DNA of 51,610 nt from Saprospiraceae bacterium (lineage in GTDB: Bacteria; Bacteroidota; Bacteroidia; Chitinophagales; Saprospiraceae): the NCBI GenBank assembly GCA_013214355.1, contig JABSSL010000100.1:1-51610 (forward strand), written 5' to 3'. This document shows, piece by piece, positions 1 to 51,610 of the stretch (positions within the stretch are counted from its first letter, which is position 1; each line of letters starts with the position of its first letter). The position numbers were made by a program, and so were the translations under genes. The notes beneath the pieces were generated by a model, which was not told where the DNA came from, searched no databases, and was given only the letters and a program-made list of their open reading frames with translations.

Positions 1-490
1 TCTCTTGATTTTTGGCCCCTTTTGATATTACTTTTGCCATAGGTCGAGGATTGTAGGTTTGTTTGTCGTAATTCAAAAATACAAACCTTGGCCTACTTCT
101 CCTCTCGCATCTTTATGCAACAACGCCGTTTAATTTTCATTATATATAGGCTATCATCAAGGGTTTTAAAATGTGCTTTAGGAAACGTCTAGAGTGCACT
201 TCAAAATTATTTCTAATGGAAAAATGGGGGATTTTCAAATAGAACAGGACAATAAAAAAAGCAAGATCTATAAGGGCGCCAATCAGGATAGCCGAAGTGA
301 CTAACAGTCTATATTGCAGTCACGCCCTAGAATTACCAATTGCCATTCGAAGCCGACCGGCCAGGCAGGAATAGTTTTGAGATACGCTCTAATACTGTAC
401 AGAATAAAATTAATATTAAAATCGGATTTATTCAAGAGTTTTCCGAGTTCTTCCAAGAAGTTTATTCCATAATCCAGAATTGGGATAAAG
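1..490. other. Intergenic DNA with no supported gene
   Basis: I see no convincing coding region here. The only reading frame of any length (340-573, plus strand) runs through a hairpin and a tRNA fragment and has no recognisable protein character. A promoter-like pair, TTG at 5-7 and TACTTTTG at 29-36 with a 21-nt spacer, fits the Bacteroidota pattern, but no gene follows it. The left edge of the ATPase/tRNA-Lys cassette array begins near 491. Confidence 0.5.
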
Positions 491-529
491 AAAGCCGCAA
501 ATCACTCTTCATTAGCGATTTACGGCTTT
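491..529 (-). terminator. Terminator-like hairpin before tRNA-Lys fragment A
   Basis: The arms AAAGCCG (491-497) and CGGCTTT (523-529) pair, and the stem continues with AAATC/GATTT after one mismatch. Read on the minus strand it lies 8 nt beyond a degenerate tRNA-Lys 3' end. The three similar hairpins at 2598, 4712 and 6709 occupy the same position relative to their tRNA fragments, so this is probably a relic tRNA terminator. Confidence 0.55.
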
Positions 530-537
530 TGCTTTCG

Positions 538-700
538 GTGATTCGGCTGGGGTCAAATCTTTCCTCACAATAAGCTAATAATCAAACTCTTGTTGTAAAC
601 ACATGCTCAAAACTTAGAAATAAAGCAGAAGTAAATTTTCGATTTAACACCAAAAATAAGCTCTAATTTTCATTCTTATTTGGGCAAGTTCTCTCCTAAC
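538..700. repeat. Cassette boundary repeat A (tRNA-Lys 3' fragment plus shared leader)
   Basis: The repeat starts with a 15-nt copy of the tRNA-Lys 3' end with one mismatch (538-552, GTGATTCGGCTGGGG). About 145 nt follow that align closely with 4769-4915, including the shared strings CTTAGAAATAAAG and AGAAGTAAATTTTCGATTT. The first part also matches the copy at 2754. It is the leftmost of five such boundaries. It lies on the 3' side of the minus-strand ATPase gene, whereas the equivalent copies at 2754 and 4755 lie upstream of plus-strand ATPase genes. Confidence 0.75.
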
Positions 701-756
701 AAATATAAAGGGAAACAATCCTTTACTATTGGGTAAGTTTCACCGCAGGACTATGT

Positions 757-791
757 TTGGCGGAATCGGCTTAAAAAGCCGTGATTCCGCC
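757..791. promoter_or_regulatory. Inverted repeat GGCGGAATC/GATTCCGCC, probable relic operator or terminator
   Basis: GGCGGAATC (759-767) pairs with GATTCCGCC (783-791). An inner GGCTT/AAGCC extends the stem, with a two-base bulge. It lies about 65 bp beyond the stop codon of the minus-strand ATPase, so it could terminate that gene. It also sits where boundary repeats A and C lead into operator repeats in the third cassette (TTTGGCGGAATC here, TTTGGCGAAATC at 4973). That makes a vestigial operator for a plus-strand gene equally possible. There is no clear T-tract on the minus-strand side. Confidence 0.45.
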
Positions 792-856
792 CAATATAAA
801 AGTCGCAAGGTGGGTCGTTCAGGGTATGTTGAGCAGAGGCAAATTTTGCAGATTGT

Positions 857-2281
857 CTAGAACAAGTCATCCATTCCAAGCGAATTATCAATAAGTCCCA
901 GGCTATGCTTATTATGCCTTAAGCCGAAAGTTGTTACTACTACTAAAAATAGCTGTTTTTTGGTTTTTGATAGCTGTCGGAAAATACTGCGTTTTCGTCT
1001 TAGTTGCCCAGCCACTTCTTTAGTTAAACTGAACTCATCATTATAAAATTTGACCTCACAGATGGATATTGCATTATCTGCCCGATCAATAAGCAGGTCT
1101 ATTTGAACCCCTTCTTTCTCATCTGTCGGTTTTGAAAAAAAACTGAAGTGTCTAGTATGAACTCCCGCAATTCCCAGCGCAGTCTTAATTTTGTCCACAT
1201 GCTGTAGACAGATATTTTCGTAGGCATAGCCACTCCATGATTTCCAAGATTGGGTTTGACTCAACTGCTGCCAATTTCCTGATTCGTTGGCCGGCAGGTT
1301 CTTGATATACTTCAAATAGAACAGGGAGTAATTATCAGTCAATCGAAAGAGCGCATCCTTTTTTTTCTTGTTGAGGGGAACATAGGTGGTTATGAATCCT
1401 GATTGTTCCAACTCCTTTAAGATTGTACTTATTCCCCCACCATCTTTAAGTTTGGATTTCGCCACCAATTGAGTGCGACTGAGGCCTTTCCAAGCAGAAG
1501 CTAAGGTCTCGACTATTAGTTCGTAACGTTCTGGTCGTACAAATAACGAGCTGTATAAATTATCAAATTCTGTTCGTAGGAGTCCTTGTGGATCGAAGCA
1601 AATCTCATCAATATTTTGCACCGCTGTTTTGCCTCCTTCCACCTGATCCAAATAGTGGGGAATTCCCCCCATTGTCATGTAAAGCTGCAGCAATTGATAG
1701 CGATCAAAAGTAATATTTCTATATTCGAAGTAGGCTTCAGTCTCAGATAAGGAAAAGGGTTGAAGTGAAATCTTTCGAGTTACTCGATTGTGTAATCCGC
1801 CTTTATCATTAATAATTTTCTTTATCATCCATGCCGTTGCCGAACCACAGATTACGACGACAATATTACTTCTCGAAGCAAAACTATTCCAGAAGTAACT
1901 AAACCCAGTCAGAAAGTCCGACTTAGCGGTGGCCACCCAAGGTAATTCATCAATAAAAACTACCTTCTTCTTTTCCGGTTCACCTAATGCTTCCAAATAG
2001 AGCTTCAATTCATGAAATGCGGCAAGCCAATCCTTGGGTATGGTTTCAATAGGATCAAATTGCCTTTTTGCCTCCTTTAGACTATAAGTGAAGTTTCGTA
2101 GTTGCTGCTCCAAATTGCCATCCTTTAACCCAACCATTTCAAAGTTCATCCTATCTTTGAAAAAAGATCGAATCAAGTAGGTCTTCCCCACTCTTCTTCT
2201 GCCAATTACGGCTATCAACTCCGGCTTTTTGGAGGCCATCGCCTTTTTGAGAATTTCCAGCTCTTTTGTTCTTCCTATCAT
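857..2281 (-). CDS. Archaeal-type P-loop ATPase with C-terminal PD-(D/E)XK-like (DUF234-type) module, copy 1
   Basis: This 474-residue protein is a paralogue of the two ATPases that follow. The Walker A motif GRRRVGKT is near residue 27 and the Walker B motif VVFIDELPW follows at about 105. A sensor-like strand ends in CGSATAW, and a winged-helix-like region spans roughly 250-320. The C-terminal motif QIDLLIDR...CEVKFY fits the D...ExK core of PD-(D/E)XK nucleases. The reading frame extends upstream to a TTG at 2332, but ATG at 2281 gives MIGR at the N-terminus and matches the paralogues in length (474, 479 and 478), so I chose it. The longer version would overlap the promoter repeat. Unlike its paralogues it lies on the minus strand within its cassette. 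The family is widespread in archaea and Bacteroidota and its biological role is unsettled. Nuclease activity is inferred from the motif only. Confidence 0.85.
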   Translation of the reverse strand: MIGRTKELEILKKAMASKKPELIAVIGRRRVGKTYLIRSFFKDRMNFEMVGLKDGNLEQQLRNFTYSLKEAKRQFDPIETIPKDWLAAFHELKLYLEALGEPEKKKVVFIDELPWVATAKSDFLTGFSYFWNSFASRSNIVVVICGSATAWMIKKIINDKGGLHNRVTRKISLQPFSLSETEAYFEYRNITFDRYQLLQLYMTMGGIPHYLDQVEGGKTAVQNIDEICFDPQGLLRTEFDNLYSSLFVRPERYELIVETLASAWKGLSRTQLVAKSKLKDGGGISTILKELEQSGFITTYVPLNKKKKDALFRLTDNYSLFYLKYIKNLPANESGNWQQLSQTQSWKSWSGYAYENICLQHVDKIKTALGIAGVHTRHFSFFSKPTDEKEGVQIDLLIDRADNAISICEVKFYNDEFSLTKEVAGQLRRKRSIFRQLSKTKKQLFLVVVTTFGLRHNKHSLGLIDNSLGMDDLF

Positions 2282-2296
2282 ATAACATCTTATAAC

Positions 2297-2385
2297 TTGC
2301 GGAATCATACTCAAAATACAAACTTTCCGCAACTTTTAATCCTTAAAATTCGCGAAAAGACATGATTTGCAATGACATTCCGCCA
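2297..2385 (-). promoter_or_regulatory. Paired inverted repeats in the promoter of ATPase 1
   Basis: A perfect inverted repeat, TTGCGGAA (2297-2304) and TTCCGCAA (2325-2332), is separated by 20 nt and ends 15 nt before the ATG. A degenerate second pair, TTCGCGAA (2349-2356) and TTCCGCCA (2378-2385), lies 52-53 bp further upstream. The same two-copy arrangement precedes the other two ATPases. The proximal half-site continues as GCGGAATCA (2299-2307), identical to nine bases at the tRNA-Lys 3' end. The spacing of about 2.5 helical turns suggests a protein-binding operator, possibly bound by the ATPase itself (inference). Confidence 0.6.
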
Positions 2386-2597
2386 GATTAAACAATCAAG
2401 ATGATAACTCCTCTCCAGTTCGATAACCAGTATCATTATGGAACTGTGCTTACACAAACTTGATAATTGGCCAAAAGTGTTTGTAATAATGCTTAGAAAA
2501 AAGCAGGGTGATAATGGGAAGAAATGGTGAACTACGGAGAAAAATCAGCGTAATTTGAAGAAAGTTCAAACCCTATCAGAAAAAGAATAAAAAACAA

Positions 2598-2632
2598 ACG
2601 CATAATTATTTGAATAACAAACAATTATGCGT
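2598..2632 (-). terminator. Terminator hairpin before tRNA-Lys fragment B1
   Basis: A perfect 10-bp stem is formed by ACGCATAATT (2598-2607) and AATTATGCGT (2623-2632). On the minus strand it is followed by TTTGTTTTTTATT, a good intrinsic-terminator tail. It lies 8 nt from the tRNA-Lys 3' fragment at 2641 and corresponds to the hairpins at 491, 4712 and 6709. Confidence 0.7.
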
Positions 2633-2640
2633 GTAAGACA

Positions 2641-2753
2641 GTGATTCCCCTGGGGCTTCCCGACACCCCTTATTTTTACCAATGACGATCGGGATAAACT
2701 TCTCGCCCCAGCGAAAACAAAAAAGCCCCAAGCTTTTGCTTGAGGCTTTTTTT
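2641..2753. repeat. 113-nt tRNA-Lys 3'-end/terminator unit, copy B1
   Basis: It begins with a one-mismatch copy of the tRNA-Lys 3' end (2641-2657) and ends with an intrinsic terminator (2721-2753; arms AAAAGCCCCAAGC and GCTTGAGGCTTTT). The unit aligns along its whole length with 6754-6867, which directly abuts the intact tRNA-Lys gene. Shared internal blocks include ATCGGGATAAACTTCTCGCC. Here, however, only a tRNA fragment (2754) follows instead of a whole tRNA. This is a clear duplication of the region downstream of the tRNA. Confidence 0.8.
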
Positions 2754-2850
2754 GTGATTCCGCTGAGATCATATATTTCCTCACAATAATCTATTAATCA
2801 GGTTATTATTATCATGGCACTCGTATAACTTAGAAATAAAATAGGCCGAA
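2754..2850. repeat. Cassette boundary repeat B2 (tRNA-Lys 3' fragment plus leader)
   Basis: GTGATTCCGCTG at 2754-2765 matches the end of tRNA-Lys. It is followed by a leader resembling those at 553 and 4769 (TTTCCTCACAAT, then CTTAGAAATAAA). Similarity fades after about 2850. This boundary lies upstream of the plus-strand ATPase at 3122. Confidence 0.65.
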
Positions 2851-3012
2851 AAACTCTACTTTTTGATCAAATTTCTTGAATATCCTCTGAATTCGTTCTA
2901 GAATTAGAGGATATTGGAGCCATGGGCCAGTCTACAATTCCATTACTCCCGAACACCTTAATTGCGTGCTCAAAATTTGAAAGTCAATGTGATGACGAGC
3001 ATCTATCAGTCG

Positions 3013-3098
3013 TCGGAAACTTCACGCTAAAGCATAGATTCCGAAGTTTATTAAATTTAATTATTGTCGGAATCTTTATATATTCATCTATATTCCGA
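3013..3098 (+). promoter_or_regulatory. Paired inverted repeats in the promoter of ATPase 2
   Basis: TCGGAAA (3013-3019) pairs with ATTCCGA (3038-3044), and TCGGAAT (3067-3073) pairs with ATTCCGA (3092-3098). Both have 18-nt spacers and the copies are 54 bp apart. The two inner half-sites also form a perfect 8-bp repeat, GATTCCGA (3037-3044) with TCGGAATC (3067-3074). Seven of those bases are exactly the tRNA-Lys acceptor stem. The array ends 23 nt before the ATG at 3122. A binding role is inferred from the symmetry and its repetition at the paralogues. Confidence 0.65.
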
Positions 3099-3121
3099 AG
3101 CTTATCACGAGAAATATCTTT

Positions 3122-4561
3122 ATGAAGAATAAATTCATCGGCCGAAAATCTGAACAAGAAATACTGCAATCTGCATTATCCTCTGACGATGCAGAGATGA
3201 TTTCCATCATTGGACGACGTCGGGTTGGCAAAACTTTCTTGGTAGACAGTGTATATGGCGGAAGAATTAACTTTGAGATTTCAGGAATTCAGAATGCAGA
3301 AGGTAACGAACAACTTAGAAATTTTGCACAACGAATTAAGGAGTTCTTCCCAAGAGCTGTCCTTGTCCAGACACCCAAGGATTGGTTGGAGGCTTTCTTC
3401 TTGTTAATTGAATACCTGAAGCAGGAAAAGCAAAAGCAAAAATTAGTTGTGTTTCTTGATGAAGTGCCATGGTTAGCTACGCATAAATCTGGCTTCTTAA
3501 GAGGTCTCAGTTATTTTTGGAATTCCTGGGCCGTTAAACAAAATATTGTTGTAGTTCTTTGTGGATCAGCTGCATCTTGGATGATTCGTAAGATCTTGAA
3601 GGATAGAGGGGGACTCCACAACAGGGTTACCAAGCGCATTCGGCTTAAACCGTTTAATCTTGCTGAGACTGAAGATTTCCTGCTAAGTCGCGGTATTTCG
3701 TTCAATCGTTACCAATTAGTGCAACTATATATGGCCATGGGCGGGATTCCTCATTATCTTAAGGAAATAAAGCAAGGTCAAAGTGCTGTACAAAATATCA
3801 ATAGAATCTGCTTCGGTGAGGACGGCTTACTCCTTGATGAATTCCAAAGCCTTTACCCTGCTCTATTTGATCATTCCAACTATCATATCGCCATCATTAG
3901 GGCACTAGCTAGTAAATATTCCGGAATGACCCGAACAGAGATACTCGATGCATCAAAGCTACCTGACGGAGGGCGAGTAACTCGTGTTCTTGAAGAACTT
4001 ACAGAATCTGGTTTTATACAGCCTTATCCTACATTTGGAAAACGCAAGAAAGACAAGCTATTTCGACTAATAGATGAATACTCTCTTTTCTATTTGCGAT
4101 TTATTGAAAGTAATGTGCACGATAGTCAAGATGCCTGGGGAGCCTTAAGTCAAACTCAATCCTACAAGGTTTGGACCGGTTATGCATTCGAAAACATTTG
4201 CTTAAAGCACACTAGTCAGATCAAGAAGGCTTTGGGAATCAGTGGAGTCTACTCTATTACTTCTTCTTTTTTCAAAAAACACACAAGCACTGAAAAAGGT
4301 ACTCAGATAGATCTACTAATCGATCGGAATGACCATATCATTAACCTAATTGAAACCAAGTTTTATAATACTGAATTCACTATTACCAAGGACTATGCAG
4401 AAAAGCTCCGTGAGAAACTTCGTATTTTTCAGGAGTCTACTAAAACTAGAAAACAATTGTTTCTCACCTTAATAACCACCTTCGGGTTAAGACACAATAA
4501 ACATAGCTTGGGACTTATCAACTCAGAATTAGATATGGACATGCTCTTTGAAAAAACATAA
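3122..4561 (+). CDS. Archaeal-type P-loop ATPase with C-terminal PD-(D/E)XK-like (DUF234-type) module, copy 2
   Basis: This protein has 479 residues. Walker A GRRRVGKT is at 31-38 and Walker B FLDEVPW is at 111-117, with acidic residues D113 and E114. The sensor-like LCGSAASW lies at about 146-153. A winged-helix-like segment at about 255-320 precedes a C-terminal module. In that module YAFENIC (about 354-360), D397 in QIDLLID and E411/K413 in ETKFY form a PD-(D/E)XK-like core. The start ATG fits the N-terminal NKFIGR seen in the family. The protein could be a DNA-acting ATPase/nuclease or a regulator. The sequence shows only the architecture, with no recombinase or toxin domain beside it. 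No partner gene is present in the cassette, so it probably acts alone or on host components. Confidence 0.87.
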   Translation: MKNKFIGRKSEQEILQSALSSDDAEMISIIGRRRVGKTFLVDSVYGGRINFEISGIQNAEGNEQLRNFAQRIKEFFPRAVLVQTPKDWLEAFFLLIEYLKQEKQKQKLVVFLDEVPWLATHKSGFLRGLSYFWNSWAVKQNIVVVLCGSAASWMIRKILKDRGGLHNRVTKRIRLKPFNLAETEDFLLSRGISFNRYQLVQLYMAMGGIPHYLKEIKQGQSAVQNINRICFGEDGLLLDEFQSLYPALFDHSNYHIAIIRALASKYSGMTRTEILDASKLPDGGRVTRVLEELTESGFIQPYPTFGKRKKDKLFRLIDEYSLFYLRFIESNVHDSQDAWGALSQTQSYKVWTGYAFENICLKHTSQIKKALGISGVYSITSSFFKKHTSTEKGTQIDLLIDRNDHIINLIETKFYNTEFTITKDYAEKLREKLRIFQESTKTRKQLFLTLITTFGLRHNKHSLGLINSELDMDMLFEKT

Positions 4562-4711
4562 AGCCGAAATTTCCGAAATCCCCTAGTTTTCGAGCTGAAA
4601 ATACCTCAGAAGAAAATGAGGTAGATAGGGCGAGAAGTGTTAAGCAAAGGATAGAAATCAAGGCAATTAAATGGTAGTTCGAACCCTTTCAGAAATAGCC
4701 CAAAAAAACAA

Positions 4712-4746
4712 ACGCGTAATCACTTGAATAACAAATGATTACGCGT
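4712..4746 (-). terminator. Terminator hairpin before tRNA-Lys fragment C
   Basis: A perfect 11-bp stem is formed by ACGCGTAATCA (4712-4722) and TGATTACGCGT (4736-4746). On the minus strand the tail is TTTGTTTTTTTG. It lies 8 nt from the tRNA fragment at 4755. It could also help end transcription of ATPase 2, about 150 bp upstream. Confidence 0.7.
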
Positions 4747-4754
4747 CCATGAAA

Positions 4755-4915
4755 GTGATTCCGCTGGGATCAAATCTTTCTTCACAATGAATTAGTAATC
4801 AGACTTTTGTTATAAACACACGCTAAAACCTTAGAAATAAAGTAGAAGTAAATTTTCGATTTGATGCCTAAATCAAGCTCTAACGTTCACATTCTATGCG
4901 AATAAGTTTACCCTC
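4755..4915. repeat. Cassette boundary repeat C (tRNA-Lys 3' fragment plus shared leader)
   Basis: GTGATTCCGCTGGG (4755-4768) is an exact 14-nt copy of the tRNA-Lys 3' end. The following roughly 145 nt align with boundary A (553-700). It separates ATPase 2 from ATPase 3 and leads into the promoter repeats of ATPase 3. Confidence 0.78.
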
Positions 4916-4975
4916 ACACATCTCTTAATCAGGGCTTCTCATATTAATTAAGCTTTTCTTTATTTAAATATTTTT

Positions 4976-5060
4976 GGCGAAATCTCCTAAGAAAGATCCA
5001 ATTCCGCCTTTATTTGGTGAATATCTCGGCGAAATCTCTTATTTTTGTTTATATTTCGCC
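4976..5060 (+). promoter_or_regulatory. Paired inverted repeats in the promoter of ATPase 3
   Basis: GGCGAAAT (4976-4983) pairs with ATTCCGCC (5001-5008, one mismatch), and GGCGAAAT (5028-5035) pairs perfectly with ATTTCGCC (5053-5060). Both have 17-nt spacers and the copies are 52 bp apart. The array stops 12 nt before the ATG at 5073. The half-site differs from those at ATPases 1 and 2, but the geometry is the same. Confidence 0.65.
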
Positions 5061-5072
5061 AAAGAACCTGTT

Positions 5073-6509
5073 ATGAATCCATCCTTTATCGGCCGAGAAA
5101 AAGAAACTACGGTACTTGCAAATGCCCTAGAATCCAATGAATCAGAGATGGTTGCTGTTATTGGTAGAAGACGTGTCGGCAAAACGTTCCTAGTTAAGGA
5201 GACTTATAAATCAGAAATCGCCTTTGAAATTACAGGGCTTCAAGAAGTAGATTTAGAAAAACAATTAGATCATTTCAGCTTTACACTACAGCGATATACT
5301 AAGAGTCCTGTGCCTTTGCAAAAACCAAGCAATTGGCTAGAAGCCTTTCAAATGTTAGTGCTCTATTTAGATAATCTCCAGCTTCAAGAAAAAAAAGTAA
5401 TCTTTTTTGATGAGGTTCCATGGATGGCGACTAATAAATCAGACTTTCTCACCGGATTAGGATTTTTCTGGAATAGCTGGGCAGTCAACCAAAACATAGT
5501 CGTAGTCATCTGTGGTTCCGCCGCTTCATGGATGATTGACAAAGTGGTAAACAATCGAGGGGGGCTACACAATAGAATTACAAAGCGTCTTTTCCTGGAG
5601 CCTTTTAATTTAGCTGAGACCAAGGCCTTTCTAAATAGTCGGAATATTTTTTTTAATCATTATCAAATTGTTGAGATTTATATGGCACTGGGAGGTATCC
5701 CGCATTATCTGAAAGAAGTCCAGGCAGATAAAAGTGCTATTCAAAATATTGATAGTATCTGTTTCAGTCGAGGAGGATTGCTTAGGGATGAATTCGACAG
5801 GTTGTACCCATCACTTTTTGCAAACGCAGATAGACATATTGCTGTGATTAGGGCATTATCAAGATCTAGGCAGGGCTTAACAAGACAAAACTTAGTCAAA
5901 TTGGGGAGATTATCTGAAGGAGGAAATACGACTAAGGTATTAATGGAATTAGAGCAATCTGGGTTTATTACTTCATATTTCCCTTTTGGTAAAAAGAAAA
6001 AGGATAAACTATATCGCTTAACAGATGAATACTCTCTGTTCTATTTACAATTCATAGAAGATAAGTCCAAAGAGGGTAGCCAAACGTGGCAGCACCTTAG
6101 CCAAACCCAGTCTTATAAAACATGGAGTGGCTATGCTTTTGAAAATATTTGCTTAAAACATATTCCGCAAATCAAGAAAGCGCTGGGAATAGCAGGAGTC
6201 TATTCCAAAGCTTCTTCCTTTGTAAAAAAAGGAACTGAAATGGACAAAGGCACTCAAATAGATTTGCTTATTGATAGAAATGATAAAGTCATCAATTTAT
6301 TTGAAATAAAATTTTATAGCACGGCATTCAGCCTATCAGCAGTTGATGCTCAAAACGTGAGAGAGAAAATCCGGATATTTCAAGAGGTTACCAATACTCG
6401 GAAACATATCATGCCAACGATGATTACCACATTTGGATTGAAATCGAACAAACATAGTTTAGGGCTAATCAATCAAGTTTTGAAATTAGATGATTTGTTC
6501 GAAGAGTGA
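5073..6509 (+). CDS. Archaeal-type P-loop ATPase with C-terminal PD-(D/E)XK-like (DUF234-type) module, copy 3
   Basis: The ATG at 5073 gives 478 residues starting MNPSFIGREKE, in line with both paralogues. A longer frame from a TTG at 4974 would translate the promoter repeats and is rejected. The Walker A motif GRRRVGKT is followed by Walker B VIFFDEVPW and the sensor-like ICGSAASW. A winged-helix-like region and the C-terminal QIDLLIDR...FEIKFY PD-(D/E)XK-like core complete the protein. Identity with copies 1 and 2 is visible along the whole length and is highest in the ATPase core and in the stretch SQTQSYKTWSGYAFENICLK. This is the cassette nearest the intact tRNA-Lys, so under serial addition it would be the youngest. 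Its function is unknown, as for its paralogues. Confidence 0.87.
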   Translation: MNPSFIGREKETTVLANALESNESEMVAVIGRRRVGKTFLVKETYKSEIAFEITGLQEVDLEKQLDHFSFTLQRYTKSPVPLQKPSNWLEAFQMLVLYLDNLQLQEKKVIFFDEVPWMATNKSDFLTGLGFFWNSWAVNQNIVVVICGSAASWMIDKVVNNRGGLHNRITKRLFLEPFNLAETKAFLNSRNIFFNHYQIVEIYMALGGIPHYLKEVQADKSAIQNIDSICFSRGGLLRDEFDRLYPSLFANADRHIAVIRALSRSRQGLTRQNLVKLGRLSEGGNTTKVLMELEQSGFITSYFPFGKKKKDKLYRLTDEYSLFYLQFIEDKSKEGSQTWQHLSQTQSYKTWSGYAFENICLKHIPQIKKALGIAGVYSKASSFVKKGTEMDKGTQIDLLIDRNDKVINLFEIKFYSTAFSLSAVDAQNVREKIRIFQEVTNTRKHIMPTMITTFGLKSNKHSLGLINQVLKLDDLFEE

Positions 6510-6708
6510 ACTTTTTACGCTAGTAGCAGAAATTAATAACAAACACTTCATCTTGAGCAAGTGTCGGACTCTTAGGAAACAGAATCAAATTTGATCATTC
6601 TTACTTAGAAAAATTCAGGCCAACAATGGTACGTAATGGAGTGTAAGGGGGAGAAAAAAGAGGAAATAGGAGATCGTTCGAGTCCTAACTCAATACATCT
6701 AAAACAAA

Positions 6709-6747
6709 AAATCCGTAATCAACTTATATTCAATTAATTACGGATTT
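6709..6747 (-). terminator. Terminator hairpin before tRNA-Lys fragment D
   Basis: AAATCCGTAAT (6709-6719) pairs with ATTACGGATTT (6737-6747). Minus-strand reading gives the tail ATTTTTTGTTTT, typical of intrinsic terminators. It lies 6 nt from the tRNA-Lys fragment at 6754 and is the fourth member of the series at 491, 2598 and 4712. Confidence 0.7.
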
Positions 6748-6753
6748 AAAAAG

Positions 6754-6867
6754 GTGATTCCGCTGGGGCTTCCCGATATACCTTATCTCCGCCAATTACA
6801 ATCGGGATAAACTTCTCGCCCTGGCGGAAACACAAAAGCCCCAAGCTTTCGCTTGAGGCTTTTCTCG
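6754..6867. repeat. 114-nt tRNA-Lys 3'-end/terminator unit, copy D
   Basis: It starts with an exact 17-nt copy of the tRNA-Lys 3' end (6754-6770, GTGATTCCGCTGGGGCT) and ends at the discriminator base of the real tRNA gene. It aligns fully with 2641-2753. The tRNA end is therefore present twice here, 114 nt apart, as expected for a short duplication or an att-like pair. Confidence 0.82.
6834..6863 (-). terminator. Terminator of tRNA-Lys
   Basis: AAAAGCCCCAAGC and GCTTGAGGCTTTT flank a 4-nt loop, with a T-rich tail on the minus strand. It lies immediately downstream of the minus-strand tRNA-Lys gene. A second copy is at 2721-2753. Confidence 0.75.
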
Positions 6868-6940
6868 TGATTCCGCTGGGGCTCGAACCCAGGACCCCTT
6901 GATTAAAAGTCAAGTGCTCTACCAACTGAGCTACGGAATC
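6868..6940 (-). tRNA. tRNA-Lys (anticodon TTT)
   Basis: The minus-strand sequence folds as a standard 73-nt tRNA. The 7-bp acceptor is GATTCCG/CGGAATC. The D-arm is GCTC..GAGC, the anticodon stem CTTGA/TCAAG holds CTTTTAA (anticodon TTT), and the T-arm is CTGGG-TTCGAGC-CCCAG. The discriminator base is A and CCA is not encoded. The gene is intact and presumably functional. Partial copies of its 3' end at 538, 2641, 2754, 4755 and 6754 mark it as the focus of the cassette array. Confidence 0.96.
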
Positions 6941-6958
6941 TTTAGAAAGTGGGAAGTA

Positions 6959-6966
6959 CAAAATTA
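6959..6966 (-). promoter_or_regulatory. Promoter -7 element (TAATTTTG) for tRNA-Lys
   Basis: An exact Bacteroidota TAnnTTTG element on the minus strand lies 18 nt upstream of the mature tRNA, allowing a leader of roughly 11-15 nt. No clear TTG is present at the -33 position. Confidence 0.55.
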
Positions 6967-7180
6967 GAAGGTGAAAACTATTACTACGAATGGGAACAAA
7001 ATCCCTATTTCAACCTTCTTTATTCTTACTTCATATATTGCCTTTCGTCTAAGGCGATGCAAATATACGAGCAAAAAACAAAAATGCAAGCCTTACTGTA
7101 CTTTTTTTGGGAGATTAATTTCTAGAACTTGAACATCAGGATATTAGAAAAAGTTCCCCACAAAAGTTGCCACTTTTAGA

Positions 7181-7873
7181 CTATTGGGGTGGAGTAGCTG
7201 ACTCTATCGCTTGCCAGAAGGAATCAAAATCTAGATAATTTGGAATAACTTGGGTAGCGCCCTGATTTAGGAGTACCTCTTGGTCATTTGAACGCCGTAC
7301 ACCAACAAAATCCATATTTAAATTGCGGGTGGTGGTAACATCCCAGGTAGCGTCACCGATATAGATGATCTTTTCGATTTCTTCGTGATGTTTCAGAGCC
7401 GGCTGGGTGACAGATTCAATGATGGATTCCCGGGTCCAGTGGCCATCGGCGCCACTGAAGAAGATGGTGTCCAAGGATATACCGACGTGTTTTAGTTTCA
7501 CTCGAGCGGGACGCTCCCAGCCGCCCGTGGCAATACCAAGCACACAGTCAGATTGGGCACGAAGCCGATCAATGGCTTCTCGGGCACCGGGCACTTCTCG
7601 GAACTCCTGGGGTTGTGTCTGTCGTTTGGCTTCGATATTCGCAACAAATTGGGCGCAGAAGGAAGCCATTTCTTTGGGATCGGGCCGCCGCTGAAAGTGT
7701 TCTTGGATGACCGCATCAAAGATGGTCGTATCAGATACCGCAGGGTATCGTCGCCAATCTATAGAAGGAAAAGGCAAGCCATATACTTCTTCGTAGGTAT
7801 CGGCAAAACACTGACTGTCAACTTTGTTGGAGTAGACAAGTGTTCCGTCTATATCAAAAATGATCAATTTCAT
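7181..7873 (-). CDS. HAD-superfamily hydrolase (phosphoglycolate phosphatase-like)
   Basis: This 230-residue cytoplasmic phosphatase has motif I FDIDGTL at residues 6-12 (nucleophile D7 and D9) and motif II in IATGG. A basic motif lies around ARVKLKH and motif IV in IYIGDATWDV. A helical cap of about 90 residues sits between motifs I and II, as in subfamily IA (phosphoglycolate phosphatase/pyrophosphatase types). The substrate cannot be read from the sequence. It begins 6 nt after the stop codon of the DNA polymerase IV gene and is probably co-transcribed with it. A role in nucleotide clean-up would fit but is only inference. Confidence 0.85.
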   Translation of the reverse strand: MKLIIFDIDGTLVYSNKVDSQCFADTYEEVYGLPFPSIDWRRYPAVSDTTIFDAVIQEHFQRRPDPKEMASFCAQFVANIEAKRQTQPQEFREVPGAREAIDRLRAQSDCVLGIATGGWERPARVKLKHVGISLDTIFFSGADGHWTRESIIESVTQPALKHHEEIEKIIYIGDATWDVTTTRNLNMDFVGVRRSNDQEVLLNQGATQVIPNYLDFDSFWQAIESATPPQ

Positions 7874-7879
7874 TTGCTT

Positions 7880-8974
7880 CTATTCTTCTTCGTCATTTTC
7901 TCCAAAGTCAAAAGAGAGTTGAATCCCTTCTCCTTGTATTTCTTTGGATAAGTTAGAAATGGAGACCCCCAGTAGTCGAACACTCGGAATCTCTTCTCTG
8001 TTCTGTAAGATCAATTCGTGAGTGATATTTTCGAGTAGCTTCAGATCTCGAATTTCACTGGAAAAAGAACGGCTCCTGGTGATCACTTTAAAATCTGGGG
8101 ATTTGGCTTTGAGGGTAACCGTACGGCCGTAATTATCCGATTTTTCCATGTAGCGGAAAACTATCCCTGCTAGGTAGCTTAACTTCTCCTTCATGTCCTC
8201 GATTCGGTTGATATCCTCTCTGTAAGTGCGTTCCGCTCCGATAGACTTTCGGATGCGATTCGGGTTTACTGCTCGACGATCGTCGGCCCGTACAATCCGG
8301 TAATAATGCCGACCCGCCTTGCCAAAACGAGTGACCAGTTCGATTTCAGAAAGTGCCTTCAGTTCTTTTCCTGTAAACACCCCCATTCGCTTCATTTTTT
8401 CGGCAGTCACTTTTCCAATCCCATGAAACTTCTTGATCGGAAGCGATTCCAAAAAGGCCAAAGCTTCGTCTGGAGTAATTACTTTGATACCGTCAGGCTT
8501 ATTGATATCTGAGGCTACCTTAGCCAAAAATTTGTTGAACGACACACCGGCGGAAGCCGTAAGTTGTGTTTCTTCTTTGACCTTCCGGCGAATTTCTTCA
8601 GCAATTAAAGTCGCCGATTTCATTCCTTTTTTGTTTTCACTGACATCTAGAAAAGCCTCATCTAGTGACAAGGGTTCTACCAAATCGGTATACTCATGAA
8701 AAATGGCCCGAATTTGCTGAGAGACCTCCCGATAAACATCGAAACGAGATCGCACAAAAATTAAGGCTGGACAAAGCCGTTGGGCAGTAACACTAGGCAT
8801 CGCAGATCGCACACCGAAAGCTCGCGCTTCGTAGCTGGCAGAAGCCACGACGCCGCGCATTCCCGCACCACCTACTGCCACAGGCTTACCCCGCAATTCT
8901 GGCTGATCCCGTTGCTCCACAGATGCATAGAAAGCATCCATGTCAATATGTATAATCTTACGATTTGCCAACAC
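7880..8974 (-). CDS. dinB: DNA polymerase IV (Y-family translesion polymerase)
   Basis: This enzyme copies past damaged template bases with low fidelity. The catalytic-core motifs are clear: IHIDMDAFYASVEQ near the N-terminus (first metal-binding Asp) and SLDEAFLDVS (second acidic pair). Helix-hairpin-helix/thumb and little-finger regions follow, ending in LLGVSISNL and an acidic tail. The frame is open up to 9013, but that start would be an unsupported TTG. A GTG at 8974 or a TTG at 8971 gives the family's usual N-terminus (LANRKIIHIDMD) and a normal length of about 364 residues. A TACCTTTG element at 8979-8986 places the transcript start almost at these codons, so the mRNA may be leaderless. 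No LexA-type box was recognised. Confidence 0.93.
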   Translation of the reverse strand: MLANRKIIHIDMDAFYASVEQRDQPELRGKPVAVGGAGMRGVVASASYEARAFGVRSAMPSVTAQRLCPALIFVRSRFDVYREVSQQIRAIFHEYTDLVEPLSLDEAFLDVSENKKGMKSATLIAEEIRRKVKEETQLTASAGVSFNKFLAKVASDINKPDGIKVITPDEALAFLESLPIKKFHGIGKVTAEKMKRMGVFTGKELKALSEIELVTRFGKAGRHYYRIVRADDRRAVNPNRIRKSIGAERTYREDINRIEDMKEKLSYLAGIVFRYMEKSDNYGRTVTLKAKSPDFKVITRSRSFSSEIRDLKLLENITHELILQNREEIPSVRLLGVSISNLSKEIQGEGIQLSFDFGENDEEE

Positions 8975-8978
8975 GCCA

Positions 8979-8986
8979 CAAAGGTA
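8979..8986 (-). promoter_or_regulatory. Promoter -7 element (TACCTTTG) for dinB
   Basis: This is an exact TAnnTTTG match on the minus strand. The nearest upstream TTG (9011-9013) is 24 nt away, longer than the usual 18-21. The element falls 4 nt before the likely GTG start at 8974. Confidence 0.4.
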
Positions 8987-9022
8987 GCTAAATCGACTGA
9001 TCCTTCGGATCAATTAGTCGTC

Positions 9023-12000
9023 TCATTGCTTACTCAACTGTAAATTGAGCTGCTCCGTGGGGCTACTTAATCTTAGATGATACAAACCTGCCGGCCAGTC
9101 ATCGATGCCTAATTCAATACGCTGTTGGCCTGCCTCCATTCTCCGAACTTCCTTAGATAATACCTGTCCGGCAGTATTTAGCCATTGGAAAGTTACCAAA
9201 CCAGACTCAGGAACGTAATAGTCCACATAGACATGGTCATCTACCACTGGATTAGGGTAAATCTGTAGCTTATTCTTAGCATCATATAGGGCGCTAATCA
9301 TCTCGTGGCGATTGACCGTTCCATCGTAATCCACTTGTGCTAATCGATAGTAATTTACGCCTGGTAACGGACGCTGATCTGCAAAACTATACCGCTGCTC
9401 GACGAAACTATTACCTGCCCCTTTTACCTGCCCAATGACGTCAAACTTTCTTCCATCTGCTGATCGTTCCACCAAAAAATGAGCATTATTCTCCTCCACA
9501 CTAGTTGTCCAATCCAGCCGAATCCCATTGGGAGGATCAGTAGCCACTTCAAATTCTAATAATGCGACTGGAAGCAAGGCATTGGTACCCGTAATAGAAA
9601 CCTCTTTAAAATTTTCACTGAGATCCCCGCAGAAGCCGATGGTGAGCATTTTTGCTTCAAAGGCTGCCCGATCTAAACCAAGGAAAGAATCTAGACTAAA
9701 TCCTACTGGAAAAGAGAAGCCATAAACCTGATAGTCCCCGGGGACATATTCGCGCAGATCTGCTACTGCTTCAAAGCCAACTATCTTTCCCGTTGCCTGA
9801 TCAAAAACGGCATAGGTGTAAGCGAAATCATCATTCGGCGGAACCATTCCGACATAGGCATTGCCTCCCGACGGTCCTTGAATCTGTATCCGATAGTCAC
9901 CAAAAGTCAGCGCAAAGGTCACCAATACATACTCTTTTCTCGCTTCCAACTCTACTTTCATTTCATTGGTTACTGAAACACTGCCCGAGATGAAATGAGA
10001 ACTGGAGGCCATCCAATTGAAGCAAGGATCCGCAGGTTCATACGGAGCCTCGTAGAGATTGGCCAGATAGTAGGTGGTGTGGTCGACCTCTGGCAACTGA
10101 AAAATATATTCCCCCTTCTTATTAACCTGGAAGGTTTGTGTAAAAAATGCGGTGGGATAACTAAAACTAAAGCAACTTCCACTATTGGAGGTAGTCAAAT
10201 TTGCTTTCGGAGTGAGTGGGGTAAAGTTCAAATTAATCTCCTCTAGAGGTGTACCATAATCTGGCGCCAAATCCAACAAGAGCGCTTCTGTACCCCATTC
10301 TTCACTTACCGCATTAGTGGGACTTATGGTACTTCCTTCTGCATAGCACTCCCCTCCGATTTTTATCCTAGCATCATTTACATCGAAGAAGATATTATTA
10401 GCTGCCTGAATTAGTATTCTTCCAGTACTGGTAAAGACTTCTGGCATCGGGAAGGTAAAAGTACCCGTATTGGGAACCTCCTCTCCTAGTACAATCGGAA
10501 AAGATTCTCCATCATTGGCTGAAAACAAGATATTTACCCGATCACAGTGAATTGGCGCCTGGTTGGTTTTAGCTACGTCCCATTCTACTGTAATAGGATC
10601 ACCAGGAAGCCCCGTCCAGGAAGTAGGTTCATTAAAGGACGTTATCAGAAAAGGACCACTCTCGCCATGCACTTCCACTTCTACCTCATCCGAACCTAGT
10701 CCCCCTCCTCCCACATGATTATCCCTCACCGTAAAGCGGAAGGTCATGGTACGAGCTTGCTGGGGAAGCAACTCTCCTTTGTCCGTGGCATTACCTAAGA
10801 TCGCAGACCAGCGCGGAAAAGTTCTAGTAACCGAAGTATTGGGTGCAAAACTCCTAAAGAGCGGTGCTCCATTTTCTCCCTCTCGATTGCTGACATCAAA
10901 AGGGGATTCCTCTAATAGTCCCTGTGTTCCCAGATCATATTGTTCCCAGCAATAGGTCAATTTATCCGTTTCTATATCATCTGCCTCTCCCGTTAGGTAA
11001 AAGGGCGTCCCTTTTGGAATCAAGTAGTGCTGGCCAAACGGATTGGCAAATGCCCGTGGTGGAGTATTACCAGTAGGCTGTCGTTCCATGCAATCTTGGA
11101 TCCGTTCTTGTTGCAGGAATTGATGAATCGCCTCGACGCTAGCAATGTGAAAATAATTGTCTAAGGTTTGACTGACATCATCATCAGAACACCGACCGGC
11201 ATAGGACATAATGGTCGATCCACTACCCGGTTCATAAGCATATTCCGAGTCGTATTGCCCTGGTCGGCCGCAGCTGCCATCTGCTCCATTGAAAGTATGA
11301 AGCGCCCCAAACATGTGCCCGATCTCGTGCGCGAGTTGTCCAATCCAATGGCTACCCTGCGGATCGGCTGTTCCGATTCCTCCTCCTGCCTTGAAAGGTG
11401 CATCTAGCTGTTGATCTCCATCGATGTCTATAACCTGGTCATCCCCCACCACTCCAACGAAGGCACTCCCGCCAATATTCCTTCCTGAGACAAGGTGACC
11501 AAGGTCAAAGTTTTCAGGATGAAAAATCCCTTCCTCAATCAATTCTCCGATAGCTACCATAGCTTCACTACTGGGTCCGAGGTCGTCGATTGGAAAAGGG
11601 TCAGCAGACTTATTCAGATAAGCGTAAGCTTCCTGTAAGACAAAACGGATGGAAAGGTCTGTTTCAAAAATGGCATTTATGCTATTGACATCCGCTGCCA
11701 TGGCGGCAATCACCGCCCCTAGAACTGGCGTACCATTTGTTCGGGCTTCGGCATACTCTCCGTCAGCTAGCATAGCCAAATTAAAGATGAACAATTCCTC
11801 ACCAATACTTACTTTGTTCTTTGCGGTAGTGGCCTGGACATAATCTGGCTTAAAGAGTAAATCTTCCGCCAGGACCAGCACTTCATGTTCGCCATCACCG
11901 TAGTAGACCCGGTAGTCGGTATCGGCCGCAGGCTCTATGTACATCCAACCTCTAGCAGTAGCTATGATCGCTTGGATACCATAGGGGGAAACCAACAGAC

Positions 12001-12322
12001 GTCCCTGCCGGATGCCTGCTTCCTTACCTTTGATTCGATAGGTCTTAATTTCAGGATACTGAGCAGATAAATTGCGTCCTAATACAGGAGATTCTTCTAC
12101 AGTATAATGGCGCAACTCACCCCCAGGTAGAGGTAACTGTACGGTAGGTTCTGGTGTACCCGCTAATCGGTCCCCTTCCATTCTTGCACCAGATAATTGT
12201 GCCCGTAATACATCGACATCCAAAGATATTGTCGGTGTGTGGATCTTTAAGGGCTGTGCAATAAGACTCAAACTTAACCTACACAAGAAGAAGGTTAAAA
12301 CGAATGAAATCAACTGTTTCAT
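9023..12322 (-). CDS. Secreted reprolysin-like (M12B-type) metalloprotease with T9SS sorting domain
   Basis: The ATG at 12322 gives 1099 residues with a classical signal peptide (MKQLISFVLTFFLCRLSLSLIAQ). A pro-region of about 170 residues comes before the catalytic domain. That domain holds the zinc motif HEIGHMFGALH (about 331-341, HEXXHXXGXXH) and a downstream Met-turn TIMSYAG. The middle carries beta-rich domains around VTVEWDV/ILFSANDGESF, resembling domains of other Bacteroidota secreted proteases. The last 80 or so residues (LQIYPNPVVDD...GLYHLRL) are a type A T9SS C-terminal signal. The protein should therefore cross the outer membrane and be anchored or released by the sortase-like PorU. 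Its likely role is extracellular protein degradation. The frame extends 9 codons upstream to 12349, but those codons lack signal-peptide character. Confidence 0.92.
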   Translation of the reverse strand: MKQLISFVLTFFLCRLSLSLIAQPLKIHTPTISLDVDVLRAQLSGARMEGDRLAGTPEPTVQLPLPGGELRHYTVEESPVLGRNLSAQYPEIKTYRIKGKEAGIRQGRLLVSPYGIQAIIATARGWMYIEPAADTDYRVYYGDGEHEVLVLAEDLLFKPDYVQATTAKNKVSIGEELFIFNLAMLADGEYAEARTNGTPVLGAVIAAMAADVNSINAIFETDLSIRFVLQEAYAYLNKSADPFPIDDLGPSSEAMVAIGELIEEGIFHPENFDLGHLVSGRNIGGSAFVGVVGDDQVIDIDGDQQLDAPFKAGGGIGTADPQGSHWIGQLAHEIGHMFGALHTFNGADGSCGRPGQYDSEYAYEPGSGSTIMSYAGRCSDDDVSQTLDNYFHIASVEAIHQFLQQERIQDCMERQPTGNTPPRAFANPFGQHYLIPKGTPFYLTGEADDIETDKLTYCWEQYDLGTQGLLEESPFDVSNREGENGAPLFRSFAPNTSVTRTFPRWSAILGNATDKGELLPQQARTMTFRFTVRDNHVGGGGLGSDEVEVEVHGESGPFLITSFNEPTSWTGLPGDPITVEWDVAKTNQAPIHCDRVNILFSANDGESFPIVLGEEVPNTGTFTFPMPEVFTSTGRILIQAANNIFFDVNDARIKIGGECYAEGSTISPTNAVSEEWGTEALLLDLAPDYGTPLEEINLNFTPLTPKANLTTSNSGSCFSFSYPTAFFTQTFQVNKKGEYIFQLPEVDHTTYYLANLYEAPYEPADPCFNWMASSSHFISGSVSVTNEMKVELEARKEYVLVTFALTFGDYRIQIQGPSGGNAYVGMVPPNDDFAYTYAVFDQATGKIVGFEAVADLREYVPGDYQVYGFSFPVGFSLDSFLGLDRAAFEAKMLTIGFCGDLSENFKEVSITGTNALLPVALLEFEVATDPPNGIRLDWTTSVEENNAHFLVERSADGRKFDVIGQVKGAGNSFVEQRYSFADQRPLPGVNYYRLAQVDYDGTVNRHEMISALYDAKNKLQIYPNPVVDDHVYVDYYVPESGLVTFQWLNTAGQVLSKEVRRMEAGQQRIELGIDDWPAGLYHLRLSSPTEQLNLQLSKQ

Positions 12323-12349
12323 GCAAGTAAATATTAAAGATGAACACAA

Positions 12350-13048
12350 TGAACAAAAGCATCTTAGGGGAACAAAGCCTATTGCTTTTTCCCAATGCTA
12401 AATGGGTGAGTACAATGTGTTCTAAGGGGTGAGTGTTGGGTAAGTTCTTGTGTAAAGAGGATATCCTTCACTGATAGCTAAACCTGAGTCCAACAAATAC
12501 TACCAATACCATCACATGGAGTAACATAGTTCTCCTTGCGTACTTGCTTTGAACATAGGTATCCTATGAGCAAGTGCTGAATTAGCAGTACTTACCTGAA
12601 CATGCAGTCTTCAAAAAATAGCTTAAAGATTAAGTGGGGATTCATTCTTAGAGGTGGGGGGATATCAATCATCTAGAATGAAATGGTTGGAGTGTTATTT
12701 CTTACAATTAGCGATTGTTTGTAATAGTGCTCCAACAAATATATAATATTTTTTTAAGATGAAAATGTTTCCCGGGCCTCTTTCTTCCCTAACTCACCAC
12801 TTTTGTTAAAAAATCATGTTTATGTGACTGTGAAACAAACACATCTGGAATAGAAGTTTTTCATCTATCCATACTTTCCTTAATACATAGGGATGGCAAG
12901 TAATTTGACAATAGTTATCGGCCAATGCTGATCGCACGTTTTTTCGCCATAGGAGACACGAATATGGATCCCTAGGGCCAGCAGCAAACGGCTTAGCTGT
13001 AGACTAGGCCTGGCGTTGCATCGAACTACTCAGGAGCTGTAGTACTTT
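12350..13048. other. 700-nt intergenic stretch without a recognised gene
   Basis: This lies between the protease start and the end of truB. All six frames are broken and no known RNA family was recognised. It contains a hairpin at 12542-12575 (ACTTGCT/AGCAAGT outside, ATAGG/CCTAT inside) and a weakly foldable stretch at about 12977-13013 with GGCC and CAGC/GCTG pairs. An unannotated small RNA or long 5' leader is possible but unproven. Confidence 0.5.
12542..12575. other. Stem-loop in the protease-truB gap
   Basis: The outer arms ACTTGCT (12542-12548) and AGCAAGT (12569-12575) enclose the inner arms ATAGG (12555-12559) and CCTAT (12563-12567). An asymmetric internal loop separates them. No T-tract follows, so it is not an obvious terminator. 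It may be part of an unrecognised RNA. Confidence 0.4.
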
Positions 13049-13777
13049 CTATTCTTCCTTTATCGGACTCATTTCCAGTACCTCGATCAAATTATCTAAG
13101 TTCCAGGCATCCTCAATGCGATGGGAGCCAATCCGGGTTCTTCGCAAGGCAGAAAGGTAAGCCCCACTCTGCAATGCCTTGCCAAAGTCGTGGGCAAGGG
13201 ATCGTATGTAGGTACCTTTACTACAACTTACTTCAAAGTCAACTGTGGGAATATCTATGTTAGTAATATCAAAAGAAGAGATTTGGACTTTTCGGGGCTG
13301 GACCTCCACCATTTGTCCCTTGCGGGCTTTTTTGTACAATGGCTGTCCGTCAACCTTGATAGCGGAAAACATGGGCGGAACCTGGCTAATTTCACCGAGG
13401 AACTCCATTCTGGTTCGCTCAATCAATTCCGCATCTATATGATCTATCGGGTAAGTTTCGTCAATTGCTGTCTCCTGATCGAAGGAAGGGGTGGTAGCGC
13501 CGAGGGTAATGGTGCCGGTGTAGGTCTTATCCAAGCCTTGCATATTATGTAGTAGCTTGGTGGCTTTACCGGTACAAATAATCAAAAGACCTGTGGCCAT
13601 CGGATCCAATGTTCCTGCATGCCCCACTTTAATTTTCTTGACCTTAAGTCGATGTTTCAGCCTGTACCTGATCTTATTAACTACATCAAATGAGGTCCAA
13701 CCTTCTGGTTTGTCTACAAGTAAGGTGGCGCCGTTGATAAAATCATATTCCGGTATAGGAACATCATCTCCGTTCAT
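13049..13777 (-). CDS. truB: tRNA pseudouridine(55) synthase
   Basis: TruB isomerises U55 in the T-loop of tRNAs. The catalytic motif [14 protein letters not shown] is present with D58 as the nucleophile. The N-terminal [15 protein letters not shown] and the later [13 protein letters not shown] are also family signatures. The length (242) is that of short bacterial TruB proteins, without a long C-terminal PUA domain. It starts 18 nt after uppP and is the last gene of the ftsX-DUF3098-uppP-truB cluster, an order common in Bacteroidota. No terminator is obvious immediately downstream. Confidence 0.96.
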
Positions 13778-13795
13778 TTCCTAATTTTTTTACAT

Positions 13796-14596
13796 TCAAG
13801 TCCTGAGTAAAGTCCCAAGGATCACCAAAGCCGCTACTATAAAACAATATACGGAGAAATAAGTTAATTTGCTATTCCTTACCAACTTAATCATCCAGAC
13901 GCAAGCCAGCATTCCCGTTAGAAATGCAGCTACAAATCCTACTCCTAAAGCCAGAGTATTTACCCCCGATTCCGCAAAGGCACCATCTAGAATATCCTTT
14001 GCTACCTTACCAAGTATCAGCGGAATAACCATTAGAAAGGAAAAGCGCGCGGCTCGCTCACGGTCTATACCCAGCAATACAGAGGTAGATATAGTCGCCC
14101 CTGATCTTGAAATTCCCGGAAGAATAGCTACAGCCTGTGACAGTCCAACAATCAAGGCATCTCGGAATGATACGGCACGATCCGTTCGTTTTGCACGATC
14201 TGCGAAGAATAGCAATACTCCGGTTACAATTAACATCAGTCCTACCAGCAGCATCTGCTGATTGAACATTTGCTCGATCATATCTTCGAAGAAAAGTCCC
14301 ACCAGGACAGCGGGGATCATGGAAAGAATAATCTTCAGGGAGAAGGCCGTTTCCTCATTGTATTTGAATTGAAACAAGCCCTTAAAGATTTCAGCCACCT
14401 CTTTTCGAAAAACCACCAACGTACTTAAGGCGGTAGCCGCATGAAGCGTCACAGTCATCAGTAGGCTTTCCTCTCCAATACTCTTATCTCCCAAAAAATA
14501 CTTGGCAATTTCTAAATGGCCACTGCTACTTACTGGTAAAAACTCTGTCAATCCTTGAACGATTCCTAGCACGATTGCGCTTAACACTTCACCCAT
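13796..14596 (-). CDS. uppP: Undecaprenyl-diphosphate phosphatase
   Basis: This integral membrane enzyme recycles undecaprenyl pyrophosphate to the monophosphate carrier used for peptidoglycan and other wall polymers. The BacA/UppP signatures are present: GLTEFLPVSSSGHL at about 15-28 and PGISRSGATI at about 158-167. They form the active site between several hydrophobic helices. The length of 266 matches the family. The ATG directly follows the stop codon of the DUF3098 gene with no gap, so the two are translationally coupled. Overproduction in other species gives bacitracin resistance, hence the synonym bacA. Confidence 0.96.
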   Translation of the reverse strand: MGEVLSAIVLGIVQGLTEFLPVSSSGHLEIAKYFLGDKSIGEESLLMTVTLHAATALSTLVVFRKEVAEIFKGLFQFKYNEETAFSLKIILSMIPAVLVGLFFEDMIEQMFNQQMLLVGLMLIVTGVLLFFADRAKRTDRAVSFRDALIVGLSQAVAILPGISRSGATISTSVLLGIDRERAARFSFLMVIPLILGKVAKDILDGAFAESGVNTLALGVGFVAAFLTGMLACVWMIKLVRNSKLTYFSVYCFIVAALVILGTLLRT

Positions 14597-14959
14597 TTAG
14601 GCTTCTATTTTTGCTGTCTTCGGTTTAAAAATGGCGTACACGCCTACTCCTAAACCCAACAAGATCACTATCGGTGCCAGCGTAATTCTGCGGTGGCTAT
14701 ATATGATGCTTTCATCCCAAACATCTGGACTTGGCATTCCTCCGCCTGACATCAAAACCAGACCAAGAGCAATTAAGCCAGCCGCTGCTAGCAACAACAG
14801 ATAGTTGATCCGACCGAACAACAAGTCCGCCTGGACAGGAGTAGCAGGTCGCTTACTAGCTGTTGTACGGGTTTTTGCTACCGTAGGTTTTACTTTTTTC
14901 TTCTCCGGTTTTGAAGTCGAAACCACAACCTTCTTTTTTGGTGGCTTATGTTTACTCAT
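14597..14959 (-). CDS. DUF3098 family membrane protein
   Basis: This is a small protein of 120 residues. A Lys-rich cytoplasmic N-terminus (about 1-45) is followed by two transmembrane helices (about 50-70 and 93-111) joined by a short loop containing SGGGMPSPDVWDESIIYSHRRITLAP. The family is largely restricted to Bacteroidota and usually lies between ftsX and uppP, as here. A role in envelope assembly or division is suggested by this context only. Confidence 0.85.
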   Translation of the reverse strand: MSKHKPPKKKVVVSTSKPEKKKVKPTVAKTRTTASKRPATPVQADLLFGRINYLLLLAAAGLIALGLVLMSGGGMPSPDVWDESIIYSHRRITLAPIVILLGLGVGVYAIFKPKTAKIEA

Positions 14960-15113
14960 TTTGACGTTTTTTTTAACAATAACAGGAGAACCACATCTAT
15001 CTGAAACCTCAAAATAAAGGATCTAGTCGATTGCTATTCTCTTGCTGATTCAAAAAAGTTCTTTCCACTCCAGTACACCTGCTATCCATTTCGGTTCATC
15101 AGGCTAAGTACGA

Positions 15114-15992
15114 TCAATACAAATCATCTACTCTCATACGAAGGTACTTATTGACTACATAATAGGTACTACCTAAATTGATCAACACACCCAACACCAA
15201 TAGTAAAAGGAACAACAAGGAAAAACTCCACCAGCTACCCAATGTGCTTAATTCAGGCAAAGCCCTTTGTACCCAAAGAATACCAAATACCAAGCCTCCA
15301 ATGGCTAGAAGCCCACTCAAAAGTCCATATTGGACAGACCGAATGAGATAAGGTCTGCTGATAAAGCCCCAGGAGGCTCCCACTAGTTCCATATTCTTAA
15401 TGAGAAAACGGTTGGCGAATAAAGCCAATCGGATGGTATTATGGATCAAAACAATCGCCACAAAGATGAAAAAGAGCCCGATAGAAAGCGTAATCCAACT
15501 GAGGTTTTGCACATTCTTGGCGATCACATCTACCAAATTTTCTTGATAGTAGACAGCCGAAACATGAGGATGTAGACGCAACTTATCCGCCACTTGTGCT
15601 AGACTATCCGCATCTAGGTAATTGGCTCTTACGTTAAAGTTAATCACATCATGCAGCGGATTAGGCAGATCAAGTTTTAAAAAATCTTCCCCAAAAGCTT
15701 CGCTCATTTCTTGTGCGGCAGCCTCTTTACTAGTGAACACCACCGTCCCTGGTTTGGTGAATAAGCTATTTTCCAGATAACGTTCAAGATCTTGCACATC
15801 CTCCGTACGAACACCATCAGGAAGTTCAACCAGTACGTTGACTCTCTCTTTAAAAGCTGTCACTAGCCGTTGCGCATGAATGGTAATTAATCCAAACATA
15901 CCCAACAGAAAAAGTACCAATGCTACACTGATGATGGCATAGATGTAATTGGGCTTTTTGCGCGTCAATCCCTGTTCGCTCTTATTGGCCAT
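15114..15992 (-). CDS. ftsX: Cell division protein FtsX (permease-like)
   Basis: FtsX partners with the ATPase FtsE in a divisome complex that controls peptidoglycan hydrolases. The 292 residues show a cytoplasmic N-terminus and TM1 at about 18-40. A periplasmic domain of about 130 residues starts RVNVLVELPDGV and includes VVFTSKEAAAQEM. Three C-terminal TM segments follow. The fold and order match FtsX rather than larger MacB-type permeases. ftsE is not adjacent, which is common in Bacteroidota. The DUF3098 gene follows after 154 nt, so an internal promoter there is possible. Confidence 0.92.
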   Translation of the reverse strand: MANKSEQGLTRKKPNYIYAIISVALVLFLLGMFGLITIHAQRLVTAFKERVNVLVELPDGVRTEDVQDLERYLENSLFTKPGTVVFTSKEAAAQEMSEAFGEDFLKLDLPNPLHDVINFNVRANYLDADSLAQVADKLRLHPHVSAVYYQENLVDVIAKNVQNLSWITLSIGLFFIFVAIVLIHNTIRLALFANRFLIKNMELVGASWGFISRPYLIRSVQYGLLSGLLAIGGLVFGILWVQRALPELSTLGSWWSFSLLFLLLLVLGVLINLGSTYYVVNKYLRMRVDDLY

Positions 15993-16017
15993 GAAACGAG
16001 AATAAATGATTGCTGCG

Positions 16018-16025
16018 CAAAATTA
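16018..16025 (-). promoter_or_regulatory. Promoter -7 element (TAATTTTG) for ftsX
   Basis: An exact TAnnTTTG match on the minus strand lies 25 nt upstream of the ftsX ATG. The -33 region has only TTT-like sequence, so this is a partial promoter match. Confidence 0.45.
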
Positions 16026-16227
16026 TAAAAACTACGGAATAAAGTGGGATTCCCCCTTGTAATCACAGAATTAATAGTACTGGAAATAAGAAGTCGAGTC
16101 CTCAAATCGTTAGTTTGTTTTTGACAAAGGCAGCTAAACCCATACTTATATTGTTTATTATCGTAAGAAGCGGCAAGATATTTGCTTCAGTATTGCGTAC
16201 TTTGTATACTCAAACAACCTACTACAC

Positions 16228-16800
16228 ATGCGTCGAATTTTTTTCGCACTGCTATTATTACCACTACTGGGAAACACACAAAATATTTATCTCATCAATG
16301 CATCTTTCGAAGGGGAGCCACAAGATGCCACCATGCCAGTGGGTTGGCATGCCTGTGAGCCAGGCACGACGCCAGACATTTTGCCTGGGCATTGGGGCGT
16401 ATATCAGGAAGCATCCGATGGAGACACTTATGTCGGCTTGATTACTCGAGATGATGGATCCAGGGAAAGTATTGGACAGCGATTAAAGGAATCTCTTACC
16501 CCCAAATCTTGCTTCAAATTCACCCTAGATCTTTCTAGAGCTGGCACCTATAGCACATACAATGCCCCCATTCGCCTGAGAATTTGGGGAGGTAAAACGC
16601 ATGGTGCCAAGACTCAATTGCTAGAGCAAACAGGTATCATTCGTCATACCTTCTGGAAAACCTATGAAATTGAATTTACGGCTAAGGATTATATCAACTA
16701 TATCATCCTGGAGGCTTATTATGGGGAAGGTGGTCAAACACCAAGAGGGAATGTCCTCATTGATAATATTTCCGCCATCAAAGCCTGCCCACGAGCCTAA
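16228..16800 (+). CDS. Small secreted protein, carbohydrate-binding-like jelly roll
   Basis: The protein has 190 residues with a signal peptide (MRRIFFALLLLPLLGNTQ). The mature part begins NIYLINASFEGEP and alternates short beta strands. It ends with a strand reading GNVLIDNISAI, a pattern typical of CBM-like/jelly-roll domains that often sit at the N-terminus of larger Bacteroidota surface proteins. No catalytic motif or T9SS tail is present, so it is probably a free periplasmic or secreted binding protein. It stands alone on the plus strand between minus-strand operons and ends in a shared hairpin. Confidence 0.7.
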   Translation: MRRIFFALLLLPLLGNTQNIYLINASFEGEPQDATMPVGWHACEPGTTPDILPGHWGVYQEASDGDTYVGLITRDDGSRESIGQRLKESLTPKSCFKFTLDLSRAGTYSTYNAPIRLRIWGGKTHGAKTQLLEQTGIIRHTFWKTYEIEFTAKDYINYIILEAYYGEGGQTPRGNVLIDNISAIKACPRA

Positions 16801-16821
16801 ATGCAGGTTTGACCAAAAGAG

Positions 16822-16855
16822 AAGGGTTCCCATCTCCATGACGATGCGAACCCTT
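16822..16855. terminator. Bidirectional hairpin between convergent genes
   Basis: AAGGGTTC (16822-16829) pairs with GAACCCTT (16848-16855), with extra CATC/GATG pairing inside. It lies between the convergent genes ending at 16800 and 16880 and probably serves both. Confidence 0.65.
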
Positions 16856-16879
16856 GTGGTTTGAAAGTAGTTTGTTTTC

Positions 16880-17725
16880 CTACTGACAGCTGGTATCCCT
16901 CAAGTCTTGGTCCCAGCAGTGCCAATCATTATCGTTGAAGAAGGCGGAATTACGCACTCGACCTTCGCGAGATGGGGCATTCCATTCGATCTCTAACAAT
17001 TCGTTGGTGTTTGCTCTGAAAACATCGTAAGAACGATTGAAATCACTGTTAATTAAAGTTTTGTATTCAATGTAATCTCCATTGTTCTCATTGCCAGGAA
17101 TCAGATTGGTGTATCGAGTGGAGATTTGGTTAGTAGCGATATCTCTCTCATGAAGGATATCAATTAATGGTTCTGGATTGTTGGGGCGATGATTTAAGGT
17201 CCAGCTGGCGCGACTGTTGTCTCTGGAAGTAACCCCTCGATACCATTCCACATTGGTGAAGCCCCCCACCTTGGAAATATTCATTACCCATTCCACTTCT
17301 TGGTTGTTATTGGTCAGGCGAGCGGATAGCTCAGCCATGAAGGTGTCATTCCCAAGCGTGAAATCGTAAGACCAGATAAAGGCCCCCTGACCATCATAAA
17401 CGGCATCGTGATTAAAGGCTTCTAAGAAGGAGGCTACAGGGATGGCCATATTCGCACCTAGGATCACATTCCAAACTACAATGTTGGAACCTGCATAAAA
17501 CCAGTTTCTGAAAGAAGTAGGGCCACCTCTTTCGTCAAGATCACCATTATTGATGAAACCAGTGGTGTCGATATCTTCATAACCCGTGAAAGGCATGATG
17601 AAGGTTTCTGCTGGGGGGAGGGTAGGTGCAAGCTGTTCTTCTGGGTTTTCTATGGGGTCTTTTTGACAGGATTGAAATACAGAGAAAGAGAGTAATAGGG
17701 CAATTGCAAAAACTAACTTTTTCAT
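16880..17725 (-). CDS. Lipoprotein of unknown function
   Basis: The 281-residue protein carries a lipoprotein signal with Cys20 in VFQSC. A Pro/Glu-rich linker follows and then a beta-rich domain of about 230 residues rich in Trp and Asn (for example FRNWFYAGSNIVVWNV and WTLNHRPNNPEP). I recognise no family. It is the last gene of the TonB/DUF4249 series on this strand but lies 178 nt below the DUF4249 gene. A small inverted repeat (AGCGG/CCGCT) in that gap suggests its own transcription. It may be a surface lipoprotein linked to the same uptake system, or unrelated. Confidence 0.75.
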   Translation of the reverse strand: MKKLVFAIALLLSFSVFQSCQKDPIENPEEQLAPTLPPAETFIMPFTGYEDIDTTGFINNGDLDERGGPTSFRNWFYAGSNIVVWNVILGANMAIPVASFLEAFNHDAVYDGQGAFIWSYDFTLGNDTFMAELSARLTNNNQEVEWVMNISKVGGFTNVEWYRGVTSRDNSRASWTLNHRPNNPEPLIDILHERDIATNQISTRYTNLIPGNENNGDYIEYKTLINSDFNRSYDVFRANTNELLEIEWNAPSREGRVRNSAFFNDNDWHCWDQDLRDTSCQ

Positions 17726-17903
17726 AATAATTGTTTTATAGTGTTTTCAATTTGGAGCGGTTTCTTCCGCTGTTCACTATAAATACCCTAGCGTTCTCTG
17801 CTACCCTTAGTCAACCTTTACTTTTTTTTCAAATCCCCCCAAACTAACAACATAAACAATTGATAACCAATTAATTAAAATCTTAAATATTTTCATGAAA
17901 TTT

Positions 17904-18722
17904 TTATTGGGCAATTAATGTATCTGTAAGTACCGCACAGGTACTGAAGAATCCCAGAGCCCCACCACTAAGATTAGTGGGCAAATTTGCGGCAGGTCCA
18001 TAAAAGACACTACCTCGCCAACTTGTTTCTAAAGCTAAAGCTCGCAGGTAGTCAGCAAAGTCCTCGTTCAGACCAAACTTTTTAGCGGTTATGATACTTC
18101 CCTTGGGAAATCTGATGGTATCTCCTGCCGGCCTTACCAATCCTCCTGTATTGATCGTACTGAAGGTAAAAAACAATAACTTCGCACGCCCTTCAGGATC
18201 CGAACTCAGGTGAGACCAATCCACATTCATTTCGTACATCGCCTGTTGATTGGCATTGTAAATGGGGGCAACAGTTCCAAAAAACAAACTATCTGTGTCT
18301 TCAAAGGGTAAAAAACTAATCTCGGGAAAGGGAGCCACTTCTGATAATTCACTGCTAGCCGTAAAGCGTTGACCTTCCCAAGTTATCTCTAGCTCATAGG
18401 TCAAATCATCAAATACAGCGAAAGGCAAAGTACTTTCATACAAACCAGGAACATCCTCTTTAGGTGCAAAAAAGTAAGCTACCCCATTGGCTGTGACCGA
18501 AACAATCGCATCAGTAACCGGCGGGGCCTCCCCATTCAAATCATCATAGCTCAAACTCAAACGCAGATGTTGCTGGATGAATTCATCGGTTAGTATGGCA
18601 TCCACAACAAGCATTCCATTGTCACCTTGCTCCAAATCCCAATCTACTGCCTCTTCACAGGCAAAAAGCCCCCAGAGAACAGCAAAAACAAATAGTATTG
18701 GAATAGCAATAGATCGTATCAT
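17904..18722 (-). CDS. DUF4249 lipoprotein, partner of the TonB receptor
   Basis: This 272-residue outer-membrane lipoprotein has Cys22 in GLFAC. The pattern after the lipid anchor (LVVDAILTDEFIQQHLRLSLSYDD followed by VSVTANGVAYFF) is characteristic of the DUF4249 family, shown here as two fragments. Such proteins nearly always follow an STN-type TonB receptor in Bacteroidota, and here the gap is 3 nt. By analogy with SusD-type lids it probably helps capture or gate the receptor's ligand, but no ligand is known. Confidence 0.85.
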   Translation of the reverse strand: MIRSIAIPILFVFAVLWGLFACEEAVDWDLEQGDNGMLVVDAILTDEFIQQHLRLSLSYDDLNGEAPPVTDAIVSVTANGVAYFFAPKEDVPGLYESTLPFAVFDDLTYELEITWEGQRFTASSELSEVAPFPEISFLPFEDTDSLFFGTVAPIYNANQQAMYEMNVDWSHLSSDPEGRAKLLFFTFSTINTGGLVRPAGDTIRFPKGSIITAKKFGLNEDFADYLRALALETSWRGSVFYGPAANLPTNLSGGALGFFSTCAVLTDTLIAQ

Positions 18723-18725
18723 AGC

Positions 18726-21341
18726 TTATAGTTCAAATTTATAGGTGAGAGAGGGCATAAAGCGAATTAAATCTAGCTGGGTAGCCATTAACGCCTCCTG
18801 GGAAAGCAGATTGGTCTTCACCAGTGGTCGAGCTCCTTCTTGTGGGACCTTATTGAAGTTTACAGTAACCACATTCTTGTGCGCCAAGGCATTGTAGATG
18901 GAGAAGGTCAGACTATGGCGATATCGGGCCGCTGGGTCCTTATTAAAAATAAATCGCCAGGCTACATCTAGACGGTGATAGCTCGGAAGGCGATCGTTGT
19001 TTTTTTCACCGAAGATCGGAACGGTTTGGTCATTAAATTGATAGAAGCCAGTAGGTGAGGTAAAGGTCGTTCCGCTAAAGCTGGTCCAGTAGGCTGAAAA
19101 CAAGGTTCTTCTGGACAGTCTATAGTTTAACAGCAAAGAAAAATCATGGGGTCGATCCTGAAAGGCTGGATAGGCTAGTCCATTATTGAGTCCCGGCGTT
19201 TCTCTTATCGTCCTGGAATAGGTATAACTCATCCAACCATTGAGTCTGCCCAGTTGCTTCTTTAGCATAAATTCAGCACCGTAAGAATACATGGTGCCAA
19301 TTCTCAGCTCGCCTTCCAGCAAGGGATTAACCAAAGTCACAGCATGATCTCTATAGTCGATCTGTTCATCAAAGTGTTTGTAATAAACGGAAGCAGTAAA
19401 GCTGGATTGAGCAGCTGTAGATAATAGTCTACTATAATTAAAACTAATCTGGCGAGCAGATTGCGGCTTTAAATAATGATTGGCAGGAAGCCACACTTCC
19501 AATGAGCTAAAAGGAGATAGAGAATTGGAAACCAACTGCAGAAATTGTTGATATAACCCAAAGCTGAGCTTGTACTGAACGTTGCTATCTGGACGATAGA
19601 GAAGACTCATACGAGGCGAGAGACGCACGTAGTTATTATACACGCCTTCTCCTACATCCATGGTATCCACCACTTGATAGTTGTCATCATAGTTAAATAT
19701 TCGGGTAGGCCCTAAGTTTGCCCAGTTGATTAGACGCAAGCCTGCTTTCAAGGTCAACTGTTCAGAAGCCCGCCAATTCGCTTGATAGTATAAGCTGAGC
19801 TTACGCGTATAATTCGGTTCGATATCAGGAAAAATAGCCACCGTAGTATCCGCCGTTACCGCCCCTGGGTTAATGAAGTACCCCTGGCTCTCAAAACCAA
19901 ATCGAGAAGTTAAACGGGCATTAGCATAATGGGTGAAATCAGATTTAAGGCTCAAAGTGCCCAAGCTAGATCGCCAGGAATTGGGTGGTGAAAACAGTCG
20001 ATAGTCATAGCTTCCTGTATAGATAGTAGTATTGGAAAACAGCTTGGGTCCAAAGATGTGATTCCAACGCAAAGTGGCAGCGAAATTTCCCCAACGGATA
20101 CCAGCGGTAGTTCCACCAGGAGGTCGATTGGTGAAATCATCCAACCCTAGAACCGTGGTAAAGTAAATGCGATTTCGGTTATTGAGTTTGTGATTGAGCT
20201 TGAAGCTGAAATCTCTAAATTCCAAATTGGCATTGGGGGCTCTTTCTTTATATAACCAGTCAAAATTCGAAGCCCGGATAGAGGTAAAGATGGCTCCCTT
20301 TTCTTTAGCCGTCGGAAACTCCATTGCAAACCGGTTAACCAGTGGATTCAGCGATCCACTGAATTTAAATCGATTGGAATTGCCATCCTTCGTCCGGATG
20401 CTTACGATGGAAGAAAGTCGATCCCCAAGATTTGCTGGAATATCACTTTTGTACACCTTAATCTGCTTCGCAAAATCGGGGATGATCATCGAATAAAAGC
20501 CAAATAGATGCGTAGGATTGTACAAAGGAGCATCATCAATGATAATCAGGTTTTGGTCCCGTTCACCGCCTCGCGCATAAAAGAAAGCTGATCCATCACT
20601 ATGCATCTTGATCCCTGGAAGCGTTTGTAATCCTTTCACGATTCCCGACTCACCGGCAAATTCCGGCATGGCATTGAGCTCTCCTGGAAGAATCTCCATT
20701 TCATCCAAGTCCTGCTGTGACAAAATATTGGGCGCCTGCTTTTCCACCACCACATCAGGTAAATCAATAGCTGTAGGCTGTAAAGAAAGATTTCGTTTGG
20801 TGGCTTGGTCCAGATCAAGTTGGAGATCTACGGGCTGATATCCTACGTAGGAGTAATCTAAGGCATGAGCTCCTCTTTCCAGCGAAAGGGAATAAAAGCC
20901 GAAGGCATTACTGACCGTACCGACCCGCGTTCCAGATTTACTGACGGTCGCTCCAATCAGACTTTCACCTGAATTTCTATCGTTGATAAACCCACTCAGG
21001 GTAAAAGATTGCCGTTGTTTTTCCCTGGATTTGGCTGAGACATACAGCACTATCTGATTCTCAATGATTTGGTGTTCAACCCCTAAATCAGCTGCTATCT
21101 CTCCTAGTGCTTGATTCAGTCCTGTATTGATGAAGCTAACCGAGATCCGTTGTGTCATATCAACGGTCCGGGAATTGTAGGAAAAATTAAGTCCAGTTTG
21201 TGCGGTGATGGCCTCCAAGATCTCCAGTGCCGGGGCATCGGATCGCTGCAGGCTAATGGTTGGCTCCTCTCCCGGGTCTTGTGATAAAAGACCGAACGGA
21301 ATTAGGGGGACGAGAAAAAGAATCAACAAGATCTTTCTCAT
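18726..21341 (-). CDS. TonB-dependent outer-membrane receptor with STN domain
   Basis: An outer-membrane active transporter of 871 residues. After a signal peptide comes an STN signalling domain (about 35-92, including ILEAITAQTGLNFSYNSR). A carboxypeptidase-like beta-sandwich follows (about 98-170, LSGFINDRNSGESLIGATV). The plug comes next, with GLQTLPGIKM, RGGERDQNLIIIDDAPLY and the usual SIVSIRTKDG. The 22-stranded barrel fills the remainder and ends in an aromatic/Leu C-terminus (LTYKFEL). The STN domain and the upstream FecR and ECF sigma genes indicate that ligand binding is relayed across the periplasm to switch on this operon. The ligand is not evident. No SusD gene is present, but a DUF4249 partner is. 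Confidence 0.94.
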   Translation of the reverse strand: MRKILLILFLVPLIPFGLLSQDPGEEPTISLQRSDAPALEILEAITAQTGLNFSYNSRTVDMTQRISVSFINTGLNQALGEIAADLGVEHQIIENQIVLYVSAKSREKQRQSFTLSGFINDRNSGESLIGATVSKSGTRVGTVSNAFGFYSLSLERGAHALDYSYVGYQPVDLQLDLDQATKRNLSLQPTAIDLPDVVVEKQAPNILSQQDLDEMEILPGELNAMPEFAGESGIVKGLQTLPGIKMHSDGSAFFYARGGERDQNLIIIDDAPLYNPTHLFGFYSMIIPDFAKQIKVYKSDIPANLGDRLSSIVSIRTKDGNSNRFKFSGSLNPLVNRFAMEFPTAKEKGAIFTSIRASNFDWLYKERAPNANLEFRDFSFKLNHKLNNRNRIYFTTVLGLDDFTNRPPGGTTAGIRWGNFAATLRWNHIFGPKLFSNTTIYTGSYDYRLFSPPNSWRSSLGTLSLKSDFTHYANARLTSRFGFESQGYFINPGAVTADTTVAIFPDIEPNYTRKLSLYYQANWRASEQLTLKAGLRLINWANLGPTRIFNYDDNYQVVDTMDVGEGVYNNYVRLSPRMSLLYRPDSNVQYKLSFGLYQQFLQLVSNSLSPFSSLEVWLPANHYLKPQSARQISFNYSRLLSTAAQSSFTASVYYKHFDEQIDYRDHAVTLVNPLLEGELRIGTMYSYGAEFMLKKQLGRLNGWMSYTYSRTIRETPGLNNGLAYPAFQDRPHDFSLLLNYRLSRRTLFSAYWTSFSGTTFTSPTGFYQFNDQTVPIFGEKNNDRLPSYHRLDVAWRFIFNKDPAARYRHSLTFSIYNALAHKNVVTVNFNKVPQEGARPLVKTNLLSQEALMATQLDLIRFMPSLTYKFEL

Positions 21342-21378
21342 GTAAAATATGGCTTTGGTTTTTGGATCTTTGTGATAG

Positions 21379-22374
21379 CTAACGACAGCCCTCTCCCGAA
21401 AGGAGAATTTGATTATTCTGTCGATCTACCGCTATGCCTAAAGTGCTTTCCAAGATTAGGAGGATCGCGTCGAGGGATTGGTCTTCATACGTTGCGTCAA
21501 TCTCACAGTCACTGGTGTCCGTGATGGCGATAGCAATGTTGGTTCCAAAGTGCCGATTCAAAGCAAATACTGCTTCTTCGATGGGGGTTTTATTGAAAAT
21601 CAACTCATTATTCACTAAAGATCGATAGTTGTCATCTGCTTCATCCAAGGAGGATAGCGCTCCGGTCGCCTTGTCAAAGACTATTTGATCATCTTCCTGC
21701 AGCTCAGCTTCCTCCCCACCGCCACTAACGCTCACCTTCCCACTTTCCACTATCACCTGAACTTCTGGCTCATTCTCTCGGGCATCTACATAAAAGGAGG
21801 TTCCCAATACTTCCACCCTTACTGGTCCAGCCTCAATCACGAATGGCCGTTCTTCCGCCCTTTTCACATCAAACAAGGCCCCTCCAAAGAGTTGCACCTC
21901 CCGCTCTCCATTAGCCGGAATTCGATAACGCATGCTGGAGCCTTGATTGAGGTGGATTAAAGTTCCATCTGGCAATTCTGTGGTGCTCGTTCCCTGATCT
22001 GCGATGAGCTCCTCCCATCCGCTATCATTGAGGTTCCAAAGCAGGCCCACCGCTACTGCAAGCAGGATTAATACTCCGGCAGCTATACCTAGCCAAAACC
22101 GACGTGGTTTCTTTGGTTTGAGCGGCACTACTGCTGCCTCGCCTTCCAACAATTGCTGGGTTTTCTGCCATATCCCCTCTACGTCTATCTTCGTTTGCTC
22201 TCCCTGCATACCTGTTAATACCCATGCTTTTTTTGCCGCTACAAATTCAGCTCTATTCTCCTCAGCTGCCAATACCCACTCCTCCAGTGTTTGCACCTCT
22301 GCATCACTAGCATTGCCACTCAAATACCGGGAAATGAGATCAGCAGGATTGCTATTTCTTTCTGGGTTTGACAT
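21379..22374 (-). CDS. FecR family anti-sigma factor
   Basis: A single-pass inner-membrane regulator of 331 residues. The cytoplasmic N-terminal part (about 1-90) has the Leu-rich LISRYLSGNASDAEVQTLEEW. One TM helix lies at about 92-112 (FWLGIAAGVLILLAVAVGLL). The periplasmic FecR domain spans about 120-235 (LPDGTLIHLNQGSSMRY, VEVLGTSFYV). A C-terminal DUF4974/STN-like domain is at about 255-330. It receives the signal from the STN domain of the adjacent receptor and controls the sigma factor encoded 75 nt upstream. Confidence 0.94.
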   Translation of the reverse strand: MSNPERNSNPADLISRYLSGNASDAEVQTLEEWVLAAEENRAEFVAAKKAWVLTGMQGEQTKIDVEGIWQKTQQLLEGEAAVVPLKPKKPRRFWLGIAAGVLILLAVAVGLLWNLNDSGWEELIADQGTSTTELPDGTLIHLNQGSSMRYRIPANGEREVQLFGGALFDVKRAEERPFVIEAGPVRVEVLGTSFYVDARENEPEVQVIVESGKVSVSGGGEEAELQEDDQIVFDKATGALSSLDEADDNYRSLVNNELIFNKTPIEEAVFALNRHFGTNIAIAITDTSDCEIDATYEDQSLDAILLILESTLGIAVDRQNNQILLSGEGCR

Positions 22375-22449
22375 CTTTATCCGTTATAAGTAGTACACTG
22401 TTTTCAAGCTTCACCCTTAGTCTAAAGCCTAGTTTTTTACTATTTCATA

Positions 22450-23007
22450 CTAAATCCATCCAAGAATAATCAAGTAAACCAATAGATAATCTTTCAGATG
22501 TATACGTAAAGTCTTAATAGCCTTACTCATGTGCGCCTCCACCGTTTTTTGCGCAATCTCCAGTTCTTCGGCAATTTCTTTGTAGGTCATTTCCTGATAC
22601 CGGCTCATTTCGAATACTTTCCGACATTTCTCTGGCAAGGTAGCCAAGGCCTCCGCTATTTTCGCCTTTAACCCCTCTTCCACGAAGTGATCATCCTGAA
22701 AAGTCCATTCCTCTTCAGCCAAATCTATATCAAGCACCTTACTTCGGTACTTTTTATGATCTCGAATGTGATTTAAGCAACGATTTTTGACAGCAGTATA
22801 TAGGTAAGAAACGACCGATTGCTTAGGATTGATTGCTGTCCTTTTTTGCCACAGGCTGATGAAGACTTTTTGGCAGATATCCTGGGCTGTGTCCTCATCT
22901 TGTACATATTGCTTCGCAAAATGACACAGCGACTGGAAGTGCGATTTGAATAATTCTTCAAACCGCTTCTGGTCAAGAGAGGAATATGAATTTGGGCCTG
23001 CGTTCAT
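22450..23007 (-). CDS. ECF sigma factor (Bacteroidota FecI-like)
   Basis: This 185-residue RNA polymerase sigma factor has region 2 (FKSHFQSLCHFAKQYV...DICQKVFISLWQ) and region 4 (LPEKCRKVFEMSRYQEMTYKEIAEELEIAQKTVEAHM, here in two parts of one helix-turn-helix). A hydrophobic C-terminal tail, YLLVYLIILGWI, is a common oddity of this group. Together with FecR and the STN receptor it makes a cell-surface signalling unit. Its target promoters are probably those of the receptor operon. Confidence 0.94.
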   Translation of the reverse strand: MNAGPNSYSSLDQKRFEELFKSHFQSLCHFAKQYVQDEDTAQDICQKVFISLWQKRTAINPKQSVVSYLYTAVKNRCLNHIRDHKKYRSKVLDIDLAEEEWTFQDDHFVEEGLKAKIAEALATLPEKCRKVFEMSRYQEMTYKEIAEELEIAQKTVEAHMSKAIKTLRIHLKDYLLVYLIILGWI

Positions 23008-23177
23008 CCAATGGATGAAGGTAATAAATTGTTAGCGATTAGGATAGCGATACCCCGATATCCAAATAAAGCCATGATTTTCTCGACAAATTGGTCGGAG
23101 GTGTGGTCCTTTTTATCAGAAAAAAGGACGAAATCAAAGCGTAAAACAATTGCATCTCACGCTAAGAAAATTGGATT

Positions 23178-23753
23178 TTACTCTTCCCACCAAACTGTTT
23201 TGTCACTTATCGGCTGCCGCTTCCCTTGCAACTGTGGAAGATCGTGATACCCCATGTAGAAAAGCCCAAGGCAGCTTTCACCATCCCCAAGTTGCAAAAA
23301 GTCTCGTGCTTCCAAAATAGAGCGAGGAGAGCTCCAATAGCAGCCAATATTATGTGCCGCGCAAGTGAGATACATATTCTGCACTGCACAGGCTACCGCC
23401 GCTACCTCTTCCCATTCTGGAATACTCGCATCGGGATCGCGCTGCATACAAATGGCAATCACGCAGGAGGAGCGCAAGGGATTAGCCTTTGTCTTCTCGA
23501 ATTTCTTCTCAGAGTATTTCTCAGCCGGAATATTATCCTTGTACCAAGTTGAAAGATAAGTGGACAGGCGTTCTAAAGCCTTACCTCTAAATACCTTGAA
23601 TCGCCAAGGCTCCGTCAACTTGTGTGTAGGAGCCCAGTTGGCGTTTTCCAACACTTCCTCGATAATAGCCTTATCTATGGGATTATCGTTGTACGTTTTT
23701 GGAAATATGGATCGCCTAGACCTCAATAGGTCTGACACTTCTGCTGGTGTCAT
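23178..23753 (-). CDS. Nitroreductase family flavoprotein
   Basis: This is a 191-residue FMN-dependent oxidoreductase. The flavin-phosphate motif RSRRSI lies near residue 11, PTHKLTEPWRFKVF at about 42-55 and NIGCYWSSP at about 134-142. The single-domain length fits the NAD(P)H-dependent nitroreductase/YdjA-like group. The physiological substrate is unknown (quinones, nitroaromatics or flavin recycling). It is read towards the ECF sigma gene, but 170 nt separate them, so they are probably independent. Confidence 0.9.
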   Translation of the reverse strand: MTPAEVSDLLRSRRSIFPKTYNDNPIDKAIIEEVLENANWAPTHKLTEPWRFKVFRGKALERLSTYLSTWYKDNIPAEKYSEKKFEKTKANPLRSSCVIAICMQRDPDASIPEWEEVAAVACAVQNMYLTCAAHNIGCYWSSPRSILEARDFLQLGDGESCLGLFYMGYHDLPQLQGKRQPISDKTVWWEE

Positions 23754-23789
23754 TTATTTAATTTAAGGTTTCCGTAAAAAGTAGCTAGG

Positions 23790-24248
23790 CTATTTTTCCT
23801 TAGCTTCCATATTTTTCATCACTTTCTCCGTGTCAAAGAGTAACTTTTCCCAATCCTCCTTCAACTGCTCCTGCTCTTGCTGATCGTAGCCTTCAGGGCT
23901 TTTTTCCTGGAACTCTTTCTCTAGGCTCAAGCGCGTGCGCTCTAAGTCTACAATTTTATCCACCAAGTCACTGTCTTGCAAATCCTCGGCCTTATCCTTC
24001 CACTTACCAAAGATATCTTCCAATTTATCTAAATCTCCATCATACTTGCCCTCATCAAACTTCCCTTTCTCGGACTTCAAAAGGCTTATCGCCGATTTTC
24101 CAAAGTCAAAAACTTCAGTCAAAACGTTCTTCCCTTTAGAAATGATCTCCTTGGACTGGGCCTTTTCTTCCTCGGTTCCAAAGAAGAGATTATATCCCAC
24201 TACCAATACCACGAGAAGAAGTCCGAATTTGATTAATGACCGAATCAT
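23790..24248 (-). CDS. Small membrane-anchored charged protein
   Basis: The protein has 152 residues. One N-terminal TM helix (about 5-24, IKFGLLLVVLVVGYNLFFG) is followed by a soluble, strongly charged helical region ending in Lys/Glu-rich sequence. I do not recognise a family. The helical, coiled-coil-like tail could be periplasmic. It lies 36 nt upstream of the nitroreductase and may be co-transcribed with it. Confidence 0.7.
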   Translation of the reverse strand: MIRSLIKFGLLLVVLVVGYNLFFGTEEEKAQSKEIISKGKNVLTEVFDFGKSAISLLKSEKGKFDEGKYDGDLDKLEDIFGKWKDKAEDLQDSDLVDKIVDLERTRLSLEKEFQEKSPEGYDQQEQEQLKEDWEKLLFDTEKVMKNMEAKEK

Positions 24249-24712
24249 AACACTGTTTTTGGTTCGCCACCAAATTAAGAACTTTTTGTCAAAACCGACT
24301 ATTTTTTCCGACCAGTAGCCATAGATTTTAGTCTAGTACCGAATCGATTCTCAAGTCTTCAAATCCCTCTAAAATAGAAAGCCTTTTTACGCCGAAATGT
24401 TTAAAAAGAGGTATTGCCTGTTCTTTTTACCAATAGGCTCCGAGGGCTTTTCCCTTATTGCATGATTTTGTCTATTTTCGCGACTTGTTCCAACACCTCA
24501 GGCGGTAAAATATGTATTCGCTTTAAAATCCGTCCTAATCTAGCTGTCGGATCCTTTTATCGAGTACCATCATCCAATTAAACGCCCGAGGGAACCTTTA
24601 GAAATAGGGGATTGTTGGACAGGAAATTCTTAAACTTAGACACACTGTAAATCCGGTAGACCAAGTCCGGTCTTCCTGATTGATATTTGCATTAAAAAGA
24701 AACCATAAAAGC
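24249..24712. other. Divergent intergenic region upstream of leuS
   Basis: The 464 nt between two divergent genes should hold both promoters. No exact TTG-N19-TAnnTTTG pair was found. A weak TATTTG lies about 25 nt before leuS. I saw no RNA gene or T-box-like structure. Confidence 0.45.
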
Positions 24713-27571
24713 ATGGACTACAAGCCGAGAGACATCGAAATCAAATGGAGAAAGTACTGGGAAGAGAATGGTGTCTACAAAGTAGATAACCAGTCCGACA
24801 AGCCGAAGTACTACGTCTTGGATATGTTCCCCTACCCTTCTGGTGCAGGATTGCACGTTGGACATCCGCTAGGTTACATCGCTTCGGACATCTACGCCCG
24901 ATATAAGACGTTGAAAGGCTTTAATGTGCTTCATCCGATGGGATTCGATGCATTCGGTTTGCCAGCCGAGGAATACGCTTTGCAGACCGGTATTCATCCA
25001 GCCGTCTCGACCAATGAGAACATGGCTCGATACCGAGAGCAATTGAGCAACTTGGGCTTTTCTTTTGATTGGAGCCGTGAAGTGTATACTTGTGATCCTA
25101 AATATTACAAGTGGACCCAGTGGATATTTACCATGTTATTTGATCACTATTTTGATCAAAGTAGCAATAGTGCTAAGCCTATAAGCGACTTGGAAGCTCG
25201 ATTCGCCGCTGAAGGAAATGCTACAATCAAAGCTGCTACTACGCAGGAAGAAAATTTTAGTGCAGCTGACTGGCAAGCTTTCAGCAGAAAGGAGAAAGCA
25301 GAGATCTTGATGAATTACCGTTTGGCCTATCGTAAAATTGGCTACGTGAATTGGTGTGAAGAATTGGGAACGGTATTGGCGAATGACCAGGTGAAGGACG
25401 GCGTTTCAGAGCGTGGCGGCTACCCTGTAATCCAAAAGGCGATGACTCAATGGTATTTGCGGATTACGGCTTATGCAGATCGCTTGTTGTACGACTTGGA
25501 CGAGATCGATTGGTCTGATGCCTTGAAAACCATGCAACGCAATTGGATTGGGCGCTCTGAAGGAGCGAGTATTCACTTCGATGTTGTTGGTTCCGACGAA
25601 AAGATTGAAGTCTTTACGACTCGCCCAGATACGATTTTTGGTGCCACCTACATGGTTTTGGCCCCTGAGCATGATTTGGTAGCCAAATTGACCACGCCTG
25701 AGCAACAGCAAGCGGTGGATGACTATTTGAGCTATGTGAATGCTCGTTCTGAGATTGAAAGAATGGCAGAAAAGAAGGTGACGGGAGCTTTCATAGGAGC
25801 CTATGCCACCAACCCATTTACAAATACCCAAATCCCCATCTGGATTGGAGAATATGTCTTGAAAGACTATGGTACGGGAGCCATCATGGCCGTACCCAGT
25901 GACGATGAACGGGATAAGACTTTCGCCACCAAATTCGAGTTGCCGATCATCGATGTAGTGGATAAATCTAAGTATCCAGGCGCAACCTTACATGATAAAG
26001 TGGGGGTTATCATCAACTCTGGCTTTATGAACGGCATGGAAGTACCCGAGGCTATTACGGCGGCTTCCGCTAAGGTTGAAGAGATGGGCATTGGTAAAGC
26101 GAGAGTGAACTATAAAATGCGCGATGCCAACTTCAGCCGTCAGCGCTATTGGGGAGAACCTTTCCCAGTAAAATATGATAGCGAAGATATCGCACATATG
26201 ATTTCGGTGGAAGACTTGCCCTTGGAATTGCCAGATACAGACGACTTCAAACCAGGTAAAGGTGGGCAATCCCCATTGTCTCGTTTGCAGGACTGGGTCA
26301 ATGCAGAGGAAGGCTTCGTTCGTGAAACAGATACCATGCCTGCAGTAGCCGGTTCCTCTTGGTACTATTTGCGCTACATGGATCCGAACAATGATAGTGC
26401 CTTTGTTAGTCAAGATGCAGTGAACTATTGGGAATCTGTGGATTTGTATGTAGGTGGATCGGAGCACGCGGTAGCACACTTGATGTATGCGCGCTTCTGG
26501 CACAAATTCTTGCACGACAAAGGCTTGTTGCCCACTAACGAGCCTTTCAAGAAGTTGATCAACCAAGGGATGATCCAAGGGGTGATCGAATTCATTTTCT
26601 TGGAAAAAGGAGCAGAAGGGGACCAAAAGCGATTTGTCCCGGCAGATATGGCCGCAGCAGAAACAGACAAAGAATTTGCGAAAATCCCCGTACACGTCGA
26701 TTTTGTCAGCAATTATGGTTCTCCAAAGTCCTATTTAAGTACAGCGGGGATTGATCAATTTATAGAGTGGCGCCCGGAGTATAGTGATGCCATTTTCGAA
26801 TCCGAAAGTGGCACTTACCAAAAGGGAGCGGTCAGTTTGAAAGATGGAGCTGAGGAGTTGGTCATGACTACCTTGTCCGAAGTAGGTAAAATGTCGAAGT
26901 CCAAGTTTAACGTGATCAACCCAGATCAGGTGATTGATCGCTACGGCACAGACTGTTTCCGCATGTACGAAATGTTCTTGGGGCCAATCGAGCAATCCAA
27001 GCCATGGGATACAAAAGGAATTGATGGTGTAAGTCGCTTTTTGCGTAAGTTCTGGGCTTTGTTCTTTGACCAGCAGGGTAACTTCCAATTGAGTGATGAA
27101 ACACCTTCTAAAGAAGAGTTGAAGTCTTTGCATACGGCCATCAAGAAAGTGAATGAGGATATTGAACGCTTTAATTTCAATACCTGTATCAGCGCTTTCA
27201 TGGTTGCTTCCAACGAATTGAGTAAGTTGAAGTGTAACAAGCGAGAAATCTTGGAACCCTTGATTATCTTGTTGGCACCATTTGGCCCACACATTGCTGA
27301 AGAGCTTTGGCATTTGGCAGGCAGGGAAGGTAGTGTTCACCACGCGACTTATCCAGTCTTTGATGAAGCCCACTTGGTGGAGGATTCCGTAACTTACCCC
27401 ATCGCCATTAATGGAAAGACACGCGCAACCGCGGAGTTCCCAGCTGATGCAAGTCGCGAAGAGTTGGAAAAAGCGGCGGTTGATGTAGAAGGAATCCAAA
27501 AGTATACCGAAGGTAAAACCATCCGAAAGATCATTGTGGTACCTGGAAGAATGATCAATATTGTAGTGTAG
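24713..27571 (+). CDS. leuS: Leucyl-tRNA synthetase
   Basis: This cytoplasmic class Ia synthetase charges tRNA-Leu. The ATG at 24713 gives 952 residues starting MDYKPRDIEIKWRKYW. An upstream TTG frame start is not supported. The HIGH-type motif HVGH occurs in YPSGAGLHVGHPLGY and the KMSKS motif in GKMSKSKFNV. The CP1 editing domain carries the Thr-rich TTRPDTIFGATYMV and the loop VPSDDERD, where many LeuRS have VPxHDxRD. Two insertions typical of Bacteroidota LeuRS stand out: around 155-200 (FDQSSNSAKPISDLE...) and between the catalytic core and KMSKS. The C-terminal anticodon and extension domains are complete. Confidence 0.97.
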   Translation: MDYKPRDIEIKWRKYWEENGVYKVDNQSDKPKYYVLDMFPYPSGAGLHVGHPLGYIASDIYARYKTLKGFNVLHPMGFDAFGLPAEEYALQTGIHPAVSTNENMARYREQLSNLGFSFDWSREVYTCDPKYYKWTQWIFTMLFDHYFDQSSNSAKPISDLEARFAAEGNATIKAATTQEENFSAADWQAFSRKEKAEILMNYRLAYRKIGYVNWCEELGTVLANDQVKDGVSERGGYPVIQKAMTQWYLRITAYADRLLYDLDEIDWSDALKTMQRNWIGRSEGASIHFDVVGSDEKIEVFTTRPDTIFGATYMVLAPEHDLVAKLTTPEQQQAVDDYLSYVNARSEIERMAEKKVTGAFIGAYATNPFTNTQIPIWIGEYVLKDYGTGAIMAVPSDDERDKTFATKFELPIIDVVDKSKYPGATLHDKVGVIINSGFMNGMEVPEAITAASAKVEEMGIGKARVNYKMRDANFSRQRYWGEPFPVKYDSEDIAHMISVEDLPLELPDTDDFKPGKGGQSPLSRLQDWVNAEEGFVRETDTMPAVAGSSWYYLRYMDPNNDSAFVSQDAVNYWESVDLYVGGSEHAVAHLMYARFWHKFLHDKGLLPTNEPFKKLINQGMIQGVIEFIFLEKGAEGDQKRFVPADMAAAETDKEFAKIPVHVDFVSNYGSPKSYLSTAGIDQFIEWRPEYSDAIFESESGTYQKGAVSLKDGAEELVMTTLSEVGKMSKSKFNVINPDQVIDRYGTDCFRMYEMFLGPIEQSKPWDTKGIDGVSRFLRKFWALFFDQQGNFQLSDETPSKEELKSLHTAIKKVNEDIERFNFNTCISAFMVASNELSKLKCNKREILEPLIILLAPFGPHIAEELWHLAGREGSVHHATYPVFDEAHLVEDSVTYPIAINGKTRATAEFPADASREELEKAAVDVEGIQKYTEGKTIRKIIVVPGRMINIVV

Positions 27572-27634
27572 ACTGTATCTTTCGTTAGCGTCCTTGACGC
27601 CAAAAGTAAGCCCGACCTCTAAACAAATACGGGT

Positions 27635-27668
27635 CTGAATAAGGTTTGGGATTCCAAGCCTTATTCAG
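27635..27668 (+). terminator. Hairpin downstream of leuS
   Basis: CTGAATAAGG (27635-27644) pairs with CCTTATTCAG (27659-27668), and an inner TTGG/CCAA extends the stem. No T-tract follows. It lies 63 nt after the leuS stop codon. Confidence 0.55.
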
Positions 27669-27832
27669 CCAAGTTATGAACTGACCTTAAGGGGGTCTGG
27701 CTTATCCACTCTCCTTTGAGTCAATTATAAACGGAAATATTGGAAGTCAATCATGGTCTAAGTATTGGATAAATGATCCGATACTTACTAGACTGAGATT
27801 GTCCTCAACGTACATAAGTTGATCTCAAGCGC

Positions 27833-27862
27833 TTGCTACACCTGCGCCTGAGGCTAGTTTTG
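27833..27862 (+). promoter_or_regulatory. Bacteroidota promoter TTG-N19-TAGTTTTG for the permease
   Basis: The -33 TTG (27833-27835) and exact -7 TAGTTTTG (27855-27862) are 19 nt apart, the standard geometry. Transcription should begin near 27867-27869. That rules out the upstream in-frame TTG at 27833 as start codon and favours 27890. Confidence 0.65.
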
Positions 27863-27889
27863 TGCGTGCATAGTACAATCAATTGCCCT

Positions 27890-29170
27890 TTGCAAACTGA
27901 CAAGTTTAAAATAGGCTGGAAAACAGCCATGGGCCTCGTCATCTCCAACATGATTGGAACGGGGGTGTTTACTAGTTTAGGCTTCCAGCTCGTTGAGGTA
28001 CACAGTACTTGGAGTATCATTATTTTGTGGGTGCTCGGAGGTATCATCGCTTTAATTGGCGCTTTTACCTACGCAGAACTAGGGACACATTTCAAGGAAT
28101 CAGGAGGAGACTACATCTTCCTTTCTCGCATCTTTCACCCTTTCCTTGGCTACCTCTATGCTTGGACTTCCCTAACCGTCGGCTTTTCTGCGCCTGTGGC
28201 CATTGCAGCCATGGCCATGACAGATTACCTTCAGCTACCTCCGCTAATTGACACCTATTCTACCTGGATTAGCATCGGTATCATCATCGCTCTAGCTTGG
28301 ATTCACACCAAGACCATTCGCGTCAGTGGAAACTTCCAAGATTACTCTAGTGTGATTAAAATGATTTTCGTCTTCCTACTGATTGCGGCAGGCTTTGCTT
28401 TTCTCCCCTACGAGAACAACGCGGTCTCATTTGACAATAGCTGGACTACTGATATTTGGAAGCCAGGATTTGCTGTTTCCTTAATTTTTGTAACCTATGC
28501 TTATCAAGGCTGGAACTCCGCGGCCTATATCGTAGATGAAATTCGAGAACCGAGGAAAAACCTACCAAAATCGCTGATTGGGGGTACGGTCGCCGTAACC
28601 TTGGTGTATGTATTGCTACAAATCGTCTTCTTGCGTCATGCTAGCTTCGGTGAGTTAGAGGGGCAGGTAGAAGTTGCTACGATTGCCTTTACCAATTTGG
28701 CTGGTGAGAACTGGGCCAAGCTGGTTAGTTATTTCATTTCCATCCAATTGGTCGCTACCATTAGTGGATACCTATGGATTGGCTCCAGGATTACCTTTGC
28801 CATGGCCAAGGAACATTCGCTCTGGCAATTTATTGCCGTGAAGACGGAGGGGGGCGTGCCGGTGAGGGCCATTTGGCTGCAGGTTTTAATTAGTGCCTTA
28901 TTGACTTTGAGTGGCACTTTTGAACAGGTCATGATTTACGCTGGCTTCGTATTGCAATTGATGAGCACGCTGACCATTTCTAGTATTTTCTTCATTGAGA
29001 AAAAACCGGAAGCGTTTAAAGGTCCCTTTGGGCACAAGCTGCAAGTCTTCTACATTCTATTTAGCATTGTGGTACTTTCTTATATCCTCTATGAACGGCC
29101 TGTGGAGAGCTTAATTGGATTGAGTATTCTGGTCGTGGGAGGTATCACCTTTTTCTTGAAAAAAAGATAG
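27890..29170 (+). CDS. Amino-acid permease, APC superfamily
   Basis: A cytoplasmic-membrane transporter of about 426 residues with around 12 hydrophobic segments. TM1 has the APC signature GLVISNMIGTGVF, with the unwound substrate-binding stretch. The early SGGDYIFLSRIFHPFLGYLYAW and later AYQGWNSAAYIVDEIREP match L-type/serine-threonine exchanger-like permeases. The start is a TTG at 27890 (LQTDKFKIGWKTAMG), chosen because it lies just below a good promoter at 27833-27862. The alternative GTG at 27866 would sit at the transcript start. The substrate is unresolved. The gene ends before two strong hairpins. Confidence 0.88.
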   Translation: MQTDKFKIGWKTAMGLVISNMIGTGVFTSLGFQLVEVHSTWSIIILWVLGGIIALIGAFTYAELGTHFKESGGDYIFLSRIFHPFLGYLYAWTSLTVGFSAPVAIAAMAMTDYLQLPPLIDTYSTWISIGIIIALAWIHTKTIRVSGNFQDYSSVIKMIFVFLLIAAGFAFLPYENNAVSFDNSWTTDIWKPGFAVSLIFVTYAYQGWNSAAYIVDEIREPRKNLPKSLIGGTVAVTLVYVLLQIVFLRHASFGELEGQVEVATIAFTNLAGENWAKLVSYFISIQLVATISGYLWIGSRITFAMAKEHSLWQFIAVKTEGGVPVRAIWLQVLISALLTLSGTFEQVMIYAGFVLQLMSTLTISSIFFIEKKPEAFKGPFGHKLQVFYILFSIVVLSYILYERPVESLIGLSILVVGGITFFLKKR

Positions 29171-29216
29171 ATCCCAAACTAAAATTAATTGGGGATGCTC
29201 ATTTTACCCCAAAAAG

Positions 29217-29252
29217 AAGCGCCTGCTGATCCGTACGGATTAGCAGGCGCTT
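29217..29252. terminator. Strong hairpin between permease and secDF (first)
   Basis: AAGCGCCTGCT (29217-29227) pairs with AGCAGGCGCTT (29242-29252), with extra ATCCG/CGGAT pairing inside. It sits between convergent genes. Confidence 0.7.
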
Positions 29253-29258
29253 CAGCTT

Positions 29259-29302
29259 GCCAGCAAATCAGGGGGTGAATCATTCACCCCCTGATTGCTG
29301 GC
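29259..29302. terminator. Strong hairpin between permease and secDF (second)
   Basis: GCCAGCA (29259-29265) and TGCTGGC (29296-29302) enclose ATCAGGGGGTGAAT and ATTCACCCCCTGAT, giving about 21 bp with one bulge and almost no loop. It is 15 nt from the secDF stop codon and probably ends that transcript. Confidence 0.75.
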
Positions 29303-29316
29303 TGGAACGCAATCTC

Positions 29317-32300
29317 TTACTTGGCCTTAGCAGCCGCGCGAGAGAAGCTTTTCTTCTTATCTACCTCTTTTGGTTTCAAGTCACCAGACAAATCAGACAT
29401 GATTGGAGTGGCGATGAAAACAGAAGAGTATGTACCTACGAGGATACCTACCAAAAGTGCAAAAGCAAAGCCTTTGATACTGGCACCACCGAAGATAAAC
29501 AATACTGCAACCATGAAGAAAGTAGTCACCGAGGTAATGATTGTACGGCTAATCGTACTGTTCACTGCCATGTTAATTACTTCTTCCTTAGTATTCTTAG
29601 TATAGATATTTAAGTATTCTCGAATTCTATCGAATACCACCACGGTATCGTTGATAGAATAACCGATCACCGTTAAGATCGCAGCAATGAAGGCTTGGTC
29701 GATTTCCATGGTCCAAGGGAAAACCCCGTGCCCAAGAGAGAAGATCGCCAAAACGATCAAAGTATCGTGGAACAAAGCCGCTACCGCACCCATACTGTAT
29801 TGCCACTTGCTGAATCGTACGAAGATATATCCAAAGATCAGTAATAAGGCGAAGATGGCTGCCTGGAAAGCACTATCCTGAATATCATCTGCAATGGTTG
29901 GTCCTACACGACTTGAACTAGTAACGTGTGTTCCTTTACCATCAGGATTCTTGAAGTTATTCTTTTCAAGACTTCCTCCTGCTACAGAATTGACTCCCGC
30001 AAATAGCTTATCCATCACCAAATCCACTGGCTTAGGTTGGTTTGGCACTTCTTCAGCATCAATTAAGTAATCTGTGGTAACATTGAAGGTATTAGCATTA
30101 TCTACCACCTTCACTACAGGAGCACTACCCTCGAAAGCGGTAGTTAAAGCCTCGCGTAACTGATCCGCAGAAGTCTCTTGCTCCATCGTGATATTGTAAG
30201 AGTAACCTCCTTTGAAGTCTACCCCAAGTTCGAAACCACGCATGAACATAGAACCGAACCCTAGTACGATGATTGCCAAAGAAATAGCATAAGCGATCTT
30301 ACGCTTGCCTAACCAATCTATGTTTAAGCTAGCAAAGGCGTTTCTAGAGAAATTAGTATCAAATTGGATACCTCTGCCTTTGCTTGTCCACCAGTCGATC
30401 ATGAGGCGACCTACCAATACAGCGGTAAACAAAGAAGATATCACACCAATGATCAATACTACCGCGAAACCTTTGATCGGTCCTAAACCGAAGTAGGCCA
30501 GTACGAAAGCCGTCAAGATGGTAGTTACGTTGGCATCAATGATGGCAGAATAAGAATTCTTGAAACCATCCGCAATGGCAATCAGCATCGACTTACCGGC
30601 TCGCACTTCCTCTCGAATCCGCTCGTAGATGATCACGTTGGCATCCACCGCCATACCAATGGTTAGGATGATACCCGCAATACCAGGCAAGGTCAATACA
30701 GTACCTAGAGAGGCCAAAGCACCAAAGATGAAGATCATGTTCAACAATAGTGCGATGATGGAGATGATCCCACCTCCTCCGTAGTACACGATCATAAAGG
30801 CCAATAGGATAGCAAAACCAATCACCAAGGCACGCAAGGAGCGATCGATATTGTCCTGCCCTAGGGATGGACCTACCAAGTTTTCTTGAATGATCTTGGT
30901 TTCAGCAGGCAACTTACCTACCTGAAGAATATTGGCAAAGTCAGTAGCTTCCTGTACAGAATATCGTCCAGTGATAGAAGAACTACCTCCTGTAATCGGT
31001 TCATTTACACTTGGTGCCGATACAACCTCATCATCCAACAAGATGGCAATCTCTCTACGGTTATCTTGAGCTGCCTCCGTAGTCAATCTCGCCCAGGTTT
31101 TAGCCCCAGTTCCATCCATCTTCACGGAAACACCAATCTCATTGGTATTCGGATCTGGCTGTGGAGCAGCATCAGTAACGTGATCTCCCGATAGAGGGGC
31201 TTCTTGTCGTTCGGTCTTGATACCATACAATTGGTATTGATCCGCATTCTTATCATCTCCGTCTAGAGATACGGGATCTTTAGACCAGTGGAAGCTGATG
31301 TCAGCAGGGAATAAGGATTGTACTTCTTCTCTTGACAAGTATTCGTTCACCTGCTTTACCTTATTTCTACTGGCATAACCTAGGATAGCCGTCTGAGCAT
31401 TTCCAGGGTTCAAGCTTAAAATAGAAAACAATGGTCCAGCGTTGGAATTTGTATCATAAGTAGTATCAATGCGAGCAATCGTACCTGGAATATCCACACC
31501 TGCAGTATCCTTCTCAGGAAAGGTATCAATACGCAGAATCTGTGGTTCCAAGTTTACATTCTCAGTATTGGCTAATACATTATTTGCCGAAGCAAAAGCC
31601 TGGAAAAGACCTGGATCGTTCATTCGGTATACCTTCCAGAATTCCAATTTAGCCGTCGCTTGCAAGTAATTTCTAGCACGCTCCGGGTTATCGATACCTG
31701 GAAGCTCTACCAAGATCAGATCACGCTCGCTATCTAGTGATACATTAGGTTGAGTAACCCCTAATTTGTCAATTCGTTCCTTAAGTAACTTAAAAGTAAG
31801 ATCTACGGTCTCATTGGACTTGCTGCGCAAAATTCCGACTACATCTCCGTCCGAAGTTTCGTAATTGATCTCATCACGAAGGGCTTCGTTACGTTGGAAA
31901 ATAGGTGCTAAACGTTTATCTGCACGAATCTTCTTCCACTCATCTGCGAATAATGTGATAAAGTCGGACTGTGCTGTCTTTTGGGCTTGGCTTGCTTTTT
32001 CTAACGCTTCAACAAAAGTGGGATCTTTCGAGTCATTGGCCAGGGACCTTAAAAACTCCCTGAGGTCTACTTGTAGGACGACACTCATACCTCCTTTGAG
32101 GTCGAGGCCTAAGGCTAATTGTTGAGCTTTAAGCTCTTGATACGTGTAGGATTTCAGCATCGGAATCCTGAAAACTTCTTCCGTGGACATTGAGTCCAGG
32201 AACTCGGTCCGTTTTGATTTCAAAACGGAATCCCTCAATTCCTCCTGTACTTGATCTGAGGCTGACTTTGCGAAGGCATCTGCATCGCGCTCCACCCTAT

Positions 32301-32385
32301 TGGTCGGAATCACGGTCAGATACTGGATCAAAGTAACCACCAGCATCACCACAAGGAAGAATCTTACAACTCCTTTACCTTGCAT
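29317..32385 (-). CDS. secDF: Protein translocase subunit SecDF (fused)
   Basis: SecDF is a proton-driven membrane factor that pulls preproteins out of the Sec channel on the periplasmic side. The 1022 residues contain a SecD half and a SecF half. The SecD half has TM1 at about 7-26, GLDLKGGMSVVLQVD, a large P1 head, then the TM2-6 region with AGIILTIGMAVDANVIIYERIREE. The SecF half begins near IAYAISLAIIVL and has ELGVDFKGGYSYNI and TVIGYSINDTVVVFDRIRE. The fusion is the rule in Bacteroidota. A charged tail (KPKEVDKKKSF) ends the protein. A clear promoter lies about 100 nt upstream. Confidence 0.97.
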   Translation of the reverse strand: MQGKGVVRFFLVVMLVVTLIQYLTVIPTNRVERDADAFAKSASDQVQEELRDSVLKSKRTEFLDSMSTEEVFRIPMLKSYTYQELKAQQLALGLDLKGGMSVVLQVDLREFLRSLANDSKDPTFVEALEKASQAQKTAQSDFITLFADEWKKIRADKRLAPIFQRNEALRDEINYETSDGDVVGILRSKSNETVDLTFKLLKERIDKLGVTQPNVSLDSERDLILVELPGIDNPERARNYLQATAKLEFWKVYRMNDPGLFQAFASANNVLANTENVNLEPQILRIDTFPEKDTAGVDIPGTIARIDTTYDTNSNAGPLFSILSLNPGNAQTAILGYASRNKVKQVNEYLSREEVQSLFPADISFHWSKDPVSLDGDDKNADQYQLYGIKTERQEAPLSGDHVTDAAPQPDPNTNEIGVSVKMDGTGAKTWARLTTEAAQDNRREIAILLDDEVVSAPSVNEPITGGSSSITGRYSVQEATDFANILQVGKLPAETKIIQENLVGPSLGQDNIDRSLRALVIGFAILLAFMIVYYGGGGIISIIALLLNMIFIFGALASLGTVLTLPGIAGIILTIGMAVDANVIIYERIREEVRAGKSMLIAIADGFKNSYSAIIDANVTTILTAFVLAYFGLGPIKGFAVVLIIGVISSLFTAVLVGRLMIDWWTSKGRGIQFDTNFSRNAFASLNIDWLGKRKIAYAISLAIIVLGFGSMFMRGFELGVDFKGGYSYNITMEQETSADQLREALTTAFEGSAPVVKVVDNANTFNVTTDYLIDAEEVPNQPKPVDLVMDKLFAGVNSVAGGSLEKNNFKNPDGKGTHVTSSSRVGPTIADDIQDSAFQAAIFALLLIFGYIFVRFSKWQYSMGAVAALFHDTLIVLAIFSLGHGVFPWTMEIDQAFIAAILTVIGYSINDTVVVFDRIREYLNIYTKNTKEEVINMAVNSTISRTIITSVTTFFMVAVLFIFGGASIKGFAFALLVGILVGTYSSVFIATPIMSDLSGDLKPKEVDKKKSFSRAAAKAK

Positions 32386-32849
32386 AACTCGAAAATTTTA
32401 AAAAATTGTTAGAATAAAAGCGTTAAAAAATCTAGAGCGTAATTCCCCAGTCAGTACCCGTACAGGTACCTCAGGAGAAAAACTGGGCAAATATACGCCT
32501 TTTACAGAATTTGCAATAGTTTGTTTTATTTTCTTCTGGTATTATCCGACTAATGACCCCAAAAATCAATGCTAAGTATTTAAAGACCTGTCATTTGTAT
32601 ACCTTTCTCTCTATTGACATTAATCTACTAATCTGGCAAGATGTAGGTATCAAAAGCCCAATATTCTGGCCAAATGCCACCTACAAGCAATATTGATCGA
32701 CCAAACAAATATCCCCTCATCTAGAGCAAATGAGGCAGACATTTCCTTTATTCCCAATAATATCCGAAATTTACCGGTGTTTCAGGTGAAAACCACTTAT
32801 GAGTATATACCTTATACCAACACTTTAAAAACGAAAAACAATAACAACA
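32386..32849. other. Divergent intergenic region between secDF and the DUF1080 gene
   Basis: It contains the secDF promoter (32488-32516). The secDF leader of about 95 nt includes a short hairpin (GTACC 32454-32458 with GGTAC 32465-32469). On the DUF1080 side only AT-rich leader sequence is seen, with no exact TAnnTTTG and no RNA gene. Confidence 0.5.
32488..32516 (-). promoter_or_regulatory. Bacteroidota promoter TTG-N18-TATATTTG for secDF
   Basis: On the minus strand, TTG (complement of 32514-32516) and an exact TATATTTG (complement of 32488-32495) are spaced 18 nt apart. They predict a leader of about 95 nt before the secDF ATG at 32385. Confidence 0.65.
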
Positions 32850-34235
32850 ATGAGACAAGTTAAATCAGGCCTACTACTATGGTTATGCCTCTTTCTAACA
32901 GCCGGGCTTCAAGCCAACAATGACGATGGTTGGACCTCCCTCTTCAATGGGAAAGACCTTTCTGGTTGGAAGAAATTAAATGGTAAGGCGGAGTATCACA
33001 TCGAAGGAGATGCCATCGTTGGCGTTTCGCAGCTCAATACGCCTAACACTTTTCTTACTACCGAAAAGTACTACACAGACTTCATCCTAGAGGTGGAGGT
33101 AAAGGTTCACCCACTTTTGAATTCCGGTATCCAGATTCGCAGTAATAGTATGAAGGATTATCGCGATGGTCGAGTACATGGCTATCAGGTTGAAATTGAT
33201 CCTAGCAAACGAGCCTACAGTGGTGGGATTTATGATGAAGCACGTCGCGGATGGCTCTATCCTCTTGCGGACAACCCTAGAGGTCGGGAAGCTTTCAAAG
33301 GAGGGCAATGGAACAAGTATCACATCGAAGCCGTTGGCAATGAACTTCGTGTATGGGTAAATGGTGTGAATACTGCGAATTTGGTAGACGATATGACGGC
33401 AAAGGGTTTCATCTGTTTGCAAGTACATAGCATTGGTAACAAAGAGCAGGCAGGAACAGAGGTAAGATGGCGTAATATCCGTATAAAAACGGAAAACTTA
33501 GAAGAGGACCGCTGGGCAATGGATCCTAGCACCAAAGAAATCAACCTCGTAGCCAATACTTTGACAGATTATGAAAAGCGGAAAGGTTGGCGTCTGCTTT
33601 GGGATGGTAAAAGCTCCGATGGATGGATTGGGGCAAAGTTGGATCATTTCCCTAAGAATGGCTGGACCATGAAAGATGGAATTTTAACCGTCGAATCATC
33701 CGGTGGCGCGGAATCCAGAAATGGTGGCGATATCATTACAGAGAAGCAATACAGCGATTTTGAACTCAAAGTTGAATTCAAGATTACAGAGGGAGCGAAC
33801 AGTGGAATCAAATACTTTGTTGATCCCGAATTGAATAAGAAAGAAGGTTCAGCGATTGGACCTGAATTCCAAATCCTTGATGATAAAAAGCATCCAGATG
33901 CAAAAAAAGGTGTTGCAGGTAACCGAACAGTCGGTTCACTGTACGACCTCATTACCGCTAAAAATCTTTCTGTACCTAGTCGTGGCAAACCTTTTAACGG
34001 TGTAGGTAAATGGAACCGCGCCCATATTATTGCCAAAGACGGACATGTAGAACACTGGCTGAATGGTTACAAGGTGGTAGAATATGAAAGAGGAACCCAA
34101 ATGTGGAAAGCCTTGGTAGCTTACAGTAAGTACAAGAATTGGCCTAGCTTTGGTGAAAAAGTCCAAGGGCACATCCTTTTGCAGGATCATGGTGATGAAG
34201 TGCACTTTAGAAGCATAAAGATCCGAGAACTATAA
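32850..34235 (+). CDS. Exported protein with two DUF1080 (3-keto-disaccharide hydrolase-type) domains
   Basis: This 461-residue protein has a signal peptide ([22 protein letters not shown]). Two concanavalin-like DUF1080 domains follow. The first, at about 26-215, starts [16 protein letters not shown] and has SGIQIRSN. The second, at about 240-461, starts [16 protein letters not shown] and has [10 protein letters not shown] and the closing [21 protein letters not shown]. Proteins of this family act on sugars, including 3-ketoglucosides, in the periplasm or at the surface. Tandem domains are common in Bacteroidota. It is probably transcribed alone, since a hairpin follows the stop codon. Confidence 0.9.
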
Positions 34236-34261
34236 CTCCTGATATAACGTTAATTGATAGG

Positions 34262-34294
34262 GACTTGAGTAAATGAAAATAGTTTACTCAAGTC
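34262..34294 (+). terminator. Hairpin downstream of the DUF1080 gene
   Basis: A perfect 12-bp stem is formed by GACTTGAGTAAA (34262-34273) and TTTACTCAAGTC (34283-34294). It lies 26 nt after the stop codon. Confidence 0.7.
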
Positions 34295-34431
34295 TCCGTC
34301 TTTACAGTCTCAGCCAATAGCTTAAGTAGGATAGATGCGTACGATGACGAGGGAACCTCTTGAGTCATGGTACCTGCTGTATTCGAGACCATGCATTTTG
34401 CATCAACTGTCTGTTATCTAAAACTACTGTT

Positions 34432-36744
34432 ATGAAGCTACGAGTCCGCATTTCGGTTTTAATGTCGCTATTGGTTCTTTTCCTACTGTCCCTATCCCAT
34501 CTTCAGTGCACGAGCAAGGTAGCTGCGCAGAGCGAATCCGAAAGCGCCCAGGAAATTAGCCGCCGAAATCTGCTCAATCAGTTAGCCCAAGTAGATTCCT
34601 TCTTAGTCGTTTATGATGAAAAGAGCTCCCAACCTTTTCCTGAGCTGTTAGCAGACATGCAGCTGGAGATCCGCCGAGGGGAAATGGTCCCCATCAGTAT
34701 TGTACCCGCTAAGGATGTACAGCTAGCAGACCTCCAACGTTTTCCTAGTCTGCTAATCGGTAATTGGAGTTCCCATACTTTAGTTCAGCAAATAAAGCAG
34801 TTTCTTCCTTTTACCTTCCAAGATCAGGGTCTGGAAGCGGCTGGTAAACATTTTACCGGTACGGAAATGGTCTTCAAGTTGTTCCCTTTCCCACATCCTC
34901 AAAATCAGCAAATGCCCTTATTCCTTTTAACGGGCAATGATGACGCCTCTATTCTTAAACACCTGCAGGGGCACAAAAACAATGGTTGGAGAGAATTATT
35001 GTGGCGCAGCTGGGGCTACGAATTGTATAATGATGGACAAGCTCAGCTACTGGGGTACCTATCTGATGAGAATTGGCAAATGGATAAGCAAATCCATTAC
35101 GATTTTTATCAAACCAAAGATACGCTAGCACAAACCCCTCATTTTACCTTTATTAATCAAAATACGTCTATTGACGAGGCTCGGGTTGAGGAGATTAAGA
35201 AACGTTGCGAAGCCCAGTACACCAGCGTGCTTAACTTTTTGGAGAAAAAAGATCCAAAGCTCCACCTCTCCTATCACATTTACCCGACCTCTGAAAGGAT
35301 TGGTCTGCAAATGAAAGACACCCACGAGGCACAGATCAAACTCGAAGAGCAGGAAATTCACGTAGTAGAAAGCCCTTGGTTTGGCGGGGCGGCGCAGCAT
35401 ATGGAGAATTATTTCCTATTGCGAGAAACCTTAGGAAAGCCCGCTACTTGGCCCATTGAGCAAGGACTAGTCACCTACCTGAATAAAAATTGGTTTGATC
35501 ATGGTTTCCAATACTGGGCCTCAAAACTACAGCAAGCTGGATTCCTACCGACACTTCGGACTTTGGGAAATGAGCAATGGTGGAAAGAATCTTCCGATCT
35601 AATGCGAGCCATTACTGGGGCTGCCCTGGTCGACTTTCTGATTGATCAATGGGGAAAAGAAAAGTTTCTAAAATCCTACCCCAAATTGCAGCTAAGTGAG
35701 TTGGGAAATGAGGATTGGGAAGAGGGATGGGCTTCATTTAAATCAAAGCAATATAGCCAGCGTAACAACCGAAAGACAAATACTGAGTTTGACTTTCAAA
35801 AGGGCTTCAATTTCGCCCACGAAGGCTATCGGATCTACAATGGCTATGGTTCAGCATTAGCCCACCAGTCCTTGCAACGGCTCCAGGACCTTAATTCCAA
35901 TGCCATTGCCTTAGTCCCTTATTCCTACATGCGAGACCCCAACATCCCGACCCATATCCCCATCGTGGAAGGACCAGGAATGGAAAACGATGAATCTACG
36001 ATCTTCTCTCACTACCACGCCAAAGAGCTCGGCATGAATACCCTGCTCAAGCCTCAGATTTGGCTTGGTCGGAGTTGGCCAGGGGATGTTTCCTTTGATT
36101 CAGCGGAAAAATGGGAAACCTTCTTTGAGTACTACGGGCGCTGGATGATCCACTATGCCCTCGTAGCAGAGATGCACAAAATGGACATGCTGTGTATTGG
36201 GGTAGAATTTGTGAAGGCGACGATCGCTCAACCGGAGCGATGGCGAAAACTGATTCAAAGTATTCGTGCCGTTTATTCTGGCCCGTTGACCTACGCCTCG
36301 AATTGGGGAGAAGAATTTGAACAATTGACCTTTTGGAAAGACCTAGACTACATTGGCTTGAATTGTTACTACCCGCTGGGTGATAAAGAAAAGGTGAGCA
36401 AAAAGGAACTCAACAAAGCCTTTAAATCCGTTATCAAAAAAGCCGAAGGCATCAGCAAGGCCGCCAATCGTCCTTTATTACTCACTGAGATTGGGTTCCG
36501 CAGCATTGAAGGCCCCTGGATGAATCCACATGCAGAAGCAGATGGAAGGAAGTTCAATGAAGATCATCAGGAATGGTGCTACGAAACTGTCTTCAAAACC
36601 ATTGAGAATAAAGACTGGATCCGCGGCATCTACTGGTGGAAGTGGCCCAGCTATCTAGACTATCGGGGTCGAGAAAACACCAGTTTCACTCCCAATCGTA
36701 AGAAGGCAGAGGCCATTGTACAGGATTATTTCAAGTCCTTGTAG
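34432..36744 (+). CDS. Exported two-part protein: unknown N-terminal region and GH113-like TIM barrel
   Basis: The ATG at 34432 gives 770 residues starting MKLRVRISVLMSLLVLFLLSLS. The signal peptide ends near a Cys (HLQC), so a lipid anchor is possible but the lipobox is atypical. Residues of about 450-770 form a glycoside hydrolase barrel resembling family GH113 (mannanase-like). The probable acid/base is E592 in IGVEF and the nucleophile E686 in LTEIGF, with IYWWKWP near the end. The first 420 or so residues are not a known module. A stretch at 310-349 (HVVESPWFGGAA...WPIEQGLVTY) recalls the second half of gluzincin peptidase domains, but HEXXH is missing. It follows the DUF1080 gene after a terminator-like hairpin, so it is probably a separate unit. 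The glycan substrate is not evident. Confidence 0.8.
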   Translation: MKLRVRISVLMSLLVLFLLSLSHLQCTSKVAAQSESESAQEISRRNLLNQLAQVDSFLVVYDEKSSQPFPELLADMQLEIRRGEMVPISIVPAKDVQLADLQRFPSLLIGNWSSHTLVQQIKQFLPFTFQDQGLEAAGKHFTGTEMVFKLFPFPHPQNQQMPLFLLTGNDDASILKHLQGHKNNGWRELLWRSWGYELYNDGQAQLLGYLSDENWQMDKQIHYDFYQTKDTLAQTPHFTFINQNTSIDEARVEEIKKRCEAQYTSVLNFLEKKDPKLHLSYHIYPTSERIGLQMKDTHEAQIKLEEQEIHVVESPWFGGAAQHMENYFLLRETLGKPATWPIEQGLVTYLNKNWFDHGFQYWASKLQQAGFLPTLRTLGNEQWWKESSDLMRAITGAALVDFLIDQWGKEKFLKSYPKLQLSELGNEDWEEGWASFKSKQYSQRNNRKTNTEFDFQKGFNFAHEGYRIYNGYGSALAHQSLQRLQDLNSNAIALVPYSYMRDPNIPTHIPIVEGPGMENDESTIFSHYHAKELGMNTLLKPQIWLGRSWPGDVSFDSAEKWETFFEYYGRWMIHYALVAEMHKMDMLCIGVEFVKATIAQPERWRKLIQSIRAVYSGPLTYASNWGEEFEQLTFWKDLDYIGLNCYYPLGDKEKVSKKELNKAFKSVIKKAEGISKAANRPLLLTEIGFRSIEGPWMNPHAEADGRKFNEDHQEWCYETVFKTIENKDWIRGIYWWKWPSYLDYRGRENTSFTPNRKKAEAIVQDYFKSL

Positions 36745-36764
36745 CCCCTGCCCTCTCCCACTGT

Positions 36765-38150
36765 TTATTGAGTTTTAGACTGAATCCAGTCTGAGATTAT
36801 GCTTAAGGCTGTGGGTGAGAAGGTCTGTTCTATTTGGCCATATTCACTCATTGCTCCTGTTTCACATTCTTGAAACAAATGGTTCAATTTTTCAATTTCC
36901 ACAATAGTAACATCCTTATTTCCAGCTTTTTCTAAAGCTTTTTTAATACCATCTTGATTCACATCTGCCAGCACTTGCAGATCTCTAGTTCCATTAAGAG
37001 AGAGCACGGGACAATCCTTAATCTTCTCCAACTCATCAGCAGGATTGTAGTTGTAAAAGAAGCGGCTCCAAGGGCTAGTCATTTGCGAGACTTGCTGTCC
37101 AATGAAAGCATCTAGGTCAGAACCTTCTGGCATCATCGACGCCATTACGGATCGAACGCCATTATAATGCTGAGCTAACTGAGCTTGCACCACCTCTAAA
37201 TCCTCATCGCTGGCAGCTAGGTCAATGGCTCGCTCGTTAAAAGCCATGAAAGCCTCCTCATCCGGCACCTCAAAAGTGCGCAAAGACTGAGCCTGCATCA
37301 AAGATAATTCCTTCCCGGAAACGCCCGTAGAGGCCAACAATACCATAAAGGCTAACTGTTTCGATCTTGCTACTACCATGGGCGCAATAATTCCACCTTC
37401 ACTGTGACCAATCAACCCAATTTTTGCTGCATCAATATCTGTGCGAGTAAGTAGGAATTGTACGGCACTTTCTACATCCGTAGCAAAATCAGCGGTGGTA
37501 GCTTTAGAATGATTCCCGGTCGATTGCGCCGTCCCACGATCATCGTAGCGCAGCACTGCAATGCCTTGGCGCGTGAGATGGTCTGCTAACACCAGAAATG
37601 GTTTATGACCAGCAATGGATTCGTTCCTGTCCTGTGGTCCGCTACCAGAAATAAGAATAGCTACAGGTGGCTTCTCTATATCCTTTGGCAAGGTCAGGGT
37701 CCCAGCTAGTTCGAGATTTGCACGCACATTTTCAAACCGAACCTCTTCTACCTGATACGGAAGGGGTAAAGAGGGTTCCTGCGGCCGCTTAAGCTTCCCA
37801 AGCTTTTTGGCCTTTCGGCCAAAGTGAAGTGGAAATTGACGCCCCGCTTGCAACCAAAACCCCAGCAAAGAATCCTGCTTCAATTGACCTTCGAACTGGG
37901 CTCGAAGATTAGTAAACTCTAGAGATAGTTTGAGTTCATTATAAGTAGTCTTGGCCACTGGCAGGCCAAAGGCTCCCTGATCAGGGCTGTCCAAAGTCGT
38001 TACCAGTCCCTGCTCAGCGTTTGAGATATGTAGCACCATACGTAGCTGGACGCCCTGCACCTTTAAAACCCCAAACCAGTCTCCCGTAATTTCACCAAAA
38101 CTTAATTTGGGAAGGCTTAATAAAGTCATTACAATCAATAATCGAGACAT
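36765..38150 (-). CDS. Secreted alpha/beta hydrolase
   Basis: The ATG at 38150 gives 461 residues with a signal peptide (MSRLLIVMTLLSLPKLSFG). The longer frame to 38258 has no such feature at its start. An N-terminal beta domain (about 20-130, DWFGVLKVQGVQLRMVLHI) precedes the hydrolase. The hydrolase has the oxyanion-hole strand LISGSGPQDRNE, nucleophile S250 in GHSEGG, D390 in GTRDLQV and H424 in KLNHLF. This layout is common in Bacteroidota exported hydrolases with esterase- or peptidase-like activity. The substrate is unknown. It converges on the GH113-like gene with only 20 nt between and no clear terminator. Confidence 0.9.
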   Translation of the reverse strand: MSRLLIVMTLLSLPKLSFGEITGDWFGVLKVQGVQLRMVLHISNAEQGLVTTLDSPDQGAFGLPVAKTTYNELKLSLEFTNLRAQFEGQLKQDSLLGFWLQAGRQFPLHFGRKAKKLGKLKRPQEPSLPLPYQVEEVRFENVRANLELAGTLTLPKDIEKPPVAILISGSGPQDRNESIAGHKPFLVLADHLTRQGIAVLRYDDRGTAQSTGNHSKATTADFATDVESAVQFLLTRTDIDAAKIGLIGHSEGGIIAPMVVARSKQLAFMVLLASTGVSGKELSLMQAQSLRTFEVPDEEAFMAFNERAIDLAASDEDLEVVQAQLAQHYNGVRSVMASMMPEGSDLDAFIGQQVSQMTSPWSRFFYNYNPADELEKIKDCPVLSLNGTRDLQVLADVNQDGIKKALEKAGNKDVTIVEIEKLNHLFQECETGAMSEYGQIEQTFSPTALSIISDWIQSKTQ

Positions 38151-38320
38151 GTATTTGTATTTGCAGCCATACCTCTTCCAGGCTTGTGCATTTGCAAAAG
38201 CAGTCGAAAGGAAAGCTATGTAAGTGAAAATGTAATTCAGAAGTGGTTGCCTAGGCAACAGGCTGTCGATATTAGCCTAAAAGGTAGGTGAGGATCACCT
38301 TGATATTAGTCATTGGGGGC

Positions 38321-38926
38321 TCATTGCACGTATTCATTGTCCTCCTGCAATGCTTTGTCAATATTGCGGATACGAGCACCATAGAAGCGCATGGTGAAGA
38401 ATACAAATAGTAGAATAAAGGCAACACCAAAAGGCAATCGGTACCAGACTCCTGCATCTTCCAGTATATCCTTGCCCCCCATAATTTTGGCCAAGGGTGG
38501 AATCACCAGTACCATAGTACTCAAGCCCAAAACATAGGCATAGCGATGCATCTTCGAGAAAAATCTTTTCATCCGGTTAAAGTCATCTAGCGTCTGTTGG
38601 TAGGTATTTTCCGTGATATTGATCCTACTGACCCAATGATTTAATTTCCGCAAGGAAAGTATGGGTAAGATGATCATAATGATCGCTGAGAGAATGCCGG
38701 TAGTCAAACTCAGTGGCTCATCCAATCGCTGAATGTTGAATAAAATGTATCCGCTGAAGCCAAAACAGATCACAGACCCAATCAGCTCCGGGATTAAGAT
38801 GGCATTCACTTGCCGTCTATACTTTTGCTCCATCATATCTAATATTTGTTGATGAGTTAATTGATGTTTTTCCTCTACCTGATCACTGAGATCGGACCAG
38901 AGTGCTTTCATTTCATCTAGTTCCAT
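38321..38926 (-). CDS. Four-TM membrane protein co-encoded with a sigma factor
   Basis: This 201-residue protein has an N-terminal cytoplasmic helix (MELDEMKALWSDLSDQVEEK). TM pairs lie at about 43-64 and 74-92, then 128-146 and 165-182. Its ATG overlaps the end of the sigma-factor gene by 14 nt, so the two are translationally coupled. That position, plus the N-terminal cytoplasmic helix, suggests a membrane anti-sigma factor (inference). It lacks zinc-binding or FecR motifs. Confidence 0.78.
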   Translation of the reverse strand: MELDEMKALWSDLSDQVEEKHQLTHQQILDMMEQKYRRQVNAILIPELIGSVICFGFSGYILFNIQRLDEPLSLTTGILSAIIMIILPILSLRKLNHWVSRINITENTYQQTLDDFNRMKRFFSKMHRYAYVLGLSTMVLVIPPLAKIMGGKDILEDAGVWYRLPFGVAFILLFVFFTMRFYGARIRNIDKALQEDNEYVQ

Positions 38927-39425
38927 AGCGATCTACTTTTGATTGATTAAGCATTTGGGCTTTCAGCTTCTTTCTGATCCGTGACAGTCGAGTCGCAATG
39001 TTAGTCACCGTCAAACCGGTGATACTAGCCATTTCCTCATAGCTACGATCTTCCAAGAAGAGCAGAATAATCCCTTTTTCTAAGTCATTCAGCTGTTCGA
39101 TTTGCTGATACAATTGACGAATCCGTTCTTCCTGCACTGGATCTTTTCGGTCCGTATATTGCAGCACCCAATCGATTTCCTTTGTTTTCGCCAATTTTTT
39201 GTCTTTCCGCAGCATCGTGATCGCCGTATTCAAAGCAATCCGATAGATCCAGGTACTCACCTTGGCCTCCCCCCGAAACTTATCATAAGCCGTCCATAGT
39301 TGCGCCACGATCTCCTGATAGAGATCCTTCTGATCCATAGCATTGCGGGCATAAATGGAGGTAATCTTGAAGATTACTCCTTCATGCTCCTTAATCAATT
39401 GTATGAATCTGTCCTGTTGCTGCAT
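38913..39425 (-). CDS. ECF-type sigma-70 factor
   Basis: This protein of 170 residues has region 2 (ITSIYARNAMDQKDLYQEIVAQLW, KFRGEAKVSTWIYRIALNTA) and region 4 (LNDLEKGIILLFLEDRSYEEMASITGLTVTNIATRLSRIRKKL, one contiguous helix-turn-helix). It differs from the FecI-like factor at 22450 and belongs to the group encoded with small membrane proteins. The ATG at 39425 diverges from the exported-protein run that begins at 39622, about 200 nt away. Control of that run is possible but unproven. Confidence 0.9.
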   Translation of the reverse strand: MQQQDRFIQLIKEHEGVIFKITSIYARNAMDQKDLYQEIVAQLWTAYDKFRGEAKVSTWIYRIALNTAITMLRKDKKLAKTKEIDWVLQYTDRKDPVQEERIRQLYQQIEQLNDLEKGIILLFLEDRSYEEMASITGLTVTNIATRLSRIRKKLKAQMLNQSKVDRYGTR

Positions 39426-39576
39426 TATGCCAGTTTGGTGGTTAAATGGGTATGAATTAGTAGGTTATCCGTACCCAATACCAAGCTTCTATTTTTCAAT
39501 TTTTGCCCTATTAGTCGTAGCAATCCCAGAAAAATCACACCTAAGTTTGATTTTTTTGAAAAAAATTCACCTTTCC

Positions 39577-39610
39577 CCGGTTACCTTTTTTCTTCTCATA
39601 CGATTAACTA
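39577..39610 (+). repeat. Upstream motif copy 1 (CCGGTTACCTTTTT...ACGATTAA)
   Basis: It lies just upstream of the 303-residue protein gene. It shares CCGGTTACCTTTTT and CTCAYACGATTAA with 40578-40609, upstream of the next gene. TACCTTTT within it resembles a -7 element. It could be a promoter or operator common to both genes. Confidence 0.55.
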
Positions 39611-39621
39611 CAAAAAATGTA

Positions 39622-40533
39622 ATGAAAATAGGTCAATTAAACGCGCTCACATTCTCTGCTTTAGTTTGGTTAATCGGTTGTCCCCAAAATCTATTCGCAC
39701 AAATGTCTAAGCAGGCTCTCCTTTCCTATCTGGAGACACCTTTTGCTGCAATACCCCAAGCATGGGTAGAGCTAAGCTTTGCACAGGCACTGAATTTAAC
39801 TCAATCACTGATGACAGCTGAGACGATTGACAAGCCCGATAGACTAATTAATCTAATGACTAAGAAGGCTTTGGACAGTTCAGAAAGCGACCAAGAAGTT
39901 TACCTAGAAACACTGTTTAATCCCATTCTCCAAGCGACGCCAAAGGCAAATTATTCCGTTTGGAAAGCCTGCAGTAAATTTCCCAAATCTGTCTATTCAA
40001 ACAATACCCAACTACACCTTCAGAAATATTTACTTACTCAACCTCAATATCTAGACAAATGGTTATTGCTTACCGGTTTTGCTACGGAAGACCCAGTGCC
40101 AATTCTCCAAGTATTGGAGGCACAAAAAAATCGTTCGATCCAGCAAGCCGGTAAGCTGGCTTTAGTACGGATGGGAGATGAGAGCAAGACCAAATCCTTT
40201 TTAAAAGCGATCAAACGGATACCACTGGGAGACGACTTCGTCTACAATATTGCTCCCCTAGCCATTTATACGCGCAATAAAAAAGCAATCCGGTATCTCG
40301 TCGATATCATCATTGAAAATCATGGTAAATGCCATCCCGCAGATGCAGAAACTAGTGGTCAGATTAGCTGCAGCTACCGACTGGTGGAACTGCTAAGTCC
40401 AATCCTTCTAGAAACTCCAGAAGAAATGGAAAAAGAGTTCTCCAGTGCGGATGCAAAAGAACAGTTAAACGCCGTGATAAAATGGCTAAAAGCAAATAGG
40501 AAGCGACTGCAAATAGATCGCGAATATTTATAG
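39622..40533 (+). CDS. Exported helical-repeat (HEAT-like) protein
   Basis: The ATG at 39622 gives 303 residues. The frame is open about 90 codons further upstream but without a signal sequence there. The signal peptide MKIGQLNALTFSALVWLIGCPQNLFA is followed by an all-helical protein. Its middle (about 150-240, PVPILQVLEAQKNRSIQQAGKLALVRMG...AIKRIPLG) reads like HEAT repeats. No enzyme motif is visible. It is the first gene of the exported-protein run. The same 32-nt motif precedes it and the next gene, so the two are probably regulated together though transcribed separately. Confidence 0.72.
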   Translation: MKIGQLNALTFSALVWLIGCPQNLFAQMSKQALLSYLETPFAAIPQAWVELSFAQALNLTQSLMTAETIDKPDRLINLMTKKALDSSESDQEVYLETLFNPILQATPKANYSVWKACSKFPKSVYSNNTQLHLQKYLLTQPQYLDKWLLLTGFATEDPVPILQVLEAQKNRSIQQAGKLALVRMGDESKTKSFLKAIKRIPLGDDFVYNIAPLAIYTRNKKAIRYLVDIIIENHGKCHPADAETSGQISCSYRLVELLSPILLETPEEMEKEFSSADAKEQLNAVIKWLKANRKRLQIDREYL

Positions 40534-40577
40534 TTGATGAAGCCGTTCTGACTTAAATTAAAAGTATTTAGCCTAGA

Positions 40578-40609
40578 CCGGTTACCTTTTTGCATCTCAC
40601 ACGATTAAA
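40578..40609 (+). repeat. Upstream motif copy 2 (CCGGTTACCTTTTT...ACGATTAA)
   Basis: This is a near-identical copy of 39577-39610, about 50 nt before the ATG of the 1601-residue protein. The shared block is about 32 nt with four to five mismatches. Confidence 0.55.
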
Positions 40610-40659
40610 GGTAAAGATCCACTTTGGATTTATCTAAAATTGGAAACAAACGACTAAAA

Positions 40660-43600
40660 ATGCGCTCTCTAATCATCAATGGCTTAAGCATGGCTATGTG
40701 CTTGCTCATATGGAGTTACAGCATGGCTACGGAAGATAGTACGGCAAAGTATTTGCCGGCGATCAATGCTCTAAGCCTTCATCCTGAGCCCACTATCATC
40801 CCTACTTATTGGTCTCATCTACAAAGCCAGTCCATAACGCTCTCTAAGGAAGAATGGACTGCTGCTGAACAGTGGGTTCAGGATTATCTTGCTTTCACAG
40901 AAGGAGGTCTGGACACGATACCATCTCAACAAGGTGGAGGGAGTATAGGAGGACTCTTAGACAATGAGATCGAACTAATCCAGAAGGCCAGAGCTGTTAT
41001 CGATAAAGTCAAAGTAGCAGGTAACTTCATTACTAGATTGACCGGTCAGGATCTAGTCCAACTTCCGATTGGTCTCCATCAGAAAATGGGGAGCGTTGCT
41101 TATACGATGGGGATTTCCAGTATTGAGTTGCACCCTACCCATGCACAACTGGAGATATTCTTAGAAATCGATGCCCCTAATTTGGCGGTACCACTTTTAT
41201 TTTCAGCCACTGACGTCAAATTCTCTGCGACGGGAGGCATTTTGCCTGGCGCAACACTATCCTTACTGGGTAACATACCTATCGAGATCGTCCCCAACAG
41301 GTCTGCGCTGGTTTTGATGAGGGGGGAAAGAAATGCCCACGGAGAAATCACGGGCGGGACTTTCGTGAGTATAGATTGTGATGGATTCCAAGCATTGGGT
41401 TTGGATGGTATTGTTGAATTTAGTCGCTCCTGGTTAAAACCTGCTGTTGATAATGGTCAAAATAAAGTAAGTGGCCGGATTGCCACAGTTATATCCGATT
41501 GGGAAGATATCCTTCTTGAGATTGATTTAGATGACTTCGTCATCAACAAACTAGAGGATGTCATCTGGAGGGTGGATCGTGCTGTCTTTGATTTTAGTGA
41601 TTGGCGCAACGCTAGCGGGATAAAGTTCCCGATCAATGGCTATGATCCTCCCCTATCGGATGAACGCTGGCAAGGATTCTACATTAAAGAATTTAGTGTT
41701 GAAATCCCTAGAAAACTTACTGGGGTTGATTCGAGTTTGCTGATTCAGGGGAAAGATGTCATCATTGACAATATGGGTTTTACAGGACAAGCCTTGGCTA
41801 CTCCGATTCTTTCCCTAGAGAACGGAGACTTGGGAGGCTGGGCATTCTCGATAGATACCTTTGGCATTAGTGTGATCGCCAATCAAGTCGAATCTGTCGC
41901 ATTTAATGGTTTAGTACATGTTCCTCTTGCAAAAGCCAAGGAGAATGAAGAAAACCAAACCCTATCAGCCAGAGATTGCCTCCGCTATGATGCCTATATG
42001 CAGCAGAACAACGACTATTTCTTCTCGGTTTCCCCAGATAGAACTTTAGCTGTGGACATTTGGCAAGCAGAGGTGGGGTTTGATTCCTGTAGCTATCTGG
42101 ACATTGCCCAGGTAGAAGACAACTTCATCATCACAGCCCACCTGCATGGCTACGCCACCATTGATAACCAACAATCCTCTAGCATTGGAATACGAGCAGA
42201 TTCTATCCATTTCCAAGGCGTAGAGCTGTCCAATCAAGCCCCCTATTTTCATCCCGGCTACTGGTCTTTCCCTAGTATCAGTCCAAACTTTGGGGCCTTC
42301 GCACTGACCTTGGAGGATATTGGTCTATATCCGTCCAATGAGCAAGGAACAAGCGTTGAATTGGGCTTCGGTGCCCTTATCAGTTTATCGCCGTCTAACA
42401 ACATGGGAATGACGGCCTGTGGAGGATTTGCCTTCCAGGGGGAGTTGGTGCAGAATAATGGCCGTCAGCGTTGGCAGTATACGGGGATGCGGGTCGATGA
42501 TGTCTTTGTAAATGTTTCAGCTCCCGGTTTTGGCGTGCAGGGTGGGCTAAGTTTCTACGAAGATGATCCTAAATTCGGTCAGGGATTCAGGGGAATGGTA
42601 GCGGCCTGGTTTAGGGGGGTCAACGATCCCGGTGGAGGACTACCACTTAATTCAACGAATAACACTTCTTGTCTGGCTAACATACCGGATGCCTCCTGGG
42701 GGATCACCGCGATGGGACAATTCGGGACAGTAGATGACTTCGATTACTTTATCGTAGATGCCCTAATAGACTTAGGAAATGGGATTCCCATCCTATCCGA
42801 AGCTGTTAAATTGAAGTCATTTGGTGGAGGGGTATATAATCGGATGTCGAGAGAGGAGGATACCGCTGCGGCCTTAGAGGATGCCATGGAACGACCTGCC
42901 TTAGTCATTCCTCCACTTGGCAGTAGTCTCAGCGGTTTGCAGTACTACCCAGACCGTTCTGCAGGTTTAGGAATCAAGGCCACCGTGCTCCTTGCCGCCA
43001 AGAAAGAGAAGGCCTTTAATGCCAATGCCAATTTCGAGATCATATTCAATTCCAGTGGTGGTTTATCACAGATCAGCTTTTACGGTACTGCAAAATTCAT
43101 GCAGGAGATCTCTTTTGATCCTCCTGCCTTCGAAGAAAACCCGGAATTTCCACCCCCAGCTATAGCCTCGATGTCCGCGTATCTGGCACTAGATATGAAT
43201 TTTGAAGAATGGGAGTTAGATGCCAGCATGGCCGTTTTCCTCAATGCCGGGGCGGGTGTAATCAGAGGGTCTGGTCCCAATGATAAGATGGGTTGGGCAA
43301 ATTTATATCTCTCAAAAAATAATGGCTGGCACCTGAAAGCAGGTGAACCCGCTATGGAAAAACGCAATGGCATTACCATCGGCATTCCGAAGGTGGCTGA
43401 AAATTTAGTGAAGTTAAATTGTTACCTGATGATGGGCACGCATGAGATTCCGGGAATCCCACCCATCGAATCGGAATTGATGGCAAGGATCATGCAATAT
43501 GACCAGAATTCTACCTCAGTCGGCAGTCGTCCGTCCGCAGTATCGCAAGGAGGGGGCTTTGCCTTCGGTGCAACCCTGGACATTAATACCGGAGAGCGTA

Positions 43601-45465
43601 CCTTCCTCATCTTCTATGGCCAATTTGCGCTTTCCCTTGGTTTTGATGTAGCCATCCAAGATTTTGGCTCAGCACAATGCGCTGGTGGAGGATCCATTGG
43701 GATCAACGGTTGGTATGCTTCGGGACAAGCTTGGGCGGGTATTGGAGCTGCCGTAGGTATTAAGGTGAGGCTTTTTGGAAAACCAAGAAAGTTCGAAGTT
43801 GCCCAGATCGCTGCCGGTGCCATCCTACAAGCCAAACTTCCAAACCCATTCTGGGCGAAAGGTACGATTGGAGCCCAATACAACCTATTAAATGGCCTCA
43901 TCAAAGGCCAGTGGAGCTTCGATCTTACCATTGGTAATGAATGTGAGATTATTGGAGCCTCAGACCCAGGAATCGTTCAGGTCATCGAAAGTATAGAACC
44001 TAAGCAAGGATTAGATGCGGTCGATGTTAGCGTCACCCCAACTGTAAATTTCCTGATTCCAGTTGAGGAAACCTATCGATTCACTGACCTCAATGGTGAG
44101 CAGGAAACTTATCGGGTCCGACTGGATCAAGAAGAGAGCTTTATGTTATTGAATGGAACCCGCATACGAGGCAACTTCATTGTCTCTACGGACCATCTTT
44201 CGGCCCAATTCATCCCGGAACAGATTCTACCTGGCACGTCTACTGCTGACTTCATCGTCAGTGTATACTTTGAAGAAAAACGCAGTAATGGATGGTATCC
44301 TATCGAAGAGAATGGAGCAGTCGTGATAGAACGAGATACCTTGACTTTCACCACTGGCCCGGCTCTGGAGTACATCCCGGATCAAAACCTTGTCGCAAGT
44401 TATCCACTTAATGGACAATACAATTTCTACACCAATGAAAATGAATTAGGAAAGGGGTATATCCTCCTGGCTCGCGCGCAACCAGATCTGCTTGTGCAAA
44501 TTCCCACCGGAATTCGGCATGAGTTGTGGTTGACTAAGAGCCAGGAGTTTTCCTTCCTCACTTTTCCTGCAGAAATAAATACAGCGGGGAATGCGATCCA
44601 TTACAATTTCCCAAGAGGAGCACTAGAGCACGATCAAGTTTATCAGCTAAAGATGGTTCAATGGAATGAAGAAACCAGTGAGCATCAAGTGCTCTATGAA
44701 TGGTACTTTCGAACTAGCAAGTATTCATCTATAGCTGAAAAATTAGCGCAATTCTCCTCTTTGCCCTTAGGCGGCCGAGGCGGCACCATTGCCAGAGGCA
44801 CCTTGGATGAGCCATTCGGAGCAGAAGAACTTGGTAAAGGTAGTTACCCGAGACAACTAAAGATTACGGCTGATGTAGGCGGTGCCTGGTACCAGCAAGC
44901 TGCTATTCAGCAAATGTATGACGGATTCCCCCATACCGTCAATGGCTGCGTCAACACAGCGGAAGTAGCTCTCATGCAACATGAGCATTCGGATGATCTA
45001 TCAAAATCCATACATCTTGATCAGCAAATTGATGTACCCATAATTGATAAGGCTATTTTCGATCACCCCATCAACTTACCGACGTTTGGCTCCAGTGAAT
45101 TCTACCTGAATTATCTGCCACCTAATGTGATACAACAATTATACGACCAGTTGTCTGCTGATGTTGAATCAATCTTGACAGCAGGTACGGCCTACTTTGA
45201 TACCGATAATACCCAAGTTTTCGCTGGTGGATTGGTCAATGACTTCACTAGCGATACACCAAATGAAAATACAGGTCCCTTCACCTTGGAACAACTGGGA
45301 CAACAATGTCCCAGCTTGCTTCCTCTGATCCAGTTCAGTCAGCAAGATTTGAGCAACCTATACCCTGGAAACTATCCTATAGAAATAGAATATAAATTCC
45401 CGGGCTTAGATTCATATGGCTCTAAAGTCAACCTCCTTTTGGAAAAACCCGACCCTACGCAATAA
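40660..45465 (+). CDS. Very large exported protein of unknown function with a C-terminal Ig-like domain
   Basis: The ATG at 40660 gives 1601 residues with a signal peptide (MRSLIINGLSMAMCLLIWSYSMA). Residues of about 100-1100 are beta-rich and full of Gly, with repeated phrases such as FGGGVYNR, CGGFAFQGEL and AQCAGGGSIGINGW. The style recalls beta-helix or barrel-like surface proteins, but I recognise no family. Residues of about 1112-1235 (IEPKQGLDAVDVSVTPTVNF...TFTTGP) look like a bacterial Ig-like (Big_5/SbsA) domain, followed by a second similar beta domain. No T9SS C-terminal signal, lipobox or membrane anchor is visible, so its export route past the periplasm is unclear. The FN3 gene starts 9 nt downstream. 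Confidence 0.75.
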   Translation: MRSLIINGLSMAMCLLIWSYSMATEDSTAKYLPAINALSLHPEPTIIPTYWSHLQSQSITLSKEEWTAAEQWVQDYLAFTEGGLDTIPSQQGGGSIGGLLDNEIELIQKARAVIDKVKVAGNFITRLTGQDLVQLPIGLHQKMGSVAYTMGISSIELHPTHAQLEIFLEIDAPNLAVPLLFSATDVKFSATGGILPGATLSLLGNIPIEIVPNRSALVLMRGERNAHGEITGGTFVSIDCDGFQALGLDGIVEFSRSWLKPAVDNGQNKVSGRIATVISDWEDILLEIDLDDFVINKLEDVIWRVDRAVFDFSDWRNASGIKFPINGYDPPLSDERWQGFYIKEFSVEIPRKLTGVDSSLLIQGKDVIIDNMGFTGQALATPILSLENGDLGGWAFSIDTFGISVIANQVESVAFNGLVHVPLAKAKENEENQTLSARDCLRYDAYMQQNNDYFFSVSPDRTLAVDIWQAEVGFDSCSYLDIAQVEDNFIITAHLHGYATIDNQQSSSIGIRADSIHFQGVELSNQAPYFHPGYWSFPSISPNFGAFALTLEDIGLYPSNEQGTSVELGFGALISLSPSNNMGMTACGGFAFQGELVQNNGRQRWQYTGMRVDDVFVNVSAPGFGVQGGLSFYEDDPKFGQGFRGMVAAWFRGVNDPGGGLPLNSTNNTSCLANIPDASWGITAMGQFGTVDDFDYFIVDALIDLGNGIPILSEAVKLKSFGGGVYNRMSREEDTAAALEDAMERPALVIPPLGSSLSGLQYYPDRSAGLGIKATVLLAAKKEKAFNANANFEIIFNSSGGLSQISFYGTAKFMQEISFDPPAFEENPEFPPPAIASMSAYLALDMNFEEWELDASMAVFLNAGAGVIRGSGPNDKMGWANLYLSKNNGWHLKAGEPAMEKRNGITIGIPKVAENLVKLNCYLMMGTHEIPGIPPIESELMARIMQYDQNSTSVGSRPSAVSQGGGFAFGATLDINTGERTFLIFYGQFALSLGFDVAIQDFGSAQCAGGGSIGINGWYASGQAWAGIGAAVGIKVRLFGKPRKFEVAQIAAGAILQAKLPNPFWAKGTIGAQYNLLNGLIKGQWSFDLTIGNECEIIGASDPGIVQVIESIEPKQGLDAVDVSVTPTVNFLIPVEETYRFTDLNGEQETYRVRLDQEESFMLLNGTRIRGNFIVSTDHLSAQFIPEQILPGTSTADFIVSVYFEEKRSNGWYPIEENGAVVIERDTLTFTTGPALEYIPDQNLVASYPLNGQYNFYTNENELGKGYILLARAQPDLLVQIPTGIRHELWLTKSQEFSFLTFPAEINTAGNAIHYNFPRGALEHDQVYQLKMVQWNEETSEHQVLYEWYFRTSKYSSIAEKLAQFSSLPLGGRGGTIARGTLDEPFGAEELGKGSYPRQLKITADVGGAWYQQAAIQQMYDGFPHTVNGCVNTAEVALMQHEHSDDLSKSIHLDQQIDVPIIDKAIFDHPINLPTFGSSEFYLNYLPPNVIQQLYDQLSADVESILTAGTAYFDTDNTQVFAGGLVNDFTSDTPNENTGPFTLEQLGQQCPSLLPLIQFSQQDLSNLYPGNYPIEIEYKFPGLDSYGSKVNLLLEKPDPTQ

Positions 45466-45474
45466 CGCAATCTC

Positions 45475-47622
45475 ATGAAAAGAACAAAAATTCATACTGT
45501 AGCAACCTTTATTATTGGGGTAATCCTTGCCTGGCAAATTCCCTTGCGGGGCCAGGATACCCTATTTATTCATGCGCTAGCTGAGCACAGTGGCAAAAAA
45601 ATCAAACTTCGATGGGCCCCTGGAGATGCCCTACTTTGGACGTATGCTAATCAGAGCGGGTATCAAATAGAACGGGTCACCATTAGCAATCAACAAGGTC
45701 AACGACTTTCACCGAAACAACGTCTAGCCTCTGCTAAAAAATGGGGACCTATCGTCCCCCACCGACCAGAGGCCTGGCAAAAGATGATTGACACCAGCGA
45801 GTTGGCAGGAATGGGCGCTGCGGCTTTGTATGGTGAAGATCTAGCCATACAAGAGTTATCTGAAAATACTTTGGTTCAAACCTACCAAAGATCTCAAATG
45901 GATCAAACCCGATTTGGACTAGGACTATTGGCAGCTGACCAAGACTGGACAGTCGCAGCAGCAATGGGCTTAGCTTTTACCGATGACGAAATCAAAAAAG
46001 GGGAAACTTATTTATATACCATCTATCTGTCAGTCCCCACGCAATCCTTCGAAACCCAAGCAGTAAATGTACTGGTTTCTCCATCATCCCAGTCATCTTT
46101 ACTCGTACCTACCGGCTTACAAGCACAATTTGGAGATAAGAAGGTATTCTTGGAATGGGATGCAAACAGCACACAAATGTACACCAGTTATCATGTAGAA
46201 AAATCTCTTGATGGAGGGGATCAATTTGTGGCGGTCAACGCACTTCCAATTATTCCTAGTGCCCAAAAGGATGGAAAGCTATTAATGGCATTTTACCAGG
46301 ATAGCCTGCTGGAAAACTTCCAGAAAATAGTATATCGAATTCGTGGAAAGACTGTTTTCGGAACACTAAGTAATCCTTCTGATACAATTTCCGGTTATGG
46401 AAAGCCCCAAAGACTGGAAGCCTCTATAGGCATACAACGCATTGAGGAAATAAAACCCAAATACCTTAGAATCCATTGGGACTTCCCAAAGCATCTAAAT
46501 CAGCATCTAGAGGGGTTCGACTTGTACCGCGCCAGAAAGAAGCAGGGCCCTTTTATTAAGCTCAATCCGCACTCGCTGAGGGCCATGGAAAGAGCCTTTA
46601 TAGATACCTCTCCATTTACCAGCGGATACTACAAAGTAGTTGCCCAGGACATCTATGGCCACAAATATGAATCTTACTCCAAGTTAGGTCAACTGGAAGA
46701 TGAGACACCTCCCGCTCCTCCAACTGGCTTGATAGGTACTTTGGATAAGGATGGAAAAGTACGCTTGAGCTGGAATCCCAATCCGGAAGATGACTTAATG
46801 GGATACCGAGTATTTCGGTCCAACCAAAAAGATGGTTTTTATAATCAGGTTACCTCCTACTTCACTCAGGACACTTTCTATAGTCATATGGTAGACATGA
46901 GTACTACATCATCTAAAATATATTATAAGCTTATTGCATTGGATTTCAGAGAGAATTACTCGGAAAAATCCATTTTTTGTGAAATAGAAAGACCCAATTT
47001 AGTGCCTCCGATTTCTCCCGTCATGAAGCGAGCTCTTCCTACGGATGAAGGAATTGCCTTATCCTGGATTTCAAGTAGTAGTAATGATATTTCGAAACAT
47101 CAAATACAACGAAAGAAAACTTCGGATGAGGAATGGAGTGTAATGTTTGAATGGCCTGCCAGTGCATCTTACACCAAATACAAAGATGCCAAACTTGATC
47201 CGAAGCAGGAATACAGCTATCGAGTAGTTGCTTTTGATAGTGTAGGACTAACAAGTCACTCCAAGATCATAACGGCTCGTCAGTTGGATAAGGGCCGACG
47301 GTCTGGGATTGAGAATTTTCAGGTACACCAAGTTGAAGATCAAGTTGGGATTCAATTGGAATGGGCTTATCCTCCAAATCCTGCGCTGTATCAATTTATT
47401 ATTTACCGGAGCAAGCTGGGAGAACCTTTACGAACATTGCATATACTGCAAATTGATAATGAGGAGTCTCAATATAGCCTTTCCGTAGCTGCATATAAGA
47501 CGTACCAATATCAAGACAAAGAAGTAAAAGACAAGCAGATCTATAACTATCAAATCCTTGCCAAACATAAGGATGGTGGACAATCCCCCTTGAGTTCTAC
47601 CAGATCCATTCAGCGCAAGTAA
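45475..47622 (+). CDS. Exported protein with about five fibronectin type III domains
   Basis: The protein has 715 residues with a signal peptide (MKRTKIHTVATFIIGVILAWQIPLRGQ). A unique region of about 180 residues starts LFIHALAEHSGKKIKLRWAP and may itself be FN3-like. FN3 domains follow at about 208-300, 315-408, 413-505, 510-605 and 612-712. Each shows the PxxLxW...YxVxR...YxYxV pattern, for example VRLSWNPNPEDDLMGYRVFR. It has no T9SS tail. Sitting 9 nt after the 1601-residue gene and 38 nt before the SprB-repeat gene, it is probably a structural or adaptor component of the same assembly (inference). Confidence 0.82.
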   Translation: MKRTKIHTVATFIIGVILAWQIPLRGQDTLFIHALAEHSGKKIKLRWAPGDALLWTYANQSGYQIERVTISNQQGQRLSPKQRLASAKKWGPIVPHRPEAWQKMIDTSELAGMGAAALYGEDLAIQELSENTLVQTYQRSQMDQTRFGLGLLAADQDWTVAAAMGLAFTDDEIKKGETYLYTIYLSVPTQSFETQAVNVLVSPSSQSSLLVPTGLQAQFGDKKVFLEWDANSTQMYTSYHVEKSLDGGDQFVAVNALPIIPSAQKDGKLLMAFYQDSLLENFQKIVYRIRGKTVFGTLSNPSDTISGYGKPQRLEASIGIQRIEEIKPKYLRIHWDFPKHLNQHLEGFDLYRARKKQGPFIKLNPHSLRAMERAFIDTSPFTSGYYKVVAQDIYGHKYESYSKLGQLEDETPPAPPTGLIGTLDKDGKVRLSWNPNPEDDLMGYRVFRSNQKDGFYNQVTSYFTQDTFYSHMVDMSTTSSKIYYKLIALDFRENYSEKSIFCEIERPNLVPPISPVMKRALPTDEGIALSWISSSSNDISKHQIQRKKTSDEEWSVMFEWPASASYTKYKDAKLDPKQEYSYRVVAFDSVGLTSHSKIITARQLDKGRRSGIENFQVHQVEDQVGIQLEWAYPPNPALYQFIIYRSKLGEPLRTLHILQIDNEESQYSLSVAAYKTYQYQDKEVKDKQIYNYQILAKHKDGGQSPLSSTRSIQRK

Positions 47623-47660
47623 CACAAGTTAGACAGGAAAACTAGTAAAAACATCCACGC

Positions 47661-50600
47661 ATGAAGACGCTCTCTCTTCTACTGTGCAGCTTGTTCTGCC
47701 TACAATCTCTATTGGCCAATACAACTAATTGCAACAATGTAGGTGATCCCGGAAGGGTTTATCATAACCAGTCTAGCAATGCTATTGTCAAATTTTGCGA
47801 TGCATGGCAACCTGCCCCTATCAACCAGACGCTTCCGGCCAGTGGAGGAAATGGTGGTCCCATCCAATACCAATGGCAATACCAAAGGGAGAACAGTAAC
47901 TGGAATGACATTGGTATACCCGAAGGGCAGTACAATGGGCTAAATCTTGGACAAAGTAGTATCATCCAGTATCTAAATGACCATGGGGTATCGAATAGTC
48001 AAACAGTAAGTTTTCGCAGAGGAGCGCGTCGGCCAGATTGTATCAAATTTAAATACTCAAATGAAGTTTTATATCAGGTCTATCCGAATGTTAGTGATGA
48101 CGTGGATGCGATTCAGGGAGGGGTATTCTGTGACTACCCTTCGAACGAACACTGTCTTTCCATAGGTATCGGAAACGCGCATGGAACCTTCGAATTTCTA
48201 TGGCGATTTTCCTATGATAATGACAACTGGATCCACACCTCAAGTGAAGTTCCGGCTGACTACTGTTATCCATCTGGTACGACAGCCTATATTTCTGCCG
48301 GCTCTCGCTTAATTGGCTCACCCTGCGATTACATTTTCAAACCATCTCTTGAAGTCATCACCTATCGCACGCCTGAATTAAAGGTGGAGATCGTACCGGT
48401 GAGCTGCCAAGGGGAAAGTGACGGTGAAATCCTGGTGCTAGATATTAGTGGTAACAGCACTACCCTCACGGATCTATATTCTTATAGTATCAGCAACGGG
48501 CAAAGCTGGCAAAGCAACCCGAGGTTTACTGGTTTAACGGAAGGTAGTTACACTATTCATGTACAAACTCAACATTGTGATTCCTACTCGATAAGTGTGA
48601 CTTTATCGTCATCTCCCGCCCCAGAGTTAGACGAGGTAGAGGTGGAGCATGAATCCGATTGCGGCAGTAAGGATGGCTTCCTTAGTATATCTTTGGTCGG
48701 TGAGAGTGGAAGTTTTGAATATCGGCTGTCAAGCACTCTTTGGCAGAACAGTCCAGATTTTGAGCATCTGTCCGCTGGCAGCTTTGACTTGTACGCTCGA
48801 AATCAGGATGGAAGTTGTGAAACCAATCTTGGATCGGCTACTATCCAAGGACCAAACTCCCCTACTCTTTCCACTATATCGCTAAGCCCGCCTTCCGACT
48901 GCGGCCTAGACAATGGCCAAATACAAATACAAGCATCAGGCGGGCAAGGGCCATTGAGTTATACCATTGATAATGGGGCTAGCTGGAGTAACAGCTCTGT
49001 TTTCAATTCACTACTTGCTGGACAGTACGAAGTTGGTGTCCGAAACCAGAATGGAACTTGTGAGCTATATCAATCCGTAGTACTAGATGCTCCAGCTTCA
49101 CCCACTATCGAATCTATATCTAGCCAAGATCCGAGCAACTGTGGAACCAGTAATGGGCAGATCAGTATACAAGCCGATGGTCAGGGAAGCAGCTTACAAT
49201 ATTCTATTGATGGAGGGGCAAATTGGTCTGCCCAAAATAATTTTGTAGGCCTTACTGCCGGTTTTTATGAAGTACTTGTCAGGAAAAGCGATGGTACCTG
49301 TGTCATCAACCATACCAGTTTAGTAGAGTTATCAGCACCCAGTTCTCCAGAAATTTCTAATATCCAAGTAGATCAGCCTTCGGACTGTCAGCTTAACGAT
49401 GGTGAAATCAGAATCTATCCCTCTTCCTCAAACTGGGAGTATTCCATTGATGGAGGAAACACCTGGCAAAGAGGATCAGGAAAATTTTCAGATTTAGCTC
49501 CCGGTAGCTATGAGCCATATGTCAGGAATGGTGATGGAACTTGTCCTACCGCTGCCGGCACTACTATAGAATTAAGCTACCCAAACCAACCTATGATTGT
49601 TTCGATAGACTACGGGAATCCGACAGATTGGTGTATTACGGATGGTTACCTATTTATCAATGCCACCGGTGGAGAAGGGCCTTTAGAGTATACACGAAAT
49701 GGAATTATCTGGCAGAGTAGCCCAGAAATCTCTAATGGATTGGGGACGGCTCTCCTAAGTCCAGGGGTACGAAATGCGGATGGTAGTTGTGAAGTCTTCT
49801 TCCCTGAAACCATTCTTATCGAATATCCGGATCGTCCTACAATTGAGCAAATTACTGATACCCCAGATAGCGGATGTGGAGCCGACGACGGTTCCATCCT
49901 CATAGAAGCCATCGATGGGATTGGGGTCTTTGACTACTCGATAGATGGAGGAAATAGCTGGCAAAGCACACCTCTCTTTGAAAATCTGCCTTCCGGCAAT
50001 TATGATATTGCTGTTAGAAACAAGGATGGTTCTTGCAATATCACGGACGATATCTATGTGCCTAGACTTCTAAAGCCCCGAATCGCTGATATTGATGTTC
50101 AAACCCCAAGTGATTGTGGTTTAGCTGATGCAGTTATCAGCATTTCCGGGGATCGTGGAACTGGCGATTTTCAATTCACGATTGACGCGGGTCAAACTTG
50201 GTTTTCGAACAACACATTTACAGGTCTATCACCAGGTGATTATTGGCTAGGAATTCGCAACTCAACTGGATATTGTGAGGAATATGAAAGTGCTGCAATA
50301 ACCATTTCGGAGCGACCACATAAAGTGATAACTATCATAGATCTAGAACAGCCCTCCGATTGTGGTGTCGATAATGGAGAAATCACCTTATTTGCGCAGG
50401 GAAATGGTGTTAGCGAATACTCGATAGACGGAGGTAGTAGCTGGCAATCCAGCCGAATTTTCCGCAATTTAGCCCCAGGAACGTACGACCCAGTTGTTAG
50501 AAATACAGACGGAACGTGTCCACAACCTTATGGAGAATCTTTCATATTGATCTATCCTCCACGGCCTATCTTCGAGGACGTGATAACAGAACCCACCTCA

Positions 50601-51610
50601 GATTGTGGGGTACCTGATGGTAGCATAGAGGTGATTGCTGGAGAAGGGATTGGGTCCTTCCAATACTCTATCAATGATGGCAACTCTTGGCAAAATTCAG
50701 CTATTTTCACAGATTTAAATGCTACGACTTACGGTAAACTAGCCATCAGAAACAGTGACGGGACCTGCTATGAAGAATATGATGGAAGCGTACAAGTCTC
50801 TCAGCCCCCCAAACCTACTTTTGCGGCCTTAGATATTGATCAACCCTCTGACTGTAATCTTGACGATGGCAAGATAGAGATAACAGCAGATAATGGAATC
50901 GGAAGTTACCAATACACTTTTGACGGAGGAATCTCCTGGCAAACCCAGAGTGAATTAACCAACTTAGAACCCGGCTCTTATGATTTAGGGATTAGAAATA
51001 GTGATAGTACTTGTCCAGTCTATAATAATGAGTCAACGCAATTATCCTATCCTCCAGAACCGTCAATCACCGATATTGACTTTGACCAACCTTCAGACTG
51101 TAATACCAATGACGGTTCCATTAGCATTCAAGCCGCTAATGGAACCGGGAACTTCCAGTATTCCATCAACGGAGGCAACTCTTGGAAAAACAATGGCAAC
51201 TTCAGCAATCTACAACCTGGAGATTATGACATCGCCGTCCGCAACGCCAATGGAACTTGCTTCATCTTAGATAATCAAGCCGTAGAATTGGAATATCCCC
51301 CAGAACCGTCAATCGCCAATATCGACTTCGACCAACCCTCCGACTGCAACACCAATGACGGATCCATTAGCATTCAAGCCGCTTATGGAACTGGCAATTT
51401 CCAATACTCTATCGACGGTGGTAGCTCTTGGAAAAACAATGGCAACTTCAATAATCTACAACCTGGAGATTATGACATCGCCGTCCGCAATGCCAATGGA
51501 ACTTGCTTAATCTTAGACAATCAATCCATAGAACTAGAATATCCCCCAGAACCGTCAATCGCCGATATCGACTTCGACCAACCTTCCGATTGCGATACCA
51601 ATGAAGGATC
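47661..51610 (+). CDS. Giant secreted adhesin-like protein with SprB-type repeats (truncated by the window end)
   Basis: The frame is open from ATG 47661 to the window edge (over 1316 codons, no stop). A signal peptide (MKTLSLLLCSLFCLQSLLA) and a Cys-containing N-terminal region of about 225 residues lead into at least 13 tandem repeats of about 81-82 residues. Each reads roughly PSDCGxDNGxIxI...YSIDGGxSWQxS...FxxLxxGxYxxxVRNxDGTC. This is the SprB-repeat pattern of Bacteroidota surface adhesins used in gliding and attachment. Repeats begin near 48400, and the last three are almost identical at DNA level with a 246-bp period. A T9SS C-terminal signal would be expected beyond the window. It is the third gene of the exported operon. 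Confidence 0.9.
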   Translation, partial: MKTLSLLLCSLFCLQSLLANTTNCNNVGDPGRVYHNQSSNAIVKFCDAWQPAPINQTLPASGGNGGPIQYQWQYQRENSNWNDIGIPEGQYNGLNLGQSSIIQYLNDHGVSNSQTVSFRRGARRPDCIKFKYSNEVLYQVYPNVSDDVDAIQGGVFCDYPSNEHCLSIGIGNAHGTFEFLWRFSYDNDNWIHTSSEVPADYCYPSGTTAYISAGSRLIGSPCDYIFKPSLEVITYRTPELKVEIVPVSCQGESDGEILVLDISGNSTTLTDLYSYSISNGQSWQSNPRFTGLTEGSYTIHVQTQHCDSYSISVTLSSSPAPELDEVEVEHESDCGSKDGFLSISLVGESGSFEYRLSSTLWQNSPDFEHLSAGSFDLYARNQDGSCETNLGSATIQGPNSPTLSTISLSPPSDCGLDNGQIQIQASGGQGPLSYTIDNGASWSNSSVFNSLLAGQYEVGVRNQNGTCELYQSVVLDAPASPTIESISSQDPSNCGTSNGQISIQADGQGSSLQYSIDGGANWSAQNNFVGLTAGFYEVLVRKSDGTCVINHTSLVELSAPSSPEISNIQVDQPSDCQLNDGEIRIYPSSSNWEYSIDGGNTWQRGSGKFSDLAPGSYEPYVRNGDGTCPTAAGTTIELSYPNQPMIVSIDYGNPTDWCITDGYLFINATGGEGPLEYTRNGIIWQSSPEISNGLGTALLSPGVRNADGSCEVFFPETILIEYPDRPTIEQITDTPDSGCGADDGSILIEAIDGIGVFDYSIDGGNSWQSTPLFENLPSGNYDIAVRNKDGSCNITDDIYVPRLLKPRIADIDVQTPSDCGLADAVISISGDRGTGDFQFTIDAGQTWFSNNTFTGLSPGDYWLGIRNSTGYCEEYESAAITISERPHKVITIIDLEQPSDCGVDNGEITLFAQGNGVSEYSIDGGSSWQSSRIFRNLAPGTYDPVVRNTDGTCPQPYGESFILIYPPRPIFEDVITEPTSDCGVPDGSIEVIAGEGIGSFQYSINDGNSWQNSAIFTDLNATTYGKLAIRNSDGTCYEEYDGSVQVSQPPKPTFAALDIDQPSDCNLDDGKIEITADNGIGSYQYTFDGGISWQTQSELTNLEPGSYDLGIRNSDSTCPVYNNESTQLSYPPEPSITDIDFDQPSDCNTNDGSISIQAANGTGNFQYSINGGNSWKNNGNFSNLQPGDYDIAVRNANGTCFILDNQAVELEYPPEPSIANIDFDQPSDCNTNDGSISIQAAYGTGNFQYSIDGGSSWKNNGNFNNLQPGDYDIAVRNANGTCLILDNQSIELEYPPEPSIADIDFDQPSDCDTNEG
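51057..51610 (+). repeat. Near-identical 246-bp tandem repeats in the SprB-repeat gene
   Basis: Repeat starts at 51057, 51303 and 51549 share the block GAACCGTCAATC and are spaced exactly 246 bp (82 codons) apart. Sequence between them is nearly identical, whereas earlier units of the gene are divergent. The array continues past the window edge. It points to recent unit duplication or gene conversion. Confidence 0.9.

Follow-up and report, generated by a model that had tools for sequence, protein, structure and literature searches.

Integrative elements at the 3′ ends of tRNA genes encode an integrase, regenerate the tRNA, leave repeats of its 3′ end and can form stacks. Free-standing homing endonuclease genes spread through break repair. 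Phage examples of the latter are described in PMC2988022 and PMC13096335. In Torulaspora and Lachancea yeasts, WHO elements are found at FBA1 and, according to the sections of PMC7282813 concerned with them, consist of one nuclease gene of the HO/intein type beside its target, which is mainly FBA1; their cleavage activity has been shown. PDC-S27, which joins an ATPase to a PD-(D/E)XK domain, is described as a putative defence candidate (PMC12988326). Its members number in the thousands in that inventory of candidate antiviral genes, where most families of this kind still await experimental validation. The passages of that paper on PDC-S27 present a defence candidate without mention of gene-end replacement. 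Among the matches listed in a literature search, from which most subscription papers were outside, no gene-end-replacing cassettes in bacteria were found.

The window analysed here comprises 51,610 nucleotides, the whole of contig JABSSL010000100.1 of a Saprospiraceae bacterium, and contains three PDC-S27 genes stacked at tRNA-Lys. As in WHO elements, one nuclease gene lies beside its target. In contrast to them, the cassettes occur in bacteria, combine an ATPase with a PD-(D/E)XK-like domain of predicted cleavage activity, and use several targets including tRNA and 5′ ends. Direct repeats of the tRNA 3′ end are shared with the integrative elements at tRNAs, whereas an integrase is missing and protein-gene ends are occupied as well. 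In comparison to phage homing endonucleases, considered by general description only, the replacement target end is distinctive.

The tRNA-Lys stack and its ATPase genes

The target gene, an intact tRNA-Lys with anticodon ttt, is located on the minus strand at 6867–6940. Five short copies of its 3′ end, also on the minus strand, alternate with three intact ATPase genes, as the earlier note had described. A scan of both strands of the window with the last 16 nt of the tRNA and at most 2 mismatches returned, besides the tRNA itself, the copies at 6754–6769 (0/16 mismatches), 4755–4770 (2/16), 2641–2656 (1/16) and 538–553 (2/16); the fifth, at 2754–2769 (3/16), was obtained in a looser scan. Under the limit of 2 mismatches the plus strand of the window gave no match, and neither did 200 dinucleotide shuffles of positions 1–6860. 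With 3 mismatches over 1–9000 two extra plus-strand matches appeared; located at 2705 and 6818, they represent the inverted arms within the 113-nt units described below. The matching length of the copies is 13–16 nt. Since the window is the whole contig, the stack may extend beyond base 1.

A conserved element end that starts with a tRNA copy (538–672, plus strand, repeat family D1) recurs at 2754–2888 (61%) and 4755–4889 (84%); it is the stretch of about 135 nt that the cassettes have in common at their left ends (538, 2754 and 4755). The joined unit claimed for two of the copies is present as a 113-nt sequence that occurs twice in the window, at 6754–6866 and 2641–2753 on the minus strand, and consists of a terminator hairpin, a fold-back with a REP-like core and the tRNA-Lys 3′ end. 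Further minus-strand hairpins are located outside the outermost tRNA copy (491–530) and, with T-rich tails and as members of repeat D3, next to the copies at 2641 (2598–2633), 4755 (4712–4746) and 6754 (6711–6746). Each of these four folds better than 200 of 200 shuffles, which agrees with the hairpins noted earlier. The same holds for the terminator by copy 2754, and the terminator of the tRNA-adjacent 113-nt unit likewise beats its shuffles.

The only ORFs of at least 80 aa between the tRNA fragments are the three full-length ATPase genes, in line with the earlier claim that the cassettes carry no integrase; no tyrosine or serine recombinase is found among these ORFs. Gene 1 (857–2281, minus strand, within ORF 857–2332, start by alignment) is opposite in orientation to gene 2 (3122–4561, plus strand) and gene 3 (5073–6509, plus strand, within ORF 4974–6509, start by alignment). 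All three proteins match the PADLOC profile of PDC-S27 over nearly their full length, with E values of 3.8e-195, 2.8e-197 and 3.1e-198, and by this measure belong to the same family. Pfam assigns ATPase_2 and other AAA models; matches to PDDEXK_4, DUF234 and DUF4143 are below cut-off, and the listing contains no intein or LAGLIDADG model, so that the HO/intein-type nuclease of WHO elements has no equivalent here. The Walker residues and D397, E411 and K413 are conserved in 169 of 170 family proteins without stops. D...ExK is the active-site motif of PD-(D/E)XK nucleases, and the second domain is probably a DNA-cutting domain of this kind. The ATPase family has no match in NCBIfam and, by sequence, no structurally solved relative at E 0.01. 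A phage origin of the family was considered and rejected: a viral collection yielded 15 relatives that are at most 41% identical.

At the tRNA-Lys site of the congener G001 there is no ATPase, and 8000 nt contain no second 3′-end copy at up to 3/16 mismatches. The serial addition of one-gene units at the tRNA 3′ end, suggested by the earlier note, is supported. The G001 terminator differs by 7 mismatches from the displaced inner copy (the unit at 2641–2753) and by 10 from the tRNA-adjacent one, with 6 gap columns each. This weakly suggests that the native end has been displaced and a foreign end is in place. A second candidate for an ATPase-free site, in G002, is on a contig that starts inside the tRNA. 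Among sequences of congeners that resemble the tRNA end, L252 and L254 lie in an unrelated context, and L256 and L258, checked for tRNAs only, had none.

Relatives at the ends of other genes

The proposed link of the family to tRNA genes could be upheld only in part. According to ARAGORN, only 11 of about 180 distinct loci contain a tRNA or tmRNA, which rules out tRNA as a family-wide target rule. A tRNA-end copy beyond the ATPase occurs in the window and at L090 only, and at L087 such a copy is found close to the tRNA; in the remaining 8 of the 11 loci there is none. In the genome from which the window comes, 3′-end copies of tRNAs for Met, Pro, Val and Leu occur without any ATPase, and such a copy alone is therefore no mark of PDC-S27. 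The cassettes are linked to gene ends in general, not to tRNA specifically.

Four PDC-S27 relatives form single-ATPase cassettes flanked by copies of the 3′ or 5′ end of a protein gene. At L012 the copied 3′ end measures 73 nt and reaches the stop codon; at L194 it belongs to a DNA-polymerase-III-alpha-like gene. The 5′ end is copied at L062 and L040, where in the latter the intact gene is located beyond a second cassette (YhcG). In the window and at these four loci there is one gene per ATPase cassette. No relationship exists among the targets, which comprise tRNA-Lys, a tRNA-like end, and DUF1553, polymerase, MBL-fold and polysaccharide-synthesis genes. Both 5′ and 3′ ends are used, and the aligned length of the repeats varies between about 16 and about 350 nt. 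Differences over four end pairs are 36 silent versus 17 replacing (P = 3e-13), indicating that both copies belonged to functional genes while they diverged and came together only later. The pairs of L083 and L093 lean the same way but were left out of this total, since L083 has similar genes nearby and L093 is not an ATPase cassette.

The best case of replacement is L194, where the congener G063 lacks the ATPase and could be compared with both end copies. On the body side G063 agrees with the intact gene in 57 of 60 positions and with the fragment in 11 of 60; on the stop side it agrees with the fragment in 16 of 20 and with the intact gene in 5 of 20. Between both flanks there is an identical block of 51 nt, and the switch falls inside it. 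It follows that the native end was displaced beyond the cassette, and that a new tail was given to the gene: at this one locus the gene end is foreign. A second congener, G083, supports the chimaera less (12 body-side positions with the intact gene versus 7 with the fragment). The gap holds other sequence in G063 and G083 (about 0.6 and 1.4 kb) that is absent from G095; the site is therefore ATPase-free, not proven ancestral. At L012, comparison with G002, a candidate for an ATPase-free site, supports replacement at most weakly. Replacement of the target end with displacement of the native one is also the behaviour of WHO elements, with L194 as one locus and the silent excess in four pairs as the evidence here; clusters from serial insertion, another WHO trait, are represented by the window layout and L040.

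Flanking repeats of at least 60 bits were found at 15 of 168 ATPase loci versus 4 of 266 control genes (Fisher P = 3e-4). In this comparison longer flanks were used for the ATPase loci than for the controls, and a YhcG nuclease cassette is among the 4 positive controls. No such repeat was detected at the remaining 153 loci. Among the 15, four are duplicated operator-like palindromes (L096, L213, L037, L055), four could not be matched to any gene end (L102, L060, L174, L026) and L083 is ambiguous. A cassette at a tRNA-like end common to G000 and G003 has a pS of 0.14 versus 0.79 for dinB, the only host gene used as yardstick, and is 92% identical inside versus 73–77% in the longer flank matches. 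It is best read as having moved laterally in recent time.

Proposed mechanism and rival explanations

We consider it somewhat probable that each cassette is an integrase-free mobile element of one gene that spreads in a homing-like manner with end replacement. The ATPase-nuclease would cleave an unoccupied target close to the gene end, or help to break it, and repair by recombination with cassette-bearing DNA, presumably as the copying step, would insert the cassette. The target would receive a foreign end and, this being equivalent, stay whole, and a fragment beyond the cassette would be what remains of the native end. An occupied site would be protected, and repetition of the event at one site would yield stacks as at tRNA-Lys. 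That the ATPase-nuclease itself drives mobility, as the earlier note had considered, is plausible and the reading we favour.

Direct repeats of tRNA 3′ ends are classic att sites. A site-specific recombinase or other mobile element encoded elsewhere could move the cassettes in trans, with the gene-end copies as att sites and the ATPase as cargo, for example for phage defence. The cassettes of the window with no other ORF of at least 80 aa would fit this as well, and the 51-nt block at L194 could be an att core. Unrelated targets, the use of both 5′ and 3′ ends and the wide range of repeat lengths are, however, unlike one integrase with one core, and we regard this explanation as unlikely. Ordinary homologous recombination, in which one crossover within a gene end adds a foreign fragment of gene end and neighbour gene and the nuclease is an uninvolved bystander kept for defence, would place the switch at L194 inside the identical block, where it is found, and would also account for the same anatomy around an ankyrin-repeat gene (L093). 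Against it are the enrichment of repeats over controls, one gene per ATPase cassette, several cassettes at a single site and the tRNA homology of 13–16 nt, which is short for RecA-type exchange; we judge it rather improbable, too. Local tandem duplication or decay of paralogues after insertion is likely at some loci such as L083. As the general origin of the fragments it is very improbable, because silent changes predominate between the end copies, even though one copy is only a fragment, and a congener identifies the native end at L194.

In favour of homing count the single-ATPase cassettes at protein-gene ends, the chimaera at L194, the silent excess, the recent movement of the G000/G003 cassette, the conserved Walker and D/E/K residues, the enrichment of repeats and the similar anatomy of YhcG and small GIY-YIG genes. 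Points counted against homing are the 153 of 168 loci without a strong repeat, the operator-like, unplaced and ambiguous cases among the other 15, the 8 of 11 tRNA loci without a copy, the single chimaera with its weaker support from G083, the comparisons of L012 with G002 and of the YhcG site with G001, the short tRNA homology and L093.

Since some relatives are located at other gene ends, in the best case with a foreign end copy, PDC-S27 may be self-spreading DNA. If homing with end replacement is correct, a family counted as candidate antiviral defence would at least partly be such DNA, and the reading of defence-gene inventories would change. The cassettes would be a bacterial counterpart of the yeast WHO elements, would account for integrase-free islets at tRNA genes and would provide a route for swapping host gene ends between species.

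Other nuclease cassettes and upstream repeats

An anatomy like that of the PDC-S27 cassettes was observed for some YhcG (PDC-S02) genes and some small GIY-YIG genes at tRNAs. For a YhcG site compared with G001, the target gene is absent from that congener. The end duplication is also present at L093, which encodes no nuclease. Only tentatively, PDC-S27, PDC-S02 and the small tRNA-borne GIY-YIG genes might form a broad class of single-gene, end-replacing homing elements in Bacteroidota and beyond, which would carry a functional copy of the target end, spread by nuclease-promoted recombination and continually exchange the end portions of tRNAs and other host genes.

A repeated 8-mer occurs within 200 nt upstream of 166 of 178 ATPase genes versus 99 of 184 control stretches. 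The palindromes near the ATPase genes were considered as element ends and rejected: the upstream 8-mer is common to the downstream side in 22 cases, within the range of permutations (mean 16, maximum 26). They are therefore read as operators, and the inverted and direct repeats 5′ of gene 2 (3035–3105, no strand assigned; D19, I22) are likewise read as operator-like.

Cassettes at the tRNA-Lys gene and the protein they encode

The tRNA-Lys(ttt) gene is encoded on the minus strand, at 6867-6940. Scanning for its last 16 nt recovered the five 3'-end copies proposed in the earlier note, those at 538, 2641, 4755 and 6754 with at most two mismatches and that at 2754 with three. The former four all share the orientation of the tRNA, and 200 dinucleotide shuffles of positions 1-6860 yielded no copy with ≤2 mismatches. 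The alternation with three ATPase genes was borne out as well: all three are full-length and lie between copies. The stack is indeed integrase-free, as besides these genes no ORF of at least 80 aa is found between the copies. The left ends of the cassettes have about 135 nt in common and the right ends a hairpin region. Each of the hairpins described beside the copies outfolds 200 of 200 shuffles, and the 113-nt unit, in which a terminator, a fold-back around a REP-like core and the tRNA 3' end are combined, is present twice. Since the window is the entire contig, the stack may extend beyond base 1.

An ATPase-free tRNA-Lys site, which the note suggested seeking among close relatives, exists in the congener G001, where a second 3'-end copy is absent within 8000 nt (≤3 mismatches of 16). 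This site retains half of the 113-nt unit. By a small margin, the terminator at this site resembles that of the window's displaced inner unit (7 mismatches) more than that of the tRNA-adjacent unit (10 mismatches), as expected if later cassettes separated the tRNA from the terminator it originally had.

Units that fold back around a constant REP-like core (GAGAAGTTTATCCCGAT ... ATCGGGAAG) were observed at 2641-2753 and 6754-6866 of the window and in two further loci (L014, 1640-2024; L243, 1490-1570). The sequence of their outer arms corresponds to the 3' end of the adjacent tRNA, which is Lys or Leu in the genome of the window (G000) and Arg in G001. G000 has four sites that differ from the core at no more than one position, all of them at tRNA-Lys or tRNA-Leu; five further sites have two mismatches, and a reversed control pattern gave three.

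In each of the three proteins the N-terminal half matches ATPase_2 (PF01637), and nearly the full length matches the PADLOC profile PDC-S27 (E ≤3.8e-195). C-terminal matches to PDDEXK_4, DUF234 or DUF4143 stayed under the curated cut-offs, and neither NCBIfam models nor solved structures matched the three proteins. A putative winged-helix domain in the middle gave a single weak Pfam match (HTH_34, E 0.078). In a sample of 175 full-length family proteins, picked by similarity and length and therefore biased to intact genes, five contain an internal stop; 169 of the 170 stop-free proteins retain every one of the Walker A and B residues together with the nuclease-motif D, E and K. Repeated motifs, often TTTGGC- or GGCGGAAT-like, are found just 5' of most family genes, for example at 3035-3105 of the window. 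A repeated 8-mer occurs upstream of 166/178 family genes versus 99/184 control stretches, and we read these motifs as operator-like.

The genome G000 carries five copies, three in the window and one on each of the contigs C179 and C203; its congeners G001 and G003 carry one and four, and G002 gave no match in the search of 100 genomes. Thirty of these (G000 counted) have a family match, four of them at least 16. The best 80 of 567 named loci belong mainly to Bacteroidota, with many Saprospiraceae and Chitinophagaceae and some other labels, and 15 relatives on viral contigs show identities of at most 41%. PDC-S27 and PDC-S01 have been described as abundant ATPases fused to PD-(D/E)XK domains, most such PADLOC candidates still awaiting validation (PMC12988326), and both are reported to be common in rumen genomes (PMC13356809).

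Duplicated ends of tRNA and protein genes

The proposed link to tRNA genes is true for the window but too narrow for the family, as cassettes also occupy protein-gene ends, 3' at L012 and L194 and 5' at L062 and L040. The C179 copy (L012) adjoins the 3' end of a DUF1553 gene; the final 73 nt of that gene, up to the stop, are repeated on the far side with 95% identity. The C203 copy (L013) lies near an apparent tRNA 3' end truncated by the contig start, the last 16 nt of which are repeated ahead of the ATPase gene. Since ARAGORN called no tRNA at this end and the truncated Rfam match is below threshold (18.6 bits, E 0.28), it is termed tRNA-like. In the cassettes of L012, L194, L062 and L040 the ATPase is the sole ORF of at least 80 aa, save one antisense ORF within the L040 gene.

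Flanks were compared with each other for the ATPase genes of 168 loci with sufficient flank and for 266 control genes of the same loci. Repeats of at least 60 bits were found in 15/168 and 4/266 cases (Fisher P = 3e-4), a contrast somewhat flattered by the longer ATPase flanks (mean total 3773 vs 2627 nt) and by the window supplying two of the 15. Most loci thus show no strong duplication still in place. A separate ungapped test gave 16/179 as observed and, with the score limit kept the same, 0/1777 with flanks swapped between loci; the inverted orientation gave 4/179. Protein-level flank-to-flank matches, paralogues among them, occurred at 15/160 ATPase and 5/205 control loci. Besides the two window genes and the four protein-gene ends, the 15 include the ambiguous L083, four repeats away from any recognised gene end (L102, L060, L174, L026) and four palindromes duplicated near the ATPase gene (L096, L213, L037, L055). 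The control repeats comprise a YhcG cassette stacked next to the ATPase cassette (L040), an ankyrin-repeat gene located at the end of an MFS gene (L093), two similar genes (L064) and one repeat away from any recognised gene end (L083).

L040 has a fragment on either side of its ATPase cassette; the intact copy of the polysaccharide-synthesis gene follows past a second cassette, in which pieces of YhcG and a short RecG-C-terminal-like ORF are found. The 5' end of this one gene, present in three copies, thus carries a stack of PDC-S27 and PDC-S02 (YhcG) cassettes (4732-10051). The ankyrin-repeat gene of L093 (520-3475), flanked by the MFS gene 3' end and a second, mostly silently diverged copy, is a non-nuclease cassette of the same shape as the ATPase cassettes.

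At 10 of 11 tRNA/tmRNA loci (ARAGORN calls in family loci plus the window, L034 and L156 taken as one) the 3' end faces the ATPase (P = 0.006), but 8 of the 11 have no end copy. End copies of tRNAs without an ATPase are also present in G000. Among 52 distinct tRNAs from this and other genomes, a copy was found downstream of seven and upstream of none. At L090 (1294-6748) a tRNA-Gly is followed by a perfect 20-nt copy of its 3' end; a third copy, less well matched (4 mismatches of 20), lies past an ATPase gene about 5 kb off.

Foreign ends and probable movement between lineages

If a gene end is duplicated in place, the dead copy should drift irrespective of codons. Four end pairs (L062, L194, L012, and copy 2 versus the intact gene of L040, which brackets the YhcG and not the ATPase cassette) together show 36 silent and 17 replacing differences, where about 79% replacing would be expected (P = 3e-13). 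Singly, the three pairs other than L040 gave P values of 1e-4, 5e-5 and 0.03, and L083 and L093, outside the pooled total, show the same tendency. The silent excess means that the ends diverged while both functioned as genes, one of them coming from another lineage.

A chimaera is found at a single locus, L194 of genome G095, where a DNA polymerase III alpha-like gene has the ATPase at its 3' end. The congener G063 has this gene and its neighbour without the ATPase. Past the stop, G063 agrees with the displaced fragment at 16/20 positions and with the intact copy at 5/20; past the repeat in the direction of the gene body, it agrees with the intact copy at 57/60 and with the fragment at 11/60. 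The repeat contains a 51-nt block identical in both copies. Among positions agreeing with one of the two, G063 sides with the intact copy at 14/19 on the body side of this block and with the fragment at 2/2 on the stop side; for the more distant congener G083 the body side reads 12 versus 7. The simplest reading is an exchange within the block, leaving a gene with native body and foreign tail and a fragment that is the native tail. As stretches of about 0.6 and 1.4 kb separate neighbour from target in G063 and G083 and are missing in G095, the site is best called ATPase-free; it may be ancestral.

The C203 cassette and a cassette of G003 (L216) adjoin matching tRNA-like end copies. Their DNA identity is 92% inside the cassette and 73-77% in the longer matching flank stretches, the order of which partly differs. 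The synonymous difference between the two genomes amounts to 0.14 for the ATPase and 0.79 for dinB, the sole host gene compared. Read most simply, these sequence comparisons suggest that the cassette passed between the lineages long after their split, and lateral movement is strongly indicated. L216 is a short contig from a genome 80% complete; its diverged flanks argue against contamination by a G000-like strain. At the noncoding edges identity declines gradually, the closest end copies being no more than about 50 nt away on one side and some 250 nt on the other. An ORF with RNase-H-like and IS66-type transposase domains (L013, 2206-4839), about 200 nt past the right border of the C203 cassette, is absent from the G003 counterpart.

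Similar nuclease genes and possible routes of spread

YhcG genes, of which the L040 copy matches PADLOC PDC-S02, were taken at 30 loci, 25 of them testable (flanks to about 1.5 kb), and repeats of at least 45 bits were found at 5/25. The clear case is L348 in G002, with the 3' end of an AraC-type gene duplicated over 258 nt at 97% identity; in its G000 counterpart (L347) the fragment is largely lost. At L342 the 3' end of an N6-DNA-methylase gene is duplicated (191 nt, 95%), the repeat of L343 lies within no ORF, and that of L344 represents two similar genes. GIY-YIG, a classical homing-endonuclease family, gave 50 matches in 13 genomes, 30 of them with loci. A tRNA occurs in the examined stretch for 11/17 small versus 0/13 large GIY-YIG genes (P = 2e-4, non-independent sister-genome counterparts included). 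Small GIY-YIG genes at tRNA ends have an end copy on the far side at L371 and L376 (tRNA-Asn), L381/L294 (tRNA-Val), L390 (tRNA-Glu) and L368 (tRNA-Arg). This is an exact 15-nt 3'-end copy at three loci (tRNA-Asn twice, tRNA-Val); by eye, a second copy of the tRNA-Glu is present in broken form, and one GIY-YIG gene lies on the 5' side of a tRNA-Arg, next to a 5' fragment.

With a like anatomy in this homing family, the most economical model is that the ATPase cassettes, too, spread by homing, the nuclease promoting the copying of its own cassette and a replacement gene end into an unoccupied target. The ATPase-nuclease would cut the target DNA, an occupied site would be protected, and repair would be the copying step. 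For RecA-type recombination the end copies at tRNAs are short, a weak point of the homing model there unless longer stretches of homology further out joined in. Alternatively, a recombinase acting in trans might move the cassettes, or plain homologous recombination might do so with the nuclease as cargo. Yeast WHO elements are reported to replace the FBA1 3' end and to build clusters (PMC7282813); among the results listed in our literature search, none dealt with bacterial cassettes of this kind replacing gene ends.

L390 also contains the apparent start of a second GIY-YIG copy in tandem. By eye, the displaced tRNA copies at L286, L294, L371, L376, L390 and L368 carry REP-like palindromes in the D, anticodon or T arm stem-loop, as though these inactivated or marked them.
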